Of a stretch of DNA of 64,000 nucleotides, positions 1 to 64,000 are shown one piece after another (positions within the stretch are counted from its first letter, which is position 1; every line of letters begins with the position of its first letter). Source of the stretch: Clostridiales bacterium (GTDB lineage Bacteria; Bacillota; Sulfobacillia; CADDZV01); NCBI GenBank assembly GCA_902812875.1, contig CADDZV010000005.1:1-64000 (forward strand), written 5' to 3'. The translations under genes were made by a program, and so were the position numbers. The notes beneath the pieces were generated by a model. The model saw only the letters and a list, made by a program, of their open reading frames with translations. It ran no database searches and had not been told where the DNA came from.

Positions 1-311
1 CACGGCCCCGCGATGAGGACCGGGTTCTTGCCGCCGATCTCCACCATAGCCGCTTCCGTGCCAAACCTGACCACCGTGTCGCGTCCGATGACGGCCCGGC
101 TGGCAAGCGGGTAGGAATCGCGGGTGACCGAAACCTTCTCGACACCGTCGATGTCCTCGACGGCTTTCTGTACGTCTGGGGAATCCGTGTCAATGATCAG
201 GGCTTCTCGTTCGCCAAAACGCACACGGCGGGCCGCAAGTCCGAAACCCTGCAACGCGGTCGCCACGCGCAACGCGGTCGCGGTACCGGCTGGCACCAAA
301 GCCACCATCAT
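1..311 (-). CDS. aroF: DAHP synthase (3-deoxy-7-phosphoheptulonate synthase), N-terminal part, cut by window edge
   Basis: This is the first enzyme of the shikimate pathway, condensing phosphoenolpyruvate with erythrose-4-phosphate. Only about the first 103 residues are in the window; the 3' end lies beyond position 1. The visible part is the ferredoxin-like regulatory domain found at the N terminus of Thermotoga-type DAHP synthases, and it runs into the start of the barrel at 'NPVLIAGP', the usual entry to the catalytic domain. The start ATG at 311 overlaps the aroH stop by four bases (ATGA), so the two genes are translationally coupled. A second ATG follows at 308. The pairing with aroH puts both in aromatic amino acid synthesis. 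Confidence 0.85.
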   Translation of the reverse strand, partial: MMVALVPAGTATALRVATALQGFGLAARRVRFGEREALIIDTDSPDVQKAVEDIDGVEKVSVTRDSYPLASRAVIGRDTVVRFGTEAAMVEIGGKNPVLIAGP

Positions 312-697
312 GCGCCGGCACCCCCCACCAGTCCGGCCTCGGCCGCCAGGTCGGGCCGCAGCGCCGCGGCTTTTCCGAGGTAGACGTGCCGCACTTTGTC
401 CTGCGGCAAATTGGTGTTCCAAAGAATTAGCACTCGCAGCACACGGGGCATGTCCCCGTCCACCGGGGCCTGGGCCACGTCGATCAGGGGTACGTGTGCC
501 CACTGCAATTGTCTGGCTGCCTGTGACGCGAAAGCCTGGTTGAGGTCAGGGGTGACGGTGAAGAAGATGGCCGCAACGTCGGCAGGATCAAGACCATTAG
601 CGACGCGGGCTGCTTCCAGTAGCGCTTGTGCGGTGCTAAGCACTGTCTCCGGCCGCCCGTCGGCACACTGGGCGGCGCCGCGAATACCACGGACCAC
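308..697 (-). CDS. aroH: Monofunctional chorismate mutase, AroH type
   Basis: Converts chorismate to prephenate for phenylalanine and tyrosine synthesis. The 129 residues are about the normal length for this small trimeric family. 'MVRGIRGA' at the start, 'FTVTPDLNQAF' near residue 46 and 'PQDKVRHVYL' near 98 are family signatures. The start is GTG at 697, with GGAGG 8-12 bases upstream. The active-site stretch is unusual: where Bacillus subtilis AroH has Cys75 and Glu78, this protein has Asp73 and Gln76. The catalytic arginine (Arg90 in B. subtilis) is kept as Arg88. The gene is first in a coupled aroH-aroF unit behind a leader with a terminator hairpin. Confidence 0.92.
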   Translation of the reverse strand: MVRGIRGAAQCADGRPETVLSTAQALLEAARVANGLDPADVAAIFFTVTPDLNQAFASQAARQLQWAHVPLIDVAQAPVDGDMPRVLRVLILWNTNLPQDKVRHVYLGKAAALRPDLAAEAGLVGGAGA

Positions 698-761
698 TGT
701 ACGAACCCTCCTTCCGGCTGACGCAGGGGGGCTCTACAGTGACCTCCCGTCCCGGGGAACT

Positions 762-781
762 AAAAAACCCCGTCGCGGGGT
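762..781 (-). terminator. Rho-independent terminator (probable attenuator) in the aroH leader
   Basis: On the minus strand CCCCGCGACGGGG is followed by six T. It lies 65 bases before the aroH start and downstream of a plausible promoter, so it would act as an attenuator of aroH-aroF. No T-box core, aromatic-rich leader peptide or regular TRAP-type triplet array was found, so the sensing mechanism is unknown. Confidence 0.6.
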
Positions 782-908
782 CGGTTTCCGGCCAAGCCCC
801 TACCGTCCTACCGCGTGATTGTGGTTTCCGATCGAGACCGCCGCCGGCCATCTACTGTACCTACAGTTTCTACCCTAGACTTGCCAGCCCACGATCTCTG
901 TTGCCGGC

Positions 909-938
909 AGTATAACACCGGCCACCGCCCGGCAGCAA
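909..938 (-). promoter_or_regulatory. Candidate sigma-A promoter for aroH-aroF
   Basis: Reading the minus strand, TTGCTG (938-933) and TATACT (914-909) are separated by 18 bases. The resulting leader would be about 200 nt and would contain the terminator at 762-781. The leader also holds the inverted repeat CTGTAGGTACAG (near 855-866) and two copies of CGGAAACC (near 786-832). The rest of the 698-1086 spacer has no gene I can support. Confidence 0.4.
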
Positions 939-1036
939 TATCGATTTGGCGGCACAAAACCGGTTGTATGGTACGAAACCATAGCTATAAACTGTCTTCT
1001 AATACATTTCCCGGGGGTGGTTTCTTAAATTGCATT

Positions 1037-1055
1037 TATAATCGCATGCTATAAT
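1037..1055 (+). promoter_or_regulatory. Candidate -10 boxes for the penicillin-binding protein gene
   Basis: Two perfect TATAAT hexamers lie at 1037-1042 and 1050-1055, 32-50 bases before the start codon. Neither has a good -35 box at ideal spacing; TTAAAT at 1025 (19-base spacer) is the best for the second. Confidence 0.4.
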
Positions 1056-1086
1056 TGCGTGGGATTTCGCAGGAGGTATGTTACAA

Positions 1087-3378
1087 ATGCCCACACCAGC
1101 CGATTCCGCTTCTGCCGAGCGCCGGGCCAAACGCGGCCGGCGTAACCGGTCACGCACATGGAAAATAGCCCTCGTGGTGGCTGCCGTCTTGTTGATTTCG
1201 GCCATCGGCATCGGCACCGGTTTTGTGGTAGCTGCCGTTTCCAGCTTGCCAGCCCTGCCGACACTCGACATCCAGACCAGCATGTCCACGACCATTTACG
1301 ACCGCTACGGCAATCCGGTTCGCCAGCTGTACGGTGATTATGACCGCAGCCCCGTGCCGCTCAGCAAGATACCCCAAACGTTGCAAGAAGCCTTTATTTC
1401 CGTCGAGGACCGCCGGTTTTATTCCCACCATGGCTTCGACATTATCGGCATCATGCGGGCAGTCGTGAACGATGCCTTGGGCCACCATATCCAGGGTGCG
1501 AGCACTATCACCCAGCAGCTTGCACGCATGTCGTTCCTCCAAGATACCCGCTTCCAGCGTTCCATTAAGCGGAAAGTGCAGGAGCTGATCCTGGCAGTAG
1601 AACTGGAGCGGCGTTACAGCAAGCAGCAGATCCTGGAATTGTACCTGAACAACGTCGAATTCAGCCACCACGCCGCGGGGGTACAGGCCGCCGCGCAAAC
1701 TTATTTCGGCAAAAACGTTTGGGACCTCGACCTGGCCGAGCAGGCCATGATCGCCGGTATGGTCAATGCCCCATCCATTTATGATCCGTACACGCACATG
1801 GATCAAGCGAAAGAGCGGCAGGCGGTCGTCTTGCAGGCCATGGTCGACCAGGGCTACATAACGCAGCAGCAGGCGGATCAGGCCAAGGCCGAGCCCCTCA
1901 AACTTGCCCCGCTTCAAACCACGCTTGACTACCCAGGCGTCTGGTATGTGGACGCCGTCCGCCAGTACCTTATCCAGAAATACGGGGCTGACATGGTCTA
2001 CCATGGCGGGCTCAAGGTATACACCGCCCTCGACATGAACATCCAGACCGCCCTCGAACAGGCGATCCACGCCCAGCTGGACAAGAACTTCCCCATCAAG
2101 TCGGGCCAGGACTACGTCGACATGGCCGGTGTGTTCGTCAAGGTCGACACCGGCGAAATCGTCGCCATGGTAGGCGGACGGAAATACGATACGGAGATGC
2201 CGTTCAACGCCGCCACGCAAGCCGAACGCCAGCCGGGGTCTGCCTTCAAACCCATTGCCGTGTACGTACCGGCCTTTGAAGCCGGCATGAGCCCCGGCAC
2301 GGTCATCGATGACGTGCCGACCACCATCCAGCTTCCGAATGGCGACACGTACACACCCAAGAACTACGACCGCAAATTCCGCGGCCTCATCACCATCCGC
2401 GAGGCAGTGGCCCTGTCGGTCAACGTGGTGGCCGTCAAGGTCCTCCAGATGATCGGCGTGGACAAGGGGGTGCAAAGCGCCCTCCGGTTTGGTATTACCA
2501 CCCTCGAGCTCCAAAACCCCAAGGTCAACGACCGGAACAATCCATCTTTCGCCCTGGGCGGCCTCACCCACGGAGTCACGCCGCTTGAGCTGACCATGGC
2601 TTACGCTGCCCTGGCGAACAATGGCGTCTATTGCCAGCCGCTCATGGTGCTCAAGGTGGAAGACCGGTACGGCAACGTGCTCGAGGAGAACACGCCCCAA
2701 CGCAAGCAGATCGTCGACCCGTCCGTGGCGTACCTGATGACCAATACCCTCGAGAGCGTTATCACCGAAGGCACCGGTACCCGCGAGAACATCGGACGGC
2801 CGGCCGCTGGCAAGACCGGCACGACCCAGAACAACACGGATGCCTGGTTCATGGGGTACACCACCGATTATGCCGGCGGTGTGTGGATGGGCTACCATGA
2901 CGAGCGCCACCCGCTGGGTGACAACGTTTTTGGAGGCAAGCAGCCTGGCCTGGTGTGGAAGGCGACCATGCTGGCAGCCGAACAAGGCCTGCCGGTACGG
3001 GACTGGACGCAGCCGTCCAACATAGTGAGCGTGCCCATTTCCACCAAGTCCGGCTTGCTACCGAGCCCCATTACGCCACCGGCGTTCATCCGGAATGAGC
3101 TTTTCATCGCCGGCACCCAGCCGACCCAAATGGACGACGTGTTTGTGCAAAAAACCGTCTGTGCCGAGCACCCGAACCTTCTGTACCAGCCTGGGTGCAC
3201 AGGTTGCACGCCGGTGACCAAAGTGTTTATCCAGCGGAAGGTGCCGTGGACACCATACACGGAAAACGGTGTCACGTACGTGCCGGAGGACGCGAGCATG
3301 GAAGCACCGACAGCCACGTGCACACTGGCAGACGGAATGGGCACGGCCCCTTCAAACGGTTCCAGTCCCGGACCGTAG
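1087..3378 (+). CDS. Class A penicillin-binding protein (glycosyltransferase/transpeptidase)
   Basis: A bifunctional cell-wall synthase that polymerises glycan strands from lipid II and cross-links their peptides outside the membrane. A basic N-terminal tail is followed by one membrane anchor (residues 26-52). The GT51 domain shows 'EDRRFYSHHG' near 107 and 'GASTITQQLAR' at 137-147. The transpeptidase domain shows the SxxK motif (S385, K388), SVN near 444 and KTGTT at 576. The C-terminal tail has clustered cysteines of unknown role. I prefer the ATG at 1087 over the one at 1078, because AGGAGG (1071-1076) is 10 bases from the former and only one base from the latter. It converges on mutS2 with seven bases between the stops. 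Confidence 0.95.
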   Translation: MPTPADSASAERRAKRGRRNRSRTWKIALVVAAVLLISAIGIGTGFVVAAVSSLPALPTLDIQTSMSTTIYDRYGNPVRQLYGDYDRSPVPLSKIPQTLQEAFISVEDRRFYSHHGFDIIGIMRAVVNDALGHHIQGASTITQQLARMSFLQDTRFQRSIKRKVQELILAVELERRYSKQQILELYLNNVEFSHHAAGVQAAAQTYFGKNVWDLDLAEQAMIAGMVNAPSIYDPYTHMDQAKERQAVVLQAMVDQGYITQQQADQAKAEPLKLAPLQTTLDYPGVWYVDAVRQYLIQKYGADMVYHGGLKVYTALDMNIQTALEQAIHAQLDKNFPIKSGQDYVDMAGVFVKVDTGEIVAMVGGRKYDTEMPFNAATQAERQPGSAFKPIAVYVPAFEAGMSPGTVIDDVPTTIQLPNGDTYTPKNYDRKFRGLITIREAVALSVNVVAVKVLQMIGVDKGVQSALRFGITTLELQNPKVNDRNNPSFALGGLTHGVTPLELTMAYAALANNGVYCQPLMVLKVEDRYGNVLEENTPQRKQIVDPSVAYLMTNTLESVITEGTGTRENIGRPAAGKTGTTQNNTDAWFMGYTTDYAGGVWMGYHDERHPLGDNVFGGKQPGLVWKATMLAAEQGLPVRDWTQPSNIVSVPISTKSGLLPSPITPPAFIRNELFIAGTQPTQMDDVFVQKTVCAEHPNLLYQPGCTGCTPVTKVFIQRKVPWTPYTENGVTYVPEDASMEAPTATCTLADGMGTAPSNGSSPGP

Positions 3379-3385
3379 GTGTGCT

Positions 3386-5788
3386 CTAGTCCCGGAGCTC
3401 CACCACGGTGACGCCATCGCCGCCCTCGCTGCGGTCACCAAGCCGCAGCGAGGCCACGCGGGCATGCTCACGCAGGAACTCGTGTACCGCCTGGCGCAGA
3501 GCCCCGGTGCCTTTGCCGTGGATAATCAATACGCGTGCGAGCCCGGCCAGAACGGCATCATCCAGGTATTTGTCCAATAAAGCCAGGGCATCGTCCACGC
3601 GCTGGCCGCGGAGGTCAAGTGTGGACGAGATTGTCACGGCCCGCTCTGCCCCCGACACCGTGGAGCGGGCCTGGAGTGGTTTTTCGGCAGGCTTTTCCGC
3701 CAGCCGCAGCCGGCTGTAGTGCACCATCACCCGCATTGCCCCCACCTGTACCGGCACATTCCCGTCCGCATCCGGCTCCCCGAGTACGACCCCGGTGGTG
3801 GCACTGTCGGTCAATGCCACGGCGTCGTTAACGTGCAAGGCCGAGGGATCCGGCGGCTCACCCGCCAGGGCCAGACCCAACAGTTGTTCTTCTGCCTGGC
3901 TGACTGCCGCCCTGGCCTCCCGGATGATTTCGTCCGCCTGGCGCGGAGCCACGGCCCGGCGGTCTTTCTCCCACTCCTTCACCAGGCGCCGGAGCTCGGC
4001 CGCCAGGGCTTCGATCCGGGCCCGGGCTTCGTTGAGTTCTGCGGTGGCCTGCTTTTGCACCGCCTCTTTTGCCTTTTTTCCCTCCTCGCGGGCACGGGCG
4101 ATGGCCTTTTCCGCCTCTTCGCGTAACGCCTGCGCTTGCGCACGTTCCCGCCGCGCCTGTTCCATGAACGCCTGGGCCTTGCTCCGGTCAGCGGTGATCT
4201 GTGCCAGCAGGTCTTCGGTCTTCGCATGTGTTGGCGCGCACAGCGAGCGGGCCAACGCCACCACATCTTCTGAAAGGCCGAGGCGGGCGGCGATCTCAAT
4301 GGCGTTGCTGCGGCCCGGCACCCCCATGAAAAGCCGGTAGGTCGGTGCCAGCGTATCGAGGCTAAACTCCATGGCCGCATTCTGCACGCCCGGCGTCACG
4401 TAGGCATACGCCTTGAGCTCACTGTAGTGGGTGGTGGCCGCGACCAGGGCGCCCTGGCTCCGGAAAGCTTCCAGGATCGCCTGGGCAAGGGCGGCCCCTT
4501 CGGTCGGATCAGTACCGGCGCTGAGCTCGTCGAGCAGTACGAGGCAGTGTCCGCCTGCCGCCCGCACCCGGGGCACGTCGGCCATAATCCGCACGATGTT
4601 TCGCATATGCCCGGAAAACGTCGAAAGGTTTTGCTCGATGCTCTGCTCGTCCCCGATGTCGGCGTAGACCCCACCGAACACTGACACCTCGGACCCACGC
4701 TCAGCCGGTATGTGCAATCCCGTTTGTGCCATCAACACCGCGAGCCCCAGGGTTTTCAAGGTGACCGTTTTGCCCCCGGTATTCGGTCCAGTGATGACCA
4801 GTACCTGGAAGGAACCCCCAAGTTCGATGTCGATGGGTACGACCGGCCGCCCCTCCGGCGGCCGCAAGAGCGGATGCCGGACGGAAAAGAGCCGGATGCG
4901 GCCCGCGGTGTTGACTTCTGGTGCCAAGGCCCGCAGCCGCTGGCTGAAACGCCCGCGGGCGACCACAGCATCCAGCCGCCCAAGCGCTGCCACGGTGACT
5001 GCCAAATCTGGTGCTGCTTCTGCCACCGCGGCCGACAGCTCGCCAAGGATACGCAGAACCTCGTCCTTTTCCTCGGCCTCCAGGCGGCGGACCTCGTTGT
5101 TCATGTCCACGCAGGCCAGGGGCTCCACATAGACGGTGAGCCCGGACGCCGACACGTCGTGCACAATGCCTGGCAGTTCCTGGCGTGCGTCCTGCCGCAC
5201 CGGCACCACGTAGCGGCCGTCTCTCATCGTCACGATGGGTTCCTGCAGTATCCTCGCGACGTTGGGGGAGCGCACCAAGTTTTCCATGTAATCCTTGACG
5301 CGGGCGCGCGTATTCCGGAGCCGTTGGCGTATGTGCGCGAGCGCGGGGCTCGCGTCATCCAGCAACTCCCCGCCCGGGCCGATGGCGGCGGTGATCCGCC
5401 CGTACAACCCCCCGAACGACCCTAGTCCGGAAGCGATGGCTGCCATCGCCGGTGTCCCTTCCTGCTCCCGGAAGAAGGCTCGCAGGGCATGCGCGGCGGC
5501 AATCGTGCTGGCAATATCTAGCAATGCAGCAGGGTCAAGCACCCCGCCAGCACTGGCCCGCCCCAAGAATGGCCGGATATCGTGTATGCCGCCCAGGGGA
5601 ATGTGGGTGCCACGGTCGACAAGGCTGCGTGCTTCTGTGGTCTCCGCGAGCAGCCGCTGCACCTCGGCCAAGGACGTGGCCGGTGCCATGGCCCGCACAA
5701 AGTCGCGCCCAAGCGACGAGCTCGCCTCCTCGGCGCAGAGATCGAGCACGCGTTGGAATTCCAATACCGCCAAAGTCCGGTCGTCCAC
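3386..5788 (-). CDS. mutS2: MutS2 family protein with C-terminal Smr domain
   Basis: A DNA-structure or ribosome-collision factor of the MutS family, not the mismatch sensor MutS1. It has the MutS2 core, a Walker A motif 'GPNTGGKT' at about residue 334-341, a long charged coiled coil (about 500-640) and an Smr nuclease domain over the last 77 residues, with LDLRG and HGKGTGALR. The length of about 800 residues is normal. GTG at 5788 is preferred over the ATG at 5803: GGGAG lies eight bases before it, nothing suitable lies before the ATG, and the protein then starts 'MDDRTLAVLEF' as homologues do. It is last in the pheS-to-mutS2 run. Confidence 0.95.
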   Translation of the reverse strand: MDDRTLAVLEFQRVLDLCAEEASSSLGRDFVRAMAPATSLAEVQRLLAETTEARSLVDRGTHIPLGGIHDIRPFLGRASAGGVLDPAALLDIASTIAAAHALRAFFREQEGTPAMAAIASGLGSFGGLYGRITAAIGPGGELLDDASPALAHIRQRLRNTRARVKDYMENLVRSPNVARILQEPIVTMRDGRYVVPVRQDARQELPGIVHDVSASGLTVYVEPLACVDMNNEVRRLEAEEKDEVLRILGELSAAVAEAAPDLAVTVAALGRLDAVVARGRFSQRLRALAPEVNTAGRIRLFSVRHPLLRPPEGRPVVPIDIELGGSFQVLVITGPNTGGKTVTLKTLGLAVLMAQTGLHIPAERGSEVSVFGGVYADIGDEQSIEQNLSTFSGHMRNIVRIMADVPRVRAAGGHCLVLLDELSAGTDPTEGAALAQAILEAFRSQGALVAATTHYSELKAYAYVTPGVQNAAMEFSLDTLAPTYRLFMGVPGRSNAIEIAARLGLSEDVVALARSLCAPTHAKTEDLLAQITADRSKAQAFMEQARRERAQAQALREEAEKAIARAREEGKKAKEAVQKQATAELNEARARIEALAAELRRLVKEWEKDRRAVAPRQADEIIREARAAVSQAEEQLLGLALAGEPPDPSALHVNDAVALTDSATTGVVLGEPDADGNVPVQVGAMRVMVHYSRLRLAEKPAEKPLQARSTVSGAERAVTISSTLDLRGQRVDDALALLDKYLDDAVLAGLARVLIIHGKGTGALRQAVHEFLREHARVASLRLGDRSEGGDGVTVVELRD

Positions 5789-5814
5789 GGGCTTTTCTCC
5801 CATCCCAAAAACAG

Positions 5815-6774
5815 TCAGTCTGCGTGGTTCTCGCTAATACCGAGGTACCGCAACACGCCGCGGGCCACGTCCGCCAGATCGTGCCACCCCGACGCCACAG
5901 TTGCCTGATCCGGTCCGTACACCAGCGCCGGCACCGGGTTTTTGGTATGCGTTTTCACCGACAGATCTTCGACGTTGCCGTGGTCCGAAGTAAGCACCAA
6001 AAGCGTGTCGGAAGCCTCCGCCACGAAGGCAGCCACAAACCGGTCGATGTTTTCGAGGATGTCCCTGGCCAGCCGTTCATGCTGGGCATGCCCGGCCAGG
6101 TCGGTGACAAACGACTCGTACAAGGTGAGATCGTACCGCGATGCCACCTTGGCGGCAATGGCGCCCGCTTCCCAAGCCGACACCGGCAAGACGTCAAAAC
6201 CGCGGTCCCTCAATACGCGACCGGTCATATCCAGGGCCACCGCTTGCCCGGCCGCCAGATCCGCGAGCGATCGAAAAGGCTGGCGGGCGGCAAAAAAGGC
6301 CAGAGTTGACGCCGACACATCCGCGGGCGGTTCCGCGGCGAGGAGCCGTTCCCACGACGGCGGCCGGAACGGGTTCAGAAACGTCACGCGCCCGCCGTGC
6401 ATGGCCACCCGCTTAAAAATGCTGTCTGAGAGGAGAACACGGCGCAAGGTGGGCGTCGGATAGCCGTTAACATGGTGGCCCATGATTGCCGGAGCGTTCC
6501 GCCCCGTGAACAGGGCGGTTTGGCCGGTGGCACTTTGCGGCAGCCCCGCCACCCCCATGGCAGGGTCCAGGACGGCCACGCAGGCTCCCTCTCCTGGCGG
6601 CACCAGCCGGCCCTGTCCTAGCTCCCCCTGTGTCAGCCGGCGTCCGCCGCACAGAGCGGTAAGCGTGGGTAAATGCGCCGACACCAGCGGGTTTTTAGCC
6701 GGATCGTCACTCCCAAGACCGAGCCCATCGACAAAAAAGAAAAATACGCCCGTTAAGATCGCCTCCGTAACCAC
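5815..6774 (-). CDS. Alkaline-phosphatase/phosphoglycerate-mutase superfamily metalloenzyme
   Basis: A metal-dependent phosphohydrolase or phosphomutase of unknown substrate. It shows an N-terminal 'FVDGLGLGS' metal-binding aspartate motif, the nucleophile region 'PQSATGQTALFTG' and C-terminal 'SDHGNVEDLS' followed by 'THTKNPVPALV', the pattern seen in 2,3-bisphosphoglycerate-independent mutases and related nucleotide-sugar enzymes. At about 320 residues it is much shorter than true GpmI (about 510). The start is uncertain: the reading frame enters the 3' end of polX, and GTG at 6774 is the closest usable codon. GGAGG near 6765 has no ATG, GTG or TTG at good spacing. It lies between polX and mutS2, probably in one operon. 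Confidence 0.75.
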   Translation of the reverse strand: MVTEAILTGVFFFFVDGLGLGSDDPAKNPLVSAHLPTLTALCGGRRLTQGELGQGRLVPPGEGACVAVLDPAMGVAGLPQSATGQTALFTGRNAPAIMGHHVNGYPTPTLRRVLLSDSIFKRVAMHGGRVTFLNPFRPPSWERLLAAEPPADVSASTLAFFAARQPFRSLADLAAGQAVALDMTGRVLRDRGFDVLPVSAWEAGAIAAKVASRYDLTLYESFVTDLAGHAQHERLARDILENIDRFVAAFVAEASDTLLVLTSDHGNVEDLSVKTHTKNPVPALVYGPDQATVASGWHDLADVARGVLRYLGISENHAD

Positions 6775-8441
6775 AGGAGCAATGCGGGCAACGCCATGGT
6801 GTTGACGACATCGGCAGGACCAAGCCACCCACGCCGTGCCACCTGAACACCCCACGCGAGGTCATCGAACCCCCCGGGACCATGGGCATCACTGTTGATC
6901 GCAAGCTTGACGCCTTCTGCCCGGGCTTGGCGCACGTGCCCTTCGTCGAGGTCAAGCCGCCAAGGGTGGGCATTGATTTCAATCGCGACCTGGTTGCGGG
7001 CCGCAGCCCGGATAACCTCATCCAGGTCGATCTCATACGGGTCCCGCCGCCCGAGTAGCCTGCCCGTTGGATGGCCCAGAATATCGACGTGGGGATTTTC
7101 CAAAGCCCGGCAAACCCGGACGGTCATGGCTTCTTTCGAGAGGTGGAAAGCGGTGTGCACCGATGCTACGACCACGTCTAGCAGTGCCAGTGTCTCGTCA
7201 TCCATGTCGAGCCGCCCGTCCGGAAGGATGTCGACCTCCATGCCCCACAGGAGCCGAAAATCGCTCCATCGTTCGTTCAGACGGTCGATTTCTTTCTTCT
7301 GCAGCATAAGGCGGGCACGATCGAGGCCATGGGCAACCGCAAGCGATGGAGAGTGGTCGGTGATGGCCAGATAGTGAAGACCGCGCTCCCTGGCGGCGAT
7401 TGCCATCGTCTCGAGGTCACGGGTACCGTCGCTGTACGTGGTGTGGCAGTGGAGGTCGCCTTGCAAGTCCTTTCGCTCCAGCAAGACCGGCAGTTCTCCC
7501 TGCGACGCCAGTTCCACCTCGCCGCGGTCTTCCCGCAACTCCGGTGGCACATACACTAGCCCGGCCGCGGCGTAAATGGCCTGCTCATCGTCGAAAGTGA
7601 CTTCATCCAGGCGAAGGCCGCGTGCTTGCAGAAGAGCTTCCACGTGACGGACGTGAGCCTCGGATCCCGTCGTGCGAAAAAGGGCCTGGGCAAACGCGGC
7701 TGGCCCCACCGCCATGAGCTGAACGGGGGTACTGTCCGGCAAACGCCCGGAGGCCTGGCCAGGAACTGCAAACGTGGCTTCCGCGAGTTGCTCCCAGGCC
7801 GCAAAAGTCTTTGCCAGCCCAATGGGATCTTCCGCCGCCGCCACGAGATCGATGCCCCCCGCTGTCGCCCCGTGGCGCCGCAGTGCTCCTGTCACATCAA
7901 CGCGGAGCACCCCTGGTTTGGCCGCCACCCAAGCCGCTACCCCCGTGGCCACTGGCCACAAATCACCAGCCGGCAGCCGTGTGCGAAAGGCCAGGTACCG
8001 TTCGATATCACGCCGCAGATTTTGCAGTTTTTTGGGCCCGAGCCCGTGAATACCCAAAAGCCGTCCGTCATCGAGCGCCGCCACAAGGGCCTGCAGACTC
8101 ATGACACCAGCCTTGTACAGTGTGGATGCCGTGCGCGGGCCGATTCCAGGCACGTGCAACAGCTCTACCACGCCGGGTGGGATTTCTTCCCGCAGCCTGT
8201 CGCGAAGCCGCAACGTACCGGTGGTGAGTATTTCCTCGATTTTATTGGCGATGGCATCTCCCACGCCCGGGATTTCTTTCAGGCGACCCTCGGCCGCTGC
8301 AACCGCCACATCTTCCGACAATCGCAAAATGTTGTCAGCGGCCATCCGGTACGCGCGCGACTTGAACGGCTCGTCACCTTTGAGATCAACCAGGTCGGCG
8401 AGTTCCAAAAGTATGTCCGCGACGATCTCGTTGTTGGTCAT
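6753..8441 (-). CDS. polX: PolX-family protein: helix-hairpin-helix, degenerate polymerase X and PHP domains
   Basis: Bacterial PolX proteins combine a family X DNA polymerase with a PHP phosphoesterase used in repair. Residue numbers count from the TTG at 8450. HhH motifs lie near 58-75 and 97-116. The polymerase-like region (160-290) has lost key residues: the usual GS..RR...GDID reads 'GALRR...GGID' (188-201), and the third catalytic Asp is Gln244. The PHP domain (332-555) is complete, with HCH at 334-336, 'ITDHS', 'GMEVDI', 'SVH', 'LGHP' and 'NSDAH'. It is therefore probably a PHP exonuclease/3'-phosphatase without polymerase activity. The ATG at 8441 is preferred; the TTG at 8450 overlaps the zapA stop. 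Confidence 0.88.
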   Translation of the reverse strand: MTNNEIVADILLELADLVDLKGDEPFKSRAYRMAADNILRLSEDVAVAAAEGRLKEIPGVGDAIANKIEEILTTGTLRLRDRLREEIPPGVVELLHVPGIGPRTASTLYKAGVMSLQALVAALDDGRLLGIHGLGPKKLQNLRRDIERYLAFRTRLPAGDLWPVATGVAAWVAAKPGVLRVDVTGALRRHGATAGGIDLVAAAEDPIGLAKTFAAWEQLAEATFAVPGQASGRLPDSTPVQLMAVGPAAFAQALFRTTGSEAHVRHVEALLQARGLRLDEVTFDDEQAIYAAAGLVYVPPELREDRGEVELASQGELPVLLERKDLQGDLHCHTTYSDGTRDLETMAIAARERGLHYLAITDHSPSLAVAHGLDRARLMLQKKEIDRLNERWSDFRLLWGMEVDILPDGRLDMDDETLALLDVVVASVHTAFHLSKEAMTVRVCRALENPHVDILGHPTGRLLGRRDPYEIDLDEVIRAAARNQVAIEINAHPWRLDLDEGHVRQARAEGVKLAINSDAHGPGGFDDLAWGVQVARRGWLGPADVVNTMALPALLLWLRRRS

Positions 8442-8446
8442 GATGC

Positions 8447-8731
8447 TCAAGACCGCCCGCGTTCACGGGCACGCTTTTCCCATTCTTTTTCCAAAAGGTT
8501 GGTCAGTCGCTCATATTGCTCGCGCAGGCGGAACAACTCGTCGGCGATGCTCAAGGCGCAAAGCACGCTCAGGCGTTCCTTGCTGACGCCGGCGTTGGAT
8601 TTTTGCAGCTCTTCCATTTTGGCGGACACATAAGAAGCTAGCCCCTGCAGGTACTCCGGGTCGGCCGTGGTGCGAAAAGTATATTCCTCTCCGCCAATCT
8701 GCACCTGGACGCGCGTCTTCTCCGTCGTCAA
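8447..8731 (-). CDS. zapA: Cell division protein ZapA
   Basis: A small cytosolic FtsZ-binding protein that bundles FtsZ filaments at the division ring. A beta-rich N-terminal half ('VQVQIGGEEYTFRT') is followed by the conserved 'YLQGLASYVSAKMEEL' helix and a charged C-terminal coiled coil. The 94 residues are normal for the family, and pheT-zapA-mutS2 proximity is common in Bacillota. The TTG at 8731 has GGTGG at good spacing and gives a homologue-like N terminus; the GTG at 8740 has no ribosome binding site. Its stop overlaps the upstream candidate start of polX. Confidence 0.88.
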   Translation of the reverse strand: MTTEKTRVQVQIGGEEYTFRTTADPEYLQGLASYVSAKMEELQKSNAGVSKERLSVLCALSIADELFRLREQYERLTNLLEKEWEKRARERGRS

Positions 8732-8792
8732 TCTGACCACCGCCGGTTTTCAATCTTCGCAGCCCGGCCGAAAGACTCCTGCCGCGGCCGCG

Positions 8793-9398
8793 TCAGTGGC
8801 TGTGGTCTTCTTGCTGGGCGCCGCTTCTTACAAGTTCCTCGAACTGGCCGCGGAGCCGCGTCAGGGCATGCTGCACCATGACGTCCACCTGCTCCTCGGT
8901 CAGCGTGGGCAGGTCTTGGGCGGTAAGCGGCCGTGCCTTGACCTTGGGGATGATGCTGATATTGCCCGACGGTTCCAGGCGGGCCTCCTCGATGTCGCCC
9001 AGGTTCGTGATACCCTGCTCCCGCATGGCGATCTCCAGGTCGGCGCGGGTGACCCGCTCCTTGACCATGTTCTTTTCGATGATGTGACCTTTTTGGATAA
9101 GCAGCGTGGGCACCCCCTGTGTCATGGCTTCCATGCGCCGGAACCGCACATTCACCCATGACACGGCCAGCCCCATCACTCCCAGCATGATCATGGGCAC
9201 ACTGGCTTTCCAAAGGGATATGCTTTCCTCTTCCAGTGGAATGGCCGCAGCACTCCCGATCACCACGGTGATTGCCAGGTCGAACGGCGCCATGTCACCC
9301 ACCGCCCGCTTGCCGCTGAATCTCATTACCGCCACCGTAAGGGCGTACATGAAGATCGTGCGGAATGCCAGCATGGCAGCCTCCACCAGATACTTCAT
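8793..9398 (-). CDS. DUF421/YetF-family membrane protein
   Basis: A membrane protein of unknown function in the family of B. subtilis YetF and E. coli YcaP. Three hydrophobic segments occupy roughly residues 8-26, 37-55 and 62-80. The cytosolic part has the family's 'GVPTLLIQKGHI' and 'DLEIAMREQGI' blocks. The 201 residues are near normal. A GGAGATGG ribosome binding site precedes the ATG at 9398. It lies between pheT and zapA with short gaps, so it is probably cotranscribed; nothing in the neighbours suggests a specific task. Confidence 0.85.
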   Translation of the reverse strand: MKYLVEAAMLAFRTIFMYALTVAVMRFSGKRAVGDMAPFDLAITVVIGSAAAIPLEEESISLWKASVPMIMLGVMGLAVSWVNVRFRRMEAMTQGVPTLLIQKGHIIEKNMVKERVTRADLEIAMREQGITNLGDIEEARLEPSGNISIIPKVKARPLTAQDLPTLTEEQVDVMVQHALTRLRGQFEELVRSGAQQEDHSH

Positions 9399-9457
9399 AG
9401 GGAAACCATCTCCGGCCTGAGGATGTGCACGAATATTGTGTCTCCATCCCTGGCCGC

Positions 9458-11986
9458 TTACCCTTGTGGCTGCACACGCGGCGTGGCCCCGAATTTTTCC
9501 GCCAGGGCAGCAAAAATGGCCCTGGAATAGCTGTTTATCTCATCGTCAGACAATGGACGGCCGTCCGCCGCCCAGGTGACGGTAAAGGCCAAGCTCCGCT
9601 GCCCAGGTGCGATGCCTTTGCCGGCGTACACATCGAACACGTAGAATCCGCGTACGTAAGGTCCGCCGGCCGCACGCGCTACCTCCTCCACGGCGTCCGC
9701 CGGCACGTTGACCGGCAGGATCACGGCCAGGTCACGTTGCACAGGTGCAAAAGGCTGCAAAGGCTGGTAGAAACGGGCAGCACCAGCGAGGGAAGTGAGC
9801 ACCGCCAAACCGAGCTCAGCCGCCATCACGCGTCCACCAATCCCGTAAGCCTCGGCCACGAGCGGATGTATCTCGCCCGCGTAGCCGAGCACCAAACCTT
9901 CGCTTGCTACCTGGGCGGCACGTCCGGGGTGCAAAAACGGCTCCCGGGCGGGCTCCCAGTGGAGCGCGGGAAGGGCAAGAACCTGTGCAATGTGTTCGAT
10001 CATCCCCTTGAGCCAGAAAAAGTCCACCGCCCGCTTATCGCCGTGCCAATTTCTTGGAGTGTAAAGCCCGGTCCCGGCAATCGCCAGCATGGTTTCTTCC
10101 ACTGCCACTCCGCGGGTCAAAAGCTCTTCGGCCGTCATGTTCACCACCCCGGCCGGACCCAACATCATGTCATGCCCGCCTTCGCGGCTGCGGTACACCC
10201 GCCCGATCTCAAAAAGCTGCAGGTCATTCTGCCGGTATCGCTGGTTATGTCCGATTACCGCCAATAGCGACGGCAAAACGGAGGTGCGCAAAAACGACTG
10301 GTCCACCGTCATGGGATTCTTGATGGCCACCGCTTGCCGCCATGGATGGTTATTTCCCAACCGCAGGCGGTCCAGGTCACGCGGGCTCAAAAATGCATAT
10401 GTGACTGCTTCCGAAAGCCCCACGGATACCAAATCGTCCCGGAGACGGCGCGCCACCCATTCCTCCGCCGGGAGCTTGCCGCGCGTCGGCTGGCCGCCCG
10501 GCAAGGTGGCAGGCAGCCGGTCGTAGCCGAAAAGCCTTGCCACCTCTTCTGCCAGGTCTGCCTCGCCCACGACGTCCGGTCGCCGCGTCGGGACGGTCAC
10601 CCGCAACGTGTCCCCGTCCGCCTCCACCCCGAAGCCATGCCGCCGCCAGAGGTCGCCCATTTCCTGCGGCTCGAGCGCAGTCCCCAAACGGGCGTTCATG
10701 CGGCTGGCCGACACCACGACCTCCCTCGGTCTTATGATCTCCGGACGCGGTAACACATCGATGCCCCCGCGCAGAAGCCGTCCCCACGTGGACATGAGGC
10801 TTCCGGCACGCATGGCGGCGCGCCAGGTACCACCTGGATCAATGCCCTTTTCAAAGCGCGACGACGCCTCCGAGCGCAGGCCTAGCCGCCGTGAGGTCGC
10901 CCGGATCAGCTCCCGGCGGAAGTAGGCAGACTCCACAAACACCCTGCGCGTAGCGGCCGTGATCTCGCTCGCTTCGCCCCCCATCACGCCGGCCAGACCA
11001 ACCGGCCCCTCGGCGTCCGCAATGACAAGATCCTCCGGCATAAGCACGCGCTCGCTGCCATCCAGTGTTACCAGCCGCTCGCCCGGCTTGGCCCGCCGTA
11101 CGCGGATCTGCCCACCCCGCACCCGGTCGAGATCAAAAGCATGCAGGGGCTGTCCAAGCTCCAGCATGACGTAGTTGGTCACGTCCACAAAGTTGTTTAT
11201 GGGCCGCATCCCGCACGCCCGCAGCCTGGCTACCATCCACCACGGTGCCGGCCCCACCTGGACGTCCTCGAGCACCACCCCCGAGTACCGGGCACAGTCC
11301 TGCGGATCTTCGATGCTTACTGTCACAGCCCCGGGCATGCTGTCCAAGAGGGCATCGGCCACGACCGCTTCCCCGACCGGCCAGTTGCGGCCAGCGCCCG
11401 TTAGGGCAGCCACTTCCCAAGCCACGCCAAGGATGGACCGGCAGTGCTGGGCATAGCTAACCGTGAGCTCGAGATCGAGCACATCGTCGTCGAAGCCCAG
11501 GACCTCCATGACCGGGCGGTCCAGGGGCGCATCGTCTGGCAACATCAGGATGCCTGCTGCCGGGTCTGGAAGGTTGCCCGGTGCCACCGTCGCCGGATCA
11601 AGCCGGCCCGCCAGCCCGAGTTCCGCCGCCGAACAAAGCATGCCGGCCGAAGCCACCCCGCCAAATGCCGCCACACCGATGGCGCGGCCGTCCGGAAGCA
11701 CCGCCCCGGGCCGGGCATATGCCACCTTTTTCCCTGTGGCGACGTTGGGGGCGCCGGAAACGACCACCTGTTGGTCCGACAGTCCCCTGACGGTCACTAT
11801 TTTCAGATGCGGGTTTTGCGGATGAGGGGATACGTCGGTAACCAAGGCCACCACCACATGATCCAGATGGATCGCCCGGTCGATCTCTGCCACCTCAAGC
11901 CCCGCCATGGTGAGCCTTTCGGCCAGTTCATCCACATCCCAGTCGAAATCCACCATTTCCTTGAGCCAGCGATAAGGAACGCGCAT
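9458..11986 (-). CDS. pheT: Phenylalanine--tRNA ligase beta subunit
   Basis: The large subunit of the alpha2-beta2 phenylalanyl-tRNA synthetase, which provides tRNA binding and editing. At 842 residues it is full length. It begins 'MRVPYRWLKEMVDFDWDVD', then has the EMAP-like tRNA-binding domain (about 40-150), the B3/B4 editing domain, B5, the class II-like core and a C-terminal FDX-ACB anticodon-binding domain (last 95 residues). AGGAGG lies before the ATG and overlaps the pheS stop region, so translation is coupled with pheS 11 bases upstream. Expression is under the Phe T-box before pheS. Confidence 0.97.
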   Translation of the reverse strand: MRVPYRWLKEMVDFDWDVDELAERLTMAGLEVAEIDRAIHLDHVVVALVTDVSPHPQNPHLKIVTVRGLSDQQVVVSGAPNVATGKKVAYARPGAVLPDGRAIGVAAFGGVASAGMLCSAAELGLAGRLDPATVAPGNLPDPAAGILMLPDDAPLDRPVMEVLGFDDDVLDLELTVSYAQHCRSILGVAWEVAALTGAGRNWPVGEAVVADALLDSMPGAVTVSIEDPQDCARYSGVVLEDVQVGPAPWWMVARLRACGMRPINNFVDVTNYVMLELGQPLHAFDLDRVRGGQIRVRRAKPGERLVTLDGSERVLMPEDLVIADAEGPVGLAGVMGGEASEITAATRRVFVESAYFRRELIRATSRRLGLRSEASSRFEKGIDPGGTWRAAMRAGSLMSTWGRLLRGGIDVLPRPEIIRPREVVVSASRMNARLGTALEPQEMGDLWRRHGFGVEADGDTLRVTVPTRRPDVVGEADLAEEVARLFGYDRLPATLPGGQPTRGKLPAEEWVARRLRDDLVSVGLSEAVTYAFLSPRDLDRLRLGNNHPWRQAVAIKNPMTVDQSFLRTSVLPSLLAVIGHNQRYRQNDLQLFEIGRVYRSREGGHDMMLGPAGVVNMTAEELLTRGVAVEETMLAIAGTGLYTPRNWHGDKRAVDFFWLKGMIEHIAQVLALPALHWEPAREPFLHPGRAAQVASEGLVLGYAGEIHPLVAEAYGIGGRVMAAELGLAVLTSLAGAARFYQPLQPFAPVQRDLAVILPVNVPADAVEEVARAAGGPYVRGFYVFDVYAGKGIAPGQRSLAFTVTWAADGRPLSDDEINSYSRAIFAALAEKFGATPRVQPQG

Positions 11987-11997
11987 GCGAAACCCTC

Positions 11998-13047
11998 CTA
12001 GAACTGGGCAAGGAACCGCCAGTCGTTGGTATAAAAGTGCCGGAGGTCTTCGATCCCGTACTTCAGCATGGCCATGCGTTCGATGCCCAGACCGAACGCG
12101 AACCCAGAGACACGGTCGGGATCATACCCACCATTTCGCAGTACCTGCGGGTGGACCATACCCGACCCAAGCACCTCAAGCCAGCCCGTACCTTTGCAGG
12201 TACGGCAGCCGGTGCCACCGCAAACCGTGCACGTCACATCCACCTCGGCCGACGGTTCTGTAAACGGGAAATAGCTCGGGCGCATGCGAATTGCAGTCGC
12301 CTCGCCAAATATGGCCCTGGCCAGTGCCAGAAGCGTGCCCTTGAGATCGCCCATGGTTACGCCCTCCCCCACGACCAGCCCTTCTACTTGATGGAACATC
12401 GGCGCATGCGTGGCATCGTCGTCCCGCCGGTACGTGCGGCCCGGCACCACGACCCGCAACGGCACCTCCGGGGCATGCGCCTGCATGTACCTGATTTGCA
12501 TGGGAGAAGTGTGCGTGCGCAAAAGGGTAGTCTCGCCCAGGTAAAAAGAGTCGTGCATGTCCCTGGCCGGGTGTTCCTTGGGAATGTTCAGTGCCTCGAA
12601 ATTGAAATAGTCATATTCGGTCTCCGGGCCCGAAACCACGTCGTATCCCAGCGAGACGAAAAAATCCTCGATTTCAGCCTTGACGATGCTGATGGGGTGG
12701 CGGTGACCGGCGGGTACCGGCCAGCCCGGCAGGCTTACATCCACCTGCTCTTCTGCCAGCCGGCGTTCCAGGGCTGCCACCGCCAGCTGTGCCGACCGCT
12801 CGGAAAGCCTCGCCTCGATGGCACCCCGGGCCGCATTGGCCAGCTGGCCCGCCCGTGGCCGCTCCGCGGCCGGCAGCTCCCCGACCGTACGCAGCATACC
12901 TGCCAACACGCCGCCCTTGCGCCCGAGATACCGCTGGCGAATGGCCTCCACTGCCTTTTCGTCCGTGGCCCCGGCGATCTCGGCTTCAAAGGCGGCGGTG
13001 ACGGCCGCCAACTTTTTCTCCCATTCCTGCCAGCTATGGCTCTCCAT
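11998..13047 (-). CDS. pheS: Phenylalanine--tRNA ligase alpha subunit
   Basis: The catalytic subunit that charges tRNA-Phe. The N-terminal coiled coil (1-90) is followed by the class II catalytic core, with 'GPETEYDYFNFEALN' near 140, motif 2 around 'VPGRTYRRDDDATHAP', and motif 3 'GFAFGLGIERMAMLKYG' near the end. A zinc-ribbon-like 'CTVCGGTGCRTC' insertion is visible. The 349 residues are normal. GGGAGGTGA precedes the ATG at 13047. The gene follows a T-box leader and starts the pheS-pheT operon. Confidence 0.97.
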   Translation of the reverse strand: MESHSWQEWEKKLAAVTAAFEAEIAGATDEKAVEAIRQRYLGRKGGVLAGMLRTVGELPAAERPRAGQLANAARGAIEARLSERSAQLAVAALERRLAEEQVDVSLPGWPVPAGHRHPISIVKAEIEDFFVSLGYDVVSGPETEYDYFNFEALNIPKEHPARDMHDSFYLGETTLLRTHTSPMQIRYMQAHAPEVPLRVVVPGRTYRRDDDATHAPMFHQVEGLVVGEGVTMGDLKGTLLALARAIFGEATAIRMRPSYFPFTEPSAEVDVTCTVCGGTGCRTCKGTGWLEVLGSGMVHPQVLRNGGYDPDRVSGFAFGLGIERMAMLKYGIEDLRHFYTNDWRFLAQF

Positions 13048-13099
13048 CGGTTCACCTCCCGATCATCTTGCTGTCGGCGCCCTGCGCCACAAAAACCCC

Positions 13100-13440
13100 T
13101 GCCAAAACAAAAGCCCCTGTCCGATTGGGACAGGGGCGTGTTCCCCGCGGTACCACCCAGGTTGGCCGCCGTAAGCGTGAGTAGACGACCCAACTCTTCG
13201 CTGCCACCCCGCCTGCGTAATCACAGGCGGCTGGCAGCCGTGCTGTCACGGGCACACCCGGCCAAGCCTACTTGGCTGGCAGATGATCTGCCAGTTTCAG
13301 CCGGCGGCTCAAGCGGGAACTTCGCCTGCGGCCGACGCGCGGGGCTTCCAGTCTGCGGCCCCGCTTCCCTGGTGCGTCACCCGGGCCAGGTTACTTTCCG
13401 CTGTCATTGCCTTGTCGTCTCGCCAAAGCCGAGCATCCCA
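13100..13440 (-). promoter_or_regulatory. T-box leader of pheS-pheT
   Basis: A tRNA-sensing riboswitch. The T-box core TGGGTGGTACCGCGG is at 13159-13145. The terminator is GCCCCTGTCC paired with GGACAGGGGC (13137-13113), followed by a T-rich run ending near 13104. Stem I includes the GGAAAGTAAC (AGTA-type) element and CTGGAAG. The likely specifier codon is TTC (Phe) at 13319-13317, which matches the downstream genes. Uncharged tRNA-Phe would favour antitermination. Confidence 0.92.
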
Positions 13441-13458
13441 GCCTGGCGTTCTGGTCAA

Positions 13459-13542
13459 TCACGAAAACCGCTTGTACAGCAGATATGCCAGGATCGAGCC
13501 GGTAATTTCAAAGATACTCCAGAAGAACTCGGCTGGTTCCAC
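13459..13542 (-). CDS. yqzL: YqzL-like small protein
   Basis: A 27-residue product (29 if the GTG at 13548 is used) with the pattern 'FFWSIFEITGSILAYLLYK', which resembles the core of B. subtilis YqzL (a hydrophobic W..F..TG.I..YLL.K pattern). AAGGGGTG lies seven bases before the GTG at 13542, which decides the start. It ends just before the pheS T-box, in the same orientation. TATAAT at 13596-13591 lies about 50 bases upstream. The function of the family is unknown. It is short, so the call rests on the motif, ribosome binding site and position. Confidence 0.7.
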   Translation of the reverse strand: MEPAEFFWSIFEITGSILAYLLYKRFS

Positions 13543-13614
13543 CGCCACACACCCCTTCGGCGATCAGGCAGGCCGACCCCGTTTGGGGGCATTATAGCAC
13601 ATGCCAGCCGGATC

Positions 13615-14763
13615 TTACCGCTTTTCGATCGGTACATACGGAGCTTCCTTCGGGCCGGTGTAAATGCTCGCCGGACGGAAGATCCGGTTGTCCTCCCAGT
13701 ACTCCATGACATGTGCGATCCATCCCGCCACCCGCGCGATCGCAAAAATCGGCGTATAAAGGTCGGTCGGGATCCCCAGGTGGTGATAGACGATGCCGGA
13801 GTAGAAGTCGACGTTCGGGAAGATGCCCTTCCGCCCAACTTCGCGGATCATGACTTCCTCGATTTTCTCGCCAATCTGGAACCAGGTCATGTCATTTTTC
13901 CGCTGGCTGAGTTCACGGGCATACTCCTTGAAGATGCGGGCACGCGGATCGTACGCGTGGTACACGCGGTGCCCGAAGCCCATGATCTTCTTCTTGGTCT
14001 TGAGAGCATTCAGCACGTACGGCTCGGCGTTTTCAACCGTACCGATTTCCTGCAGCATGGCCACCACGGCTTCGTTGGCGCCGCCGTGCAGCGGCCCCTT
14101 CAAGGTGCCAACGCCAGTGGTAATGGCCGAGTACATGTCGGACAGGGTGGAACCGGTGACGAGCGAGGCGAACGTGGATGCGTTCATCTCGTGGTCGGCA
14201 TGGAGTACCAGGGCCACATCCATCACCCGGGCCGTGAACTCGTCCGGGGCCTGCCCGAACAGCATGTACAGGAAGTTCGCCGCATGCCCGAGGTCCGCCC
14301 TGGGAGCCACGGGTTCAAGCCCCTGCCGCATACGGGCGAACGCAGCCACGATGGTCGGGAACTGGGCGATCAACCGCGCCGACCGCAGCTGGTTTTGTTC
14401 CTTGGAGGAATCCTTCGGATTGGGATCAAGCATCCCCAAGGCCGACACCGCAGTACGCAGGACATCCATAGGGAGGGCGGTGGGCGGGAAAAGTTTCATC
14501 ATGTTGAGGAGGGTATCGGGCAGAGCACGGTTGGCAACCAGGGTGCGGCTGTATTCATCGAGCTGTTGCCGGGTGGGAAGTGCCCCATGCCCGAGGAGAT
14601 AGGCAGTTTCCTCAAAAGTGGAGTGCTTCGCCATCTCCTCGATTGGAATCCCCAGATACACCAGTTTGCCGATCTCACCATCGATGTAGGTGATGCGGCT
14701 TTTTGCTACGATTACATCTTCCAAACCCTTGGCAAATGTAACCTCGGCCTCGTCGGGAGCCAT
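13615..14763 (-). CDS. gltA: Citrate synthase
   Basis: Condenses acetyl-CoA and oxaloacetate at the entry to the TCA cycle, and here may take the acetyl-CoA from the beta-oxidation locus downstream. The 382 residues fit the short dimeric (type I) family. 'GPLHGGANEAV' and 'MGFGHRVYHAYDPRA' carry the catalytic histidines, and 'NVDFYSGIVY' carries the catalytic Asp. The ATG at 14763 has GGGAGGGG eight bases upstream, which decides it against an earlier in-frame codon at 14817. It appears to have its own promoter at 14857-14831 and is not part of the ribosomal-protein operon. Confidence 0.96.
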   Translation of the reverse strand: MAPDEAEVTFAKGLEDVIVAKSRITYIDGEIGKLVYLGIPIEEMAKHSTFEETAYLLGHGALPTRQQLDEYSRTLVANRALPDTLLNMMKLFPPTALPMDVLRTAVSALGMLDPNPKDSSKEQNQLRSARLIAQFPTIVAAFARMRQGLEPVAPRADLGHAANFLYMLFGQAPDEFTARVMDVALVLHADHEMNASTFASLVTGSTLSDMYSAITTGVGTLKGPLHGGANEAVVAMLQEIGTVENAEPYVLNALKTKKKIMGFGHRVYHAYDPRARIFKEYARELSQRKNDMTWFQIGEKIEEVMIREVGRKGIFPNVDFYSGIVYHHLGIPTDLYTPIFAIARVAGWIAHVMEYWEDNRIFRPASIYTGPKEAPYVPIEKR

Positions 14764-14830
14764 GACTAGTTCCCCTCCCTTGTTATAGCATTGGTGGCCT
14801 GGTGGTATTAGAACCACGCAGCGGTAAGAG

Positions 14831-14857
14831 TTTATAACAAGTCCACGGGATGGTCAA
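14831..14857 (-). promoter_or_regulatory. Candidate promoter for citrate synthase
   Basis: On the minus strand TTGACC (14857-14852) and TATAAA (14836-14831) are 15 bases apart, slightly short of optimal; a one-base shift of the -35 box gives 16. The position just after the trmH stop and about 70 bases before the gene fits a separate transcription unit. Confidence 0.5.
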
Positions 14858-14891
14858 ACCGTTCGGCACCCTAAATGATATAACTGGCGGC

Positions 14892-15722
14892 CTACGAGCC
14901 CTCCCGCTGGGAGGCCGCCTCGTAAAGCACAACCGCCGCCGCGGTGCTGACATTCAGCGATTCCGCCCGCCCGTATATGGGAATGCTCACGACGGCGTCG
15001 CACAGTGCCAGAAGCTCATCGGAAAGTCCGTTCCCCTCGTTCCCAAACCATATGGCCACCGGCCGGCGGTAATCAACCTTTCGGTAATCGATGTGGCCGC
15101 GTGCCGAGGTACCGAGACATGCCACCCCGGCAGCCTGCAAAGTACGCATTTCGCTCTCCGGCCGTTCTCCAAGCACTACGGGCACGTGAAAGGTCGAGCC
15201 CATGGCAGCACGCACCGCCTTCGGGGCCCAAGGGTCGGTAGTGCCGCGGGTGACCAGAATGCCCGAGACTCCGGCCGCGTCGGCCACGCGCACGATGGTG
15301 CCGAGATTGCCGGGATCCTGTATGCTGGCGAGGACCACGACAAAAGGTCCATAGCGACTGCCCGCGGGGCCCGACCGCAGGGAGTCTGGCGCGGCATTGG
15401 GCTGCGGGCCCATCGCCATGACCCCCTGCGGATGCACTTCTTCGGAAATGCTCTGGAAAACCTGGGCGGAAACGCGAAAAAGCCGCGGCGTGAAGCCGCC
15501 GCGGCGTAGTTCTTCCAAAAATGCCCGCCCTTCTGGCCGCGTTTCAAATTCGGCCGTGTAGATGACCTCGGTTGGCAACCACCCGGCCGAAAAGGCGTCC
15601 CGCACCAGCCGGAAACCCTCCACCACCACGACGCTGTGTTTGTCCCGAAACCTGGCATCGCGTATGGCCCGGCGGAATTTCACCACCAGCGGGTTGTGAA
15701 TGCTCGTCAACTGGTCATCCAT
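14892..15722 (-). CDS. TrmH/SpoU-family RNA 2'-O-methyltransferase
   Basis: A SPOUT-fold enzyme expected to methylate ribose in rRNA or tRNA using S-adenosylmethionine. The N-terminal substrate-binding domain (about 1-95) starts 'MDDQLTSIHNPLVVKFR'. The three SPOUT motifs are '[15 protein letters not shown]', 'IWFGNEGNGLS' and 'IPIYGRAESLNVSTAAAV', which form the knot and SAM site. The 276 residues are normal. The start ATG at 15722 lies 19 bases after the rplT stop, so the gene is the last of infC-rpmI-rplT-trmH, a common Bacillota arrangement. A second paralogue lies at 21576-22403. Confidence 0.92.
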   Translation of the reverse strand: MDDQLTSIHNPLVVKFRRAIRDARFRDKHSVVVVEGFRLVRDAFSAGWLPTEVIYTAEFETRPEGRAFLEELRRGGFTPRLFRVSAQVFQSISEEVHPQGVMAMGPQPNAAPDSLRSGPAGSRYGPFVVVLASIQDPGNLGTIVRVADAAGVSGILVTRGTTDPWAPKAVRAAMGSTFHVPVVLGERPESEMRTLQAAGVACLGTSARGHIDYRKVDYRRPVAIWFGNEGNGLSDELLALCDAVVSIPIYGRAESLNVSTAAAVVLYEAASQREGS

Positions 15723-15741
15723 GCGGCACTCAGGCTGGCAG

Positions 15742-16101
15742 CTAGGCGCCCAGCACTTTCTTGGCCTTTTCCACCACCTGGCCGAACGCGGAGGCATCAT
15801 GCACGGCCATTTCAGCCAACATCTTGCGGTTGATGGCAATGCCTGCCCGCTTGAGTCCAGCCATGAGGCGGCTGTAAGAGATGCCGTTCTGGCGGGCGGC
15901 CGCATTGATCCTAGCGATCCAAAGCTTGCGGAAGACCCTTTTCCTGGCCCGGCGATCGCGACGGGCATAGTGCAACGCCTTTAGCACCGTCTCGTTAGCT
16001 GGACGGAAAAGCCGGTGATGACTTCCGAAATAACCCTTGGCCAGCTTGAGAATCTTTTTATGACGCCGCCGGTTTGTAAGCCCGGTCTTTACTCGCGGCA
16101 T
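15742..16101 (-). CDS. rplT: 50S ribosomal protein L20
   Basis: An early assembly protein of the large subunit that in Bacillota also represses its own operon by binding the leader RNA. The N terminus '[18 protein letters not shown]' and the basic helices that follow are typical. The 119 residues are normal. GGGGGGA precedes the ATG by five bases. It is third in infC-rpmI-rplT; the attenuator before infC would be its target if the usual control applies. Confidence 0.98.
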
Positions 16102-16147
16102 GTCAATCCCCCCTGAGGAAAGTAGCTAATCTGCGGCCACGCACAGG

Positions 16148-16345
16148 CTAGAAGCCGTACGGCAAAAGGGCCCTGATGCGGGCCATATCTGCCTTGTTCA
16201 CCACCGCGCCGGCACGGAGCTGCCGCTTGCGGTGGCTGGATTTGACCTCAAGCTTATGCTTGTGGAAGGCCGTTGTCCGGGCCACTTTCCCCCTGGCGGT
16301 CGTCTTCATCCGCTTGGCCGCTCCCTTGTGGGTTTTCATCTTCAT
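16148..16345 (-). CDS. rpmI: 50S ribosomal protein L35
   Basis: A small basic large-subunit protein. It begins 'MKMKTHKGAAKRMKTT' and ends 'DMARIRALLPYGF', matching the family over its full 65 residues. GGGAG lies 10 bases before the start. The first 92 bases overlap the 3' end of infC in a different frame, which is an unusually long overlap for these two genes. Confidence 0.97.
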   Translation of the reverse strand: MKMKTHKGAAKRMKTTARGKVARTTAFHKHKLEVKSSHRKRQLRAGAVVNKADMARIRALLPYGF

Positions 16346-16913
16346 GGGTAGTCGTCTCCCTTCTCGCCGGTGCCCCCGTCCGCTCGCGGCTTTGCTCCCT
16401 GGCCTGCGGCCGTGGGCTCAGTATCATGATCATGTTTCGCCCCTCAAGGTGGGCCGGCTTTTCGATGACGGCGAGCTCGCTCATGCTGCCAGAGATCTCT
16501 TTGAGCAGCTGGTACCCAAGGTCAGCGTGCACGATCTGCCGGCCCCGGAACGTGATCACCAGTTTGACCTTGTCGCCTTCCTGGAGGAAGCGACTGACTG
16601 CCCGCGTCTTGACCTCCAGGTCGTGGTCGTCTATGGTGGGGCGAATCTGCACTTCTTTGATATCAATGGTTTTCTGTTTCTTGCGGGCCTCCCGGTCACG
16701 CTTGCTTTGTTCGTATTTGAAGCGGCCGAAGTCCATCAGACGGCATACGACGGGACGGGCGGTCGAGGCAACCTCCACGAGGTCAAGGTTGGCTTCCTGG
16801 GCCATGCGCAATGCTTCCCGCAAAGGTACAATGCCGATTTGTTCGCCGTTTTCACCAATGAGGCGCACCTCACGGGCCCTAATCTCGTCGTTGACACGCA
16901 TGTCTTTACTGAT
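16254..16913 (-). CDS. infC: Translation initiation factor IF-3, with AUC start and C-terminal extension
   Basis: Binds the 30S subunit and checks start-codon choice. The N domain ('VNDEIRAREVRLIGENGEQ'), linker and C domain ('DKVKLVITFRGRQIVH') are all present. The best start is the non-standard ATC at 16913: GAGGGGG lies nine bases before it and the protein then begins ISKDMRVN, as IF-3 proteins with AUU/AUC starts do. The ATG at 16901 would be 21 bases from that site. After the normal end near 'NMIMILSPRPQ' there are about 45 extra Arg/Glu/Thr-rich residues reaching into rpmI, giving 219 residues against the usual 170-180. Confidence 0.95.
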   Translation of the reverse strand: MSKDMRVNDEIRAREVRLIGENGEQIGIVPLREALRMAQEANLDLVEVASTARPVVCRLMDFGRFKYEQSKRDREARKKQKTIDIKEVQIRPTIDDHDLEVKTRAVSRFLQEGDKVKLVITFRGRQIVHADLGYQLLKEISGSMSELAVIEKPAHLEGRNMIMILSPRPQAREQSRERTGAPARRETTTHEDENPQGSGQADEDDRQGESGPDNGLPQA

Positions 16914-17113
16914 CGTCGCTCGCCCCCTCGGCGGAAGTTATAAAAAAACAGGACAGCGGGCAGAAGCCCCGCTGTCCGAATCTCTCAGCTGAAACCCGGC
17001 GCACAGGATTATGACTGGCCCCCCGCCGGCTAGCCTGGCAACCCGGGTAACAGGCACAACGACCGCCTCCGGGTGAGAAGTGGGGAACTTCTGCTTCGCT
17101 CGATGGCGGCACG
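16914..17113 (-). promoter_or_regulatory. infC-rpmI-rplT leader with attenuator (probable L20-type leader)
   Basis: Between the promoter at 17143-17114 and infC lies a leader of about 190 nt that ends in a strong terminator. L20 autoregulation through such a leader is established in B. subtilis. I infer it here from position; I did not resolve the L20-binding fold. Confidence 0.6.
16942..16977 (-). terminator. Strong hairpin terminator before infC
   Basis: GGACAGCGGG pairs with CCCGCTGTCC (16977-16951), followed on the minus strand by a run of seven T. It is the only terminator between thrS and infC, so it can end thrS transcripts and attenuate the infC operon. Confidence 0.85.
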
Positions 17114-17143
17114 AATATAACACGTCCGGCGCCACACCGTCAA
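17114..17143 (-). promoter_or_regulatory. Promoter of the infC operon
   Basis: On the minus strand TTGACG (17143-17138) and TATATT (17119-17114) are 18 bases apart. The -35 box overlaps the thrS stop codon. Confidence 0.65.
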
Positions 17144-18912
17144 CGCTTGGCGGCAATCTCCGCCAGAACGCCGTCGGCAAACGTATCGAGTGCCGTCGCT
17201 CCCAAATCGCCGTGCTCGCGGTGACGCACGGACACGGTCCGGTTTTCCACCTCCCGGTCCCCCACCACCAGCATGTAAGGTATCTTCTGGAGTTGCGCCT
17301 CCCGGATCTTGAGGCCGATTTTATCGTCGCGGTCGTCGACCTCTGCCCGGATATCCTTGCCGCGCAGGTATGCCTGCACCTCGCGGGCATAGGGTACCGT
17401 GCGGCCCGTGATGGGCAGTACCATCACCTGTACCGGTGAAAGCCACACCGGGAAAGCACCGGCATGGTGCTCCAGCAGGGTCCCGAAAAACCGCTCCATG
17501 GAACCGAGGACGGTGCGGTGGATCATATACGGGCGGTGCAGCTGGCCGTCCTGCCCGGCATACGTCAGATCGAACCTCTCTGGCAGGTTGAAGTCGAGCT
17601 GGATGGTCGGCCCCTGCCAGCCCCGCCCGAGGGCGTCGATCAATTTGATGTCGATTTTCGGACCGTAAAACGCGGCCTCACCCTCCTCGGCCTTGTAGGG
17701 CAATTGTTTGTCTTCCAGTACACCCGCCAGGGTACTTTGGGCCCATTCCCAATCTTCTGCACTGCCCGCGTACTTCTGCGGGTTAGCCGGATCGCGCAGA
17801 GACAGGTAAAGCTCGTAACGGTCAAACCCGAAAGAACGCAACATGTAATCCGCCAAGTCGAGCACGCCGCCGATCTCGTCATGCAACTGGTCGCGCCGGC
17901 AGAAGATGTGGGCATCGTCCTGGGTGAAGCCGCGCACCCGCATGAGCCCGTGCAGTGCCCCGGAACGTTCATACCGGTATACCGTACCGAGCTCCCCCCA
18001 GCGGATGGGCAGGTCGCGGTAACTGCGCACTTTGGACCTGTACATGAGGATGTGGAACGGGCAGTTCATGGGTTTGATCAGATACTCGACGCCGTCGATG
18101 TCCAGGCCGGTATACATGTTCTCGCGGTACCAGTTCAGGTGCCCGCTCCGCTGCCACAGTTCTGCCCGGGCGATGTGCGGCGAGTACACGATGTCGTAGC
18201 CGCGACGGCGGTGTTCCGCCCGCCAGAAGTTCTCGATGATTTCACGCACCAGCGCACCCTTGGGATGCCAGAAGATCAGACCGGCGCCCGCCTCTTCCTG
18301 GATGCTGAAAAGGTCGAGTTCTTTTCCGAGCCGGCGATGGTCACGCCGGCGGGCCTCCTCGAGCCTCGCCATGTGGGCGTCGAGCTCTTCCTGCGCGGGG
18401 TAGGCGGTCCCGTATATGCGCTGGAGCATCCGGTTGTGCTCGTCGCCGCGCCAATAGGCACCGGCGAGGGAGGTAAGCTTAAAATGGTGTAACACACCGG
18501 TGCTTGGCACGTGGGGACCGGTGCACAGGTCGATAAACTCGCCCTGCTGATACGTTGAGATCACGGCATCTTTCGGCAGGTCGTGGATAAGCTCGACCTT
18601 GTACGGCTCGTTGCGAGACGTGAAAAGTTCGACGGCCTTTTCCCGCGGGAGCTCCGCCCGGACAATGGGCAGGTTTTCCTTGACGATGGCCCGCATCTCC
18701 GCCTCGATGCGCTCGAGGTCATCCGGTGTCAGCGGTGTTGGCAGATCGATGTCGTAGTAAAACCCGTCTTCGATCGCGGGACCGATCCCGAGTTTGGCGT
18801 CCGGGTACAGGCGTTTGATCGCCTGCGCCATCAGATGTGCCGTGCTGTGCCGGAGGATGTGCAAACCTTCCGGGCTTGAAAAGTCGATCATTGCGCCTTT
18901 GGATTCCTCCAC
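17140..18912 (-). CDS. thrS: Threonine--tRNA ligase lacking the TGS domain
   Basis: Charges tRNA-Thr. It is 590 residues against about 640 for typical ThrRS, because the N-terminal TGS domain is absent: the protein starts 'MEESKGAMIDFSSPEGL' and enters the editing domain at once with 'LRHSTAHLMAQAIKRL'. Editing residues ('HSTAH', 'DLCTGPHV'), catalytic motifs ('KPMNCPFH', 'VYRYERSGALHGLMRVRG', 'PYMIHRTVLGSMERF') with the zinc Cys/His ligands, and the anticodon-binding domain are intact. The GTG at 18912 is fixed by AAGGAGGGGG just upstream and by the T-box terminator before it, so a hidden upstream TGS domain in this transcript is excluded. Confidence 0.95.
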   Translation of the reverse strand: MEESKGAMIDFSSPEGLHILRHSTAHLMAQAIKRLYPDAKLGIGPAIEDGFYYDIDLPTPLTPDDLERIEAEMRAIVKENLPIVRAELPREKAVELFTSRNEPYKVELIHDLPKDAVISTYQQGEFIDLCTGPHVPSTGVLHHFKLTSLAGAYWRGDEHNRMLQRIYGTAYPAQEELDAHMARLEEARRRDHRRLGKELDLFSIQEEAGAGLIFWHPKGALVREIIENFWRAEHRRRGYDIVYSPHIARAELWQRSGHLNWYRENMYTGLDIDGVEYLIKPMNCPFHILMYRSKVRSYRDLPIRWGELGTVYRYERSGALHGLMRVRGFTQDDAHIFCRRDQLHDEIGGVLDLADYMLRSFGFDRYELYLSLRDPANPQKYAGSAEDWEWAQSTLAGVLEDKQLPYKAEEGEAAFYGPKIDIKLIDALGRGWQGPTIQLDFNLPERFDLTYAGQDGQLHRPYMIHRTVLGSMERFFGTLLEHHAGAFPVWLSPVQVMVLPITGRTVPYAREVQAYLRGKDIRAEVDDRDDKIGLKIREAQLQKIPYMLVVGDREVENRTVSVRHREHGDLGATALDTFADGVLAEIAAKR

Positions 18913-18940
18913 CGTAGCCCCCTCCTTGGCATGTCTAATA

Positions 18941-19225
18941 AAATAAAAAGCCGCCCGCACTGGGACGGCCTTTGTAGCCGCGGTTCCACCCCGCTTGACC
19001 GCCGCCCCTGTGGCGGGCAACGGCCCTCTTTGCTGTGCTGTAACGGGCACACCCGGGGAATCTTTAAAGCCGCGGGGTACCGGCCCCTTTGGCTTGTCCC
19101 GACCCCGGCTTGGAACGCGGTCCCCGGCCCTGGTGCTAGCAGGTGGCTTCCAGCAATTGCCACCATTCTCTGGTGCTGTCCTGGAGCCGGCATGTGTTCC
19201 GCATTGCCGTTCATCAAGCTCAAGT
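18941..19225 (-). promoter_or_regulatory. T-box leader of thrS
   Basis: The T-box core GGGGTGGAACCGCGGC is at 18992-18977. The terminator pairs GCCGTCCC with GGGCGGC (18970-18951) and is followed by TTTTTATTTT. Stem I contains CTGGAAG, as in the pheS leader, and the likely specifier is ACC (Thr) at 19121-19119. Confidence 0.92.
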
Positions 19226-19232
19226 CGGCGTC

Positions 19233-19262
19233 ATTATATGCCTGCCGGCTTTTTGGCGTCAA
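19233..19262 (-). promoter_or_regulatory. Promoter of the thrS T-box transcript
   Basis: On the minus strand TTGACG (19262-19257) and TATAAT (19238-19233) are 18 bases apart, a near-consensus sigma-A promoter. It is back to back with the tRNA-Val promoter. Confidence 0.75.
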
Positions 19263-19267
19263 CACAA

Positions 19268-19297
19268 TTGATCCGGAACCGATTTGTCTGCTATAAT
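19268..19297 (+). promoter_or_regulatory. Promoter of tRNA-Val
   Basis: TTGATC (19268-19273) and TATAAT (19292-19297) are 18 bases apart and end 21 bases before the tRNA. Only five bases separate it from the divergent thrS promoter. Confidence 0.7.
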
Positions 19298-19318
19298 GCG
19301 GGGTGCGAAGTTTGTCGC

Positions 19319-19390
19319 GGGCCGTTAGCTCAGAGGCAGAGCACATATTTGACGTGTATGGGGTCGCAGGTTCAAGTCCTGCACGGCCCA
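19319..19390 (+). tRNA. tRNA-Val (GAC)
   Basis: A full cloverleaf can be folded by eye. The acceptor GGGCCGT pairs with ACGGCCC, the D stem is GCTC/GAGC, the anticodon stem CATAT pairs with GTATG around the loop TTGACGT, and the T arm is GCAGG-TTCAAGT-CCTGC. The anticodon is GAC (valine). CCA is not encoded; the genome reads ACCG after the acceptor. A terminator follows. Confidence 0.95.
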
Positions 19391-19422
19391 CCGCTCAGGG
19401 GCAATTGCCATACGAACAAAAA

Positions 19423-19446
19423 GGACCTCTCGCGGAGGTCCTTTTT
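19423..19446 (+). terminator. Terminator after tRNA-Val
   Basis: GGACCTC (19423-19429) pairs with GAGGTCC (19435-19441) and is followed by TTTTT. Confidence 0.85.
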
Positions 19447-19541
19447 GATTTTCCAGGCGGCCCTCTGCCCACGTACAAATCAACGGGGAGATTCTGCACA
19501 CACGCTTCACACATGACGGGCAAGTTACACCAAATAAAAAT

Positions 19542-20660
19542 ATGAAAATAAACCTACCAGTGACTCAAATTGACCACGACTACCCCGACGACGAACGGCT
19601 GATCGCCGAGACAGACCTCAAAGGGATCATCGTGACGGCGAACCATCCTTCAGTGCCGTGTCAGGCTTTGACCAGAAAGAATTATTAGGGAAAAGCCACA
19701 ACATCGTGCGCCACTCAGACATGCCACTCGAAGCCTTCGCCGACCTCTGGCGGACCATTCAAGCTGGAGAGCGGTGGGTGGGAATCGTCAAAAACCGACG
19801 GAAAAACAGAGACCACTATTGGGTCAAAGCCTTCGTGTCGCCTGTCGTGGAGAACGGACGGGTAATTCGATATCGTTCAGTCCGGAAAAAACCTACTCGG
19901 AAGGAGATCGAAGAAGCCGAAAAGCTCTATCAGCGTATCAGGGCCGGAGAAAGCGATTTAGTGGACACTCTTAAAACCGTCCGGCGAAGCGCGGGACCAG
20001 TGGGGGTCAACGACTCTAGGCCGCTTGCTCGGTGGGGTGGCGGCTTGGCCGCTCATGTGGACGCTTTTTATCTCGGGCGCCGCGGTTGAGGGAGTAACCC
20101 CGGGGGTCCTTGTCGCGATGGCTACATTCGCTGTGCTCACCACCGTCCCCTTGGCATTCTTGATATACAGGTGGTTGATGAACCCGTTGCACGAGCTGCA
20201 ACGTACGGCTGCAGCCCTGGAATAGGGAGACCTTAGTGCGCGCCCGGGTGTTTACGGACGCTCGGAACTGGCTGTGACCGCACGCGAGTTAAGCCGCTTG
20301 TTCGACAACATCGAGCTAATTGTTTCGGAAATAGCTCAGCTTCTGAGTGGGATCGCCCGGGGGGAGTTCGGTCGACGCATCGGGTCGCCGCAGGCATGGA
20401 CGACCTTCAGGCCAGTGTTCTTGGTACAGATAGGCTGCTTGACGAGATAGCTTCTGTGTTACAGCAGCAAAGTGCTGCACTCGTGCAGTCAGGCGAACAA
20501 ATTGAGTGACTGTCGGCCATAGCACAGTCAAATGGAACCGCCACCGAGCAACTTTCCGCTTCCGCCCAAGGCTTGCTGGAGACGGCTGAGGCTATGCGTG
20601 CGGAGATTGCTCATTTCCAGCTCGAATCACCCGGTCGGGTGAGCGAAGCGATTTCTGATA
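19542..20660 (+). pseudogene. Decayed Aer-like aerotaxis receptor (PAS, membrane, HAMP, remnant signalling domain)
   Basis: Fragments in several frames read as one Aer-type chemoreceptor. Residues from 19542 give a PAS start, broken near 19645 where one base is missing. The next frame carries on with 'SGFDQKELLGKSHNIVRHS' and 'GIVKNRRKNRDHYWVK', the PAS signature of Aer. A further shift near 20025-20080 leads to two membrane-spanning segments and a HAMP-like stretch, with an in-frame TAG at 20224. A shift near 20400 and a TGA near 20507 follow. The large methyl-accepting hairpin is missing; only a last 'TATEQLSASAQGLLETA' helix remains. No ribosome binding site precedes the ATG. It cannot make a working receptor. 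Confidence 0.85.
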
Positions 20661-21574
20661 CTCCGGCCCCTTGACCGGACGCGACCGACGCGAATTGATC
20701 GATCACCGTCCGAAATGCCGCCACCACCCTGGGATCGAACTGAGCAGCCGACTGGGCAATGATGTATTCTTCGGCTTTCGCCAAAGGCCATGGCTCCTTG
20801 TACACCCGTCTCGTGGTCAGGGCATCATACAGTGGCGGCATGTTGCTGCACTCTTTGTCGCGCACCGGACAAGATTTGAGCCCCGATCACGGTGTGCAAT
20901 TTCATGACTTGGTACTCTTCGGGGCTAGGCCGGGCTGGTTTGAGAAGAATACCTTCCGGAATCGCAACCTTGCCAATGTCATGAATAACACTGGCTTTAA
21001 CCACCGCATCGGCAACCTCGGGGTCGTTGAGTTCACGGCACCCAAGCCGGCGCAAAGCGTTCACCAGAAGGAGTGTGAGGTTGCGCACCCTTTCCAGGTG
21101 GTCGTGTATGTCCGGCTGTTGGTATTCTGCCTGTTCCGCCAAGGCAAAAACTAACGCTTCCTCTAGAACCGTGATGTGTTCAAGCCTTCTGGCGAGCTCT
21201 CGCTGCTGTTCCTTCGCAGTAGTGATGTCTCGAGTAATCCCTATGTAGCCCTCCGTGCGTCCGTCCGGTCCAGTAAGGCGAGTAATGCGTAAAAAGGAAA
21301 CCCACTCGTGGCCGTCCGGCCGTTTGTTGATGACCTCGCCCAACCAGGTCCCTTTCGACGACAAACTGGACCACATGCTGGCATAGACTTCTGGCGGCGT
21401 TTTGCCTGATTTCATAATCCGCGGGGTCTGCCCAATCCACTTCTCCCTGGGTATGCCACTCAGCCGCTCGAAAGCAGGGTTCAAGTCGACGACCACCTGA
21501 TCCGGGTCCGTGATAACCATGCCATCAGTCGCATTCCAGAAAAGCTCTTCTAACGCTGAAACCCGCTCAAACAT
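20611..21574 (-). pseudogene. Decayed PAS/HD-GYP protein (cyclic-di-GMP phosphodiesterase remnant)
   Basis: The first frame, from ATG 21574 ('[19 protein letters not shown]'), encodes a PAS domain (about 8-125) and the start of an HD-GYP domain with '[17 protein letters not shown]'. It stops near 20825. A second frame continues from '[14 protein letters not shown]' to 20611, the usual C-terminal part. About 55 residues between, including the HHE and GYP motifs, are deleted, and the join is also out of frame. The start is two bases after the trmH-like stop at 21576, so it was probably cotranscribed with that gene. Its end runs into the remnant of the convergent Aer-like gene. Confidence 0.82.
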
Positions 21575-21575
21575 C

Positions 21576-22403
21576 CTATGTCCGCTCCCTTCCCACCCCA
21601 AGGTTCTGAAGCTGCCAGAACGCCTCGTAGAGTACCACCCCGGTGGCCACTGCCAGGTTCAGAGAATCGCTCCTTCCCACCATGGGAATGCTCACCATGA
21701 CATCGCAGAGAGCCTGCTCCTGCGCCGACAGCCCCTCGCGTTCGCTCCCCATGAAAATGACCACAGGCTCCCGGTAGGAAACGTTCCGGTAGTTCGTCGG
21801 TGCTGCCCCGGAGGTGCCCACGAACGTGTAGCCGTACCGGTTTTTCCACGCTGCCAGCTCTTCTACCGTCAGGCGCACAAGCCGTTGCGAAAATATGGCC
21901 CCCATACTGGCACGCACACAAGCCGGATCGTAGGGGTCGGTCGTAGGGCCTACCAGGATGACGCCCGCAAACCCGACCGCATCGCTCGTGCGAAGGACGG
22001 TCCCGAGGTTGCCCGGGTCCTGTACCCCTGAAAGCGCCACCCACCGGCGCCGGTTTGACCGCGCGGCCGCATCGGGAGTGTCCCAACGCTGCCTGATCAC
22101 GGCCGCCAGTCCCTGCGGCCCGTCCTTGTCGGAAATGCTTTGAAAAACCTCTTTGGTTACCTCCAGGACGGGAACACCCATGCGACGCTGGTCCTCACAC
22201 AAACTGCGGGCAAATCGACTTTCCAAAAGGTCGGGGGCGATGACCAGGGCCTCCACTGGTGCACGTACCTGCACCGCTTCCGTCACGATGCGGATGCCCT
22301 CCGCAAAGAAAAGGCCTGTCTTCTCCCGCTGCTTTCGCTGGCGGAGGCTGCGGATGCGCTTTATCGCCGGATTGGCCGGGCTCGAGATCGGCTCGGACTT
22401 CAC
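21576..22403 (-). CDS. TrmH/SpoU-family RNA methyltransferase (second paralogue)
   Basis: A SPOUT 2'-O-methyltransferase similar in layout to the protein at 14892-15722. An N-terminal substrate-binding domain ('[20 protein letters not shown]') is followed by '[15 protein letters not shown]', '[11 protein letters not shown]' and '[18 protein letters not shown]'. The 275 residues are normal. The start GTG at 22403 overlaps the alcohol dehydrogenase stop (GTGA), so the two are translationally coupled. The target nucleotide cannot be told from sequence alone. Confidence 0.9.
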
Positions 22404-23500
22404 GGAAGTTTGACCACCGCACTGCCCTGGATTTCGCCTTTTTTCAAACGCCCAAGCACGTCCGGCAGTTTGCCCACGCTGTAAATCTCGACGTGCGGGT
22501 CAATGCCGGCTACGTCGGCCCAGTACATCCATTCCCAGGCGTCCTGTCGCGTGGCGTTGGCTACCGAGCGGAGCACCCGCTCGCCGTACAGCAACTCGTA
22601 GGGGAAGGCCGGAATACCATCGAGGTGAACCGCATTCACCGCCAGCGTCCCACCGGGAGCCAAGACGCGTAAGGCGGCGGGGATCACCGCCCCGGTGGGG
22701 GCAAATGTGACGGCCGCTTCGAGCAACACCGGCGGCTCCTCCCCCGTCGCCCCCGCCCAGCTGGCTCCCAGTGCCAGGGCCAGCCGCCGGTGCTCAGGAT
22801 TGCGCGTGAACACATAAACTGCCGTTTCCCAGTGACGTGCCACCTGCAGGGCCAAGTGTGCCGATGCCCCGAAGCCAAACAGGCCCAGCCTGATGGGGCG
22901 GTCCGGCGTCACCCCGGCCAACCGGAGTGAGCGGTAACCGATGATGCCAGCGCACAACAACGGAGCCGCATGCTCATCGTCGAAGCGCGCGGGTATGGGC
23001 ACGAGGAAGTCAACTGGCGCGACCATGTATTCGGCATACCCGCCATCGTGGAAGAAACCAGTAAATTGGGGGTTTTCGCACAGGTTTTCCCGGCCCGTCA
23101 GGCAGTATTGGCAGCGTCCGCAGCTCCGGTAAAGCCAGGGTACGCCTACTCGTACGCCCGGTTGCACTCGCAAGCCCCGCTCGTCGCCGCCCCCGGAGGC
23201 GGCAATCAGGCGACTGGCCAAGTCTTTTGACACCCCGGGCGGGACCGGAACGAACGCGCCCTTAGGTTCCGGCACCCCCAATTGCACCACGTGGCCGATC
23301 ACCTGGTGCCCCGGAATCACGCTTTCATGCGGCAGCGTAAGCTCGCCCTCCGTGATGTGAAGGTCCGTGTGGCACACTCCGCAGGCGCTTACTTTCAGCA
23401 ACGCCTCGCCCGGGCCCGGCGTGGGCACCGCCACGTCTTCCTGCCAATGAAGAACCGGCGCCACTTTCGCGTCCGAACGCTTTACCACCCATGCCCGCAT
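22400..23500 (-). CDS. Zinc-dependent alcohol dehydrogenase (GroES-like)
   Basis: A medium-chain dehydrogenase expected to interconvert an alcohol and aldehyde with NAD(P). The N-terminal zinc site is 'GVCHTDLH' plus 'PGHQVIG', and the structural zinc cysteines are 'CGRCQYCLTGRENLC'. The Rossmann domain has 'GLFGFGASAHLALQ', and the sequence resembles the AdhA/AdhP group. About 30 residues ('PKGAFVPVPPGVSKDLASRL' and after) are inserted between the 'GHVVQLG' strand and 'GVRVGVPWL', where relatives have a short loop. The ATG at 23500 is the homologue-like start; an in-frame codon exists at 23536. It is coupled to the downstream trmH-like gene. Confidence 0.9.
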   Translation of the reverse strand: MRAWVVKRSDAKVAPVLHWQEDVAVPTPGPGEALLKVSACGVCHTDLHITEGELTLPHESVIPGHQVIGHVVQLGVPEPKGAFVPVPPGVSKDLASRLIAASGGGDERGLRVQPGVRVGVPWLYRSCGRCQYCLTGRENLCENPQFTGFFHDGGYAEYMVAPVDFLVPIPARFDDEHAAPLLCAGIIGYRSLRLAGVTPDRPIRLGLFGFGASAHLALQVARHWETAVYVFTRNPEHRRLALALGASWAGATGEEPPVLLEAAVTFAPTGAVIPAALRVLAPGGTLAVNAVHLDGIPAFPYELLYGERVLRSVANATRQDAWEWMYWADVAGIDPHVEIYSVGKLPDVLGRLKKGEIQGSAVVKLP

Positions 23501-23763
23501 GGCTTTGTCCGACCGTACCGGTGGCTCCACCGCCACCCACCTCCGCTCGTCCAGCCGGTCTTTCTATCGACCGGCTTTTTCCCTGATCATACGTCAGGGC
23601 TGCTCCCCGCTCCTACCGGGAAGGTAACGAAGACTGGCCGGCGAATTTACATCCCGACTGCTGCCCAGGCAAAGCGTTGCCAACCTTTTGTGGCCAGTTA
23701 CGGCCACCATACCGACGCCGTTTGCCGGCAGCGGTCTTCGTTTTTGCACCGCGGATGCTGTGG
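23501..23763. other. Intergenic region with an unassigned terminator-like hairpin
   Basis: No gene can be supported here. AGCCGGTC (23554-23561) pairs with GACCGGCT (23570-23577) and is followed by five T on the plus strand, but no plus-strand gene lies upstream. On the minus strand the hairpin would sit in the 5' leader of the alcohol dehydrogenase, without a T run. Confidence 0.5.
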
Positions 23764-24759
23764 CTATAGATCTCTCACCGCAGGGAAATACGTCCGCCGG
23801 TTCTCCAGCACGAAGCCCGCCAAACGGTGGCCGAGGGCCACCGCTTCATCAACGGTGAAGCCGTGGCATAGGCCATAGAGAAAACCGGCATTTAAAAGAT
23901 CGCCGGCACCCGTGGTGTCTTCCACGCGGCGGGGATGCGTGGGGATGTGGCGCCTGCCCTGACGATCGACGACCAGTGCGCCACCGGCACCCATCTTAAC
24001 CACCACGGTCCCCCCGCATAACTCCCGCAAGGCTTCCGCCGCCGAATGCGGATCGCTGGTGCCGGTCAGGGCCTCTGCTTCCAGTTCGTTCGGCAAAAAG
24101 ATGTCGGTATCGGCCAGTACTGCCCGCCACCCGGCGACGGTTGCGGGCTGCCAGTTGTCCGTCGCCCAGCCTGTGTCGAGCGCGGTCCGCAGCCCCTGCA
24201 CGTGCATCTGGCGGAACAGTGCCCCCACGCTGGCCGGCGGGAGCCCTGGCAAAAGGCAGGCTCCTGTAAGAAGAAAACAGCCTGGCCCCGACGGCTTATG
24301 AACCCATGTGCTTGCCCAACGCTCATCCGCAGCTGCAAGCGCACCGAGATCGGTGACAAAGGCCCTTTCGCCTGATGGATGCACCAGCGCCAGTCCGACC
24401 GAAGTGGGAAGCTGGGGTACAAGGCTGATCCCGCTTGTATCCACGCCCGCCGCCCGCAAATGGTTCACCAATGCGCGTCCGTGCGTGTCTGTGCCCACTA
24501 CACTGAAGACAGTGATGGATAGGCCCGGCGAAGAGAGCACCAAACCGGTGGCAGCTGTACTCTCAAGATCTTCCAGCCTCAGTCCGGACGCGCTGGCCAG
24601 CCCAGCCAGTGCCAAGGCAGTGTTGCCAGCGGCACCGCCCGGCCGGAAGGTGCTTTTGGCAACGATGGCCTCGGTTCCCCACGCCGGCATCGAAGGGAGC
24701 GGGCCCATACTGATATCGAGGCCCAGGTTGCCAAGGAGGTAAATCCGGCCGCCGCTCAC
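23764..24759 (-). CDS. PfkB-family carbohydrate kinase
   Basis: A ribokinase-family sugar kinase, last gene of the ROK-SIS-ABC operon. The N-terminal 'RPGGAAGNTALALAG' and the C-terminal 'DTTGAGDLLNAGFLYG' with the catalytic Asp are clear. The protein is 331 residues. The start GTG at 24759 overlaps the permease stop (GTGA). By position it matches FrlD, the fructosamine kinase that follows two permeases in the B. subtilis frl operon, but the substrate cannot be read from the sequence. It presumably phosphorylates the imported compound before the SIS enzyme acts. Confidence 0.88.
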   Translation of the reverse strand: MSGGRIYLLGNLGLDISMGPLPSMPAWGTEAIVAKSTFRPGGAAGNTALALAGLASASGLRLEDLESTAATGLVLSSPGLSITVFSVVGTDTHGRALVNHLRAAGVDTSGISLVPQLPTSVGLALVHPSGERAFVTDLGALAAADERWASTWVHKPSGPGCFLLTGACLLPGLPPASVGALFRQMHVQGLRTALDTGWATDNWQPATVAGWRAVLADTDIFLPNELEAEALTGTSDPHSAAEALRELCGGTVVVKMGAGGALVVDRQGRRHIPTHPRRVEDTTGAGDLLNAGFLYGLCHGFTVDEAVALGHRLAGFVLENRRTYFPAVRDL

Positions 24760-25610
24760 CCTTTCACCGCCCCCGCCACCAGGCCCTGGATGATGTACCG
24801 CTGCAACAAAAGGGCGATTAGCACCGGCGGCAGGGCCGCCAACACCCCGCCCGCCGCGACCAGGCCGTAGTCGACCATGTGCTGCCCGCTGAATTCGGCG
24901 ATGGCCACCGGAATCGTCTTGGCGGCCAGGCTGGAGGTAAGGATCATGGCGTAGAAGAACTCGTCCCACGCCATCAACACGGCAAAGATCACTGTGGTCA
25001 CAAGCCCAGGTAACGACAAGGGCAGGGCGATGCGCCAGAAGGTGTCAAACCGGCTGCAACCATCCACGAAAGCGGCTTCTTCGATCTCAGTGGGAATGCT
25101 GAGAAAATAGCCACGCATGATCCAGATCACATAGGGAGCAATGAAAGAAGTGTAGACGAGCACAAGCCCAGAGACGGTGTCGCGCAAGTGCAGGCTGCCC
25201 AGGATAATGTAGAGGGCGACGATCAAGGCGATGGGAGGCAGCATGTATGTCGCCAGGAAGAAGAAGGTCGCCACGCGTCCCCACCTGACGCCGATCCTTG
25301 CGAGAGCGTAGGCCGCCGGCACCCCAACGGCGAGCGAAAGCACCGTCGCCCCAGCCGCCAACCGCAAACTGTTCCACAGTGCGATGCGGAAGGTGTATGC
25401 AGCAGAATTCATGTCAGTCGTAGTCAAAATAGTCAAATACCGCTGCAACGTGGCATGCTGCGGCCACCAGTGCAAAGGCCGCGACAGAAGGTCAGCATTG
25501 CTCGCGACGCTGGAGATAAATAGCCACACAAATGGTGCAAGCACAAACACGGCCGTCAGTAAGGCCCCGCCGTATAGGGCCACAAGCCTCAGTCCATTTC
25601 CCTTTTTCAT
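24756..25610 (-). CDS. ABC sugar transporter permease (MalG/UgpE type)
   Basis: An inner-membrane subunit of a carbohydrate importer of the CUT1 class. Six membrane segments can be seen, from 'LYGGALLTAVFVLAPFVWLF' near the start onward. The EAA loop that contacts the ATPase is 'EEAAFVDGCSRFDTFWRI'. AAGGTGAG lies six bases before the ATG at 25610. No ATP-binding gene is present, so it likely shares an MsmX-type ATPase encoded elsewhere. Confidence 0.93.
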   Translation of the reverse strand: MKKGNGLRLVALYGGALLTAVFVLAPFVWLFISSVASNADLLSRPLHWWPQHATLQRYLTILTTTDMNSAAYTFRIALWNSLRLAAGATVLSLAVGVPAAYALARIGVRWGRVATFFFLATYMLPPIALIVALYIILGSLHLRDTVSGLVLVYTSFIAPYVIWIMRGYFLSIPTEIEEAAFVDGCSRFDTFWRIALPLSLPGLVTTVIFAVLMAWDEFFYAMILTSSLAAKTIPVAIAEFSGQHMVDYGLVAAGGVLAALPPVLIALLLQRYIIQGLVAGAVKG

Positions 25611-25628
25611 GAAGTGCTCACCTTGCCA

Positions 25629-26531
25629 TCAAGAATAGACGTCCTCGCGGATGAGACGGAAATATACCAGCGACAAAAGTACGATGAACATCGCGGTCAG
25701 GTAGGCCAAGGCTGCACCCCTGCCGAACTGCAGGCTGCTGAACGCCTGGGTATAGGTGTAGTAGGCGATCGTCTGGGTACCGTTGGCTGGGCCGCCCCGC
25801 GTCATGATGAAGATGATGTCGAACACTTTGAACGCCTCTATCGTGCGGAGCACTAGCGAAACCAGGAGGCCTGGCCGCAACCATGGTAACGTGACATATA
25901 CGAAACGGCCGATTGCTCCCGCTCCGTCGATAGATGCCGCCTCGTACAGCTCCCCGGGAATCGTCTGCAAGTTGGCCAAAAGGAGCAGTGCGACAAGGGG
26001 GGTCATCTTCCACACATCTGCCACGATCACCATGTTCATGGCCATCCAAGGCGATCCCAGCCAGTCGTGATAATGACTGATCAGGCCGAGCTGTGTGAGC
26101 AGGGCATTCAGAGCGCCATAGTCCGCGTTGTATATCCACCGCCACATCATGCCGTTCACGATGGTGGGCAGCGCCCACGGGATCAAAATCAAGGCCCGCA
26201 GCACGCCCTGCCCCCGGAACCGCTGGTTAAGTAGTAGCGCCATCAAAAGCCCCAAGATCAGCTCGAGGCCGGTGGAGACCAGCGTGAAATAGAATGTGCG
26301 CCCCATGGCCTGCCAAAAAGTGGGGTCAGACAACGCGCTCAGGTAGTTTTGCAACCCGACAAAAGGCCGCCCGGGTATGGTCAAGGTATAGCGGTGAAAG
26401 CTGGTCCAAAACTGCTCCGCGAGGGGAATAAAGATCACGCCAAATGTGACCAGTAGGGCTGGGGCAAGGAACACTAGCGCCAGGATGAGTTCCTCGCGCC
26501 GGCCACTCCACCGCTTCTGCGTCGAGCTCAT
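25629..26531 (-). CDS. ABC sugar transporter permease (MalF/UgpA type)
   Basis: Partner permease of the same importer. Hydrophobic segments begin at 'LILALVFLAPALLVTFGVIF' (about 14-36). The EAA loop reads 'YEAASIDGAGAIGRFVYVTL'. It ends in a short cytosolic tail. GGGGAG lies before the ATG at 26531. A GC-rich stem-loop separates it from the binding-protein gene upstream, a usual arrangement for unequal expression. Confidence 0.93.
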   Translation of the reverse strand: MSSTQKRWSGRREELILALVFLAPALLVTFGVIFIPLAEQFWTSFHRYTLTIPGRPFVGLQNYLSALSDPTFWQAMGRTFYFTLVSTGLELILGLLMALLLNQRFRGQGVLRALILIPWALPTIVNGMMWRWIYNADYGALNALLTQLGLISHYHDWLGSPWMAMNMVIVADVWKMTPLVALLLLANLQTIPGELYEAASIDGAGAIGRFVYVTLPWLRPGLLVSLVLRTIEAFKVFDIIFIMTRGGPANGTQTIAYYTYTQAFSSLQFGRGAALAYLTAMFIVLLSLVYFRLIREDVYS

Positions 26532-26555
26532 TTGCCGCTCCCCCTGACACAGAAG

Positions 26556-26588
26556 GCCCGGGAGCCGGGTGACCGCCTGCTCCCGGGC
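26556..26588 (-). other. Intercistronic stem-loop between binding-protein and permease genes
   Basis: GCCCGGGAGC (26556-26565) and GCTCCCGGGC (26579-26588) form a perfect 10-bp stem with a 13-base loop. There is no T run, so it is more likely an RNA stability element or partial terminator that lets the lipoprotein be made in excess. Confidence 0.7.
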
Positions 26589-26595
26589 TCTGCTC

Positions 26596-27870
26596 TCACT
26601 TTTGCCCGCTGGCCAGTTGCTTTACCTGGTCCACCAGTGGCTTCATCGCGTCCTCGGGCGATTCCTTGCGCAGAAGAGCGTTCTGTAGCGCCACCTGGAG
26701 ATCGGTGGAGAACTGGCTATACCACGGCACGAACTCTGGCCGTCCCCTCATGCTGGCGAACTGCTCTTTTGCCACGCTGACCAGTTCCGGAGAGGCGTTG
26801 AGGTCGGGGGCATTGAGAGCATCGGTCCAGATGGGCAACGAGTCAGAGGCATAAGGCTTCTGGTTTTCTTCGCTCGTCAAGAACTCGATCAGCTTCCAGG
26901 CTGCGTCAGGATACTTGGTGCTCTTGGTGATAGCCAAGCCCATCGAGCCACTCACGCCAATGGATTCCTTGGCCGCAGGCGTTGGGGCTATGCCTACGTC
27001 ACCTGCCACCTGGGACTGTTTGGGATCATTGGCCAGGCCGTACATGTACGTCCAGTTCAAGGCGAAAGCAGCCTTGCCTTGCTGGAAGATCTGGCGGACG
27101 TCCTCCTCCAGGTAGGTGGTCGAGTTGGGGTTCGAAAGCCCGTCCTTCAAGGTGCCCACCATCCACTTCAGGGCGTCCATGGCCCCGTCGGTCTGGAACT
27201 GGGGGCTGCCATCAGGCCCAAGGATGTTGCCGCCAAAAGAGTACACAAGTTGGGCGTAATCACAGACCACGGCTTCGGCCTGGCCCCAGCTCCAGACGAT
27301 GGGGTATTCGACGATTTTCTTCTGCTTGATAACCTTGGCCATGTTCAGCAGTTCGTCCCACGTCTTTGGCGGGTCTTTGAAGCCGGCCTCGGCCAGCATC
27401 TTCTTGTTGTAATACAGGAACTTGGTGTCCAGGATCCACGGAACACCGTAATACTTGTCCCCCACCTTCATGATGTTGAGCACTGCCGGATTGATGCCAC
27501 TTTGCATCTGTGGCGTGATGCGGTTCGTCACGTCCTGAATGAAGTTGGCGGCCGCAAATTCCGCTGGCCAGATCTCGTCGACCAGTACCACGTCATATTG
27601 ACCGGACCCCGACGCCTGATCGGTCACGATCTTGTCGTGCAGCGACTCGTACGGTACGAATGTCACCTGCACTTTGATGCCCGGGTTTTGTTCCATGAAC
27701 TTCTGTATCATGGCATTGACGTGCTCGTCACTGTATGCGGCTTGTTTCATGGTCAGAAATTGCAGTGTAATCGGTCCGGTAGTCTGGTTCTTGGCCGTTT
27801 GGCCTGAGCCGCATCCCGCTGCGAGCGCGATCACCAGGACCACTGCCAACCCCAACATGATCCGCTTCAT
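26596..27870 (-). CDS. Extracellular sugar-binding lipoprotein of the ABC importer
   Basis: A substrate-binding protein of family 1 (maltose-binding type). The signal peptide ends in the lipobox 'ALAAGC' (Cys about residue 20), so it is lipid-anchored outside the membrane. Typical parts are 'GQYDVVLVDEIWPAEFAAAN', 'VPWILDTKFLYYNKKML' and 'AAWKLIEFLTSEENQKPY'. The 424 residues are normal. AGGAGG lies eight bases before the ATG. The ligand is not evident; the operon context suggests a glycosamine or Amadori-type compound. Confidence 0.93.
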   Translation of the reverse strand: MKRIMLGLAVVLVIALAAGCGSGQTAKNQTTGPITLQFLTMKQAAYSDEHVNAMIQKFMEQNPGIKVQVTFVPYESLHDKIVTDQASGSGQYDVVLVDEIWPAEFAAANFIQDVTNRITPQMQSGINPAVLNIMKVGDKYYGVPWILDTKFLYYNKKMLAEAGFKDPPKTWDELLNMAKVIKQKKIVEYPIVWSWGQAEAVVCDYAQLVYSFGGNILGPDGSPQFQTDGAMDALKWMVGTLKDGLSNPNSTTYLEEDVRQIFQQGKAAFALNWTYMYGLANDPKQSQVAGDVGIAPTPAAKESIGVSGSMGLAITKSTKYPDAAWKLIEFLTSEENQKPYASDSLPIWTDALNAPDLNASPELVSVAKEQFASMRGRPEFVPWYSQFSTDLQVALQNALLRKESPEDAMKPLVDQVKQLASGQK

Positions 27871-27983
27871 CCTTCGGCCCTCCTTCCCGAAGTCAGGAAT
27901 CCGAAACCAATACCTCGCCCCGTCCTACCATTGCCGATGCCAGTGTTCGAACCCTGTTTCCCCCTTTTTCCTTCACCTCCAGT

Positions 27984-29030
27984 TCACGTTTCGGTACGTA
28001 TCACGCTGGGCGTATGGCGAAACTCGCCCGGCACAAATCCCCGGGCTTCCGCCCAGCCGAGGCTCATCCATTGAAAAGGCACTACCTGCACGAGGGGCAG
28101 CACGGCTTCGTCCACGGCAGGGACAGGAAGAACCTGTGCCCCGGTAGCCGCCAGTGACGGCGTCACGGACACCGGGGCCACTGCGATCACCGTCGCATGG
28201 GTAGCGATGAGCTCGCTCACCATTGCCCGGCCGAGATCGAAAGCCGGCGCCGATTCCGGCAGCACCACGGCAGCCAAGAAACCTGGTTCGGCCACTTCGA
28301 TGACGCCGTGGCGGAATTCCCCGCCGTCTTCCGCCCAGGCGGGCATCTTGGCGACCTCGTTGAAGAGCAAGGCCCCCGCCCACGCCGCACTAAGTGACTC
28401 CCCGCGGCCGAGCACCACGGCGGCCCGCACGTCCCTGAGGGCGTGCCCGCGGTCTCGCCACCAAGGCCCCTGTTGGTTAGCCGCCTCCACCGCGCCGGCG
28501 GTCTGTTCGACCCATCCACGCCACAACGCCGTGGGTTGACCCGTCAAATGGATCCCGAGATACAGAAGAGCCAGCATGCTCGCCCCGTAGGTTTTGATCG
28601 CCACACCGTGGTCAGGCACTACCCCAGTCACCAAGGCCGCGCGTGCCGTGGCGGCCAGCGTACTGTCGCTGGTGTTGGTGACAGCCACCACCGTCACCTT
28701 CCGGGCCGCCAGCTCACTGGCGAGTTTTACCACTTCCGCGCTCTCACCGGATTGCGAAACCGCCACGACGAGGTCACCCGGTGAAAGCCGACCGCGGTCG
28801 TAGTACAGCAGGTTGGAACTAAGCTCGACAACCACCGGCAGGCCCAACGAGGCCAGAACGTAAGACGCTCCCAGGGCGGCGAAATACGAACTTCCCATTC
28901 CCGTGAGGACAAGACGGTTCCAATGACCGTGTCCCAAAGCTCCTGCCAGTTCGCGCACCCAAACCGGCTCCAGGGCAACTAGGTGCCGGAAGGCTTCCCC
29001 TTGCAATCGGATGTCTTGCTCCATAGACAT
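27984..29030 (-). CDS. SIS-domain sugar isomerase/deglycase (GlmS/FrlB-like)
   Basis: A protein with two sugar-isomerase (SIS) domains, related to the isomerase half of GlmS and to deglycases such as FrlB. The first SIS domain shows 'LTGMGSSYFAALGASYVL' and 'VAVSQSGESAEVVKL'; the second has 'AAVVLGRGESLSAAWAGAL' and 'DGGEFRHGVIE'. The probable start is the ATG at 29030, 11 bases after GGGAG; ATGs at 29048 and 29024 are alternatives. It follows the ROK regulator directly and precedes the transporter. It may split or isomerise an aminosugar phosphate. Confidence 0.85.
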   Translation of the reverse strand: MSMEQDIRLQGEAFRHLVALEPVWVRELAGALGHGHWNRLVLTGMGSSYFAALGASYVLASLGLPVVVELSSNLLYYDRGRLSPGDLVVAVSQSGESAEVVKLASELAARKVTVVAVTNTSDSTLAATARAALVTGVVPDHGVAIKTYGASMLALLYLGIHLTGQPTALWRGWVEQTAGAVEAANQQGPWWRDRGHALRDVRAAVVLGRGESLSAAWAGALLFNEVAKMPAWAEDGGEFRHGVIEVAEPGFLAAVVLPESAPAFDLGRAMVSELIATHATVIAVAPVSVTPSLAATGAQVLPVPAVDEAVLPLVQVVPFQWMSLGWAEARGFVPGEFRHTPSVIRTET

Positions 29031-29050
29031 GGCTCTGTACGCTCCCATCG

Positions 29051-30241
29051 CTACGCCACAAACGTTACGGAGCTCCGCCGGCGAATCATGACCCCGTAAC
29101 AAGCCCCGAGCAGAGTGCTCTTTTCCGCCAAATTGGCCGCGATGACCGGCGCCGGATACGGCGCATATTGGTCAATCAACTCCTGGACCACGGGCAGGAT
29201 CAGGTCGGACACGCGTAATATCTCGCCCCCCAGGACCACCAGTTCAGGGTTCAAAAGACAAACCAGGTTACAAGCAACGCTCCCAATCACCCTGGCGGCA
29301 CCGTTAATCAGTTCGATGGCTCGCCGGTCATTGGCCAAAGCCGCTTCCACAAAGGCGTCGACCTTGCCTTCCCCCGGCGAGAAGCCAGCCCCAGCCCACT
29401 GTTCGGCGAGTACCGTAAGGGCCACGCGGCGCTCCAGCAAGCCGAACCCGCGTACCGCCCCGTGCGACGGCGCGGGTTGCGTGGAAGCGACGTCACTTTC
29501 CATCAGCCAATGGCCGATCTCGCCGGCCGCCCCGTCCCTGCCGCGATACAGATGGCCGTCCACCAGCATCGCGGCACCAAGGCCGGAACCAACCGTGATG
29601 GCAAGTGCATTCTCGCGTCCCACCGCAGCCCCACGCCAATATTCACCGAGTAGGAGGGCATCAACATCGTTGAACACAGTCACAGGAAACCCAAGCAGCG
29701 AGCCCAGCCGTTCACCCACCGTCATGTCTTCCCACTGCAAGGCAGGCGCCCACACCACGCGTTCGCCGCCCGGATCGGGCGTTCCGGGCACGACGAGGCC
29801 AGTCCCCACCAGATTTTCCGACGCTATGCCACTTCTGTGCACAAGCTCTTCTACCAAGGCGGTGACTTGGTCTAGAAGAGGTTGCCCAAGCCCAGTTACC
29901 TTTGCCGCTTCAGTAAAAATCACGTCGCCGGACAGGTCGAGTACCCCACCGAGGAGGCGGTAAGGGGCAATGTCCACAACGACGACAAACCCGGCCTTCG
30001 GATTGAACGACAAAAGTATGGGCTGACGGCCGCCCGACGAGTTTCCGACACCCACCTCCTGGACTAACCCCTCTTCAATCAAGGCAGCAACCGTCCTGGT
30101 AACGGCCGGGGCGCTGAGCCCTGTCCGTGCCGCAATCTCAGCCCGCGAGATGGAACCTTCCCTGCGGATAAGGTCCAGGATCAGCGTCCGATTTATCTGC
30201 CTCATCAGCTCCGGCTTTCCCGGGATCGATGGCCGCGGCAA
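29051..30241 (-). CDS. ROK-family transcriptional regulator
   Basis: A sugar-responsive repressor of the NagC/XylR type. The N-terminal winged helix ('RREGSISRAEIAARTGLSA' with 'VTRTVAALIEEGLV') is followed by the ROK sugar-kinase-like fold with 'GVGNSSGGRQPILL', 'AITVGSGLGAAMLVDG', 'GAAGEIGHW' and 'LNPELVVLGG'. The classical zinc-binding cysteine cluster of ROK proteins is not evident after the 'GEIGH' motif. The TTG at 30241 has GGGGAGGG six bases upstream; an earlier GTG at 30259 has none. It is the first gene of the operon, and an inverted repeat at 30274-30296 is a likely autoregulatory operator. Confidence 0.9.
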   Translation of the reverse strand: MPRPSIPGKPELMRQINRTLILDLIRREGSISRAEIAARTGLSAPAVTRTVAALIEEGLVQEVGVGNSSGGRQPILLSFNPKAGFVVVVDIAPYRLLGGVLDLSGDVIFTEAAKVTGLGQPLLDQVTALVEELVHRSGIASENLVGTGLVVPGTPDPGGERVVWAPALQWEDMTVGERLGSLLGFPVTVFNDVDALLLGEYWRGAAVGRENALAITVGSGLGAAMLVDGHLYRGRDGAAGEIGHWLMESDVASTQPAPSHGAVRGFGLLERRVALTVLAEQWAGAGFSPGEGKVDAFVEAALANDRRAIELINGAARVIGSVACNLVCLLNPELVVLGGEILRVSDLILPVVQELIDQYAPYPAPVIAANLAEKSTLLGACYGVMIRRRSSVTFVA

Positions 30242-30273
30242 AAACGTCCCTCCCCGCACCCGTAGAGTCGCGC

Positions 30274-30296
30274 AACTTACTTTTGTGAATTAAGTT
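30274..30296. promoter_or_regulatory. Inverted repeat, candidate ROK-repressor operator
   Basis: AACTTA and TAAGTT are perfect 6-bp arms separated by 11 bases, 33 bases before the ROK start. The A/T-rich arms stand out in a GC-rich region. ROK repressors such as XylR bind comparable TTAGTTT/AAACTAA-type palindromes. Confidence 0.5.
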
Positions 30297-30334
30297 CGTG
30301 CTTGCGACAGGAACTCCTGCCGCCGGCCTCCGCG

Positions 30335-30364
30335 GCATGCCCCTCGTTTTACCGGGGTATACTA
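30335..30364 (+). promoter_or_regulatory. Sigma-F/sigma-G-like promoter before ytxC
   Basis: GCATG (30335-30339), a 15-base spacer and GGGTATACTA (30355-30364) match the forespore sigma-F pattern GYATA-N15-GGnnAnAnTW in all but one defined base. No sigma-A -35 box fits the same -10 region. Confidence 0.5.
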
Positions 30365-30400
30365 GGCACGCACCAAAGACAGCCGAAGGAGTGTCTGGCT

Positions 30401-31324
30401 CTGACGCCCGCTCAGGCTACCTCACACCCAATTGCCATCGGCACTGCACAGTTCGTGGACGCCATCCGCAAAGGTATCAAGGATAGCCTTGAGCCGCTCG
30501 CCGCCCAGGGATACCCGGTAAAGATCGAAGAAACCAGGCGCGGCGGTCTAACGTTCTTCTCCTGCACGTTTGGCCCTGACAGCGCGATGGTGCCGAATAC
30601 CGACCACTGGCGGCGGGAAGGACTGCGCCGACTGGCCACGGCCATCGCAGACGTGCTTGTGGATCAATGGGAGAATCATCTGCTGACGCGGTTGGTGCAA
30701 AACCAGTACAGCTACTTTTCGCCCCACGAACAGGCCGAAATCGTGCAGGACGCCACCCAGCTCCTTGACCACGAGCCGGCGAGCATCCCCACGGGCATCC
30801 GCAAACACGAACGCAAAGCGCGCATCCTCCAGGAGATCCTCGCATATTTCGAACAAAACCAGGAGCTTGTCTTGGAAGGCTTTCTCGTTTTCCGTCTGCG
30901 CGACTATGTAGAAGGACTTGTCCAGGTAGTCGACGACGCCGTCGACGAATACCTTCTGGAGCGTGAATACAGGGAATTCATCCGGCTTTTGAAATTCTTC
31001 GTGCAAGCCCAGGAACCCAAGGTGGAAAAAATCCACGCCATCATGCTCCCCGACGGGGGCTTCCAGCTCGTGGACGAAGAAAACAACCGGCTGGACGAAG
31101 ATTTCTTGCGCGATGTGGTGTTGGGCATCCGGGATATACAAAAGATCAGGGCGGAAGACCTGTTGCTCTCCGCCCTGATCACGCTGGCACCCCGCTTTGT
31201 AGTTTTGCACGCCATGCCTGGTGCCGCACTGGACAACGATACCGCCGGCACCCTGCGGGAGGTGTTCGGGCCGCAGCTGATCGTGTGCCATGGCTGTTCG
31301 CTATGCGATCCGAACCACCGCTGA
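30401..31324 (+). CDS. ytxC: YtxC-family sporulation protein
   Basis: A protein of unknown biochemical role that belongs to a family restricted to endospore formers. The diagnostic central block is 'EGFLVFRLRDYVEGL' followed by 'VDEYLLEREYREFIRLLKFF'. The C-terminal part has 'DLLLSALITLAPRFVVLH' and ends with 'CHGCSLCD'. The start is a problem: AAGGAG (30386-30391) is followed at good spacing only by CTG codons (30395 and 30401) in this frame, so a CTG start is likely. A TTG at 30302 is in frame but lies upstream of the candidate promoter. A forespore-type promoter at 30335-30364 fits the family's role. Confidence 0.82.
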   Translation: MTPAQATSHPIAIGTAQFVDAIRKGIKDSLEPLAAQGYPVKIEETRRGGLTFFSCTFGPDSAMVPNTDHWRREGLRRLATAIADVLVDQWENHLLTRLVQNQYSYFSPHEQAEIVQDATQLLDHEPASIPTGIRKHERKARILQEILAYFEQNQELVLEGFLVFRLRDYVEGLVQVVDDAVDEYLLEREYREFIRLLKFFVQAQEPKVEKIHAIMLPDGGFQLVDEENNRLDEDFLRDVVLGIRDIQKIRAEDLLLSALITLAPRFVVLHAMPGAALDNDTAGTLREVFGPQLIVCHGCSLCDPNHR

Positions 31325-31350
31325 CAGCAGGGCGTCCGGGGTGCCCAGGC

Positions 31351-32550
31351 CTAGATACGTACCCCCAGGTCGTCGAAAATCCGCCGCGATACAACCAGGC
31401 GCTGGATTTGGCCGGTGCCTTCGAAGATGTCGTAGACTTTGATGTCGCGGAACCACTTCTCCAGATACTCGTCGTGCAAAAGCCCGGCGCCAGCCGCCAC
31501 GTCTATGGCCATGGAACAGACCTCCATCCCGATCTGCCCAGCGTAGGCCTTGGACATGGACGCCTCTTTGGTGTTTGGTACGCGGGCATCAGCCATCCAC
31601 GCGGCCTTCCACACAAGCAGCCGCGCGGCATCGATTTTGCGGGCCATGGTGGCAAGGGCTTCCACGATGGCCGCGTAGCGCGGCGACGGCCGCCCCAGCA
31701 TGAGGTTCTGCCGGGCGATCTCGCGGGCCCGCTCATACGCAGCCCGGGCAATACCCACAGCCATAGCGGCCACGGTTGGCCGCGAAGAATCGAACGTCTG
31801 CATGGCTACCTTGAAGCCCTCACGCTGCAGATACCGCTCCTCGCCGCCGAGAAGGTTCTCCACCGGCACCACGCAGTTGTCAAACACGAGTTCCGCGGTC
31901 TCGGAGGCCCGCAGGCCCATCTTGTCCATGATCCGGCCCACGCGGAAGCCGGGCGTCCCTTTTTCCACCACAAAGGCGCGATGCCCGGCCCGGCCGAGGT
32001 TGCGGTCGACCGTGGCGAACACCACGTTCCAGGAAGCTTTGGCGCCGTTGGTGATGAAGGTCTTGGTGCCATTCAGGATGTAGTGGTCACCCTCTTTGCG
32101 GGCCGTGGTGCGGATGCCGGCCACGTCCGAGCCGGCCTCCGGTTCGGTCAGGGCGTAGGCCCCCCACCGTAGCTCCGGGCCGTTAAAGATGGAGAGAAAA
32201 CGTTCTTTTTGTTCAGGCGTTCCCATAAACCGCACTGGCGGCCCTCCGAGTCCGGCCCCGGGCAGGTTTAGCACAAACGAGGCATCGCCCCAGGCGAGCT
32301 CCTCGGCCGCAATCACGCCGATGCGGTTGCCTTGGCGTTCACCCTGGCCGCCCTCGACACCGCCGGGGCCGCCCCCAGAGGGCACGCTTTCCATGCTCAG
32401 GCCCATGGCTTTGGCCTGCTGCAAAAGCGGGAGCGGGGTGTCGTGGTTCTTGTCTGCCTCCAAGGACGCCGGCCGCACCTGCTGCTCGGCAAACCAGTGC
32501 AGAAACTCCTTCAGCTGCCGCTGCTGCGGAGAAAGTTCGAATTCGATCAT
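31351..32550 (-). CDS. Acyl-CoA dehydrogenase (catalytic subunit type)
   Basis: A flavoprotein that introduces the 2,3-double bond in acyl-CoA and passes electrons to ETF. The 399 residues show the usual three parts, with 'AYALTEPEAGSDVAGIRT' and 'GTKTFITNG' in the flavin-binding middle and 'YDIFEGTGQIQRLVV' near the end, where the Glu (about 377) aligns with the catalytic base of medium-chain enzymes. A Gly-rich insertion ('SGGGPGGVEGGQGE') lies near residue 60. The ATG at 32550 has GGGGGTGA upstream and overlaps the stop of the preceding acyl-CoA dehydrogenase gene by four bases. Confidence 0.93.
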   Translation of the reverse strand: MIEFELSPQQRQLKEFLHWFAEQQVRPASLEADKNHDTPLPLLQQAKAMGLSMESVPSGGGPGGVEGGQGERQGNRIGVIAAEELAWGDASFVLNLPGAGLGGPPVRFMGTPEQKERFLSIFNGPELRWGAYALTEPEAGSDVAGIRTTARKEGDHYILNGTKTFITNGAKASWNVVFATVDRNLGRAGHRAFVVEKGTPGFRVGRIMDKMGLRASETAELVFDNCVVPVENLLGGEERYLQREGFKVAMQTFDSSRPTVAAMAVGIARAAYERAREIARQNLMLGRPSPRYAAIVEALATMARKIDAARLLVWKAAWMADARVPNTKEASMSKAYAGQIGMEVCSMAIDVAAGAGLLHDEYLEKWFRDIKVYDIFEGTGQIQRLVVSRRIFDDLGVRI

Positions 32551-33704
32551 GACTTCACCCCCGCCGACGCCAGTCCGGCCGCCGCCATACCGGCTGCCCA
32601 AGTCAGCCGGTCGCGGTGCCCGCCCAAAAGCGTGAGGGCACGCACGTCCCGCATCCATTTCTCCACCGGGTGGTCCTGCACGTAGCCGTGGCCACCCAAC
32701 AGCTGCACCGCCCCGTTGGTGGCGAACAACGCCGCCTCATAGGCCTGCAGCACCGCCGCCGGCAAAAGGTACGATACGTCCTGCCCCTGGTCCAGCGACC
32801 AGGCTGCTTGCCACAAGAGTCCCCGTGCTGCTTCCAGCTGGGTCGCCATGTCCGCCAGGTAGAAGGAAACGCCTTGGAAGGCGGCAATCAGCTGGCCGAA
32901 CGCTTTCCGGGTGGCGGCATACGAAGAGGCATACTCGACAGCGGCCCGTGCCACCCCCAGGGCTTCGGCAGCCAGAACCAAGTCCGCCCTCCCCTGGACA
33001 AGCTCCAGCTGTGCTGGGGTCAGGCCTCCGGCCACCAGGGCATCGCCGGGTATCAGAACCCCATCCAGATCTAGACTGTGGAAAGCCGCCGCCTCCAGGC
33101 CCAGTGTGCGGTGACGGGCGCCGAGCTTCAGACCATCTGTACCGGCAGCCACTACGAACAGGCTCATGGCGCTCTCCCCGTCCTGCGGAGTGCGCGCCGC
33201 CACCAGATACTGGTCCGCTCCTTCGGCCCCAAGCACGATGCGCTTGTGCCCGTGCAGGCGATAGCTGTCGCCATCCGGTACCGCGGTGGTTTCTACCAAT
33301 TCGCCGCTGTAGCCGGGCCCGGGCTCACCCACTGCCACCGCCGCATGGGCGAGACCCTGTGCATACCGCCCCAGCAGGCGTTCTTGGGTTTCCGCGGCGG
33401 CCGTGGCCATGACCAGGTACCCAAAAAGACCCGGCCCGGGCATGGCGTGCAGCATCCCGGCGTCGCCCCAACCAAGCTCCTCCTGCACAATGGCAAGCGA
33501 AACGTTGCCGAGCCCGGCCCCACCGGCATTTTCCGGCAACGCCAGCACGTCCAGCCCGAGGTCGTGATACTCATTTTGCAGCGCCGCCGGTACGGCGCCC
33601 GCCCGCTCACAGTCGCGCGCCGCTGGGCGCAACCGCGTGTCGGCGAAATCGTGTGCCATGTCACGCAAGCCCTTGTCGTCATCCGAAAGAGCGAAAGAGA
33701 TCAC
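32547..33704 (-). CDS. Acyl-CoA dehydrogenase-like protein without the usual catalytic Glu
   Basis: A second member of the family, about 385 residues, more divergent. The N-terminal helical domain ('DMAHDFADTRLRPAARDCE') and C-terminal 'AFGQLIAAFQGVSFYLADMA' and 'QLLGGHGYVQDHPVEKWMRD' are clear. At the catalytic-base position, where its neighbour has 'FEGTGQIQR', this protein reads 'LLGGHRDRL', with no Glu. The flavin region is also poorly conserved ('AVAVGEPGPGYSGELV'). It may be the non-catalytic half of a heteromeric enzyme with its neighbour. The GTG at 33704 has AGGGGG at good spacing; the TTG at 33710 is an alternative. Confidence 0.88.
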   Translation of the reverse strand: MISFALSDDDKGLRDMAHDFADTRLRPAARDCERAGAVPAALQNEYHDLGLDVLALPENAGGAGLGNVSLAIVQEELGWGDAGMLHAMPGPGLFGYLVMATAAAETQERLLGRYAQGLAHAAVAVGEPGPGYSGELVETTAVPDGDSYRLHGHKRIVLGAEGADQYLVAARTPQDGESAMSLFVVAAGTDGLKLGARHRTLGLEAAAFHSLDLDGVLIPGDALVAGGLTPAQLELVQGRADLVLAAEALGVARAAVEYASSYAATRKAFGQLIAAFQGVSFYLADMATQLEAARGLLWQAAWSLDQGQDVSYLLPAAVLQAYEAALFATNGAVQLLGGHGYVQDHPVEKWMRDVRALTLLGGHRDRLTWAAGMAAAGLASAGVKS

Positions 33705-33725
33705 GGCCAAACCCCCTTCGCGGGT

Positions 33726-34877
33726 TCACACCCGCTCAATTATGGTGCCAACCGCCATTCCAAGGCCGATGCACAGCATGGCAAGCCCGTACCTGCCCTG
33801 CCGCCGCTCAAGCTCGTTCAAAAGCGTGGCCACCAGCCGTACACCGGTCGCTCCCAGCGGATGTCCCAGGGCAATCGCACCTCCGTTTGGGTTCACGCGG
33901 CTCATGTCGGGCTTGATTTCTTTCTTCCAGGCCAACACCACGGAGGCGAAGGCCTCGTTGATTTCGATCACGTCGATGTCCTCGAGCTTGAGACCGGCCT
34001 TCTTGAGGATTTTGCCTGTGAGCGGAATCGGGCCGGTCAGCATGATCGTGGGATCGACGCCGACCAGGGCCATGGTCACCACCCGTGCCCGCGGCTGCAA
34101 CCCAAGCTCTTGCGCCTTCTTCTCCGATGCCAGTAGCACGGCGGCGGCACCGTCCGTGATCTGGCTGGAGTTGCCAGCCGTCACGAGCCCGTTTGGCAAG
34201 AACGACGGCTTCAGCGTGGCCATCTTCTCAAGGGAGGTGTCCCGGCGGATGGTCTCATCTTTGGTCATCAGCGTAGTGGACCCGTCCGGGGCCGGCACTG
34301 CCACGGGGACGATCTCGTGGTCGAATTTGCCTGCGTCCTGGGCAGCAGCGGCACGGCGGTGGCTCTCCAGCGAAAACTCGTCGAGCTCCGTGCGGGTAAG
34401 GTGCCACCGCTCGGCGATCATCTCGGCCGAGATGCCCTGTGGCACCAGGTTATACCGGCCCGTGACGCTGGTGCTGAAATTCCCGCCGTCCGAACCCATG
34501 GGCACCCGGCTCATGCTCTCGACGCCGCCGCCAATTGCGAGGTCGATCATTCCAGACATGATCCCCTGGGCAGCAAAATTCATGGCCTGCAGGCCCGACC
34601 CGCACATGCGGTTGATTTGCACACCGGGCACCTCGACCGGAAACCCTGCCCCGAGTACCGCCATACGCCCGATGTTGAACCCCTGTTCGCCGATGGGGGT
34701 CACGCAGCCCATGATCACGTCCTCAAGCTCGGCGGGATCGATGTGGTTGCGTTCCACCAGCCCCTTCAGCACGGTGATCGCCAAGTCCTGCGGATGCACG
34801 ACGCTGAGCGTCCCGCCCCGCCGTCCCATGGGCGTCCGCACGGCATCAGCTATGAACGCCTCGCCCACTTTCCTCAC
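33726..34877 (-). CDS. Thiolase (acetyl-CoA acetyltransferase/3-ketoacyl-CoA thiolase)
   Basis: Performs the last, chain-shortening step of beta-oxidation, or its reverse. The nucleophile Cys is in 'NRMCGSGLQAMNFAAQG' (near residue 92), the catalytic His in 'GGAIALGHPLGATGVRL', and the second Cys in 'AMLCIGLGMAVGTII'; 'NEAFASVV' is also present. The 383 residues are normal. It follows the SCP2 gene by six bases, the same pair of modules that is fused in eukaryotic SCPx. GTG at 34877 is the start. Confidence 0.94.
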   Translation of the reverse strand: MRKVGEAFIADAVRTPMGRRGGTLSVVHPQDLAITVLKGLVERNHIDPAELEDVIMGCVTPIGEQGFNIGRMAVLGAGFPVEVPGVQINRMCGSGLQAMNFAAQGIMSGMIDLAIGGGVESMSRVPMGSDGGNFSTSVTGRYNLVPQGISAEMIAERWHLTRTELDEFSLESHRRAAAAQDAGKFDHEIVPVAVPAPDGSTTLMTKDETIRRDTSLEKMATLKPSFLPNGLVTAGNSSQITDGAAAVLLASEKKAQELGLQPRARVVTMALVGVDPTIMLTGPIPLTGKILKKAGLKLEDIDVIEINEAFASVVLAWKKEIKPDMSRVNPNGGAIALGHPLGATGVRLVATLLNELERRQGRYGLAMLCIGLGMAVGTIIERV

Positions 34878-34883
34878 CTGGCC

Positions 34884-35207
34884 TTACCCGATCAGGGACT
34901 GCAGGCGCAGGGCCATGCCCATGTCGCCCTTGATCTGAAGTTGGCCGCTGAAAAACGCCGATGTGGGGTTAAGCCGACCCGCCACCATCTCCTTGAAATT
35001 GTCTGCCGTCATGGAAATGGTCACACCGGGGGCGTTGTGCGTGCCTTGGGCCACTTCGGCACTGCCGTTGCTCACACTGATGTAGTAGTTGCCGCCGTCC
35101 TCACCGCTGAGAGCAAACTGGAACACGCCGTTCAGTCCCGCCACTTTGTCCGGGTTGTTCTGCAGGCGGTTCTGCAGTTCTTGGAAGATTTCGTTGGTGC
35201 TCGGCAT
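34884..35207 (-). CDS. SCP2 sterol/lipid-transfer domain protein
   Basis: A stand-alone SCP2-fold protein (107 residues) that would bind acyl chains or acyl-CoA. The hydrophobic-groove pattern 'GVFQFALSGEDGGNYYISV' and 'APGVTISMTADNFKEMVAG' with 'LNPTSAFFSGQLQIKGDMG' is typical. It lies directly upstream of the thiolase gene in the beta-oxidation arm. It may act as a carrier for long acyl-CoAs; this is inferred from context. Confidence 0.9.
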   Translation of the reverse strand: MPSTNEIFQELQNRLQNNPDKVAGLNGVFQFALSGEDGGNYYISVSNGSAEVAQGTHNAPGVTISMTADNFKEMVAGRLNPTSAFFSGQLQIKGDMGMALRLQSLIG

Positions 35208-35275
35208 GTTTTTTGCCTCCTTGTTTTGGAAGTGTTAGAAGCCAGGTTTACGGTTCACTCAAACACAAGGTCGGG

Positions 35276-36301
35276 TCAAAAGGCTGCTTCGTCGTGATGG
35301 GTATGCCCAGGCATCCCCCCTCGCTCGTCACGGGTCGCATGGTACGTCACCGTGTCGCCGGTCGGCGTGGCAGCAACCAGGCCGCGCTCGACCAGGAGAT
35401 CAAGGTGGCCCACGATTTCCGAAATCGCCAGTGCCACGGCATCCGGTTTGAGATGCGGAAATACTGCGTGTACGAGCTCGGCCGCCGTCGAAGCGTGCGA
35501 CTGGATTTGCCTGCGGATAAGCTCGGCCCGTTCTTCGTGGAAACTGAGGCGTCTCTTTACAAGCTCGACGTGGTCGACAACGCGACGGCCATGTCCGGGA
35601 AGGACAACGTCCACATCCAGGCCGAGAAGCCTCATCAAAGATAGGCGGTAGGTCAAAAGGCTACGCGGCCGGTCCGGACTTCCCGGCACAGGTTCGATGA
35701 AGGCGTTAGAGGAAATATGGGCCAACAGGTGATCGCCAGCGACCAGCACCCTGTCCCGTTCGCGGTACAGGCCGATCTGAGTGACACTGTGCCCCGGGAG
35801 GTAAAGCACCTGCCAGGTACTGTTTCCGGCCACGATCTCCTGGCCGTCGTCCACCTGGCGGTCCACCCGGGCTGGCCGTGCCCAGCGCCGCGTCATCAGG
35901 TCATAACGCCCGGCCAGCACGGTGGCCTCGCGACCCAAGCCAGCTTCCCGGTAGAAGCGCTCGTAGAATTCGCGCCGCCACTGCCGGTAGGATTCCGGCT
36001 CGGCAACCGGGTCTGTGGCGTGCGGGTGTGCCAAAAGCGTGGCACCGGCGTCCTGCAACATCGCCGCCTGCCCATAGTGGTCAACGTGGGCGTGCGTGAG
36101 GACCACTTGCCTGAGATCGGAAAGCCCAAGGCCCTCGCGGCGCAGGCCTTCCTCCAAGGCCTGTCTCGCCTCTGCCGTGGCGGGCCCAGTATCGACCAAC
36201 GTCGGTACGTCCCCCTTGATCAGGTAACAGTTCACGTCTCCCACCGGAAAGGGCGTGGGCAGCGTCAGTACCGCGATGTCTTCCGGCAACCCTGACAGCA
36301 A
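35276..36301 (-). CDS. Metallo-beta-lactamase-fold hydrolase with C-terminal helical domain
   Basis: A binuclear metal hydrolase with 'LTHAHVDHYGQA' (HxHxDH), 'LPGHSVTQIGLY', 'VAGDHLL' and 'VLPGHGRRV'. The last 100 residues resemble the winged-helix tail of LACTB2/RBN-like members. Of 341 residues, the C-terminal 'DERGGMPGHTHHDEA' is His-rich. In this operon a thioesterase-like role on acyl-CoA is possible, but the family is too broad to say. The start is uncertain: TTG at 36301 or TTG at 36289. Confidence 0.88.
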   Translation of the reverse strand: MLSGLPEDIAVLTLPTPFPVGDVNCYLIKGDVPTLVDTGPATAEARQALEEGLRREGLGLSDLRQVVLTHAHVDHYGQAAMLQDAGATLLAHPHATDPVAEPESYRQWRREFYERFYREAGLGREATVLAGRYDLMTRRWARPARVDRQVDDGQEIVAGNSTWQVLYLPGHSVTQIGLYRERDRVLVAGDHLLAHISSNAFIEPVPGSPDRPRSLLTYRLSLMRLLGLDVDVVLPGHGRRVVDHVELVKRRLSFHEERAELIRRQIQSHASTAAELVHAVFPHLKPDAVALAISEIVGHLDLLVERGLVAATPTGDTVTYHATRDERGGMPGHTHHDEAAF

Positions 36302-36332
36302 CGTGATCGCCTCTTGTGTACCGCCGGCCTCG

Positions 36333-36917
36333 TTAAGCAGGCTTGTGAAGACCGGTCAGAATCAGGTCCGCGAAGATGGCGGCAATCCCCTGCGGAGAAA
36401 GTCGTCCCTGCGGATCGTACCAGCGATAAAACCAGTTGCAGGCACCGAGGATGGCCATCACCACCATGGTGGTGTCCACGGGACGAAACTCGCCCGCCGC
36501 CATGCCGCGGACCACGATGTCCTGCATGAGACGGGTGTAGCGGTCGCTCTCAGTGCGGATGATTTCTTGCTTTTCGGCGGGCAGGGCATAGCTCTCCCGC
36601 AGAAAAACTGTCATGACCTCGCGGTTGTTCGCCACCGCCTCCAGGTGTGCAGCAATCGCCCGCCGCAGAGTTTCGGACGGACTTTGTCCCATACTTACGA
36701 TGCGTTCCAGTTCATCGTTGAAAGCATTGATGGCTTCCCGCGCGATGCGGAAAAGGATCTCCTCTTTGCTTTCTACATAGTAGTAGAGGCTGGCCTTTTG
36801 CAGGCCCACCCGGTCCGCAATATCCTGCACGGATGTGGCCGCATAGCCTTTTTGCTCGAAAAGCTGGCTTGCCGCCCGCAAGATCTCTTCCTGCTTGTCA
36901 CCATGTGCCGAACCCAA
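36333..36917 (-). CDS. TetR-family transcriptional regulator (FadR-like)
   Basis: An N-terminal helix-turn-helix, 'ILRAASQLFEQKGYAATS' to 'VGLQKASLYYYVESKEEIL', and a C-terminal ligand domain with 'AILGACNWFYRWYDPQGRL', as seen in fatty-acyl-CoA-responsive repressors. The TTG at 36917 has GGGGGT seven bases upstream and gives a normal protein of 195 residues; the frame is open further upstream to 37022, but over the first palindrome. It likely represses its own operon and the divergent etf operon through the palindromes at 36995 and 37125, with relief by acyl-CoA. Confidence 0.88.
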   Translation of the reverse strand: MGSAHGDKQEEILRAASQLFEQKGYAATSVQDIADRVGLQKASLYYYVESKEEILFRIAREAINAFNDELERIVSMGQSPSETLRRAIAAHLEAVANNREVMTVFLRESYALPAEKQEIIRTESDRYTRLMQDIVVRGMAAGEFRPVDTTMVVMAILGACNWFYRWYDPQGRLSPQGIAAIFADLILTGLHKPA

Positions 36918-36994
36918 CCAGCTGACCCCCAGTCCACTTCTTCCCAACACTTGCTCTCTAGAACCCCGCGCCGCAGGCCAAAGACCACTTCCAC

Positions 36995-37008
36995 CAACCG
37001 GACGGTTG
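36995..37008. promoter_or_regulatory. Palindromic operator copy 1 (CAACCGGACGGTTG)
   Basis: A 6-bp inverted repeat, CAACCG-GA-CGGTTG, lying 78 bases before the tetR start. It matches copy 2 in 13 of 14 bases. Palindromes of this size beside a TetR gene are typical of its operators. Confidence 0.65.
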
Positions 37009-37124
37009 AAAGCAGCTCGCAACCGTCGCTGATCAGAAATCGCATATTACCCCTTAGCCTTTGTGGCGTAATAGTTATTCCTGACCATAGAGGAGAATTC
37101 CTTCCTCCTGAGAAGTATATATCT

Positions 37125-37138
37125 CAACCGGCCGGTTG
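37125..37138. promoter_or_regulatory. Palindromic operator copy 2 (CAACCGGCCGGTTG)
   Basis: A perfect 14-bp palindrome in the tetR-etfB spacer, immediately downstream of a TATATA (37116-37121) that could be the etfB -10 box. A bound repressor here would block the etf promoter. Confidence 0.65.
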
Positions 37139-37232
37139 TTCGAAGATCCGGCCGCACGCACTGCTTGGCGGGCGCGGTGCCAGGCAATGGCGGTGCTGCC
37201 TGCACAAATACTAGTCGCCGAGGTGAGGCCGC

Positions 37233-38024
37233 ATGAAGATCGCTATACTGCTTAAACGCATCCTTGATCCCGAGGTCAGCCCCCACAAGTTTTCCCTGGA
37301 ACCCGGTGCCACTAGACCATCCGACGCCGGCATTCCCAAGGTAATCAGTCCGTTCGATGAAAACGCTCTCGAGCTGGCCTTGCAGCTGCGGGAAAAATCG
37401 CCCGGCAGCACGGTGACGGCCATCAGCATGGGACCGCCCGAGACAGTGGAAATCCTGCGCAAGGCCCTCGCCGTGACGGCGGACGCCGCAGTGCTGGTGC
37501 AAATCGAGACGGATCCCGGGCCCGACGCCTTCGGCACCGCCAGCACCCTGGCGGCTGCCCTCCAAAAGACCGGCCCCTTTGACCTTGTGCTGGCCGGCCG
37601 GCAGGCCGGCGACTGGGACCAGGGCCAGGTGGGCTCCCTGGTGGCCGAGATGCTCGGCTTTCCGTGCGTAACGTTTGTAACCCAGGCGAGCCCAAGTGGC
37701 AACGGCTTGCGCTTGCAGAGGGAAAGCGAAAACGGTTACGACGTCATCGACGCCGACCTTCCCCTGGTCCTCACGGTCACGAACCACCCCGGCAACGTCC
37801 TCCGGCTCCCGAAGGTGCGCGACGTCATGATGGCCAACCGCAAGCCTGTTACTACCATCGCGGCCTCCGACCTGGCGGCCATGTCGACAAAGATACCGCC
37901 GCTCGAAATCCTCGCCCTCGAAAAGCCACCGGCAGTGGCCGCCGCCGAGATCGTGGGCGGCCGCGATGAACAGGAGATCGCCGCCCGCCTCGTCCAGAAA
38001 CTGCAGGAGCTCAAGGTTCTGTAA
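37233..38024 (+). CDS. etfB: Electron transfer flavoprotein beta subunit
   Basis: With EtfA it accepts electrons from acyl-CoA dehydrogenases and hands them to a membrane oxidoreductase. 'MKIAILLKRILDPEV', 'SPFDENALELALQLRE', 'LVLAGRQAGDWDQGQVG' and 'LPLVLTVTNHPGNVLRLP' are family landmarks. The 263 residues are normal. GAGGTGAG lies five bases before the ATG. It is first in etfB-etfA-FeS oxidoreductase-SDR-MaoC-MaoC. Confidence 0.96.
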   Translation: MKIAILLKRILDPEVSPHKFSLEPGATRPSDAGIPKVISPFDENALELALQLREKSPGSTVTAISMGPPETVEILRKALAVTADAAVLVQIETDPGPDAFGTASTLAAALQKTGPFDLVLAGRQAGDWDQGQVGSLVAEMLGFPCVTFVTQASPSGNGLRLQRESENGYDVIDADLPLVLTVTNHPGNVLRLPKVRDVMMANRKPVTTIAASDLAAMSTKIPPLEILALEKPPAVAAAEIVGGRDEQEIAARLVQKLQELKVL

Positions 38025-38057
38025 AATCCCACTCCCGCCGCAAAGGAGTGCATGACA

Positions 38058-39029
38058 ATGGAAAACATTTATGTGCTTACAGATGCTGTTGAGTCCCGGC
38101 CCACTCGCAACACGCTGGAACTGCTCGGTCTCGGCCACCGCCTCGCCCAGGCTGCCGGGCTGAAATTGCGGGCTTGGCTGCCAGGGCCAGCCCGCGGGCA
38201 GGCAGCTACCGCTGTCCTGGCGGCCGGGGCCGACGAAGCCGTTATCCTGGACGAGCCGCGCCTCGACACCTACCAGCCAGAACTGTGGCTACAGGCCCTG
38301 ACCGCGACGGCCTCCGCCCCTGCTGCCGTCATTTTGCCTGCCGACAGCACCGGCCGGGACCTGGCACCGCGGCTGGCCTATCGGCTACAATCGCAGCTTT
38401 TCACCGATGCGGTAGAAGTATCGTGGTCGGACGGTGCCGTGGTGGCCAAACGGCCGGTCTACGGCGGCAAGGCCATCATGACCGCCAGGGTGGCCGGCCC
38501 GGTAGTACTCACGGTGCGTGCCCATACGGCTTCGCCACTCGCAGAGCCGAAAACCGGGGGCGAGATTCTACGCGAGGCGGTGCAAATCGATGAAGCGGTA
38601 GTCCACACGCGGCTTGTCGAGCACGTGGAAGAGAAAACCGAAGGTGTGCGCCTCGAGGACGCCCGTGTGATCGTGTCCGGCGGCCGCGGCCTGGGGGGTG
38701 CCGAGGGATTCGCCGAACTGCAAAAACTCGCGGCTATTTTGCATGCCGGCATCGGGGCCTCGCGCGGGGCCGTCGACCTCGGTTGGGCGCCGCCGTCGTG
38801 GCAGATCGGCCAGACCGGCAAGATCGTGAGCCCCGATCTTTATCTCGCCATCGGCATATCGGGCGCGAGCCAGCACATGGCAGGCGTGGCTTCTGCCAAG
38901 ACCATCGTCGCGATCAACACCGATCCGGAGGCACCGATCTTTTCCTACGCCCGGCTGGGCGTGGTTGCCGACTACAAAAAAGTGCTGCCGCACCTGATTA
39001 CGGCCCTGGCGGCCGCCCTGAAGCAGTGA
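38058..39029 (+). CDS. etfA: Electron transfer flavoprotein alpha subunit
   Basis: Carries the FAD of ETF. The N-terminal half folds with EtfB, and the C-terminal FAD domain shows 'VSGGRGLGGAEGFAELQKLA', 'DLGWAPPSWQIGQTGKIV' and 'AIGISGASQHMAGVASAK'. The 323 residues are normal. The ATG at 38058 is nine bases from AAGGAG, while the in-frame ATG at 38052 is only three bases from it, so 38058 is preferred. Confidence 0.96.
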   Translation: MENIYVLTDAVESRPTRNTLELLGLGHRLAQAAGLKLRAWLPGPARGQAATAVLAAGADEAVILDEPRLDTYQPELWLQALTATASAPAAVILPADSTGRDLAPRLAYRLQSQLFTDAVEVSWSDGAVVAKRPVYGGKAIMTARVAGPVVLTVRAHTASPLAEPKTGGEILREAVQIDEAVVHTRLVEHVEEKTEGVRLEDARVIVSGGRGLGGAEGFAELQKLAAILHAGIGASRGAVDLGWAPPSWQIGQTGKIVSPDLYLAIGISGASQHMAGVASAKTIVAINTDPEAPIFSYARLGVVADYKKVLPHLITALAAALKQ

Positions 39030-39039
39030 GGTGAGGGGT

Positions 39040-41100
39040 TTGCCGCCGGTGCCAACCCGACAGATCTACTGGAACATAGCCGGCCATGACTATATGTACC
39101 TTTTCCTCCTGGTCCTGGCCGCGGTCTTCCTTTACGGCGTCTGGAGGCATTACCGCACCTGGCAGCGCGGGCGGCCATCGCCCTGGGAGCACCGCTACCG
39201 TGAGCGGTGGCGGCGCTTCGCGGAGCAGGCAGTGGTGCAGTTGCGCCTGGTGTCGCAGCTTGTACCCGGCATCATGCACCTTTTCATCTCCTGGGGCATG
39301 GTGGTGCTTTTTTTGGGCACCGTCGTGGTGGCCATTCAGGCCGACCTCCACATTCCCATCATGCGGGGATGGTTCTATCTCTACTTCCAGAGCCTGGCAC
39401 TGGACGCTTTTGGCCTTGTCGCCGTGGCTGGCACCGTCATCGCCCTGTGGTTGCGGTACGTGCGGCGGCTGGAGCGGCTGCGGAAAGGCCTGTTCGACGG
39501 CGTGCTGACGGGGCTGCTGTTGGTAATCCTGCTCACCGGGTTTGTGCTCGAGGGCTTGCGCATCGCAGCCACCGCCGATCCGTGGGGGCTCTGGTCGCCG
39601 GTGGGCTACGCCCTGGCCAGGCTCTTTTTGGCCGCCGGCACGAGCGTTACAGTCATGCGGCATGTGCACGCCACCTTGTGGTGGACGCACATGATCCTGG
39701 CCTTCGTCTGGCTCGGCTACATCCCGTTCTCCAAGCTTTTCCACCTCCTTTTGGCCCCGGCGAACGTGTTTGCCCAGCCGCTTACCCCGCCGGCCCAGGC
39801 CCTGCCGGCCATTGACTTCGAGACCGCCACCACCCTCGGTGCCGCCCACTTCGAGGATTTCCGGCGGAAGGACATCTTCGACCTCGACGTGTGCACGGAG
39901 TGCGGGCGCTGCGAGGAGTGGTGCCCGGCCTGGGTGACGGAAAAGCCGCTGTCGCCAAGGGCCGTGATCCTGGACCTCCGGGAGGGCCTGCATAGTATGG
40001 CCCGGAGCGAGGGGGAGCCACCGCTTGTGGCCGGCGGTGTCATCCGGGCTGACACCCTGTGGGCTTGCACGACCTGCGGCTATTGCCAGGAGCACTGCCC
40101 AGTGTTCATCGAGCACGTGCCGAAGATCATCGACATGCGCCGGTATCTGGCCATGGAGGAAGCGCGGCTGCCGGATGCCATGGAAGCGGCCCTCCGGGGC
40201 ATCGAAGACCGTGGTCATCCGTGGCGGGGCTCCCGCTTCAGCCGTGAAGACTGGTTCCGTGACCTGGGATTTTCTGCCCTGCGGCCAGGCGAAAAAACCG
40301 ACGTGCTCTACTGGGTGGGCTGCACGGCTGCCCTGGAAGAACGCAGCCGCAAGGTGGCACGGGCATTCGCCGTGCTGATGCGGGAGGCTGGCGTCCGCTT
40401 TGGACTATTGGGCGACCAGGAGCAGTGCAGCGGCGACCCGGCCCGTCGGATGGGCAACGAATATCTTTTCCAGACCTTGGCCCAGGCCAACATCCAGTCG
40501 TTCCAGGAACACGGGGTCAAGACCATCGTTACCACCTGCCCCCACTGCTACAACACGATCAAAAACGAATACCCGCAGTTCGGCGGGGTCTACCAGGTCT
40601 ACCACCATACCGAATTCCTGGCAAAGCTCGTGGAAGAAGGCCGGCTTCCCGCGGTGGCCGGAAACGATCTCAACAGCGGCGAAAACAACGCGCCGGCGGT
40701 GACATATCACGACCCGTGCTATCTTGGCCGGTACAACGGCCACTACGACGAACCGCGTTCCCTGCTGACGGACTACCTGCGGCTGGACTTGTCTGAGCCG
40801 GAGCTCAGCCGGCGCGACTCGTTCTGCTGCGGGGCCGGCGGCGGCCGGGCGTGGGCAGAAGAGGACCCGGCCCACCGAGTGAGCATTGTACGCAGCCGGC
40901 AGCTGATGGCCACGGGTGCGACCACCATCGCCACCGCTTGTCCGTTCTGCCTACCCATGCTCACCGACGGGGTGCGCGGCACCGGCCAGGAGGGTGAACA
41001 CGTGCGGGTGATGGATATCGCAGAAATCATGATCGAACGCCTGGGATGGCAAGACAAAGTGGCACCACAAAATACCATTACCGGAGGGACGGAGGGATAA
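39040..41100 (+). CDS. Membrane Fe-S oxidoreductase (ETF:menaquinone oxidoreductase, FadF/HdrDE-like)
   Basis: Links ETF to the quinone pool. Residue numbers count from 39031. The N-terminal quarter has about six membrane helices with histidines (H83, H211, H213, H220) like the cytochrome b subunit NarI. Two [4Fe-4S] motifs follow, 'CTECGRCEEWCP' (288-299) and 'CTTCGYCQEHCP' (346-357). Two CCG domains follow: the first with 'DQEQCSGDPARR' and 'CPHCYN', the second with 'HDPCYLGRYN', 'FCCGAGGG' and 'CPFC'. Its position behind etfA fits EMO-type enzymes and B. subtilis FadF. TTG at 39040 (after AGGTGA) or GTG at 39049 are both possible starts. Confidence 0.92.
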   Translation: MPPVPTRQIYWNIAGHDYMYLFLLVLAAVFLYGVWRHYRTWQRGRPSPWEHRYRERWRRFAEQAVVQLRLVSQLVPGIMHLFISWGMVVLFLGTVVVAIQADLHIPIMRGWFYLYFQSLALDAFGLVAVAGTVIALWLRYVRRLERLRKGLFDGVLTGLLLVILLTGFVLEGLRIAATADPWGLWSPVGYALARLFLAAGTSVTVMRHVHATLWWTHMILAFVWLGYIPFSKLFHLLLAPANVFAQPLTPPAQALPAIDFETATTLGAAHFEDFRRKDIFDLDVCTECGRCEEWCPAWVTEKPLSPRAVILDLREGLHSMARSEGEPPLVAGGVIRADTLWACTTCGYCQEHCPVFIEHVPKIIDMRRYLAMEEARLPDAMEAALRGIEDRGHPWRGSRFSREDWFRDLGFSALRPGEKTDVLYWVGCTAALEERSRKVARAFAVLMREAGVRFGLLGDQEQCSGDPARRMGNEYLFQTLAQANIQSFQEHGVKTIVTTCPHCYNTIKNEYPQFGGVYQVYHHTEFLAKLVEEGRLPAVAGNDLNSGENNAPAVTYHDPCYLGRYNGHYDEPRSLLTDYLRLDLSEPELSRRDSFCCGAGGGRAWAEEDPAHRVSIVRSRQLMATGATTIATACPFCLPMLTDGVRGTGQEGEHVRVMDIAEIMIERLGWQDKVAPQNTITGGTEG

Positions 41101-41101
41101 C

Positions 41102-41935
41102 ATGGAACTGGTCGACGGGAAAGTAGCGGTCATTACCGGATCCGGACGTGGCATCGGTCAGGCGACCGCCAAACTGTTCGCAGCGGAAGGCGCCATCGTG
41201 GTTGTGAACGATCTCGATGCCGGGCCTGCCAACGAAACGGTCGATATGATCAAAGCCGCTGGTGGTGAGGCCCTCGCGGTCCCGGGAAGCGTCACCGAGC
41301 CGGGCTTCCCCGAAAAGCTCCTCGCCGAAGCGGTGGCCCGCTACGGGCGGCTCGATATCCTCGTCAACTGCGCTGGCTACACCTGGGACGGCGTTATCCA
41401 CCGCATGTCCGACGAACAATGGCAGGCCATGCTCGACATCCACGCCACCGCTCCTTTCCGGCTCATCCGGGCGGCTGCGCCCTACATGCGGGATGTCGCC
41501 AAGCAGGAAATCGCCCAGGGCAAGGTTAATTACCGTAAAATCGTGAACGTAAGCTCGGTCAGCGGCGCTTACGGGAACGCCGGCCAGATCAACTATGCGG
41601 CCGGCAAGGCCGCCCTCATCGGGATCACGAAGACGGTAGCGGCCGAATGGGGCCGCTTCAACATCAACTGCAACGCGGTGGCTCTGGGAATGATCGAAAC
41701 CCGTCTCACTCAGCCCAAGGAACAGGCCAAGCCGGTGCAGATTGGCGAACGGGAGGTCACCCTCGGGGTGCCGCAGATGATGCTGCAGGCGGTAAGCATG
41801 CTGGTTCCCATGGGCCGTCCCGGCAAACCCGAGGAAGCGGCCGGGGCGATCCTGTTTTTGGCCTCCCCGCTGGCCAACTACGTGAACGGCCACATCCTCG
41901 TGGTCGACGGTGGCATGTACCGGGCCGGGGTCTAG
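41102..41935 (+). CDS. FabG-like short-chain dehydrogenase (probable (3R)-hydroxyacyl-CoA dehydrogenase)
   Basis: An NAD(P)-dependent SDR. The cofactor motif is 'TGSGRGIGQATA', the 'NCAG' strand follows, and the catalytic Ser, Tyr and Lys lie in 'VNVSSVSGAYGN' and 'INYAAGKAALIG'. The 277 residues include a stretch near 205-230 ('QPKEQAKPVQIGEREVTLG') longer than in classical FabG. GGAGG lies before the ATG. Followed by two MaoC-fold genes, it would oxidise the (3R)-hydroxyacyl-CoA made by hydratase 2, as the SDR part of peroxisomal MFE-2 does. Confidence 0.9.
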   Translation: MELVDGKVAVITGSGRGIGQATAKLFAAEGAIVVVNDLDAGPANETVDMIKAAGGEALAVPGSVTEPGFPEKLLAEAVARYGRLDILVNCAGYTWDGVIHRMSDEQWQAMLDIHATAPFRLIRAAAPYMRDVAKQEIAQGKVNYRKIVNVSSVSGAYGNAGQINYAAGKAALIGITKTVAAEWGRFNINCNAVALGMIETRLTQPKEQAKPVQIGEREVTLGVPQMMLQAVSMLVPMGRPGKPEEAAGAILFLASPLANYVNGHILVVDGGMYRAGV

Positions 41936-41974
41936 ACAGCCCCGGCTACCTTAGGGTGGAAAGGAGCTTGGGAA

Positions 41975-42409
41975 ATGCTCGATCCTGCCTTGAAAGGCAA
42001 GACATCGGCACCATCCGTGTACGAAATGAGCCGGGAAAAGATCCGCGAGTATGCCCAGGCAATCGGAGAGACGAATCCCATCTACTTCGACGTGACGGCC
42101 GCCCAGGCCCAGGGACACCCAGACCTGGTCTGCCCACCCACCGGTGCCTCCATCTTTGCCCTGCGCCCCATCATGGATTTACTGCTTGCGCCGGGCAGCA
42201 ACATCAACGTGGCCCGGCTGGTACACGGCGAGCAGGAGTATGAGTTTGTGGCCCCGGTCTTTGCCGGCGATACCCTCACCACCGTGGCAACCATCACCGA
42301 CGTGTACAGCCGCGGCAACCTGGATTTCCTCTTGTTCGAGACGGTGTCCCGCAACCAGCACGGCCAGACCACCGTGATCGGCCGGGCCAATATGATCATC
42401 CGGGGGTGA
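41975..42409 (+). CDS. MaoC-fold dehydratase subunit, non-catalytic type (HadA-like)
   Basis: A hot-dog-fold protein of 144 residues related to the N-terminal half of hydratase 2. In the place of the catalytic Asp/His pair it reads 'GETNPIYFDVTAA', with neither the Asp nor the His of its neighbour. 'CPPTGASIFALRP' and 'LVHGEQEYEFVAPVFAGDTL' are typical of the FAS1-type dehydratase N-terminal family. AAGGAG precedes the ATG. It likely forms a heterodimer with the next gene's product and binds the acyl chain. Confidence 0.88.
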   Translation: MLDPALKGKTSAPSVYEMSREKIREYAQAIGETNPIYFDVTAAQAQGHPDLVCPPTGASIFALRPIMDLLLAPGSNINVARLVHGEQEYEFVAPVFAGDTLTTVATITDVYSRGNLDFLLFETVSRNQHGQTTVIGRANMIIRG

Positions 42410-42413
42410 TGGC

Positions 42414-42821
42414 GTGGCCACAGTAGATCTCAAGCAATGGCCGGTGGGGCAAGATCTCCCGCCGCTAAGCAAAGTGGTGACGCGCGTACAGATCGCCCGC
42501 TACGCGGGTGCATCCGGCGACTTCAACCCCATCCACGTGGATGACGAGTTCGCCCGCATGGTAGGTCTGGGCGGGGTGATCGCCCACGGCCTCCTGACTA
42601 TGGGGATCGCCTCCCAGGCCGTGTCGGAGTGGGCGGGCAGTCCCCTCGCCGTCAAAAAACTCAAGGTGCGGTTTTCCGGCATGGTCCGCCCAGGCGACAC
42701 CGTGACCATCCACGGCCGCATCAATAGTACAAACGGTAACGAGTTCACCCTGGATGTGTGGGCAGACACCCAAACCGGCGAGCAGGTCTTGACCAAAGGA
42801 GTAGCTATCGTCGTCCTGTGA
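42414..42821 (+). CDS. MaoC-fold (R)-specific enoyl-CoA hydratase, catalytic type (HadB-like)
   Basis: A hot-dog protein of 135 residues with the hydratase 2 motif 'GASGDFNPIHVDDEFAR', containing the catalytic Asp and His, and 'GGVIAHGLLTMG'. The GTG start at 42414 follows the partner's stop by four bases. A terminator at 42838-42871 ends the operon. Together with the FabG-like enzyme it would form a (3R) beta-oxidation branch. Confidence 0.92.
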   Translation: MATVDLKQWPVGQDLPPLSKVVTRVQIARYAGASGDFNPIHVDDEFARMVGLGGVIAHGLLTMGIASQAVSEWAGSPLAVKKLKVRFSGMVRPGDTVTIHGRINSTNGNEFTLDVWADTQTGEQVLTKGVAIVVL

Positions 42822-42837
42822 CCCAAAACCCACCAAG

Positions 42838-42871
42838 GCACGCCGGGGCATGTGGCTCCGGCGTGCTTTTT
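42838..42871 (+). terminator. Terminator of the etf-MaoC operon
   Basis: GCACGCCGG (42838-42846) pairs with CCGGCGTGC (42858-42866), followed by five T. Confidence 0.88.
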
Positions 42872-42944
42872 GTCCGTCGGCCCCGTCCCGTGCCCCAGTC
42901 CGGCATGCGTGTCTTCGCAGGGAAAGGCCGCGAGGAGGTTTAGC

Positions 42945-44192
42945 TTGAACTGGAAAGCCAACCTTTTTCGCCTTCGTGAAAGCCTTCTTGCCGTACCGGC
43001 CCCCATTAGAATCCTTGCCATCGGAGTGTTTATCAACTCTGCCGGCGGTGCCATGGTCTGGCCGTTGACAACCATTTACGTCAACCAGGTCCTGGGGAAA
43101 TCGCTTACCATGGCCGGGTTCATTTCGCTCCTCCAGTCCGGCAGCAATCTTATCGGGCAGGTGGTCGGCGGCCATTTGTTCGACCGGTTCGGCGGCCGCC
43201 GCGTCCTCCTCGGCGGCCTGTGGACTTCGGCGGCACTGGTTACGCTCATCGGGATCAACCAGACTTGGCACGTATATGCCCCGGCGATCGTCGCGGCGGG
43301 GTTTTCCAATGCGTTCTTCTGGGGCCCCTTGAACGCTTATATCACCGAGTTGTGGCCCGAGGGCGGTCGCCAAGGGTTCAACTACCTTTATGTGGTGCGT
43401 AACCTGGGCATGGCCATGGGAGCGTCCCTGGGAGGCACCGTGGCCAGCTATTCATTCCGTCTGGTGTTTTTCGTCAACGCGATCACGCTGATTGTATACA
43501 GTGCCATTCTTTGGGCAGGCGTAAAACCGCCGCACGCGAAACCTACGTACCAAAACTACGAGGCCCGACCGGGCGAGCGGGCAGAATTAACCATGCCCAA
43601 AGGGCACCAAGTTTTGTTGGCAGCCATGTTTGCAGGAAACTTCCTCGCCTGGACGGCCTACAGCCAGTGGTCGTCCACGGTTTCGGTGTACATGAAAACC
43701 CATGGATACTCCCTGGCACAATACGGGCTTTTGTGGACTGCCAACGGCGTATTCATATTTGCCCTACAGCCCATCCTCAGCCTGCTGGTACGGTATGTCG
43801 CCCCCCGGTACGGAAGCCAGATGACCCTGGGCACCATCCTCTACATGGGCGCGTTCTCACTGGTCATGACCGCCCGTTCCTACCCCTGGTACATTCTCGC
43901 CATGGCCGTCATGACCCAAGGGGAGATCCTGATTGCCCCGGCCTTACCGGCCGCGGTGGCAGAACTGGCACCGCCCGGTAGAAGAGGGTTTTACCAGGGA
44001 TTCCTCGAAAGTATGGCCTCGGGAGGACGCATGCTGGGGCCACTCGTGGGCGGAGTCATGTACGATCACTGGGGCCCGTCCATCCTGTGGCCGGTGCTGA
44101 TCGGTATCGCGGGCCTGAGCAGCATCGCATACAGCACCTATGCCCGATTTGCCCGGCGTCTTAAACCTGCCGTGGTTTCCCCCAGCCTGTAA
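42945..44192 (+). CDS. MFS transporter
   Basis: A 12-helix secondary transporter, 415 residues. 'GGHLFDRFGGRRVLLGGL' is the MFS motif A loop between helices 2 and 3; the sequence has a clear two-halved layout with a central loop near 'KPPHAKPTYQNYEARPGE'. It looks like a drug/sugar-type exporter of unknown substrate. The TTG at 42945 is fixed by GAGGAGG six bases upstream. It follows a terminator and lies before the repair genes, so it is probably a separate unit or the first of the next one. Confidence 0.9.
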   Translation: MNWKANLFRLRESLLAVPAPIRILAIGVFINSAGGAMVWPLTTIYVNQVLGKSLTMAGFISLLQSGSNLIGQVVGGHLFDRFGGRRVLLGGLWTSAALVTLIGINQTWHVYAPAIVAAGFSNAFFWGPLNAYITELWPEGGRQGFNYLYVVRNLGMAMGASLGGTVASYSFRLVFFVNAITLIVYSAILWAGVKPPHAKPTYQNYEARPGERAELTMPKGHQVLLAAMFAGNFLAWTAYSQWSSTVSVYMKTHGYSLAQYGLLWTANGVFIFALQPILSLLVRYVAPRYGSQMTLGTILYMGAFSLVMTARSYPWYILAMAVMTQGEILIAPALPAAVAELAPPGRRGFYQGFLESMASGGRMLGPLVGGVMYDHWGPSILWPVLIGIAGLSSIAYSTYARFARRLKPAVVSPSL

Positions 44193-44239
44193 CGGCCCCG
44201 GGTCGTCAAACAGCCTGCGGAAAAGGGGTGGCATGCCCG

Positions 44240-45473
44240 TTGCGGATCCTGCACACGTCTGACTGGCATCTCGGCCGCACCCTGGAAGGCCGCAGCCGCC
44301 AGCCAGAACACGAAAACTTCGTCGATGAAATCTGTAACATCGCACAAGAAGAAAAGATCGACCTTGTCCTTGTCACTGGTGACGTGTTCGACAGCGTAAA
44401 CCCGCCCGCTATCGCCGAGGACCTGTACTACAATGCCCTGGCGCGTCTCAGCGACCAGGGAAGGCGCGCCGTGGTGGTCATCGCCGGCAACCACGACAAC
44501 CCCGAGCGTTTGTGTGCCGTTCGCCCGCTTGCCAACCGCAATGGCATTACCCTGTTCGGGTATCCGGCCGACGACCCGGGTGTTCTGCCAGGCCCGGCTG
44601 GCCACGTCGCCCGCCTGCGGGCCGGCCCGGGTTGGGCCGAAATTGGCGTGCCCGGGGTAGACCATACGGCGGTCATCCTGGCCCTCCCCTACCCATCGGA
44701 AAGCAGGCTGCATGCGGCGCTCACAGACACCCTGGACGCCCACGCACTCCAAAAAGCGTATTCCAAAGCTCGTGGAGCAATGGTTTTTTGAACGCTCGTG
44801 CTACTTCCGCCCCGATACAGTGCGCCTCGCCGCGAGCCATCTCTACGTGGCCGGCGGGCTCGAAACGCCCGACTCCGAACGGGACATCACGATGGGCGGT
44901 GCATACGCAGTGAGCCTGTCCGCCCTGCCGCTCACCGCACAGTATGTCGCCCTAGGCCACCTGCACCGGGCCCAGCGTGCTTCTGCCAACGGCACCGTTG
45001 CCCGCTATGCCGGCTCTCCCCTGGCCCTCTCCTTCTCCGAGGAAGGCCAGGCCAAGTCGGTCACCCTGGTAGCGGTTACCCCGGCAGGTGCCGCCACCGT
45101 GGAAGAGATACCCCTGTCAGCCGGCAAGCCGCTCGTGACTTGGCGGGCCACTAAAGGCCTTGCCCAGGTGGAGCAGTGGGAAGAGGAGGGGCGGGACAAA
45201 AACGCCTGGGTGAGTGTGGAGGTCCACGTATCCCATCCCCTCACCCCGGACGAGATCCAGCGCGTGCGGAGCCAACACCCCGGTATCGTGCAAATCCGTC
45301 CGGTGACGGTCCGGCCGGAGGAGCCGGAAGTGGAGGCCGGCCCACCGCCTACCATCGAGGAGCAATTCCGCCGCTTCTATGCCAGCACACACGGCGGGGT
45401 AACGCCTACCCCGGAACTGGTCCGGCTTTTCCTGGAACTGCTCGCATCCGAAGAGGAGGAAGAGACGGCATGA
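44240..45473 (+). pseudogene. sbcD: SbcD nuclease subunit, interrupted by a frameshift
   Basis: The Mre11-type subunit of the SbcCD nuclease. The first frame, from TTG 44240 (GGGGTGG eight bases upstream), gives 'MRILHTSDWHLG', 'VTGDVFDS' and 'IAGNHDNPERL', then stops at 44791. The rest, in the +1 frame, picks up at 'RIPKLVEQWFFERSCYFRPD', has 'YVALGHLHRAQR', and runs to 45473, where it overlaps sbcC by four bases. The shift lies between 44741 and 44790, most likely at the A5 run 44751-44755: removing one A restores a single frame. It may be a true mutation, an assembly error or slippage; the intact sbcC favours the latter two. Confidence 0.88.
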
Positions 45474-48400
45474 GGCCACTGTTCCTGCAGTTCTCCGGCC
45501 TCAACGGCTACCGGGAGCCGCAATCGCTTGATTTCACGGCCCTGCTTGCCGGCGGGTTATTCGGCATCTTCGGGCCGACCGGCAGCGGCAAGTCCACCAT
45601 CCTGGCCGCCATTACGCTCGCCCTGTACGGCCAGGTCGAGCGGGCCGAACGGCATACGCGCGGCATCATCAACCACGCCGAAAAGGACTTGTACGTCCGC
45701 TTCGACTTTGCCCTGCACGATGCCGGCGTGGAACGCGTCTACCGGGTCGAGCGGCGCTACGAACGGTCCGGCGACTCCGGCGTCAAGTCGGTCAACGCCC
45801 GCCTCAAGGAAGTGGCAGGCGGTGAGGAAAAGGTGCTTGCCGACAAAGACGGTGATGTCACCCGAAAAATCACCGCTGTCCTTGGGCTGGAGGCCGACGA
45901 CTTTATGCGGGCCGTCGTGTTGCCGCAGGGCAAATTCGCCGAGTTTTTGCATCTCCGCGGCGCTGAGAGCCGGGAGATGCTGCAGCGCCTTTTCTCCTTG
46001 CAAAGGTACGGCGAGAAACTGCAGGCCCGCGTCAAAGCCCGCCTTGACCGCGTTGCCGGGGAGCTGCGGGCCGTGGAAAGCGCCCAGGCCGAGCTCGGCG
46101 ATACATCGCCGGAAAGGGTGCAAGAGGCGCAAGAAGCACTGGCCGCACGGAGCCGAGAGGTCGCGGAAGCGGAAAAGGCGGCCGCGACCGTCGACGAAGA
46201 GTTCGGGACCGTCCAAACCGTATGGAAACTATCTCATGACCTGGACGCGGTCAAAGCCCAGTACGAGACTTGGCGGTCACAGAGCGAAGAGGCCGCAATG
46301 CAAGAACGCGAACTCGCCTTGGCAGAACGTGCCGAGCCTCTCCGTCCGCTCATCGAGGCCGCCCGCACCGCTATCGAAGAACAACGCCGGGCCAGTGAGC
46401 AATACGAGCAGGCGGCGTCCATATTGAAGGAGGCTCAGGCAGCCGAGACGCGCGCCCGTCAGGCGTACGAGCAGGCGAAACTGCTCAAAGACACGCAAAC
46501 GCCGGCCTTGCTCGAACGAAAAGCCCGTCTTCAGGACGCCGTGAAAATCGAAGAAGAGGCCATGCAACACAAGGCACGGGCAGAAGAACTACAGAAGGAA
46601 CTGGCGGAGCTAAAGAAAAAGAAAGACGCTTTGGCGGACCGCGTAGAGCAAGGTGAAAAAGACTCGCAAGCGATCGCACAGAAGCTGCGCGACCGTTGGG
46701 ACGCGTGGGACCGCATCCAGGTGCCGCCAGAAAAGCGCCGGCTAGTTGCCAGTGCGTTGGCCGCCTGGGAAAAACTCCGCACCGCCCAGGGGGCCGCCCA
46801 AGAAGCTGACGAGCTGGTGGCGAAGCGCGCCCAGGATCTACGGGAAGCCGAAAAGGCGGACGCCACGGCTGCCGCCTTGCTCGAAGAAGCCCAAAAGACG
46901 CTCGCTCGCCTCTCCGAGGAGCTGGCGCGAATTGAAAAGGCGCCGCCAGCCTCAGAGGCGGAACTGCGAGATGCCGAAGCCAGCTTGGCCCGCACCCAGA
47001 GCACCCTCGCGAGCCTCGCCCGGGCGGAGGAGCGTTTGGCCTCGGCCGACCGTGAATGGGAACGCCGCCAGCTTCACGTGGAAACATTGACAAACGAGCT
47101 TCGTACGGCGGAACAAGACAGGCAACGAAAGCACATAGACGCAGAGAGATCGGCTAGTGAGCTCGTCAATGCCCGCCATGCCCTCGAAGCCGCACGACAA
47201 CGCGAAAAGGCTTTCGCCCTTGCCCAGACCCTGGCTCCGGGTGTGCCGTGCCCGGTGTGCGGCGGCGTGGAGCACCCCCACCCCGCCGGGCCGCCCGACG
47301 ATATCGACCTGCCCGCCCTGGCAGCCTTGCTGGAAGCGGCGGAGGCCACGTGGCAGAAAGCGGAGGAGGCCAGGCAAAACGCAGAACGCCGCGTCATAAC
47401 GGCCCAAGAAAGACTGCGTGCCGGCCAGGAGCAGCGCGAGCAGGCAGAAGCCACGCGGACCCAGACGGCGAAAGAGGTCGAAACCCTGCGAAACCAGCTG
47501 CCCGCAGAGTGGCAGTCGCTCAAACTGGACGAATTGTCCATCGCCTGGAACGAGGCTGTGCAGGTCCATGCGGCGAAAAAACAAGCGTGGGAAACCTGGC
47601 AGGAAGAAATCGAGAACAGGCGCCGGGCACGCGAACGCCAAGGGCAGGACATTCGAAGTTTGGCAGACCGCGCGGCGTCTGCCCGTGCCCGGCACGAGGC
47701 CGCCCAGGCGGCCTATCAAGAAGCCGTCGCGAGAGCCGGGGAAGCCGCGGCAAAGGTCAAAGCCCTGAGCGACGAGTTCGACCGCGTCCGCGGTGGCTAC
47801 GACCCCTCCACGCTGAAAAAAGAGCAAAGAGAGATGGAAGAGGCCGACCGGGTGCAGAAAGAGCTTCGCGAGGAGATCAACGACTTGCAAAAAAGTGCGG
47901 AGCACGTCAAAAAGACCCTGGACGATGACCAAAGACTCTACCAGGATTCCCTCACTCGCCTGGCCCAGGTCGAGGCCACCTACAGCCAAGAGTACAAAGC
48001 CTGGGCCGAGGCCGCCGACAAAGTACACGAGCTCGCGGGCGATCTGCCGCCGGCCGCCGCACTCGACGCCGTGAACGACAACCTCGCCGCCCTCGAGAAA
48101 ACCGAAAAAGAGTCGTCACAAGCCCTATCAGAGGCAGAGCGGCAATTGAAAGAGGCAGACAACAAGCTGGCCGCCGCTACGCGCGAAAAGGAACTCGCCG
48201 CAACACGCGTCAACGAAACGCAGACCGCACTAGCCCGCGCGCTGGCCCAATCGGGCTTTGCAGACACCACCGCCGCCACCGCGGCCCTGCGTCCCCGCGA
48301 GCGCCGCGAAAAGCTGCGCGACTGGCTCGACCGTTACCGTAACGAAGGGCACCATCTGGAACGCTCCCTGGCAGAACTTGAAAACAAGCTCGCCGGCCGG

Positions 48401-49084
48401 CACATCGATGCTGCTGCCTGGGAGGCCGTGCAGACCAAAAAGGAAGACGCCCAAAAACGGCTGCAAACCGCCCGGGAGCAAAGAGCCATCGCCGCCCGGG
48501 ACCTGGATGAGCTCATAAAACGCCGCACCCGGTTCGCCGAGCTTGAGGAGGAGCGGCGTACGTTTGCAACCCAGAAATCCCTGCTCGAGGAGCTCCAGCG
48601 CACGTTGGCGGGCAACGCCCTTGTGCAACACCTCGCCAACCAGGAACTGGCCGCCGTCGCCCGCGCGGCATCGGAACGTCTCGGGCAGCTCACGCGTTAC
48701 CGCTACGCCCTCGAGACCGATTCGGTGGGCGGTTTCGTGATACGGGACGACGCGAACGGCGGCGTCCGGCGGCCGGTGACCACACTCTCCGGCGGGGAAA
48801 CCTTCCTGGCTTCCCTGGCCTTGGCCCTTGCCCTCTCGGCCCAAGTGCAGCTGCGGGGCCATTACCCGTTGGAATTTTTCTTCCTGGACGAGGGGTTCGG
48901 AACCCTCGATCCGGAGCTTCTGGACGTGGTCATCGGAGCACTGGAAAGGCTCCATTTCCAGAACCTCCACGTGGGCATCATCACGCACGTCCCCGAGCTC
49001 CGGCACCGCATCCAGCGGCGGGTAATCGTCGAACCGCCCGAGCCGGGCGGACACGGCAGCCGGCTGCGGCTGGAATTCGCCTGA
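45470..49084 (+). CDS. sbcC: SbcC nuclease ATPase subunit (Rad50-like)
   Basis: A large SMC-like ATPase that with SbcD cuts hairpins and blocked DNA ends. It has an N-terminal Walker A 'GPTGSGKST' near 35, long coiled coils on both sides of a zinc hook 'CPVCGG' (C594 and C597), a signature motif 'TLSGGETFLASLALALA' and Walker B 'FFLDEGFGTLDPELLD'. The 1204 residues are typical for long SbcC forms. The ATG at 45470 overlaps the sbcD stop (ATGA), so translation is coupled. Confidence 0.95.
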   Translation: MRPLFLQFSGLNGYREPQSLDFTALLAGGLFGIFGPTGSGKSTILAAITLALYGQVERAERHTRGIINHAEKDLYVRFDFALHDAGVERVYRVERRYERSGDSGVKSVNARLKEVAGGEEKVLADKDGDVTRKITAVLGLEADDFMRAVVLPQGKFAEFLHLRGAESREMLQRLFSLQRYGEKLQARVKARLDRVAGELRAVESAQAELGDTSPERVQEAQEALAARSREVAEAEKAAATVDEEFGTVQTVWKLSHDLDAVKAQYETWRSQSEEAAMQERELALAERAEPLRPLIEAARTAIEEQRRASEQYEQAASILKEAQAAETRARQAYEQAKLLKDTQTPALLERKARLQDAVKIEEEAMQHKARAEELQKELAELKKKKDALADRVEQGEKDSQAIAQKLRDRWDAWDRIQVPPEKRRLVASALAAWEKLRTAQGAAQEADELVAKRAQDLREAEKADATAAALLEEAQKTLARLSEELARIEKAPPASEAELRDAEASLARTQSTLASLARAEERLASADREWERRQLHVETLTNELRTAEQDRQRKHIDAERSASELVNARHALEAARQREKAFALAQTLAPGVPCPVCGGVEHPHPAGPPDDIDLPALAALLEAAEATWQKAEEARQNAERRVITAQERLRAGQEQREQAEATRTQTAKEVETLRNQLPAEWQSLKLDELSIAWNEAVQVHAAKKQAWETWQEEIENRRRARERQGQDIRSLADRAASARARHEAAQAAYQEAVARAGEAAAKVKALSDEFDRVRGGYDPSTLKKEQREMEEADRVQKELREEINDLQKSAEHVKKTLDDDQRLYQDSLTRLAQVEATYSQEYKAWAEAADKVHELAGDLPPAAALDAVNDNLAALEKTEKESSQALSEAERQLKEADNKLAAATREKELAATRVNETQTALARALAQSGFADTTAATAALRPRERREKLRDWLDRYRNEGHHLERSLAELENKLAGRHIDAAAWEAVQTKKEDAQKRLQTAREQRAIAARDLDELIKRRTRFAELEEERRTFATQKSLLEELQRTLAGNALVQHLANQELAAVARAASERLGQLTRYRYALETDSVGGFVIRDDANGGVRRPVTTLSGGETFLASLALALALSAQVQLRGHYPLEFFFLDEGFGTLDPELLDVVIGALERLHFQNLHVGIITHVPELRHRIQRRVIVEPPEPGGHGSRLRLEFA

Positions 49085-49111
49085 CGGAGCGCAGGGTGCG
49101 GAGGGACCGTG

Positions 49112-52100
49112 ATGGGACTGCGGTTTATCCTGGGCCGGGCTGGAACAGGCAAGACCTATACGTGTCTGGCCGAGATCCGTCGGGCGGCGATCGATCAACC
49201 AGATGGGCCGCCGCTCCTTTTCTTGGTACCGGAACAGGCCACCTTTCAGATGGAACAAGCCCTTTTGCAAGAAGGCCTGGTCGGCAGCATCCGGGCTAGC
49301 GTCGTGAGCTTCCAGCGTCTGGCCTGGCAGGTCACGCAACAGTCTGGCGGCCTCACCCTGCCAGCGATTTCGCAGACCGGCAAAGAAATGGTGTTGCGTG
49401 CCCTGCTTGAAAAAAGGCGGCCTGACCTGCAACTGTTCGGCGAGGTAGCGGACCGTCCTGGCTTCGTGCAGAAACTGGCTTCCACCCTGAGCACCCTCCG
49501 GTCCTACAACGTCGATGCCGCTGCGCTCAGGGAAAAACTCGCGGAGCTGCAAGCATCAGGCAGTGCGACTGGGCTTTTGTTTCCTAAACTGCACGACCTG
49601 TCCATCATGATGCAGGAGCTCACGGATTACCTTTCGGGACGGTTTACCGACCCCGATGATTATCTGCCGGCCCTGGCGGCCCGCCTGCCGGACAGCCCGC
49701 TTGTCAAAGGAGCCGAGATCTGGGTCGACGGCTTCACCGGATTCACCCCGCAAGAACTGACCGTGCTAAAGGCAATCATGGGCGTCGCACGCCAGGTGCA
49801 TATAACCCTGTGCGTCAATCCGGCAGGCATCCGGGGCACCCCGGTGCCAAGACAGCCAAACGACCTTTTCCATCCTACCGAGACTACGTACGACCAGCTG
49901 GTAGCCCTGGCACGCGAGATTGGCATTCCCGTCGACCCGCCGCTTGTGCTCGGCAACGATGCCCAGGACGCACCGCGGTTCGCCCGCAGCCCGGAGCTCG
50001 GTTGGCTCGAGAAATACCTCTTTTCCGATGCCACCAGATCATGGACTGACAAGACGCCGGCCATCAGTCTCGTGGAAGCCCACGGGCGGCGCGAAGAGGT
50101 GGCACAAGCCGCGAAGGAAGTGGTCCGCCTCGTGCGCGACGCCGGGTTCCGTTATCGCGAGATCTGTGTGGTTGCCCGGAACCTGGAAGTCTACGGTGAT
50201 CTGGTCGGCGCCGTATTTTCCGAATATGGCATACCGGTTTTCATTGACCGCCGCCGCGGGGTCGCCCACCATCCCCTGGTGGAGCTTGTGCGGTCCGCGT
50301 TGGAAACCGTCATCTCCGACTGGGCCTACGAGCCCATATTCCGGTATCTGAAAACCGATATCATACCCTTGCGTCGCGACGACGTGGATCTGCTGGAGAA
50401 TTATGTCCTGGAACACGGAATCCGCAGCCAAGCCTGGTACAACCAGGTACCGTGGCAGTTCCGCCGGCGCTACACCCTCGAAGACGAGGGCGTAGCGCCG
50501 GCCGGCCAAGACCAGCTAGACCACATCAACCAGTTGCGTACCAAGGCAATAAAGCACCTGGTACGCTTCCAGCGCCGCCTCCAACGCAACCCGGACAAAC
50601 CCTTGACCGTGCGGGATGCCAGCACTGCCCTTTTCAGGCTACTGGACGATCTCAAGGTTTCACGCACGATCAAGGCATGGTGCCACGAGGCCAGCGCCGC
50701 CGGGCGTCTCGAGGAAGCCCGCGAGCATGAGCAGGTGTGGAACGCCATACTCGGCCTGCTCGACCAGATGGTCGCCGTGCTGGGCGAGGTTGAAATGCCG
50801 CTCGTGCAATACCTGCAGGTGTTGTCGGCCGGACTCGACAGCCTGCGCCTCGGCCTTATCCCGCCCGGCCTCGACCAGGTGGTAGTGGGAACCGTCGAAC
50901 GCAGCCGGCATTGGGGGGTGCGGGCAGCCATCGTCCTGGGTGCGACCGAGAGCGATTTTCCCCCGGTACCTCCGGAAGACGTCATCTTTACCGATGACGA
51001 ACGCGATACCTTGCTGGCCAATGGCCTGGATATCGGACCCACGAGTGTCGTGCGGCTGTTCCAGGAGCAGTTTTTCACGTACGTTGCCCTGACACGGCCA
51101 TCGGAGCACCTTTGGATCAGCTATCCGTTGGCCGACGAGGAAGGACGCGTTTTGGCCCCTTCACCGGTCATCAGGCGGCTCCAGCAGATCTTCCCGGCCT
51201 TGAAACCCATGGTGGCGGACGAATTACGTACCATTTCAGCGGGCGAACGCACCGTAGCCGCCACGCCCGCCCACTTTGCGGCCGCCATGGCGAGAGCATT
51301 CCGGCAGCACCGGGCAGGCCAGCCGCTGGACCCCGTGTGGCTTGACCTCTACGAATGGGCGGCCACCACACCTGCCGTCCGCAACCGGGTGCAACGAATC
51401 ATGGCCGCGGTCAGTTATGAAGAGGATTTCCAGCATCGTACCAATACCGTGGGCCCGGCGCTCGCCCGCGCCCTGTTCGGCGAAGAGATCGCGACCAGTG
51501 CCACTGAGCTCGAGTCCTTTGCGGCGTGTCCTTTCCAGCATTTCGCCCGCTTCGGCTTACGCCTCGCCGAGCGGGCGCGCTTCCAGGTCGCCGCCCCCGA
51601 ATTCGGGCTCGTCTATCATGCGGCCCTGAGCCTTTTTGTCCGCGAGCTACAAGCCCAGGGAGAGGACTGGGACAGTCTTTCGCCCCAAAAGGCAGTCACT
51701 CTCCTGGACGAGGTAGTCAACCGGCTTGCTCCCCGGCTCAAAAACGAGATCCTTCTCTCTTCGCCACAGCACCGCTATCTCTTGCGCGTCATCCGGCGCA
51801 CCTTGCAAGCGAGCCTGCCGTTCCTGCAAGAGCACGGCCGGGGCGGACGTTTCCGCACCCGATGGGTGGAACTCCCGTTCGGAGAACCAAGTGGCGGGCT
51901 GCCCGGCCTCACCATCGCCACCCCCAATGGCCTCGTGCAACTACGCGGGCGCATCGACCGGGTGGACACCTATGACACCGAGAACGGTACCATGGTGCGG
52001 GTTGTCGACTACAAAAGTTCTCCGCAAAAGCTTGATCTTGACCTTTTTTATCATGGCCTGTCAGTGCAGCTGATATTGTACTTGTACGTGGTGGTGGAAA

Positions 52101-52612
52101 ATCTTCCCGCCCTTGTATCTGGCCCGGTCCTGCCCGCCGGCGCCCTGTACCTCCCCGTCTACGATGCCGTGGAAAGGCTGCCCTATCCCTTGCCGGAGGC
52201 GCAAGTCAAAAAGCGCCGCCGCCAGAAATACCGGGCGAAAGGCGTGGTGCTCGCCGATGCGGACGTGATCCGGGCCATGGACCCGTCCGGCCTTGGGCTT
52301 GTGCCCGCCAGGCTCAAGAAGGATGGGCGTCCAGGACGCAGCAGCTATGCACTCAGCCGAAGCCAGTTCGCCCACCTCTTTGGGCACCTGGTAGAAGTGG
52401 TGACCGATGCCGCCGAACGTGTGCTGAACGGGGAACTAGCGGCGAAGCCCTATCGGCGGCACGGCCGTGCGGCCTGCGAGACCTGCCAATACCGGGCGGT
52501 CTGCCAGTTCGACCCCACCGTGCCTTCCGAGACCTTCCACACCATGGTCCCGATGAAACGAACCGATGTCTGGGCCAAGCTGACACGTTACCAGGAGGAG
52601 CGAAATGGGTAG
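49112..52612 (+). CDS. addB: ATP-dependent helicase/nuclease subunit B
   Basis: A subunit of the AddAB double-strand-break resection enzyme. The N-terminal 'FILGRAGTGKTYTCLAEI' (Walker A) is followed by the inactive helicase-like core, and the C-terminal nuclease domain has 'GRIDRVDTYDTENG' and 'VVDYKSS'. The iron-sulfur cysteines are visible as 'FAACPFQHFARFGL' and 'CETCQYRAVCQFD'. The 1166 residues are normal. The ATG at 49112 is six bases from GGAGGG; the GTG at 49109 is only three away. It overlaps addA by eight bases. Confidence 0.96.
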   Translation: MGLRFILGRAGTGKTYTCLAEIRRAAIDQPDGPPLLFLVPEQATFQMEQALLQEGLVGSIRASVVSFQRLAWQVTQQSGGLTLPAISQTGKEMVLRALLEKRRPDLQLFGEVADRPGFVQKLASTLSTLRSYNVDAAALREKLAELQASGSATGLLFPKLHDLSIMMQELTDYLSGRFTDPDDYLPALAARLPDSPLVKGAEIWVDGFTGFTPQELTVLKAIMGVARQVHITLCVNPAGIRGTPVPRQPNDLFHPTETTYDQLVALAREIGIPVDPPLVLGNDAQDAPRFARSPELGWLEKYLFSDATRSWTDKTPAISLVEAHGRREEVAQAAKEVVRLVRDAGFRYREICVVARNLEVYGDLVGAVFSEYGIPVFIDRRRGVAHHPLVELVRSALETVISDWAYEPIFRYLKTDIIPLRRDDVDLLENYVLEHGIRSQAWYNQVPWQFRRRYTLEDEGVAPAGQDQLDHINQLRTKAIKHLVRFQRRLQRNPDKPLTVRDASTALFRLLDDLKVSRTIKAWCHEASAAGRLEEAREHEQVWNAILGLLDQMVAVLGEVEMPLVQYLQVLSAGLDSLRLGLIPPGLDQVVVGTVERSRHWGVRAAIVLGATESDFPPVPPEDVIFTDDERDTLLANGLDIGPTSVVRLFQEQFFTYVALTRPSEHLWISYPLADEEGRVLAPSPVIRRLQQIFPALKPMVADELRTISAGERTVAATPAHFAAAMARAFRQHRAGQPLDPVWLDLYEWAATTPAVRNRVQRIMAAVSYEEDFQHRTNTVGPALARALFGEEIATSATELESFAACPFQHFARFGLRLAERARFQVAAPEFGLVYHAALSLFVRELQAQGEDWDSLSPQKAVTLLDEVVNRLAPRLKNEILLSSPQHRYLLRVIRRTLQASLPFLQEHGRGGRFRTRWVELPFGEPSGGLPGLTIATPNGLVQLRGRIDRVDTYDTENGTMVRVVDYKSSPQKLDLDLFYHGLSVQLILYLYVVVENLPALVSGPVLPAGALYLPVYDAVERLPYPLPEAQVKKRRRQKYRAKGVVLADADVIRAMDPSGLGLVPARLKKDGRPGRSSYALSRSQFAHLFGHLVEVVTDAAERVLNGELAAKPYRRHGRAACETCQYRAVCQFDPTVPSETFHTMVPMKRTDVWAKLTRYQEERNG

Positions 52613-55600
52613 CAGCAAGGTAATCCTCACACCACAGCAACAGACCGCGGTCGAGGCTGCCGGTACCGACATCCTCGTGGCCGCGGCAGCCGGGTCTGGT
52701 AAAACAGCCACCCTGGTTGAACGTGTCATCCGCATGCTCACCAGGCCGCAAGACCCCGTCGACGTCGACCGGCTGCTGGTGGTGACCTTCACCGAAGCCG
52801 CCGCCACCGAGGTACGCAACCGGATCGGAAGTGCCCTCCAGGACGCTCTGGCTAGTCGCCACGGCGAGCCACGCCTGCAGCGGCAACTTGCCCTTCTGGG
52901 ACGTGCCCACATCAGCACGCTGCACTCGTTTTGTTTTGGCCTCATCCGCCAGTACTTCTACCGGCTGGACCTCGATCCGGGGTTTGCCGTCATGGACGAA
53001 CACGAGGCCCTCCTGCTTCGCAGCGAGGTCCTGGATCAGCTGATGGCACGCAAGCTTGAAAACGAGCATGCGGACGGCCCGTTTTACGCCCTGGTGGACA
53101 GTTACGGGGGAAAACGGGGCGACGAAGACCTGCGACGGCTAATCGTGGAGCTTCACGGCTACGTGCAAACGCTGCCATGGCCACAGAAATGGTTGGATGA
53201 CAGTCTGGCGGCTTTTCATTTCCCACCCGGGACCCCGCTCGCGTCTACAACGTTTTGGCAGGAGATCAAAAAACACTGGCGTCTTCTTCTCATGGAGGCA
53301 CGGGCCTGGCTGCAAGAGGCGGCACGGCTCACCTGGGAGGCCGGAGGCCCGGAAGAATTACAAGCCGAACTTGCCGCCGAGATCGAGCAGCTGTCAGCCG
53401 CCGTGGTCGCCAGCAAAAGCGACGACTGGGAAAAGTGGCGGGAAGCCGTATTCGCCGTGACCTTCCCCCGTCTGCCAGCGTGGACCGAAGACACCGCGGA
53501 ACCGGCCGTGGGGAAAAGGGTGAGAGGCCTCCGCGACCGTGCCCGTAAAATCGTCAAGGAGTTTCAGGAGGGTTATTTCAGCCGGCCGCCCGAGCAGTGG
53601 CTAGCCGACCTGGCCCAAGCCTCCCCCTACATCGAGACCCTGGTTGCCCTGGTCAATGAATTTGCCGCCGCTTACCAGGCGGCCAAGGCCGAGCAGGGCC
53701 AAGTGGACTTCGCGGACCTCGAACACCTGACACTCCGCCTGCTGTCCGACCCGGCCGCACCCCCGGGCGAACGGCCGTCGGACGTAGCCCGGGAGCTGCG
53801 ATCCCGGTTTGCGGAAATCATCGTGGACGAATACCAGGACATAAACGCCACGCAAGACGCCATACTGGGGCTGCTCACTGCGGACTCCCCCGGCGGCCCG
53901 CATCGCTTCCTGGTCGGCGACGTAAAACAGAGCATTTACGGCTTCCGCCATGCCGAGCCGTCGCTTTTTATGGAGAAATACCGCCGGTACCAACCGTGGG
54001 GCACAACCGTTTCTGCACCCGGCCGCCGCATCATACTCGGCACGAATTTCCGCAGCCGGAAAGGTATCGTCGACGCCGTGAATTTCGTTTTCCGCCAGAT
54101 CATGACCACCGAGACCGGCGGCATTCCTTACGACGCCGATGCCGAGCTCATCTACGGAGCCGACTACCCGCCCCTGCCGGCCCCGCAGGCCGCAGGCGGC
54201 GAGGTCCCGGTGGAGCTACACCTCATAGAGCAACAAAACGACGGGGACCCCGACGAACCGATGGTGCCGGACCCGGTGGTCCAAGAAGCCGCCGAGCAAA
54301 AGGACGACGAAGATGACGAGATAAACGAGGAATCATCTTCGGACACCGGCAGCCAGGAGAAGCCCTGGGATTTGGCCGACCTCCGTGCCATCGAGCGAGA
54401 GGCCCGGCTTGTGGCCTGGCGCATCCGGAATCTGGTCACTGGCACGGCGTCGGCCCCGCGGGCCATGGTATGGGACCGCGAAACCGGGCAATACCGGCCG
54501 ATCCGCTACCGGGACATCGTGATCCTTTTGCGGGCACCCGCCGGCCGGGCAAACATCTACCTCGAGGCCCTCGGCCAGGCCGGCGTGCCGGCCTATACCC
54601 AGGTGGCGACCGGCTATTTCTCGGCGACGGAAGTCCAGGTGATGTTAAGCCTGTTGCAGGTCCTTGACAATCCCCGCCAGGACATCCCCTTGGCGGCCGT
54701 ACTGCGGTCGCCGCTGGCCGGCTTGCACGCAGAAGATCTGGCCAAGATCCGTCTGGCAGCCCCCAATGCCTCTTTCTACGATGCCGTGCTCCAAGCCAGC
54801 AAAACCGCCACCGACGCACCGTTACGGGACGCCCTCGCCCGCTTGTTGGACGCGCTGGAAAGATGGCGGACAGCCGCCCGTCGCCGCCCCCTCTCCCAGG
54901 TAATCTGGCAGATCTACCAGGACACCGAATACCTCCATTACGTGCAGGGCATGCCGGGCGGTGCCCAGCGCGAAGCCAACCTTCTGGCTTTGTACGAACG
55001 GGCCCGGCAGTTCGACCAGTTTGCCCGCCAGGGCCTTTTCCGCTTCCTGCGCTTCATTGAACGGCTGCAGGAGGAAGGCGAGGACATGGGCGTGGCGCCC
55101 GTCTCGAGCGAGAGCGAGGATGTTGTGCGCCTCATGTCCATACACAAAAGTAAAGGACTGGAATTCCCAGTGGTGGTGCTGGCTGGCTTGGGCATGAATC
55201 TCAGAAGCCATGCCGGTGCTGACGTCATCTTCCACCGCCGGCTCGGGTTTGGCCCCCAGCTGGTCGACACCGTGCAACGGGTCAAGTACCCCACGCTCGC
55301 TTACCAAGCCGTCCGCAAAGCGAGCCACCTAGACGACCTGGCAGAGGAACTCCGCGTGCTTTATGTTGCCATGACGCGGGCACGTGAACGGCTGATTCTG
55401 GTAGCGTCCGCGCGTAACCTCAAGGCAAAAGCCGCGGGCTGGGCCATCGCCCGCAGCGTCCAGGGCTGGCCCCTGCCGGGCTACTTTCTCACCAGTGCCA
55501 CGAGTTATCTCGACTGGCTGGGGTGTGCCCTGATGCGGCACCCAGACGCGCAGCCACTCCGCGACCTGGCCGGGGTGGACTTGCCTGCCAACCCGGAGCT

Positions 55601-56471
55601 GACCAGTCATCCCTCGCGCTGGCAGGTGCAGGTGTGGAACCTACAAAACATGGCGGCAGCACTGGACCCCGGTGCCAGTACGCAGGAGAAAGGCCCTATC
55701 GACTGGAAAGGTATCGGGGCCATGGTGCCGCTCGGCCGGACGTTCGCCCCCGAAACAGTCCAGCCCCTGCAGTCGAAACTTTTCTGGAAGTACCCGTACG
55801 CCCAACTGAGCCAGCGGTTTGCCAAGCTTGCGGCAACGGAAATCCCGGCCCCGTTCCAGTCGGGGGACGAACCACCCGCGGCCTATCTGCCGCCGCACGA
55901 CGCCGGCCCGAACCTGGTCCGCCGGCCGCAATTCATACAGGCCAAACGCCAGCTTACCCCGGCCGAGCTCGGCACCCTGCTGCATCGTGTCCTGCAGCAC
56001 GTGGATCTCGCACGGACGTGCGACGCGGCAGACTTGGCGGACCAGCTGCAGGAAATGGTCGCCAGGCACCTCATCACCGCCGCCGATGCCGAGGCGGTCG
56101 ACGTGCAGCCGCTGGCCTTGTTTTTTGCCTCGCCGCTTGGCCGCCGGGCCCGCGCCCACCCGGAGCGTGTCCGGCGCGAGGTGGCGTTCACCCTCGCCGT
56201 GCCAGCCCTGGAGGTCTACCCCGACCTTGATCCGGCGGTCGGCGGCCAGGAGAAAGTGATCGTGCAGGGCACCATCGATCTTCTGATCGAAGAGCCGGAG
56301 GGGTTTGTACTGGTGGATTACAAAACCGGCGACGGCGACCCGGCCGTAGCGTCATTGGCCTACAAGGGCCAGATCAACGTTTACCGCCGGGCCGTCGAGG
56401 GCATCCTCGGGCGTCCTGTGCACGAAGCCTACCTGTATTTCGTGCCCGCCGGCCAGGCGGTGCCAATGTAG
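52605..56471 (+). CDS. addA: ATP-dependent helicase/nuclease subunit A
   Basis: The UvrD-like helicase and nuclease of AddAB. Motif I is 'AAAAGSGKTATLVERVI', motif II 'IIVDEYQDIN', motif III-IV region 'VGDVKQSIYGFRHAEP', and later 'MSIHKSKGLEFPVV' and 'LYVAMTRARERL'. The C-terminal nuclease shows 'GTIDLLIEEPEGF' and 'VLVDYKTGDG'. It has 1288 residues, with a very acidic insert near residues 545-590 ('QKDDEDDEINEESSSD') between helicase motifs. It is the last of the sbcD-sbcC-addB-addA set and converges on the permease gene with six bases between stops. Confidence 0.97.
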   Translation: MGSSKVILTPQQQTAVEAAGTDILVAAAAGSGKTATLVERVIRMLTRPQDPVDVDRLLVVTFTEAAATEVRNRIGSALQDALASRHGEPRLQRQLALLGRAHISTLHSFCFGLIRQYFYRLDLDPGFAVMDEHEALLLRSEVLDQLMARKLENEHADGPFYALVDSYGGKRGDEDLRRLIVELHGYVQTLPWPQKWLDDSLAAFHFPPGTPLASTTFWQEIKKHWRLLLMEARAWLQEAARLTWEAGGPEELQAELAAEIEQLSAAVVASKSDDWEKWREAVFAVTFPRLPAWTEDTAEPAVGKRVRGLRDRARKIVKEFQEGYFSRPPEQWLADLAQASPYIETLVALVNEFAAAYQAAKAEQGQVDFADLEHLTLRLLSDPAAPPGERPSDVARELRSRFAEIIVDEYQDINATQDAILGLLTADSPGGPHRFLVGDVKQSIYGFRHAEPSLFMEKYRRYQPWGTTVSAPGRRIILGTNFRSRKGIVDAVNFVFRQIMTTETGGIPYDADAELIYGADYPPLPAPQAAGGEVPVELHLIEQQNDGDPDEPMVPDPVVQEAAEQKDDEDDEINEESSSDTGSQEKPWDLADLRAIEREARLVAWRIRNLVTGTASAPRAMVWDRETGQYRPIRYRDIVILLRAPAGRANIYLEALGQAGVPAYTQVATGYFSATEVQVMLSLLQVLDNPRQDIPLAAVLRSPLAGLHAEDLAKIRLAAPNASFYDAVLQASKTATDAPLRDALARLLDALERWRTAARRRPLSQVIWQIYQDTEYLHYVQGMPGGAQREANLLALYERARQFDQFARQGLFRFLRFIERLQEEGEDMGVAPVSSESEDVVRLMSIHKSKGLEFPVVVLAGLGMNLRSHAGADVIFHRRLGFGPQLVDTVQRVKYPTLAYQAVRKASHLDDLAEELRVLYVAMTRARERLILVASARNLKAKAAGWAIARSVQGWPLPGYFLTSATSYLDWLGCALMRHPDAQPLRDLAGVDLPANPELTSHPSRWQVQVWNLQNMAAALDPGASTQEKGPIDWKGIGAMVPLGRTFAPETVQPLQSKLFWKYPYAQLSQRFAKLAATEIPAPFQSGDEPPAAYLPPHDAGPNLVRRPQFIQAKRQLTPAELGTLLHRVLQHVDLARTCDAADLADQLQEMVARHLITAADAEAVDVQPLALFFASPLGRRARAHPERVRREVAFTLAVPALEVYPDLDPAVGGQEKVIVQGTIDLLIEEPEGFVLVDYKTGDGDPAVASLAYKGQINVYRRAVEGILGRPVHEAYLYFVPAGQAVPM

Positions 56472-56477
56472 GCATGG

Positions 56478-57824
56478 TCAGCTGGCAGCGCCTTTGGTTG
56501 TCCGCAATGCCTTCGCGATGTCATATCCGGATTTTTCCAGCACCTTCCGTCTCCATGTGTAGTAGCCAGCCCCCAAGGCCACAAAGCCCAGATACATGAG
56601 TGTTGAGACTGTGCTCTGCGTGATGGCGATGACAATGAACAAGATGGATAGCATTACCAGTCCGCCATTGAAAAAAACACGCTGGGCCGCACTTGGCCGC
56701 CAAATACCAGCGGCAAACACTTCCGGCATCCGACGGGGCAAAAGCGACATCGCGGTGGCCACCAGGATCTGGATGATCATAAAGCCAAGGACGGTCATGA
56801 TGGCGTAGTTGGTAATCGACTGGCCGAGGAGCACACCGGCGAAGGACAACGCCCCCAGTAAAAGGACTGCCAGCGTGGGTACGCCAAACCGTTCGCTCAC
56901 CCGGCTGAAAATTTCCGGCAGCACGCGGTCTTTGGCCATCGCGAATACATCCCGCGACTGGATAAGCAGTACCCCGTGTATGGATGTCGCGGCGCCCGCC
57001 AGGGCACTGAGTGAAATCACATTGGCCGCCCAGCCAGGCAAAAACACCTTGGCCGCCAGGCCCACGGCCGGCAGGCTGCCCCCTAGCGATGACCAAGGCA
57101 CCAGGCGCGTGAGGGCCAAAGGCACTGAAACGTAAACCACAAATATGATGAACAAAGCCAGAGCCAAACTCCGCGGTACCGTGTGCTGCGGATCCCGGAT
57201 CTCACCGCTCATTTCCGCCAGTACCATGAACCCCGTGTAAGACAGATAGGCGGGCGCACTGGCAATCAGGACCGGGATCATGCCATTTGGCAGCAACGGC
57301 GTCATCAAGTGGGCACTTCCGCGCCACAGCCCCCCGGCGGAAAAAAGCAAAAGGGCCAAAACCATTTCGATTACCATCGCCGCCTGGATCCATTCCGCCA
57401 AGGTGATCCCGAGCATGTTGATCGCCGTAAATACCACCACCACCGCCAACGCAGTGGCAGTCAAGTTCAGGCCCGGAATGAAATACGCCAGGTACTGGGC
57501 AAAACCATACGCCAGCAGCGGCACACCTACGCCCACCGAAATGATCACCGTCCAGACCATCATGAAACCCCAAAACGGCGACAGCACCCGGCTTACAGCC
57601 ACATAGCCGCCGCCACTCGTGGGGAAGGCGTTCGCCACTTCCGCCGTTACAACGCAGGCGAAAATGGCCGGAATCACAGCCAAAATGTATGCGAGAAATA
57701 GCCCCGGCCCAGTACTGGGTGCGAGCTGGCCTGGCAGGACAAAAATCGCCGGTCCGATCACATAACCAATCAATGTCAACGTGGCCATGCCCACGCCCAT
57801 GGTGTGCTTCAGTTCTGTGCCCAC
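56478..57824 (-). CDS. APC-family amino acid permease
   Basis: A 12-helix amino acid/polyamine/organocation transporter of about 448 residues. 'YVIGPAIFVLPGQLA' in helix 1 and 'TSGGGYVAVSRVL' after helix 2 are family landmarks. It directly follows a PLP-dependent decarboxylase-like gene (the stop at 57837 is 12 bases before), which suggests import of an amino acid or antiport of substrate and product. The GTG at 57824 has AGGGA six bases upstream; the ATG at 57830 is too close. Confidence 0.9.
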   Translation of the reverse strand: MGTELKHTMGVGMATLTLIGYVIGPAIFVLPGQLAPSTGPGLFLAYILAVIPAIFACVVTAEVANAFPTSGGGYVAVSRVLSPFWGFMMVWTVIISVGVGVPLLAYGFAQYLAYFIPGLNLTATALAVVVVFTAINMLGITLAEWIQAAMVIEMVLALLLFSAGGLWRGSAHLMTPLLPNGMIPVLIASAPAYLSYTGFMVLAEMSGEIRDPQHTVPRSLALALFIIFVVYVSVPLALTRLVPWSSLGGSLPAVGLAAKVFLPGWAANVISLSALAGAATSIHGVLLIQSRDVFAMAKDRVLPEIFSRVSERFGVPTLAVLLLGALSFAGVLLGQSITNYAIMTVLGFMIIQILVATAMSLLPRRMPEVFAAGIWRPSAAQRVFFNGGLVMLSILFIVIAITQSTVSTLMYLGFVALGAGYYTWRRKVLEKSGYDIAKALRTTKGAAS

Positions 57825-57836
57825 GCCCATTCCCTC

Positions 57837-59165
57837 TCAGCTGCTGTAGATGCTGTTCAAAAGGGCCAAAACGGCCTGGTTGACCATTCCCCGGTCGGCG
57901 AGAGTGGCTATCATTCCGTAGAGAGGCGTGACGCCCTGCTGAACCAGCGAGGGATCGTCCAGCACTTCTTGACGGGCCGCGCGGAGATCGGCCAGAAAAC
58001 GGTCCACGACAGGTTCATGTGCCGGCGTCACCATGAGATGAAGGCTCGGTGGCATGATCTGGCGGTCCATGTGCCAGCCGCGACGCTCCAACGCGTCCGC
58101 CATGGCGAACACGTCCGCATCGTCAGACACGAATGCGAAGACGCTGGCGTCAGGACGGCCCAGCACGTGCAGGCCGTCACTGGCATTTATCCCATCTATC
58201 AGACGGCGTGTGGTCTCGAGCACCTGCCTGGTAACCCTTAGAAAGCCGTCCTCCCCCATCGCATGCAATGACGCCCAGGCGGCAGCAATCGACCCTGCGG
58301 ACCTCGTGCCGGCCATGCCTGGCGACGCATATACCCCACCGGACCAGTCAGTGGCAACAAAAAACTGGTAGTTTCGGAGCGCCTGGTTGCGATAAAGAAT
58401 CACCGAGGCTCCCTTGGCTCCATAACCGTGCTTGTGCACATCGGCCGAGATGGAGGTAACACCGTCCACGCTCAAGTCGAACGGCGGCACCGGGTAACCC
58501 AGGCGCCGGGCGAATGGAAGCAGAAAGCCCCCAAGGCAGGCGTCGACATGAAAACCCAGTCCCCGCTCCTTAGCCACGGCCGCGAGCGGCTCGATGGGGT
58601 CGATCACTCCATGCGGGTAAGAAGGTGCAGAACCGACCAAGAGGATGCTATTCCGTGTAATCGCAGCCGCCATGGCCTGGACGTCGGCCCGGAGATCCGC
58701 CGCCACCGGCACCAACACTGGCTTCACACCGAAGTAGTGTGCCGCTTTGAGAAACGCCGGGTGGGCGGACGCGGGTAGCACCATCTCCGGAGCGGTGATC
58801 TCCGGATGCATCGCACGCGCCCAATCGCGATAGGTTTTCACGGCCAAAAGAATGCTTTCGGTACCGCCGGATGTCATGGTGCCGGCGGTCTCATCGTTGC
58901 CTCCAAGCAGGCTTGCCGTGATCGCTACCACGTCGTTCTCCATGCGTTGCAGGCTGGGAAAGGCGGTGGGGTTCAAGGCATTTTCCATGAAAAACAGATT
59001 GTATGCGTCTTGAATGACCCGGGTGTGTTCATCGCCAGCGTAGTACACCAAACTCCACGTACGCCCGCCACGCCAATTGGCATCTTGCGCCTTCATGTCT
59101 CGCATTGCCTGCAACAACTCTTCTGCTGGCATCCCCTGTGCCGGCAAACCTACCCTGCGGGCCAA
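57837..59165 (-). CDS. PLP-dependent lyase/decarboxylase (sphingosine-1-phosphate-lyase-like)
   Basis: A fold-type I PLP enzyme of the group II decarboxylase superfamily, closest in pattern to sphingosine-1-phosphate lyases: 'VYYAGDEHTRVIQDAYNLFF', 'ALNPTAFPSLQRMENDVVA', 'MTSGGTESILLAVKTYRDWA', 'VDACLGGFLLPFARRLG' and the cofactor lysine in 'SADVHKHGYGAKGASV'. The 442 residues fit. The TTG at 59165 is decided by GAGGAG six bases upstream. Bacterial members of this group are often of unknown substrate. The permease partner suggests an amino acid or related amine rather than a sphingolipid. Confidence 0.88.
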   Translation of the reverse strand: MARRVGLPAQGMPAEELLQAMRDMKAQDANWRGGRTWSLVYYAGDEHTRVIQDAYNLFFMENALNPTAFPSLQRMENDVVAITASLLGGNDETAGTMTSGGTESILLAVKTYRDWARAMHPEITAPEMVLPASAHPAFLKAAHYFGVKPVLVPVAADLRADVQAMAAAITRNSILLVGSAPSYPHGVIDPIEPLAAVAKERGLGFHVDACLGGFLLPFARRLGYPVPPFDLSVDGVTSISADVHKHGYGAKGASVILYRNQALRNYQFFVATDWSGGVYASPGMAGTRSAGSIAAAWASLHAMGEDGFLRVTRQVLETTRRLIDGINASDGLHVLGRPDASVFAFVSDDADVFAMADALERRGWHMDRQIMPPSLHLMVTPAHEPVVDRFLADLRAARQEVLDDPSLVQQGVTPLYGMIATLADRGMVNQAVLALLNSIYSS

Positions 59166-59367
59166 CTTCTTCTCCTCGCCGTGCGGAAAAAGTGATTGAT
59201 GTTTTATACAAGATTCGCTCTTCCAACCTGCGATCCTGTAAGATCGGCACCTGGAAGGAACCGGCTGCCTGTCGACGAAACACTTGATGTCGCGATGTCG
59301 ACGTACTCGAAACGTCTGCGGAGAAAGCGGCGGGCTCTCCCCTTGCGGGTCAGAGGATGGTGAAACC

Positions 59368-60342
59368 ATGGCAAATGATCTCCTGTATCTTTCCCGGGCC
59401 GATGTAGAAGCAGTTGGATTGCGGATGCCTGAGATCATAGACCTAGTAGAACGTGCATTCCTGGAGAAAGCACAAGGTTTTGTCGAGCTGCCCCCCAAGC
59501 CAGGGCTTCATCCGGAGGGCGATGCCTTCATCCACGCAATGCCCGCTTGGCTGAGCCGAGTGGGGGCAGCAGGCATGAAATGGGTATCAGGATACCCGCA
59601 AAACCAGGCTCGCGGCCTTCCGTACATCACCGGCCTCATCATCCTCAACGATCCGGCCACCGGATTCCCACGCGCGGTGATGGACTGCACCTGGATAACC
59701 GCGGTGCGCACTGCCGCCGCCACCGCAGTGAGCGTCAAGCATCTCGGACGTCAGGATGCCCACACCATGGGCATTCTCGGGTTGGGTGTACAGGGCCGTG
59801 CGAACCTGGAAGCCGTGGCCCACGTGCGCAAAATTACCGAGGTCCGTTGCTATGACATCGACCGTAACCGTACAGCCGCGTTTGTCACTGAAATGGCAGC
59901 GCGCACAGGAATCCACATCACCCCCGTCGACACGCCTCGCGCCGCTGTTGAAGGGTGCGATGTCGTGGTGACCGCCGGTCCAATTTTGAGAAACCCGAAA
60001 CCGATCATCGAGCCCGACTGGCTCAGCCCAGGAGTGGTGGCGGTACCGCTTGATTTTGACTCCTACTTTACTGCCGCGAGTATGCGGGCCGTGGATGTCC
60101 TGGTCACCGACGACATTCCGCAGTACCTTTACTACCAGGAGCATGGCTACTTCCAGGGGTGCCCGCAGCCGCACATAGACCTGGGAGACGTGGTGAGCGG
60201 CAAAGAAACGGCCAGACGCCACCCGGCGGCCGACCGCATCATGTCAGTAAACCTGGGAGTCGCCCTCGAGGACATCGCCGTTGCCGACGAAGTATACCGC
60301 CGGGCGGTGGCCAGCAATCTGGGCGTCAGGTTGCCGCTGTGA
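59368..60342 (+). CDS. Ornithine cyclodeaminase/mu-crystallin family protein
   Basis: An NAD(P)-dependent family that includes ornithine cyclodeaminase, alanine dehydrogenase and ketimine reductases. 'GMKWVSGYPQNQARGLPY' and 'DCTWITAVRTAAATAVSVKHL' form the active site, and 'MGILGLGVQGRANLEAV' is the dinucleotide motif. The 324 residues are normal. The ATG at 59368 has GGATGGTGA just upstream. It is divergent from the lyase-permease pair and precedes a quinone oxidoreductase gene, so it may act on the same amino acid family, but the substrate is open. Confidence 0.9.
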   Translation: MANDLLYLSRADVEAVGLRMPEIIDLVERAFLEKAQGFVELPPKPGLHPEGDAFIHAMPAWLSRVGAAGMKWVSGYPQNQARGLPYITGLIILNDPATGFPRAVMDCTWITAVRTAAATAVSVKHLGRQDAHTMGILGLGVQGRANLEAVAHVRKITEVRCYDIDRNRTAAFVTEMAARTGIHITPVDTPRAAVEGCDVVVTAGPILRNPKPIIEPDWLSPGVVAVPLDFDSYFTAASMRAVDVLVTDDIPQYLYYQEHGYFQGCPQPHIDLGDVVSGKETARRHPAADRIMSVNLGVALEDIAVADEVYRRAVASNLGVRLPL

Positions 60343-60367
60343 CATCCGAGCATAAGGAGCGGTAAGG

Positions 60368-61357
60368 ATGAAGGCGGTTGTGGTAACCCGCCATGGCGGT
60401 CCCGAGGTTTTGAACTATCAGGACTGGCCCGACCCGGTCCCCGGCGAAGGGCAGGTGCTCATCAAGACCGAGCTTGCGGGCGTCAACTTTGCCGACGTGC
60501 AACTGCGACGCGGCACCTACCACGCCGGCAGCCCGCCGCCCGTCGTCCCGGGCCTGGACGTATACGGCACCATCGTGGGCGTCGGGCGGGGGGTCAGCGG
60601 GCTCGAGCGCGGGCAAAAGGTGGCTGCTTTCACCGCCAGCGGCAGCTATGCCGAGCTGGCATTGGCCCCGGCCGCACTCACCTTTCCCGTGCCTGCAGGC
60701 GTCGGTCCGGAGACCGCAGCGGCCTTTCCCACCGTGGGGATTACCGCGTACAACCTGCTCACCCTCGCGGGGCGGCTGGCCCCAGGCGAAACCGTACTCG
60801 TGCACGCCGCGGCAGGCGGCGTCGGCAGCACCGCCGTGCAGCTGGCAAAAATCATGGGGGCCGGCCGCGTGATTGGCACCGTGGGAAGTGACGAAAAAGC
60901 CTCCTTGGCCAGGGAGCTCGGCTGCGATTACGTGATCAACTACGAAGCCGAGGATTTTGCCGCCCGCGTCAACGAGATCACCGGTGGCGCCGGCGCTGAT
61001 CTCATTCTCGACTCGGTCGCCGGCCCGGTCTTCGACCGAGGGCTTTCGTGCCTGGCCACTTTTGGCCGCATCGTCATGTACGGCCACACGAGCGGCGAAG
61101 CCGGCCACGTCAGCACGCGCGACCTGCACGGTCCCACCCGAGCCGTCATCGGTTACAGCTCGAGCACCTACCGCCGCTACCGGCCGCAGGCACTGCGCCC
61201 GGCGGCAGAGGCAGTCCTGGGCTACCTGGCCTCGGGGCAGCTACGGATAGTGATCGGTGCCCGTTTCGACTTGCCAGACGCGGCCAAAGCCCAGCAACTG
61301 ATAGAAAGCCGTGCTCATGTGGGGAAAATCCTGCTCCGGGTATCGCCAAGCAATTAA
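60368..61357 (+). CDS. Quinone oxidoreductase-like medium-chain dehydrogenase
   Basis: A zinc-free MDR enzyme reducing quinones or enones with NADPH. 'MKAVVVTRHGGPEVL', 'GVNFADVQLRRGTY', 'VLVHAAAGGVGSTAVQLAK' and 'RAHVGKILLRV' are characteristic of the Qor group; the zinc ligands are absent. The 329 residues are normal. It follows the cyclodeaminase-family gene by 25 bases. Its TAA stop overlaps the stop of the opposite-strand gene in the four bases TTAA. Confidence 0.92.
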   Translation: MKAVVVTRHGGPEVLNYQDWPDPVPGEGQVLIKTELAGVNFADVQLRRGTYHAGSPPPVVPGLDVYGTIVGVGRGVSGLERGQKVAAFTASGSYAELALAPAALTFPVPAGVGPETAAAFPTVGITAYNLLTLAGRLAPGETVLVHAAAGGVGSTAVQLAKIMGAGRVIGTVGSDEKASLARELGCDYVINYEAEDFAARVNEITGGAGADLILDSVAGPVFDRGLSCLATFGRIVMYGHTSGEAGHVSTRDLHGPTRAVIGYSSSTYRRYRPQALRPAAEAVLGYLASGQLRIVIGARFDLPDAAKAQQLIESRAHVGKILLRVSPSN

Positions 61358-62799
61358 GGGCCGTCTTGTGGCACAAACACCAGGGCGTTGGAGAGTAGGC
61401 GCCCAGGCTGGAAGATATAGTGCCCGCGGAACCACAATCCGCTCGACCCGCCGCCGTCAAGGCACTGCGCGTCGCGGGCTCCCAGTGACTGCATGAGAAC
61501 GGCCATATCGCTGACCGTGATGCCAGGAACCACCACAAGAAGCACGGTACCATCGGGCTTGATGCCAATTGCACTCCGGGTGCTGGCAAGCGTGAGAATC
61601 TTGTCTTCCTGGAATCTTTCTGCCGCCGGGTTCACCACCACCTGCCCGTCGACGAGAAGGAGCGGCCCGGCGGCCACCGCCGCGGTAACCCCCGACCAGT
61701 CGCGACCGTAGGCGTCGGTGAATACCGTGCGGTATCCTATGCTTAGCCCGGGGGTAAACCGGTCCAAAAGGTATGTCTCGTTGCCAGTGAGATTGATCAC
61801 AAAGCCATCCGGCGGAATCGTCACGTCCTGGTCGGTAACCACGGACTGGATCTGCCCGTTTTCGACCACCACGGCGGTGCCATACGCGAAACCAAGGTTC
61901 GGACCGTGATCGGGTGTGAAAATGTACACGCTCGAACCGCCTGGAGCGGGCGTGTGGTTAAGTCCGTACGCGTACCAGTTGTTCGGCCAGGCATACGACC
62001 CGTCCAGCTCCCCCTCGATTTTTACCTGTAAAAGCCCGATCACGGCTGTACCGTCACCCCGGAAACCCACCGTGCCCCGCGGATCGCCGACATGTACCGC
62101 GCGTCCGTCGTAGATGATGGTGTTCCAGGGATCCGGCGGCGTCGCGTAGGCCTGGAAGTATGTACCATTGATGGCGGCAATCGCGCCGACGCGGGACGCC
62201 ATGCCCGCCAAATCCTCCACCGCTCCCACCCGGCCCTGGGCCAAAGCCACCTCAGCTTTCAGCCCGGCACTACGGGGGATTTCCACCACGCGAGCGGAGT
62301 AAGTCTTCCCGTTGACCGCCACTGACTCCGTGACGGTTCGCAGCCCAGGCCGTGAGGAAATCCTTACAACGTTCGCCGTCGCATCCCACTCGACCGAAGC
62401 TCCGAGCTGTTCCGACACAAATCGTGCCGGAACAAAGATGTGGCCGTTCAAGTTGCGGGCCGGGACATCGATTTGCACCTGGTTGCCGTTTACCAATGCC
62501 AGGGTGGAATCGACCGTGAGCTGAACATACTGGCCCCGGCGTACGGCACTCGCAGTGCGTGTGCGTGCGTCCCAAGTCACCTGGGCCCCGAGGGCCTCAA
62601 GTAGGCTGCGAAACGGGACCAGCACGCGGCCGGACTCCACCACCGGGGGAACGTCGGTAGCGAGCCGCTGCCCGTCGAGCTCCAGCACCACGGTTCCGAA
62701 CGCGGGACGGGCCGCACCCCAAAGCAACGCCGGTACCAAAAGCACTACCAGGTACAGCAAAATGCGATGGAAGCGACACAAGCTTCTGACGTATTTCAT
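61354..62799 (-). CDS. Exported phosphodiester-glycosidase-family protein with copper-amine-oxidase-N-like domain
   Basis: A signal peptide (residues 1-33, 'LYLVVLLVPALLWGAARPAF') is followed by two copper-amine-oxidase-N-like stalk repeats ('LVPFRSLLEALGAQVTWD' and 'FVPARFVSEQLGASVEWD', each about 55 residues), which in Bacillota often bind the cell wall or other surfaces. The C-terminal NAGPA-type domain (about 190-480) has 'GAIAAINGTYFQA' and 'CLDGGGSSGLWFRG'. It is probably an extracytoplasmic glycosidase acting on glycan phosphodiesters. The 481 residues are complete. Confidence 0.9.
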   Translation of the reverse strand: MKYVRSLCRFHRILLYLVVLLVPALLWGAARPAFGTVVLELDGQRLATDVPPVVESGRVLVPFRSLLEALGAQVTWDARTRTASAVRRGQYVQLTVDSTLALVNGNQVQIDVPARNLNGHIFVPARFVSEQLGASVEWDATANVVRISSRPGLRTVTESVAVNGKTYSARVVEIPRSAGLKAEVALAQGRVGAVEDLAGMASRVGAIAAINGTYFQAYATPPDPWNTIIYDGRAVHVGDPRGTVGFRGDGTAVIGLLQVKIEGELDGSYAWPNNWYAYGLNHTPAPGGSSVYIFTPDHGPNLGFAYGTAVVVENGQIQSVVTDQDVTIPPDGFVINLTGNETYLLDRFTPGLSIGYRTVFTDAYGRDWSGVTAAVAAGPLLLVDGQVVVNPAAERFQEDKILTLASTRSAIGIKPDGTVLLVVVPGITVSDMAVLMQSLGARDAQCLDGGGSSGLWFRGHYIFQPGRLLSNALVFVPQDGP

Positions 62800-62847
62800 A
62801 TTTGCCTATGATTCGCGGCGCCTCGTCGGTTTCCTGCCATGCAGTGT

Positions 62848-62877
62848 ATAAAAAGGAGCCGGTTGGCGCCAGCCGCT
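62848..62877 (-). terminator. Probable terminator of menA
   Basis: On the minus strand CGGCTGGCGCCAACCG forms an imperfect hairpin followed by CTCCTTTTTAT, 31 bases after the menA stop. The stem is GC-rich but has one mismatch. Confidence 0.5.
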
Positions 62878-62907
62878 GGGACGCACTGTTTTGCCCTGGC
62901 GCGTCGC

Positions 62908-63993
62908 TCACAGCGCCCGGCGGACGGTCTGCGAAGCCGCCATGAGACGCATCGTATACACATGCATGTACCACACAAACCACACCGACAACACCGCGAA
63001 GACCGTAGTGACCGGCAGCCCCTTCACTCCCAGGGCATCGCCCGCGTACCCCACGGCGAGACCAAGTCCGACCGCCAAGTGCGTCAAGGCCACCCAGGCG
63101 TTGGCAGGAGCCATGTCCACCGGGTCCGCGTGATGCTCACGGGCGTGAGTGATCGCCCGCCATGCCAGCGGCGCGCCGACCAGCGACGCCAGCGCTGCCG
63201 GCGGGAACAGGCGGATAAACGCGCCGGCCACGATGAAAAGGAAAGCCGGCCAAATAAACCATCCCAGCCGTGCCAAAGCCCTTTCTTGCCCCCACCGCAC
63301 CACCAATGTGGGCTTGCCAGCCTTGGCGTCCGCTTCGGCGTCGGGAAACTCGTTGATGTAAATAATGGCGGTGATCAAAAGCCCCACCGGGAAAGAAGCC
63401 GCCAGGGCCGCCCAGCTCAGGCTCCCCGCCTGCACGTAGTAAGCCCCCAGCACCATGAACACACCGAAGCTCAGACCGATCGAGGCCTCGCCAAGCCCTA
63501 TGCGGATGAGGCTGAAACCGTGTGGCCGGTTGTAGGTCAAGATCGCCACGGCACCGGCGGCCGCCAACACCAGCACCAGCGGGCCCGCGTACCAGGTCAG
63601 GTACAGCCCGGCGACACCCGCCAACACCATCGCCGTAATAGCACCAACAAGCACCTCGAGCGGCGTCAAAAGGCCCAGCTGGATCACCCGGCTGCCGCCG
63701 CTGAACGGGCGCACGAACGACTGGTTACCCTCGTCGGCCAGTGCCCGGTGGTCGTAATAATCATTCATCAGGTTTACTGCTACCTGGGCCAGCACCCCTC
63801 CCAGGAGCGTCACCAGGAACGTCACCAGGTTCAACCGCCCGCGTTCCGCCCAGGCGGCAGCCGTCCCGACGAGCACGGGCACCAGCGAAGCGGTCAGCGA
63901 ATTCACGCGGATGGCGGTCCACCAGCTGCCAAGCTTCATTCGAAGCTGGGCAAGATCGTCCGCCGCCCGCTGGTGGTGCGGAAACTCGAGCAC
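62908..63993 (-). CDS. menA: 1,4-dihydroxy-2-naphthoate prenyltransferase (UbiA family), start possibly outside window
   Basis: A membrane prenyltransferase that attaches the isoprenoid tail in menaquinone synthesis. Two Asp-rich motifs are seen: 'NLMNDYYDHRALADEG' and 'INEFPDAEADAKAGKPTL', with about eight membrane helices. The likely start is the ATG at 63939 ('MKLGSWWTAIRVNSLTA'), which aligns with known MenA, but no ribosome binding site is evident there. The frame is open to 63993 and beyond the window edge. It would supply the quinone used by the ETF oxidoreductase earlier in the window. Confidence 0.9.
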   Translation of the reverse strand: MLEFPHHQRAADDLAQLRMKLGSWWTAIRVNSLTASLVPVLVGTAAAWAERGRLNLVTFLVTLLGGVLAQVAVNLMNDYYDHRALADEGNQSFVRPFSGGSRVIQLGLLTPLEVLVGAITAMVLAGVAGLYLTWYAGPLVLVLAAAGAVAILTYNRPHGFSLIRIGLGEASIGLSFGVFMVLGAYYVQAGSLSWAALAASFPVGLLITAIIYINEFPDAEADAKAGKPTLVVRWGQERALARLGWFIWPAFLFIVAGAFIRLFPPAALASLVGAPLAWRAITHAREHHADPVDMAPANAWVALTHLAVGLGLAVGYAGDALGVKGLPVTTVFAVLSVWFVWYMHVYTMRLMAASQTVRRAL

Positions 63994-64000
63994 CGTAGGC

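Follow-up and report, generated by a model that had tools for sequence, protein, structure and literature searches.

The six-gene operon described here is interpreted, with moderate confidence, as serving the use of a hexosamine, either glucosamine or galactosamine, in a Clostridiales bacterium of the class Sulfobacillia. By sequence, the closest studied system that was found is the pSymB operon SMb21216-SMb21221 of the soil bacterium Sinorhizobium meliloti with its adjoining ROK gene. What the window operon shares with the fructosamine (frl) operon is the types of its genes and their order, not kinship.

Operon Layout and Conservation

The operon lies on the minus strand of the window (the whole stretch of 64,000 nucleotides that was analysed). 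A ROK regulator, an SIS enzyme, a binding lipoprotein, two permeases and a PfkB kinase form one tight row (Table 1), with gaps ranging from a 4-base overlap to 113 bases. The GTG start of the PfkB gene overlaps the stop of permease 2. Alternative starts of the ROK gene are an in-frame TTG at 30241, where the initial annotation ended, and 30205.

Table 1. Operon genes and the putative operator, with positions in the window.
Feature	Position	Strand	Details
Putative ROK operator, imperfect inverted repeat ACTTAATTCACAAAAGTAAGT	30275..30295	-	21 bp; pattern ACTTNNTTNACNNAAGTAAGT
ROK-family transcriptional regulator	29051..30259	-	402 aa; PF00480 118 bits; winged HTH at residues 24-67
SIS enzyme, GlmS-isomerase / NagB-II type	27984..29048	-	354 aa; SIS Pfam 102 bits; alternative start 29030
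Sugar-binding lipoprotein of ABC importer	26596..27870	-	SBP_bac_1 189 bits
ABC permease 1	25629..26531	-	BPD_transp_1 (permeases 57 and 72 bits)
ABC permease 2	24756..25610	-	BPD_transp_1 (permeases 57 and 72 bits)
PfkB-family kinase, proposed hexosamine kinase	23764..24759	-	331 aa; PfkB 155 bits

The search for orthologous operons that the initial annotation had suggested found the identical six-gene order in two further genomes of the class, G130 (L010) and G032 (L042, ROK gene truncated at the contig end). The first five genes occur in matching order in G037 (L009). This recurrence in other genomes of the class shows that chance alone does not account for the arrangement. The six gene types and their order under a ROK protein at the operon head, as first annotated, were confirmed by the coordinates, the Pfam matches and the recurrence in G130 and G032.

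An alcohol dehydrogenase gene (22400-23536) was considered as an operon member and rejected: it lies 227 bases past the PfkB gene, and by eye the next downstream gene in G130 is on the opposite strand. The scan for sigma-70 promoters found 0 (2.0 in shuffles), and the terminator scan found 8 (7.5 in shuffles).

Comparison with the S. meliloti Operon

The window proteins showed identities of 53% (binding protein with SMb21221), 51% (permease 1 with SMb21220), 48% (permease 2 with SMb21219) and 31% (PfkB kinase with SMb21217), and the ROK protein was 28% identical to the product of the ROK gene adjoining the S. meliloti operon. Window and S. meliloti sequences fell into one group of 10 in the binding-protein tree (96/96) and one of 12 in the permease tree (88/94), with the frl sequences outside in both. 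The PfkB tree unites the window kinase with SMb21217 within a set of 14 sequences (94/94, narrowly missing the star of the tool). These two kinases have the motifs LDTGW..D.W and GTEAIV in common. The DTGW motif was present in 9 of the 30 PfkB sequences and absent from related kinases of Deinococcus (3 sequences), Sinorhizobium (2) and Phyllobacterium (1). The second PfkB tree was made without L043 and L044, and the PfkB of L010 and the binding protein of L042 were trimmed from longer open frames.

The gap between permease 1 and the binding protein on pSymB (783494-783740) agrees in position with the SMb21220/SMb21221 gap given at 783541-783640 in a passage of PMC2780559, so the S. meliloti operon was identified as SMb21216-SMb21221. 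Its genes are of the same kinds as those of the window operon, arranged as binding protein, permease 1, permease 2, SIS, PfkB and UgpC with a divergent ROK gene. In the window, by contrast, the SIS gene comes first and the kinase last, the ROK gene heads the operon, there is no ATPase gene within the operon, and the SIS enzyme comes from another branch than SMb21218 and is without its lysine. The differing gene order and the missing ATPase gene count against the hexosamine reading, as does a kinase identity of only 31%.

According to PMC11378808, SM_b21217 has a specific importance when glucosamine serves as the source of nitrogen, and the paper argues from mutant fitness that it is a glucosamine kinase. 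According to a section of PMC4961836, 21216 and 21219-21221 are a predicted D-galactosamine transporter, and 21217 and 21218 are predicted helpers in D-galactosamine metabolism. The papers found on glucosamine or galactosamine use by an operon of the SMb21216-21221 type concern S. meliloti only. In the portions consulted, PMC9007349 is about NagX, not this operon, and does not name S. meliloti, and PMC9599572 offers annotation tables plus one transcriptome remark.

The first proposal, that an aminosugar-like compound is taken up and phosphorylated, fits the S. meliloti hexosamine operon; the frl/Amadori part of that proposal does not hold, the SIS enzyme, PfkB kinase and transporter being outside the frl clades. 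Clustering with families of other substrates, for example of tagatose or myo-inositol pathways, had been named as evidence against the initial annotation. Such clustering was found for the transporter and, loosely (31%), for the kinase; tagatose and myo-inositol were not the substrates of these families.

SIS Enzyme

The SIS protein contains two SIS matches (Pfam). Its NCBIfam scores were 127 bits for glmS, 59 for NagB-II and 57 for GlmD, short of the curated cut-offs (381-418, 430 and 580 bits, respectively), and no FrlB model was among the hits at E ≤ 0.001. The nearest folds to the predicted structure are the isomerase domains of GFAT/GlmS (glucosamine-6-P synthase; Z about 40), and the glucosamine-6-P deaminase 7kqa matches it at Z 34 with 27% identity. 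The enzyme thus resembles the GlmS isomerase domain, NagB-II, GlmD and AgaS in its two SIS matches, in the residues E488 and H504 and in its nearest folds, and differs from GlmS in having no glutaminase domain.

In GlmS, a Glu and a His are catalytic residues of the isomerase site, and K603 is the C-terminal Schiff-base lysine. The alignment of 28 SIS sequences showed that the window enzyme retains E488 and H504 and has S in place of K603. The Glu and His were present in 28/28 sequences, E. coli FrlB and FraB included. The lysine was found in 19 of the 28 and was absent from 9; SMb21218, NagB-II and GlmS have it. At this position G000 (the window genome), G037, G130 and G032 have S, G, S and P, respectively, and E. 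coli AgaS has an aligned T. The phosphate loop of the window enzyme, SQSGES, is GlmS-like, and its SQSG start is common to GlmS and NagB-II; the frl-type loops are SHSGNT, SDYGKT or SYSGTT.

The phylogenetic analysis placed the window SIS and SMb21218 in one group of 17 sequences (97/92), not as sisters and with long branches meeting. No frl, GlmS, NagB-II or AgaS sequences are in this group. The missing K603 and the lack of a sister relation to SMb21218 also weigh against the hexosamine reading. The SIS trees were made without L076, whose translation ran in a wrong frame. The isomerase domains of two GlmS proteins, as well as the SIS of L010 and SIS2 of L041, were trimmed from longer open frames. 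The NagB model had no match in G000 (96% complete) and one match each in G037, G059, G130 and G032.

Gene Contexts of Relatives and Alternative Substrates

The genes that surround relatives of the operon genes point to amino sugars. PfkB contexts were viewed at 6 of the 17 matched places, besides the window and G130, and an importer of the window kind was absent at 2 of the 6 (G048 and G100). In G059 (L041), genes for an AgaS-like SIS, a class II aldolase and a LacC-like kinase adjoin a PfkB gene and a related importer. On 3 plasmids of Deinococcus, PIG-L deacetylase genes adjoin the PfkB relative; this context is weakened because the trees place the importers there outside the window clade and the kinases are without DTGW. 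Places of phylum SIS genes other than the window's were viewed in 4 of 5 cases. A ROK gene and a kinase gene stood beside the SIS gene at 3 of the 4, 2 of these 3 with the importer, and no ROK gene, kinase or importer was alongside at the G431 place. In three relatives of the phylum the SIS has a kinase from another branch as its partner (Pfam Khk, as tested for L108 alone), and G037 had no PfkB match at E ≤ 1e-25, with a ROK kinase next door; the substrate may therefore differ among genomes.

A plausible though less probable alternative is that the operon serves another sugar and that its phosphate is only isomerised by the SIS enzyme, without deamination; the sugar could be an aldose, a ketose or a hexosamine that carries a modification. 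This would agree with the loss of GlmS K603 from the window enzyme and its relatives, with the variety of kinases encoded next to related SIS genes (PfkB, Khk-type, ROK) and with a close PfkB relative in G059 (L040) that, by eye, precedes a DeoC-like ORF. The solved chains nearest to the lipoprotein by sequence point in the same direction: they are MalE3, a trehalose/maltose-binding protein, 5ci5 and the sulfoquinovosyl glycerol-binding protein SmoF, and the naming of nearest solved binding proteins for disaccharides also counts against the hexosamine reading. Against this alternative stand the transporter, which agrees with that of the S. meliloti hexosamine operon at about half of its positions, and the genes that accompany the related importer in G059 (L041).

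Comparison with frl Operons

In this comparison, frlB represents the SIS gene type and frlD the PfkB gene type. The B. subtilis fructosamine operon, named frlBONMD-frlP in the abstract of PMC12632257, has the same gene-type order as the window (SIS, binding protein, permease, permease, PfkB). Its regulator is the GntR-type FrlR, whereas that of the window operon is a ROK protein, and unlike it the window operon has no adjacent ATPase gene.

The eight frl SIS sequences (Amadori-type deglycases, FrlB/FraB) formed one clade (100/99) with the window SIS outside, and joining this clade with G000, G037 and G130 was rejected (AU p 2.7e-8). Seven FrlD-type sequences likewise formed one clade (97/90) without the window PfkB, and joining them with 4 window-type PfkB sequences was rejected (p 1.8e-5). 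The transporter trees covered permease 1 and the binding protein; joining the window with 3 frl sequences was rejected for the former (p 6.5e-4), and with 2 for the latter (p 0.022, long branches meeting). L102 (G456), classed as a Bacillus-type frl locus by its gene order, stood in for B. subtilis 168. It was used for SIS and permease 1, and its binding protein was too short and was left out. Neither DTGW nor the N-terminal GTE was found in the 5 FrlD-group PfkB sequences. G324, a genome of the same phylum, has an frl-type operon (L100) and, separately, one that is related to the window operon (L107).

Membership of the window operon in the frl group was thus rejected for the SIS enzyme, the kinase, permease 1 and the binding protein. 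An frl-type pathway, in which PfkB would act on an Amadori product, SIS would split the phosphorylated compound into glucose 6-phosphate and an amino acid, and ROK would replace FrlR, is very improbable despite the shared gene order and the shared Glu and His: the four trees reject the joining, no FrlB model was hit, the phosphate loop is not frl-type, and both operon kinds coexist in G324.

ROK Regulator and Putative Operator

The winged HTH argues, on sequence grounds, against the ROK protein as the pathway kinase, and this candidate was set aside. The pattern ACTTNNTTNACNNAAGTAAGT was derived from G000, G037 and G130, and its exact match there is by construction. The putative 21-bp operator is present in one copy in each of these three genomes, which hold the whole operon or most of it. 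No second site with ≤2 mismatches was found in them, nor any site for the reversed control pattern at ≤2 mismatches. The mean chance expectation in the window at ≤3 mismatches is 0.10. We infer that ROK binds this site and controls its own operon, most probably by a repression that the sugar or its phosphate relieves.

Proposed Pathway and Significance

In the hexosamine pathway proposed here, the lipoprotein would capture the free amino sugar, and the two permeases would import it with a borrowed ATPase of MsmX/UgpC type. The PfkB kinase would phosphorylate it at O-6. From the resulting amino-sugar 6-phosphate the SIS enzyme would then form a ketose 6-phosphate by deamination or isomerisation, with release of ammonia, and the ketose 6-phosphate would enter glycolysis.

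We speculate, tentatively and with considerable doubt, that the hexosamine module extends across phyla and that its ABC importer is conserved while its kinases (PfkB, Khk-type, ROK) can be exchanged. The SIS enzyme of this class, having lost the GlmS lysine, would then carry out a reaction on an amino-sugar phosphate distinct from those of GlmS, NagB-II and FrlB.

The analysis corrects a tempting analogy, that of gene order without kinship, and ties the window lineage, whose ytxC-like sporulation gene points to Bacillota, to a pathway of hexosamine use that fitness data from rhizobia have revealed. It yields a substrate that can be tested, a signature of the kinase and a site for the regulator. 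The window SIS would be an amino-sugar phosphate deaminase in a genome without a NagB-model match.

Organization and Distribution of the Operon

The operon comprises six genes on the minus strand of the window, running from a ROK regulator through a SIS enzyme, a binding lipoprotein and two permeases to a PfkB kinase. This order of gene types under a ROK head, described in the initial annotation, was confirmed and recurred in other genomes of the class. The full order was also present in G130 (locus L010) and in G032 (L042), where the contig end cuts the ROK gene. In G037 (L009), ROK through the second permease was kept, a MalK-type ATPase stood next in the place occupied elsewhere by PfkB, and a divergent ROK kinase adjoined the operon. 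The SIS query matched 3 of 154 class genomes (E ≤ 1e-40) and 6 of 398 in the phylum sample (E ≤ 1e-30), and the PfkB query matched 15 of 154 class genomes (E ≤ 1e-25), own genome counted each time. The hairpin downstream of PfkB is oriented opposite to the operon.

Features of the window and of related loci
Feature	Location	Strand	Remark
ROK regulator	29051-30259	-	
SIS enzyme	27984-29048	-	
Binding lipoprotein	26596-27870	-	
Permease 1	25629-26531	-	
Permease 2	24756-25610	-	
PfkB kinase	23764-24759	-	
Candidate operator	30275-30295	-	ACTTNNTTNACNNAAGTAAGT
ytxC-like sporulation gene	30302-31324	+	TIGR02834, 193 bits (cut-off 207)
Two overlapping acyl-CoA dehydrogenase-like ORFs and one thiolase-like ORF	31351-34877	-	by eye
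8-pair hairpin with T tail	23553-23576	+	between PfkB and alcohol dehydrogenase
'Aminotransferase'-annotated rhizobial ORF	L086 13908-14912		
'Aminotransferase'-annotated rhizobial ORF	L087 13772-14776		
Inverted repeat between ROK and binding-protein genes	L111 7690-7925		TAAGTCAAGACAATTGACTTA
Bacillus-type frl locus (G456)	L102 7931-9577		

The window operon has no ATPase gene. In the window's genome, an ORF on contig C56 (294-1370) is the closest relative of the ATPase in the G037 operon, at 60% identity, and it adjoins ORFs that by eye resemble a maltodextrin operon. The B. subtilis fructosamine importer FrlONM is described as sharing the ATPase MsmX (PMC12632257), and by analogy the window importer may borrow an ATPase from elsewhere.

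Relationship to Sinorhizobium meliloti

The window binding protein was 51–54% identical to binding proteins of rhizobial megaplasmids among the best 40 of 1691 records. The S. meliloti locus L111, which maps to about 778.7-786.4 kb on pSymB of strain 1021, has a divergent ROK gene and then, in order, binding protein, permease, permease, 'aminotransferase', carbohydrate kinase and UgpC. Its identity to the window was 53% for the binding protein, 51% and 48% for the permeases, 31% for PfkB and 28% for ROK. By alignment the 'aminotransferase' is a SIS protein that retains Glu, His and Lys at the conserved positions; it was 32% identical to the window SIS over 153 columns only. Other Sinorhizobium and Phyllobacterium proteins so labelled also match SIS rows; those of L086 and L087 lie near PfkB kinases and a related importer.

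The gap between the binding protein and permease 1 (783494-783740) contains the SMb21220/SMb21221 interval listed at 783541-783640 in PMC2780559. From gene order, SIS is SMb21218, PfkB is SMb21217 and UgpC is SMb21216. The division given in PMC4961836, with 21216 and 21219-21221 as transporter and 21217 and 21218 as metabolism, is the same.

The motif LDTGW is common to the window PfkB and SMb21217. DTGW was present in 9 of 30 kinase rows and absent from all five FrlD-group rows, all seven other E. coli kinases, and related kinases of Deinococcus (three rows), Sinorhizobium (two) and Phyllobacterium (one). The Deinococcus kinases lie in operons on three plasmids (L085, L088, L090) with a lyase-family gene, an importer and an adjoining PIG-L deacetylase. 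In L085 and L090 the lyase-family gene is argininosuccinate-lyase-like, and the operon is preceded by a ROK gene. The best model for one PIG-L protein was the mycothiol deacetylase MshB, below cut-off. The importers of these loci fall outside the window clade.

Comparison with Fructosamine Operons

The initial annotation had also likened the operon to the fructosamine (frl) operon in its order of gene types. For comparison we used E. coli FrlB and FrlD, an annotated FraB and kinase from a Salmonella plasmid, SIS/kinase pairs from an Agrobacterium Ti plasmid, an E. faecium plasmid and a Rhizobium plasmid that also carries an ABC importer, a Pediococcus protein named FrlB, and the phylum's own frl-type loci L100, L102 and L104. 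All eight frl SIS rows fell into a single clade (100/99); its union with the SIS of the window, G037 and G130 was rejected (p 2.7e-8; 2e-6 in an earlier set with six frl rows). Likewise, all seven FrlD rows formed one clade (97/90), and joining it with the window type was rejected (p 1.8e-5; 5e-4 in an earlier set with five). Permease 1 (p 6.5e-4) and the binding protein (p 0.022) were also separate from frl rows in trees. These four trees speak against frl membership, which is judged very unlikely. That the two types are separate systems is shown by genome G324, where an operon of frl type (L100) occurs together with one related to the window operon (L107). The frl locus L102 has short binding-protein-like (126 aa) and FrlD-like (116 aa) ORFs, a second permease was not found there, and it is apparently decayed.

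SIS Enzyme

The best models for the window SIS were glmS (127 bits), NagB-II (59) and GlmD (57), each below cut-off; the FrlB model was not among its NCBIfam matches. An AlphaFold model built from five sequences had a mean pLDDT of 80. Its nearest folds were GFAT/GlmS isomerase domains (Z 37–40, 18–23% identity), followed by the glucosamine-6-P deaminases 7kqa (Z 34, 27%) and 2cb0 (Z 34, 22%), E. coli AgaS-type 3c3j (Z 34) and NagB-II (Z about 31). FrlB 8glr (Z 29, 18%) and FraB (Z about 27) were more distant.

In GlmS, E488 and H504 are the catalytic Glu and His of the isomerase site, and K603 is the Schiff-base lysine. E488 and H504 were conserved in 28 of 28 SIS rows. The K603 position, within model residues 342-354 (pLDDT under 50), is S, G, S and P in the window clade. 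It is also replaced in L011 (L), E. coli AgaS (T), E. coli FrlB (G), a Rhizobium frl row (R) and the second SIS of L041 (P); most Amadori-type SIS rows retain it.

Candidate Operator

The 21-bp imperfect inverted repeat ACTTNNTTNACNNAAGTAAGT lies 5′ of the ROK gene in the window's genome and G037; in the window it falls within the upstream region shared with the divergent ytxC-like gene. In G130 the site lies inside the opening codons of the ROK ORF taken at its longest, so the true start is probably later. The pattern was derived from these three sites, so they match exactly by construction. Each genome had no further site at up to two mismatches, and the reversed control pattern had none. 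No site was found in G059 or G032; for G032 this says little, because the operon's upstream end is off the contig. Between the S. meliloti ROK and binding-protein genes, TAAGTCAAGACAATTGACTTA is of equal length, but it is a perfect repeat with 7-base arms and another sequence. It is a candidate operator, as a lead only.

Predicted Function

The gene context of some relatives supports an amino sugar. A G059 operon contains GntR, binding protein, permeases, PfkB, SIS, PfkB, AgaS-like SIS, class II aldolase and a 1-PFK/LacC-like kinase; the PIG-L deacetylases of the Deinococcus plasmids point the same way, though weakened by the placement of their importers. Other relatives count against one fixed substrate. 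A further copy in G059 has by eye a DeoC-like ORF 3′ of PfkB. In L107, L108 and L109, SIS and ROK genes are paired with a kinase of another branch (Pfam Khk, 192 bits, in L108), and only L107 and L109 have the importer. In Shinella, Klebsiella and an Acidobacteriales genome, the neighbours of SIS relatives include ROK-family kinase-like proteins.

For S. meliloti, SM_b21217 was argued from mutant fitness to be a glucosamine kinase (PMC11378808), and galactosamine was predicted as substrate of the system (PMC4961836). Our best reading, held with slight preference, is that the window carries an S. meliloti-type hexosamine operon, and its substrate and reactions are predicted. Judged by the sequence kinship of its transporter and kinase, the window operon would be a further member of an already known kind.
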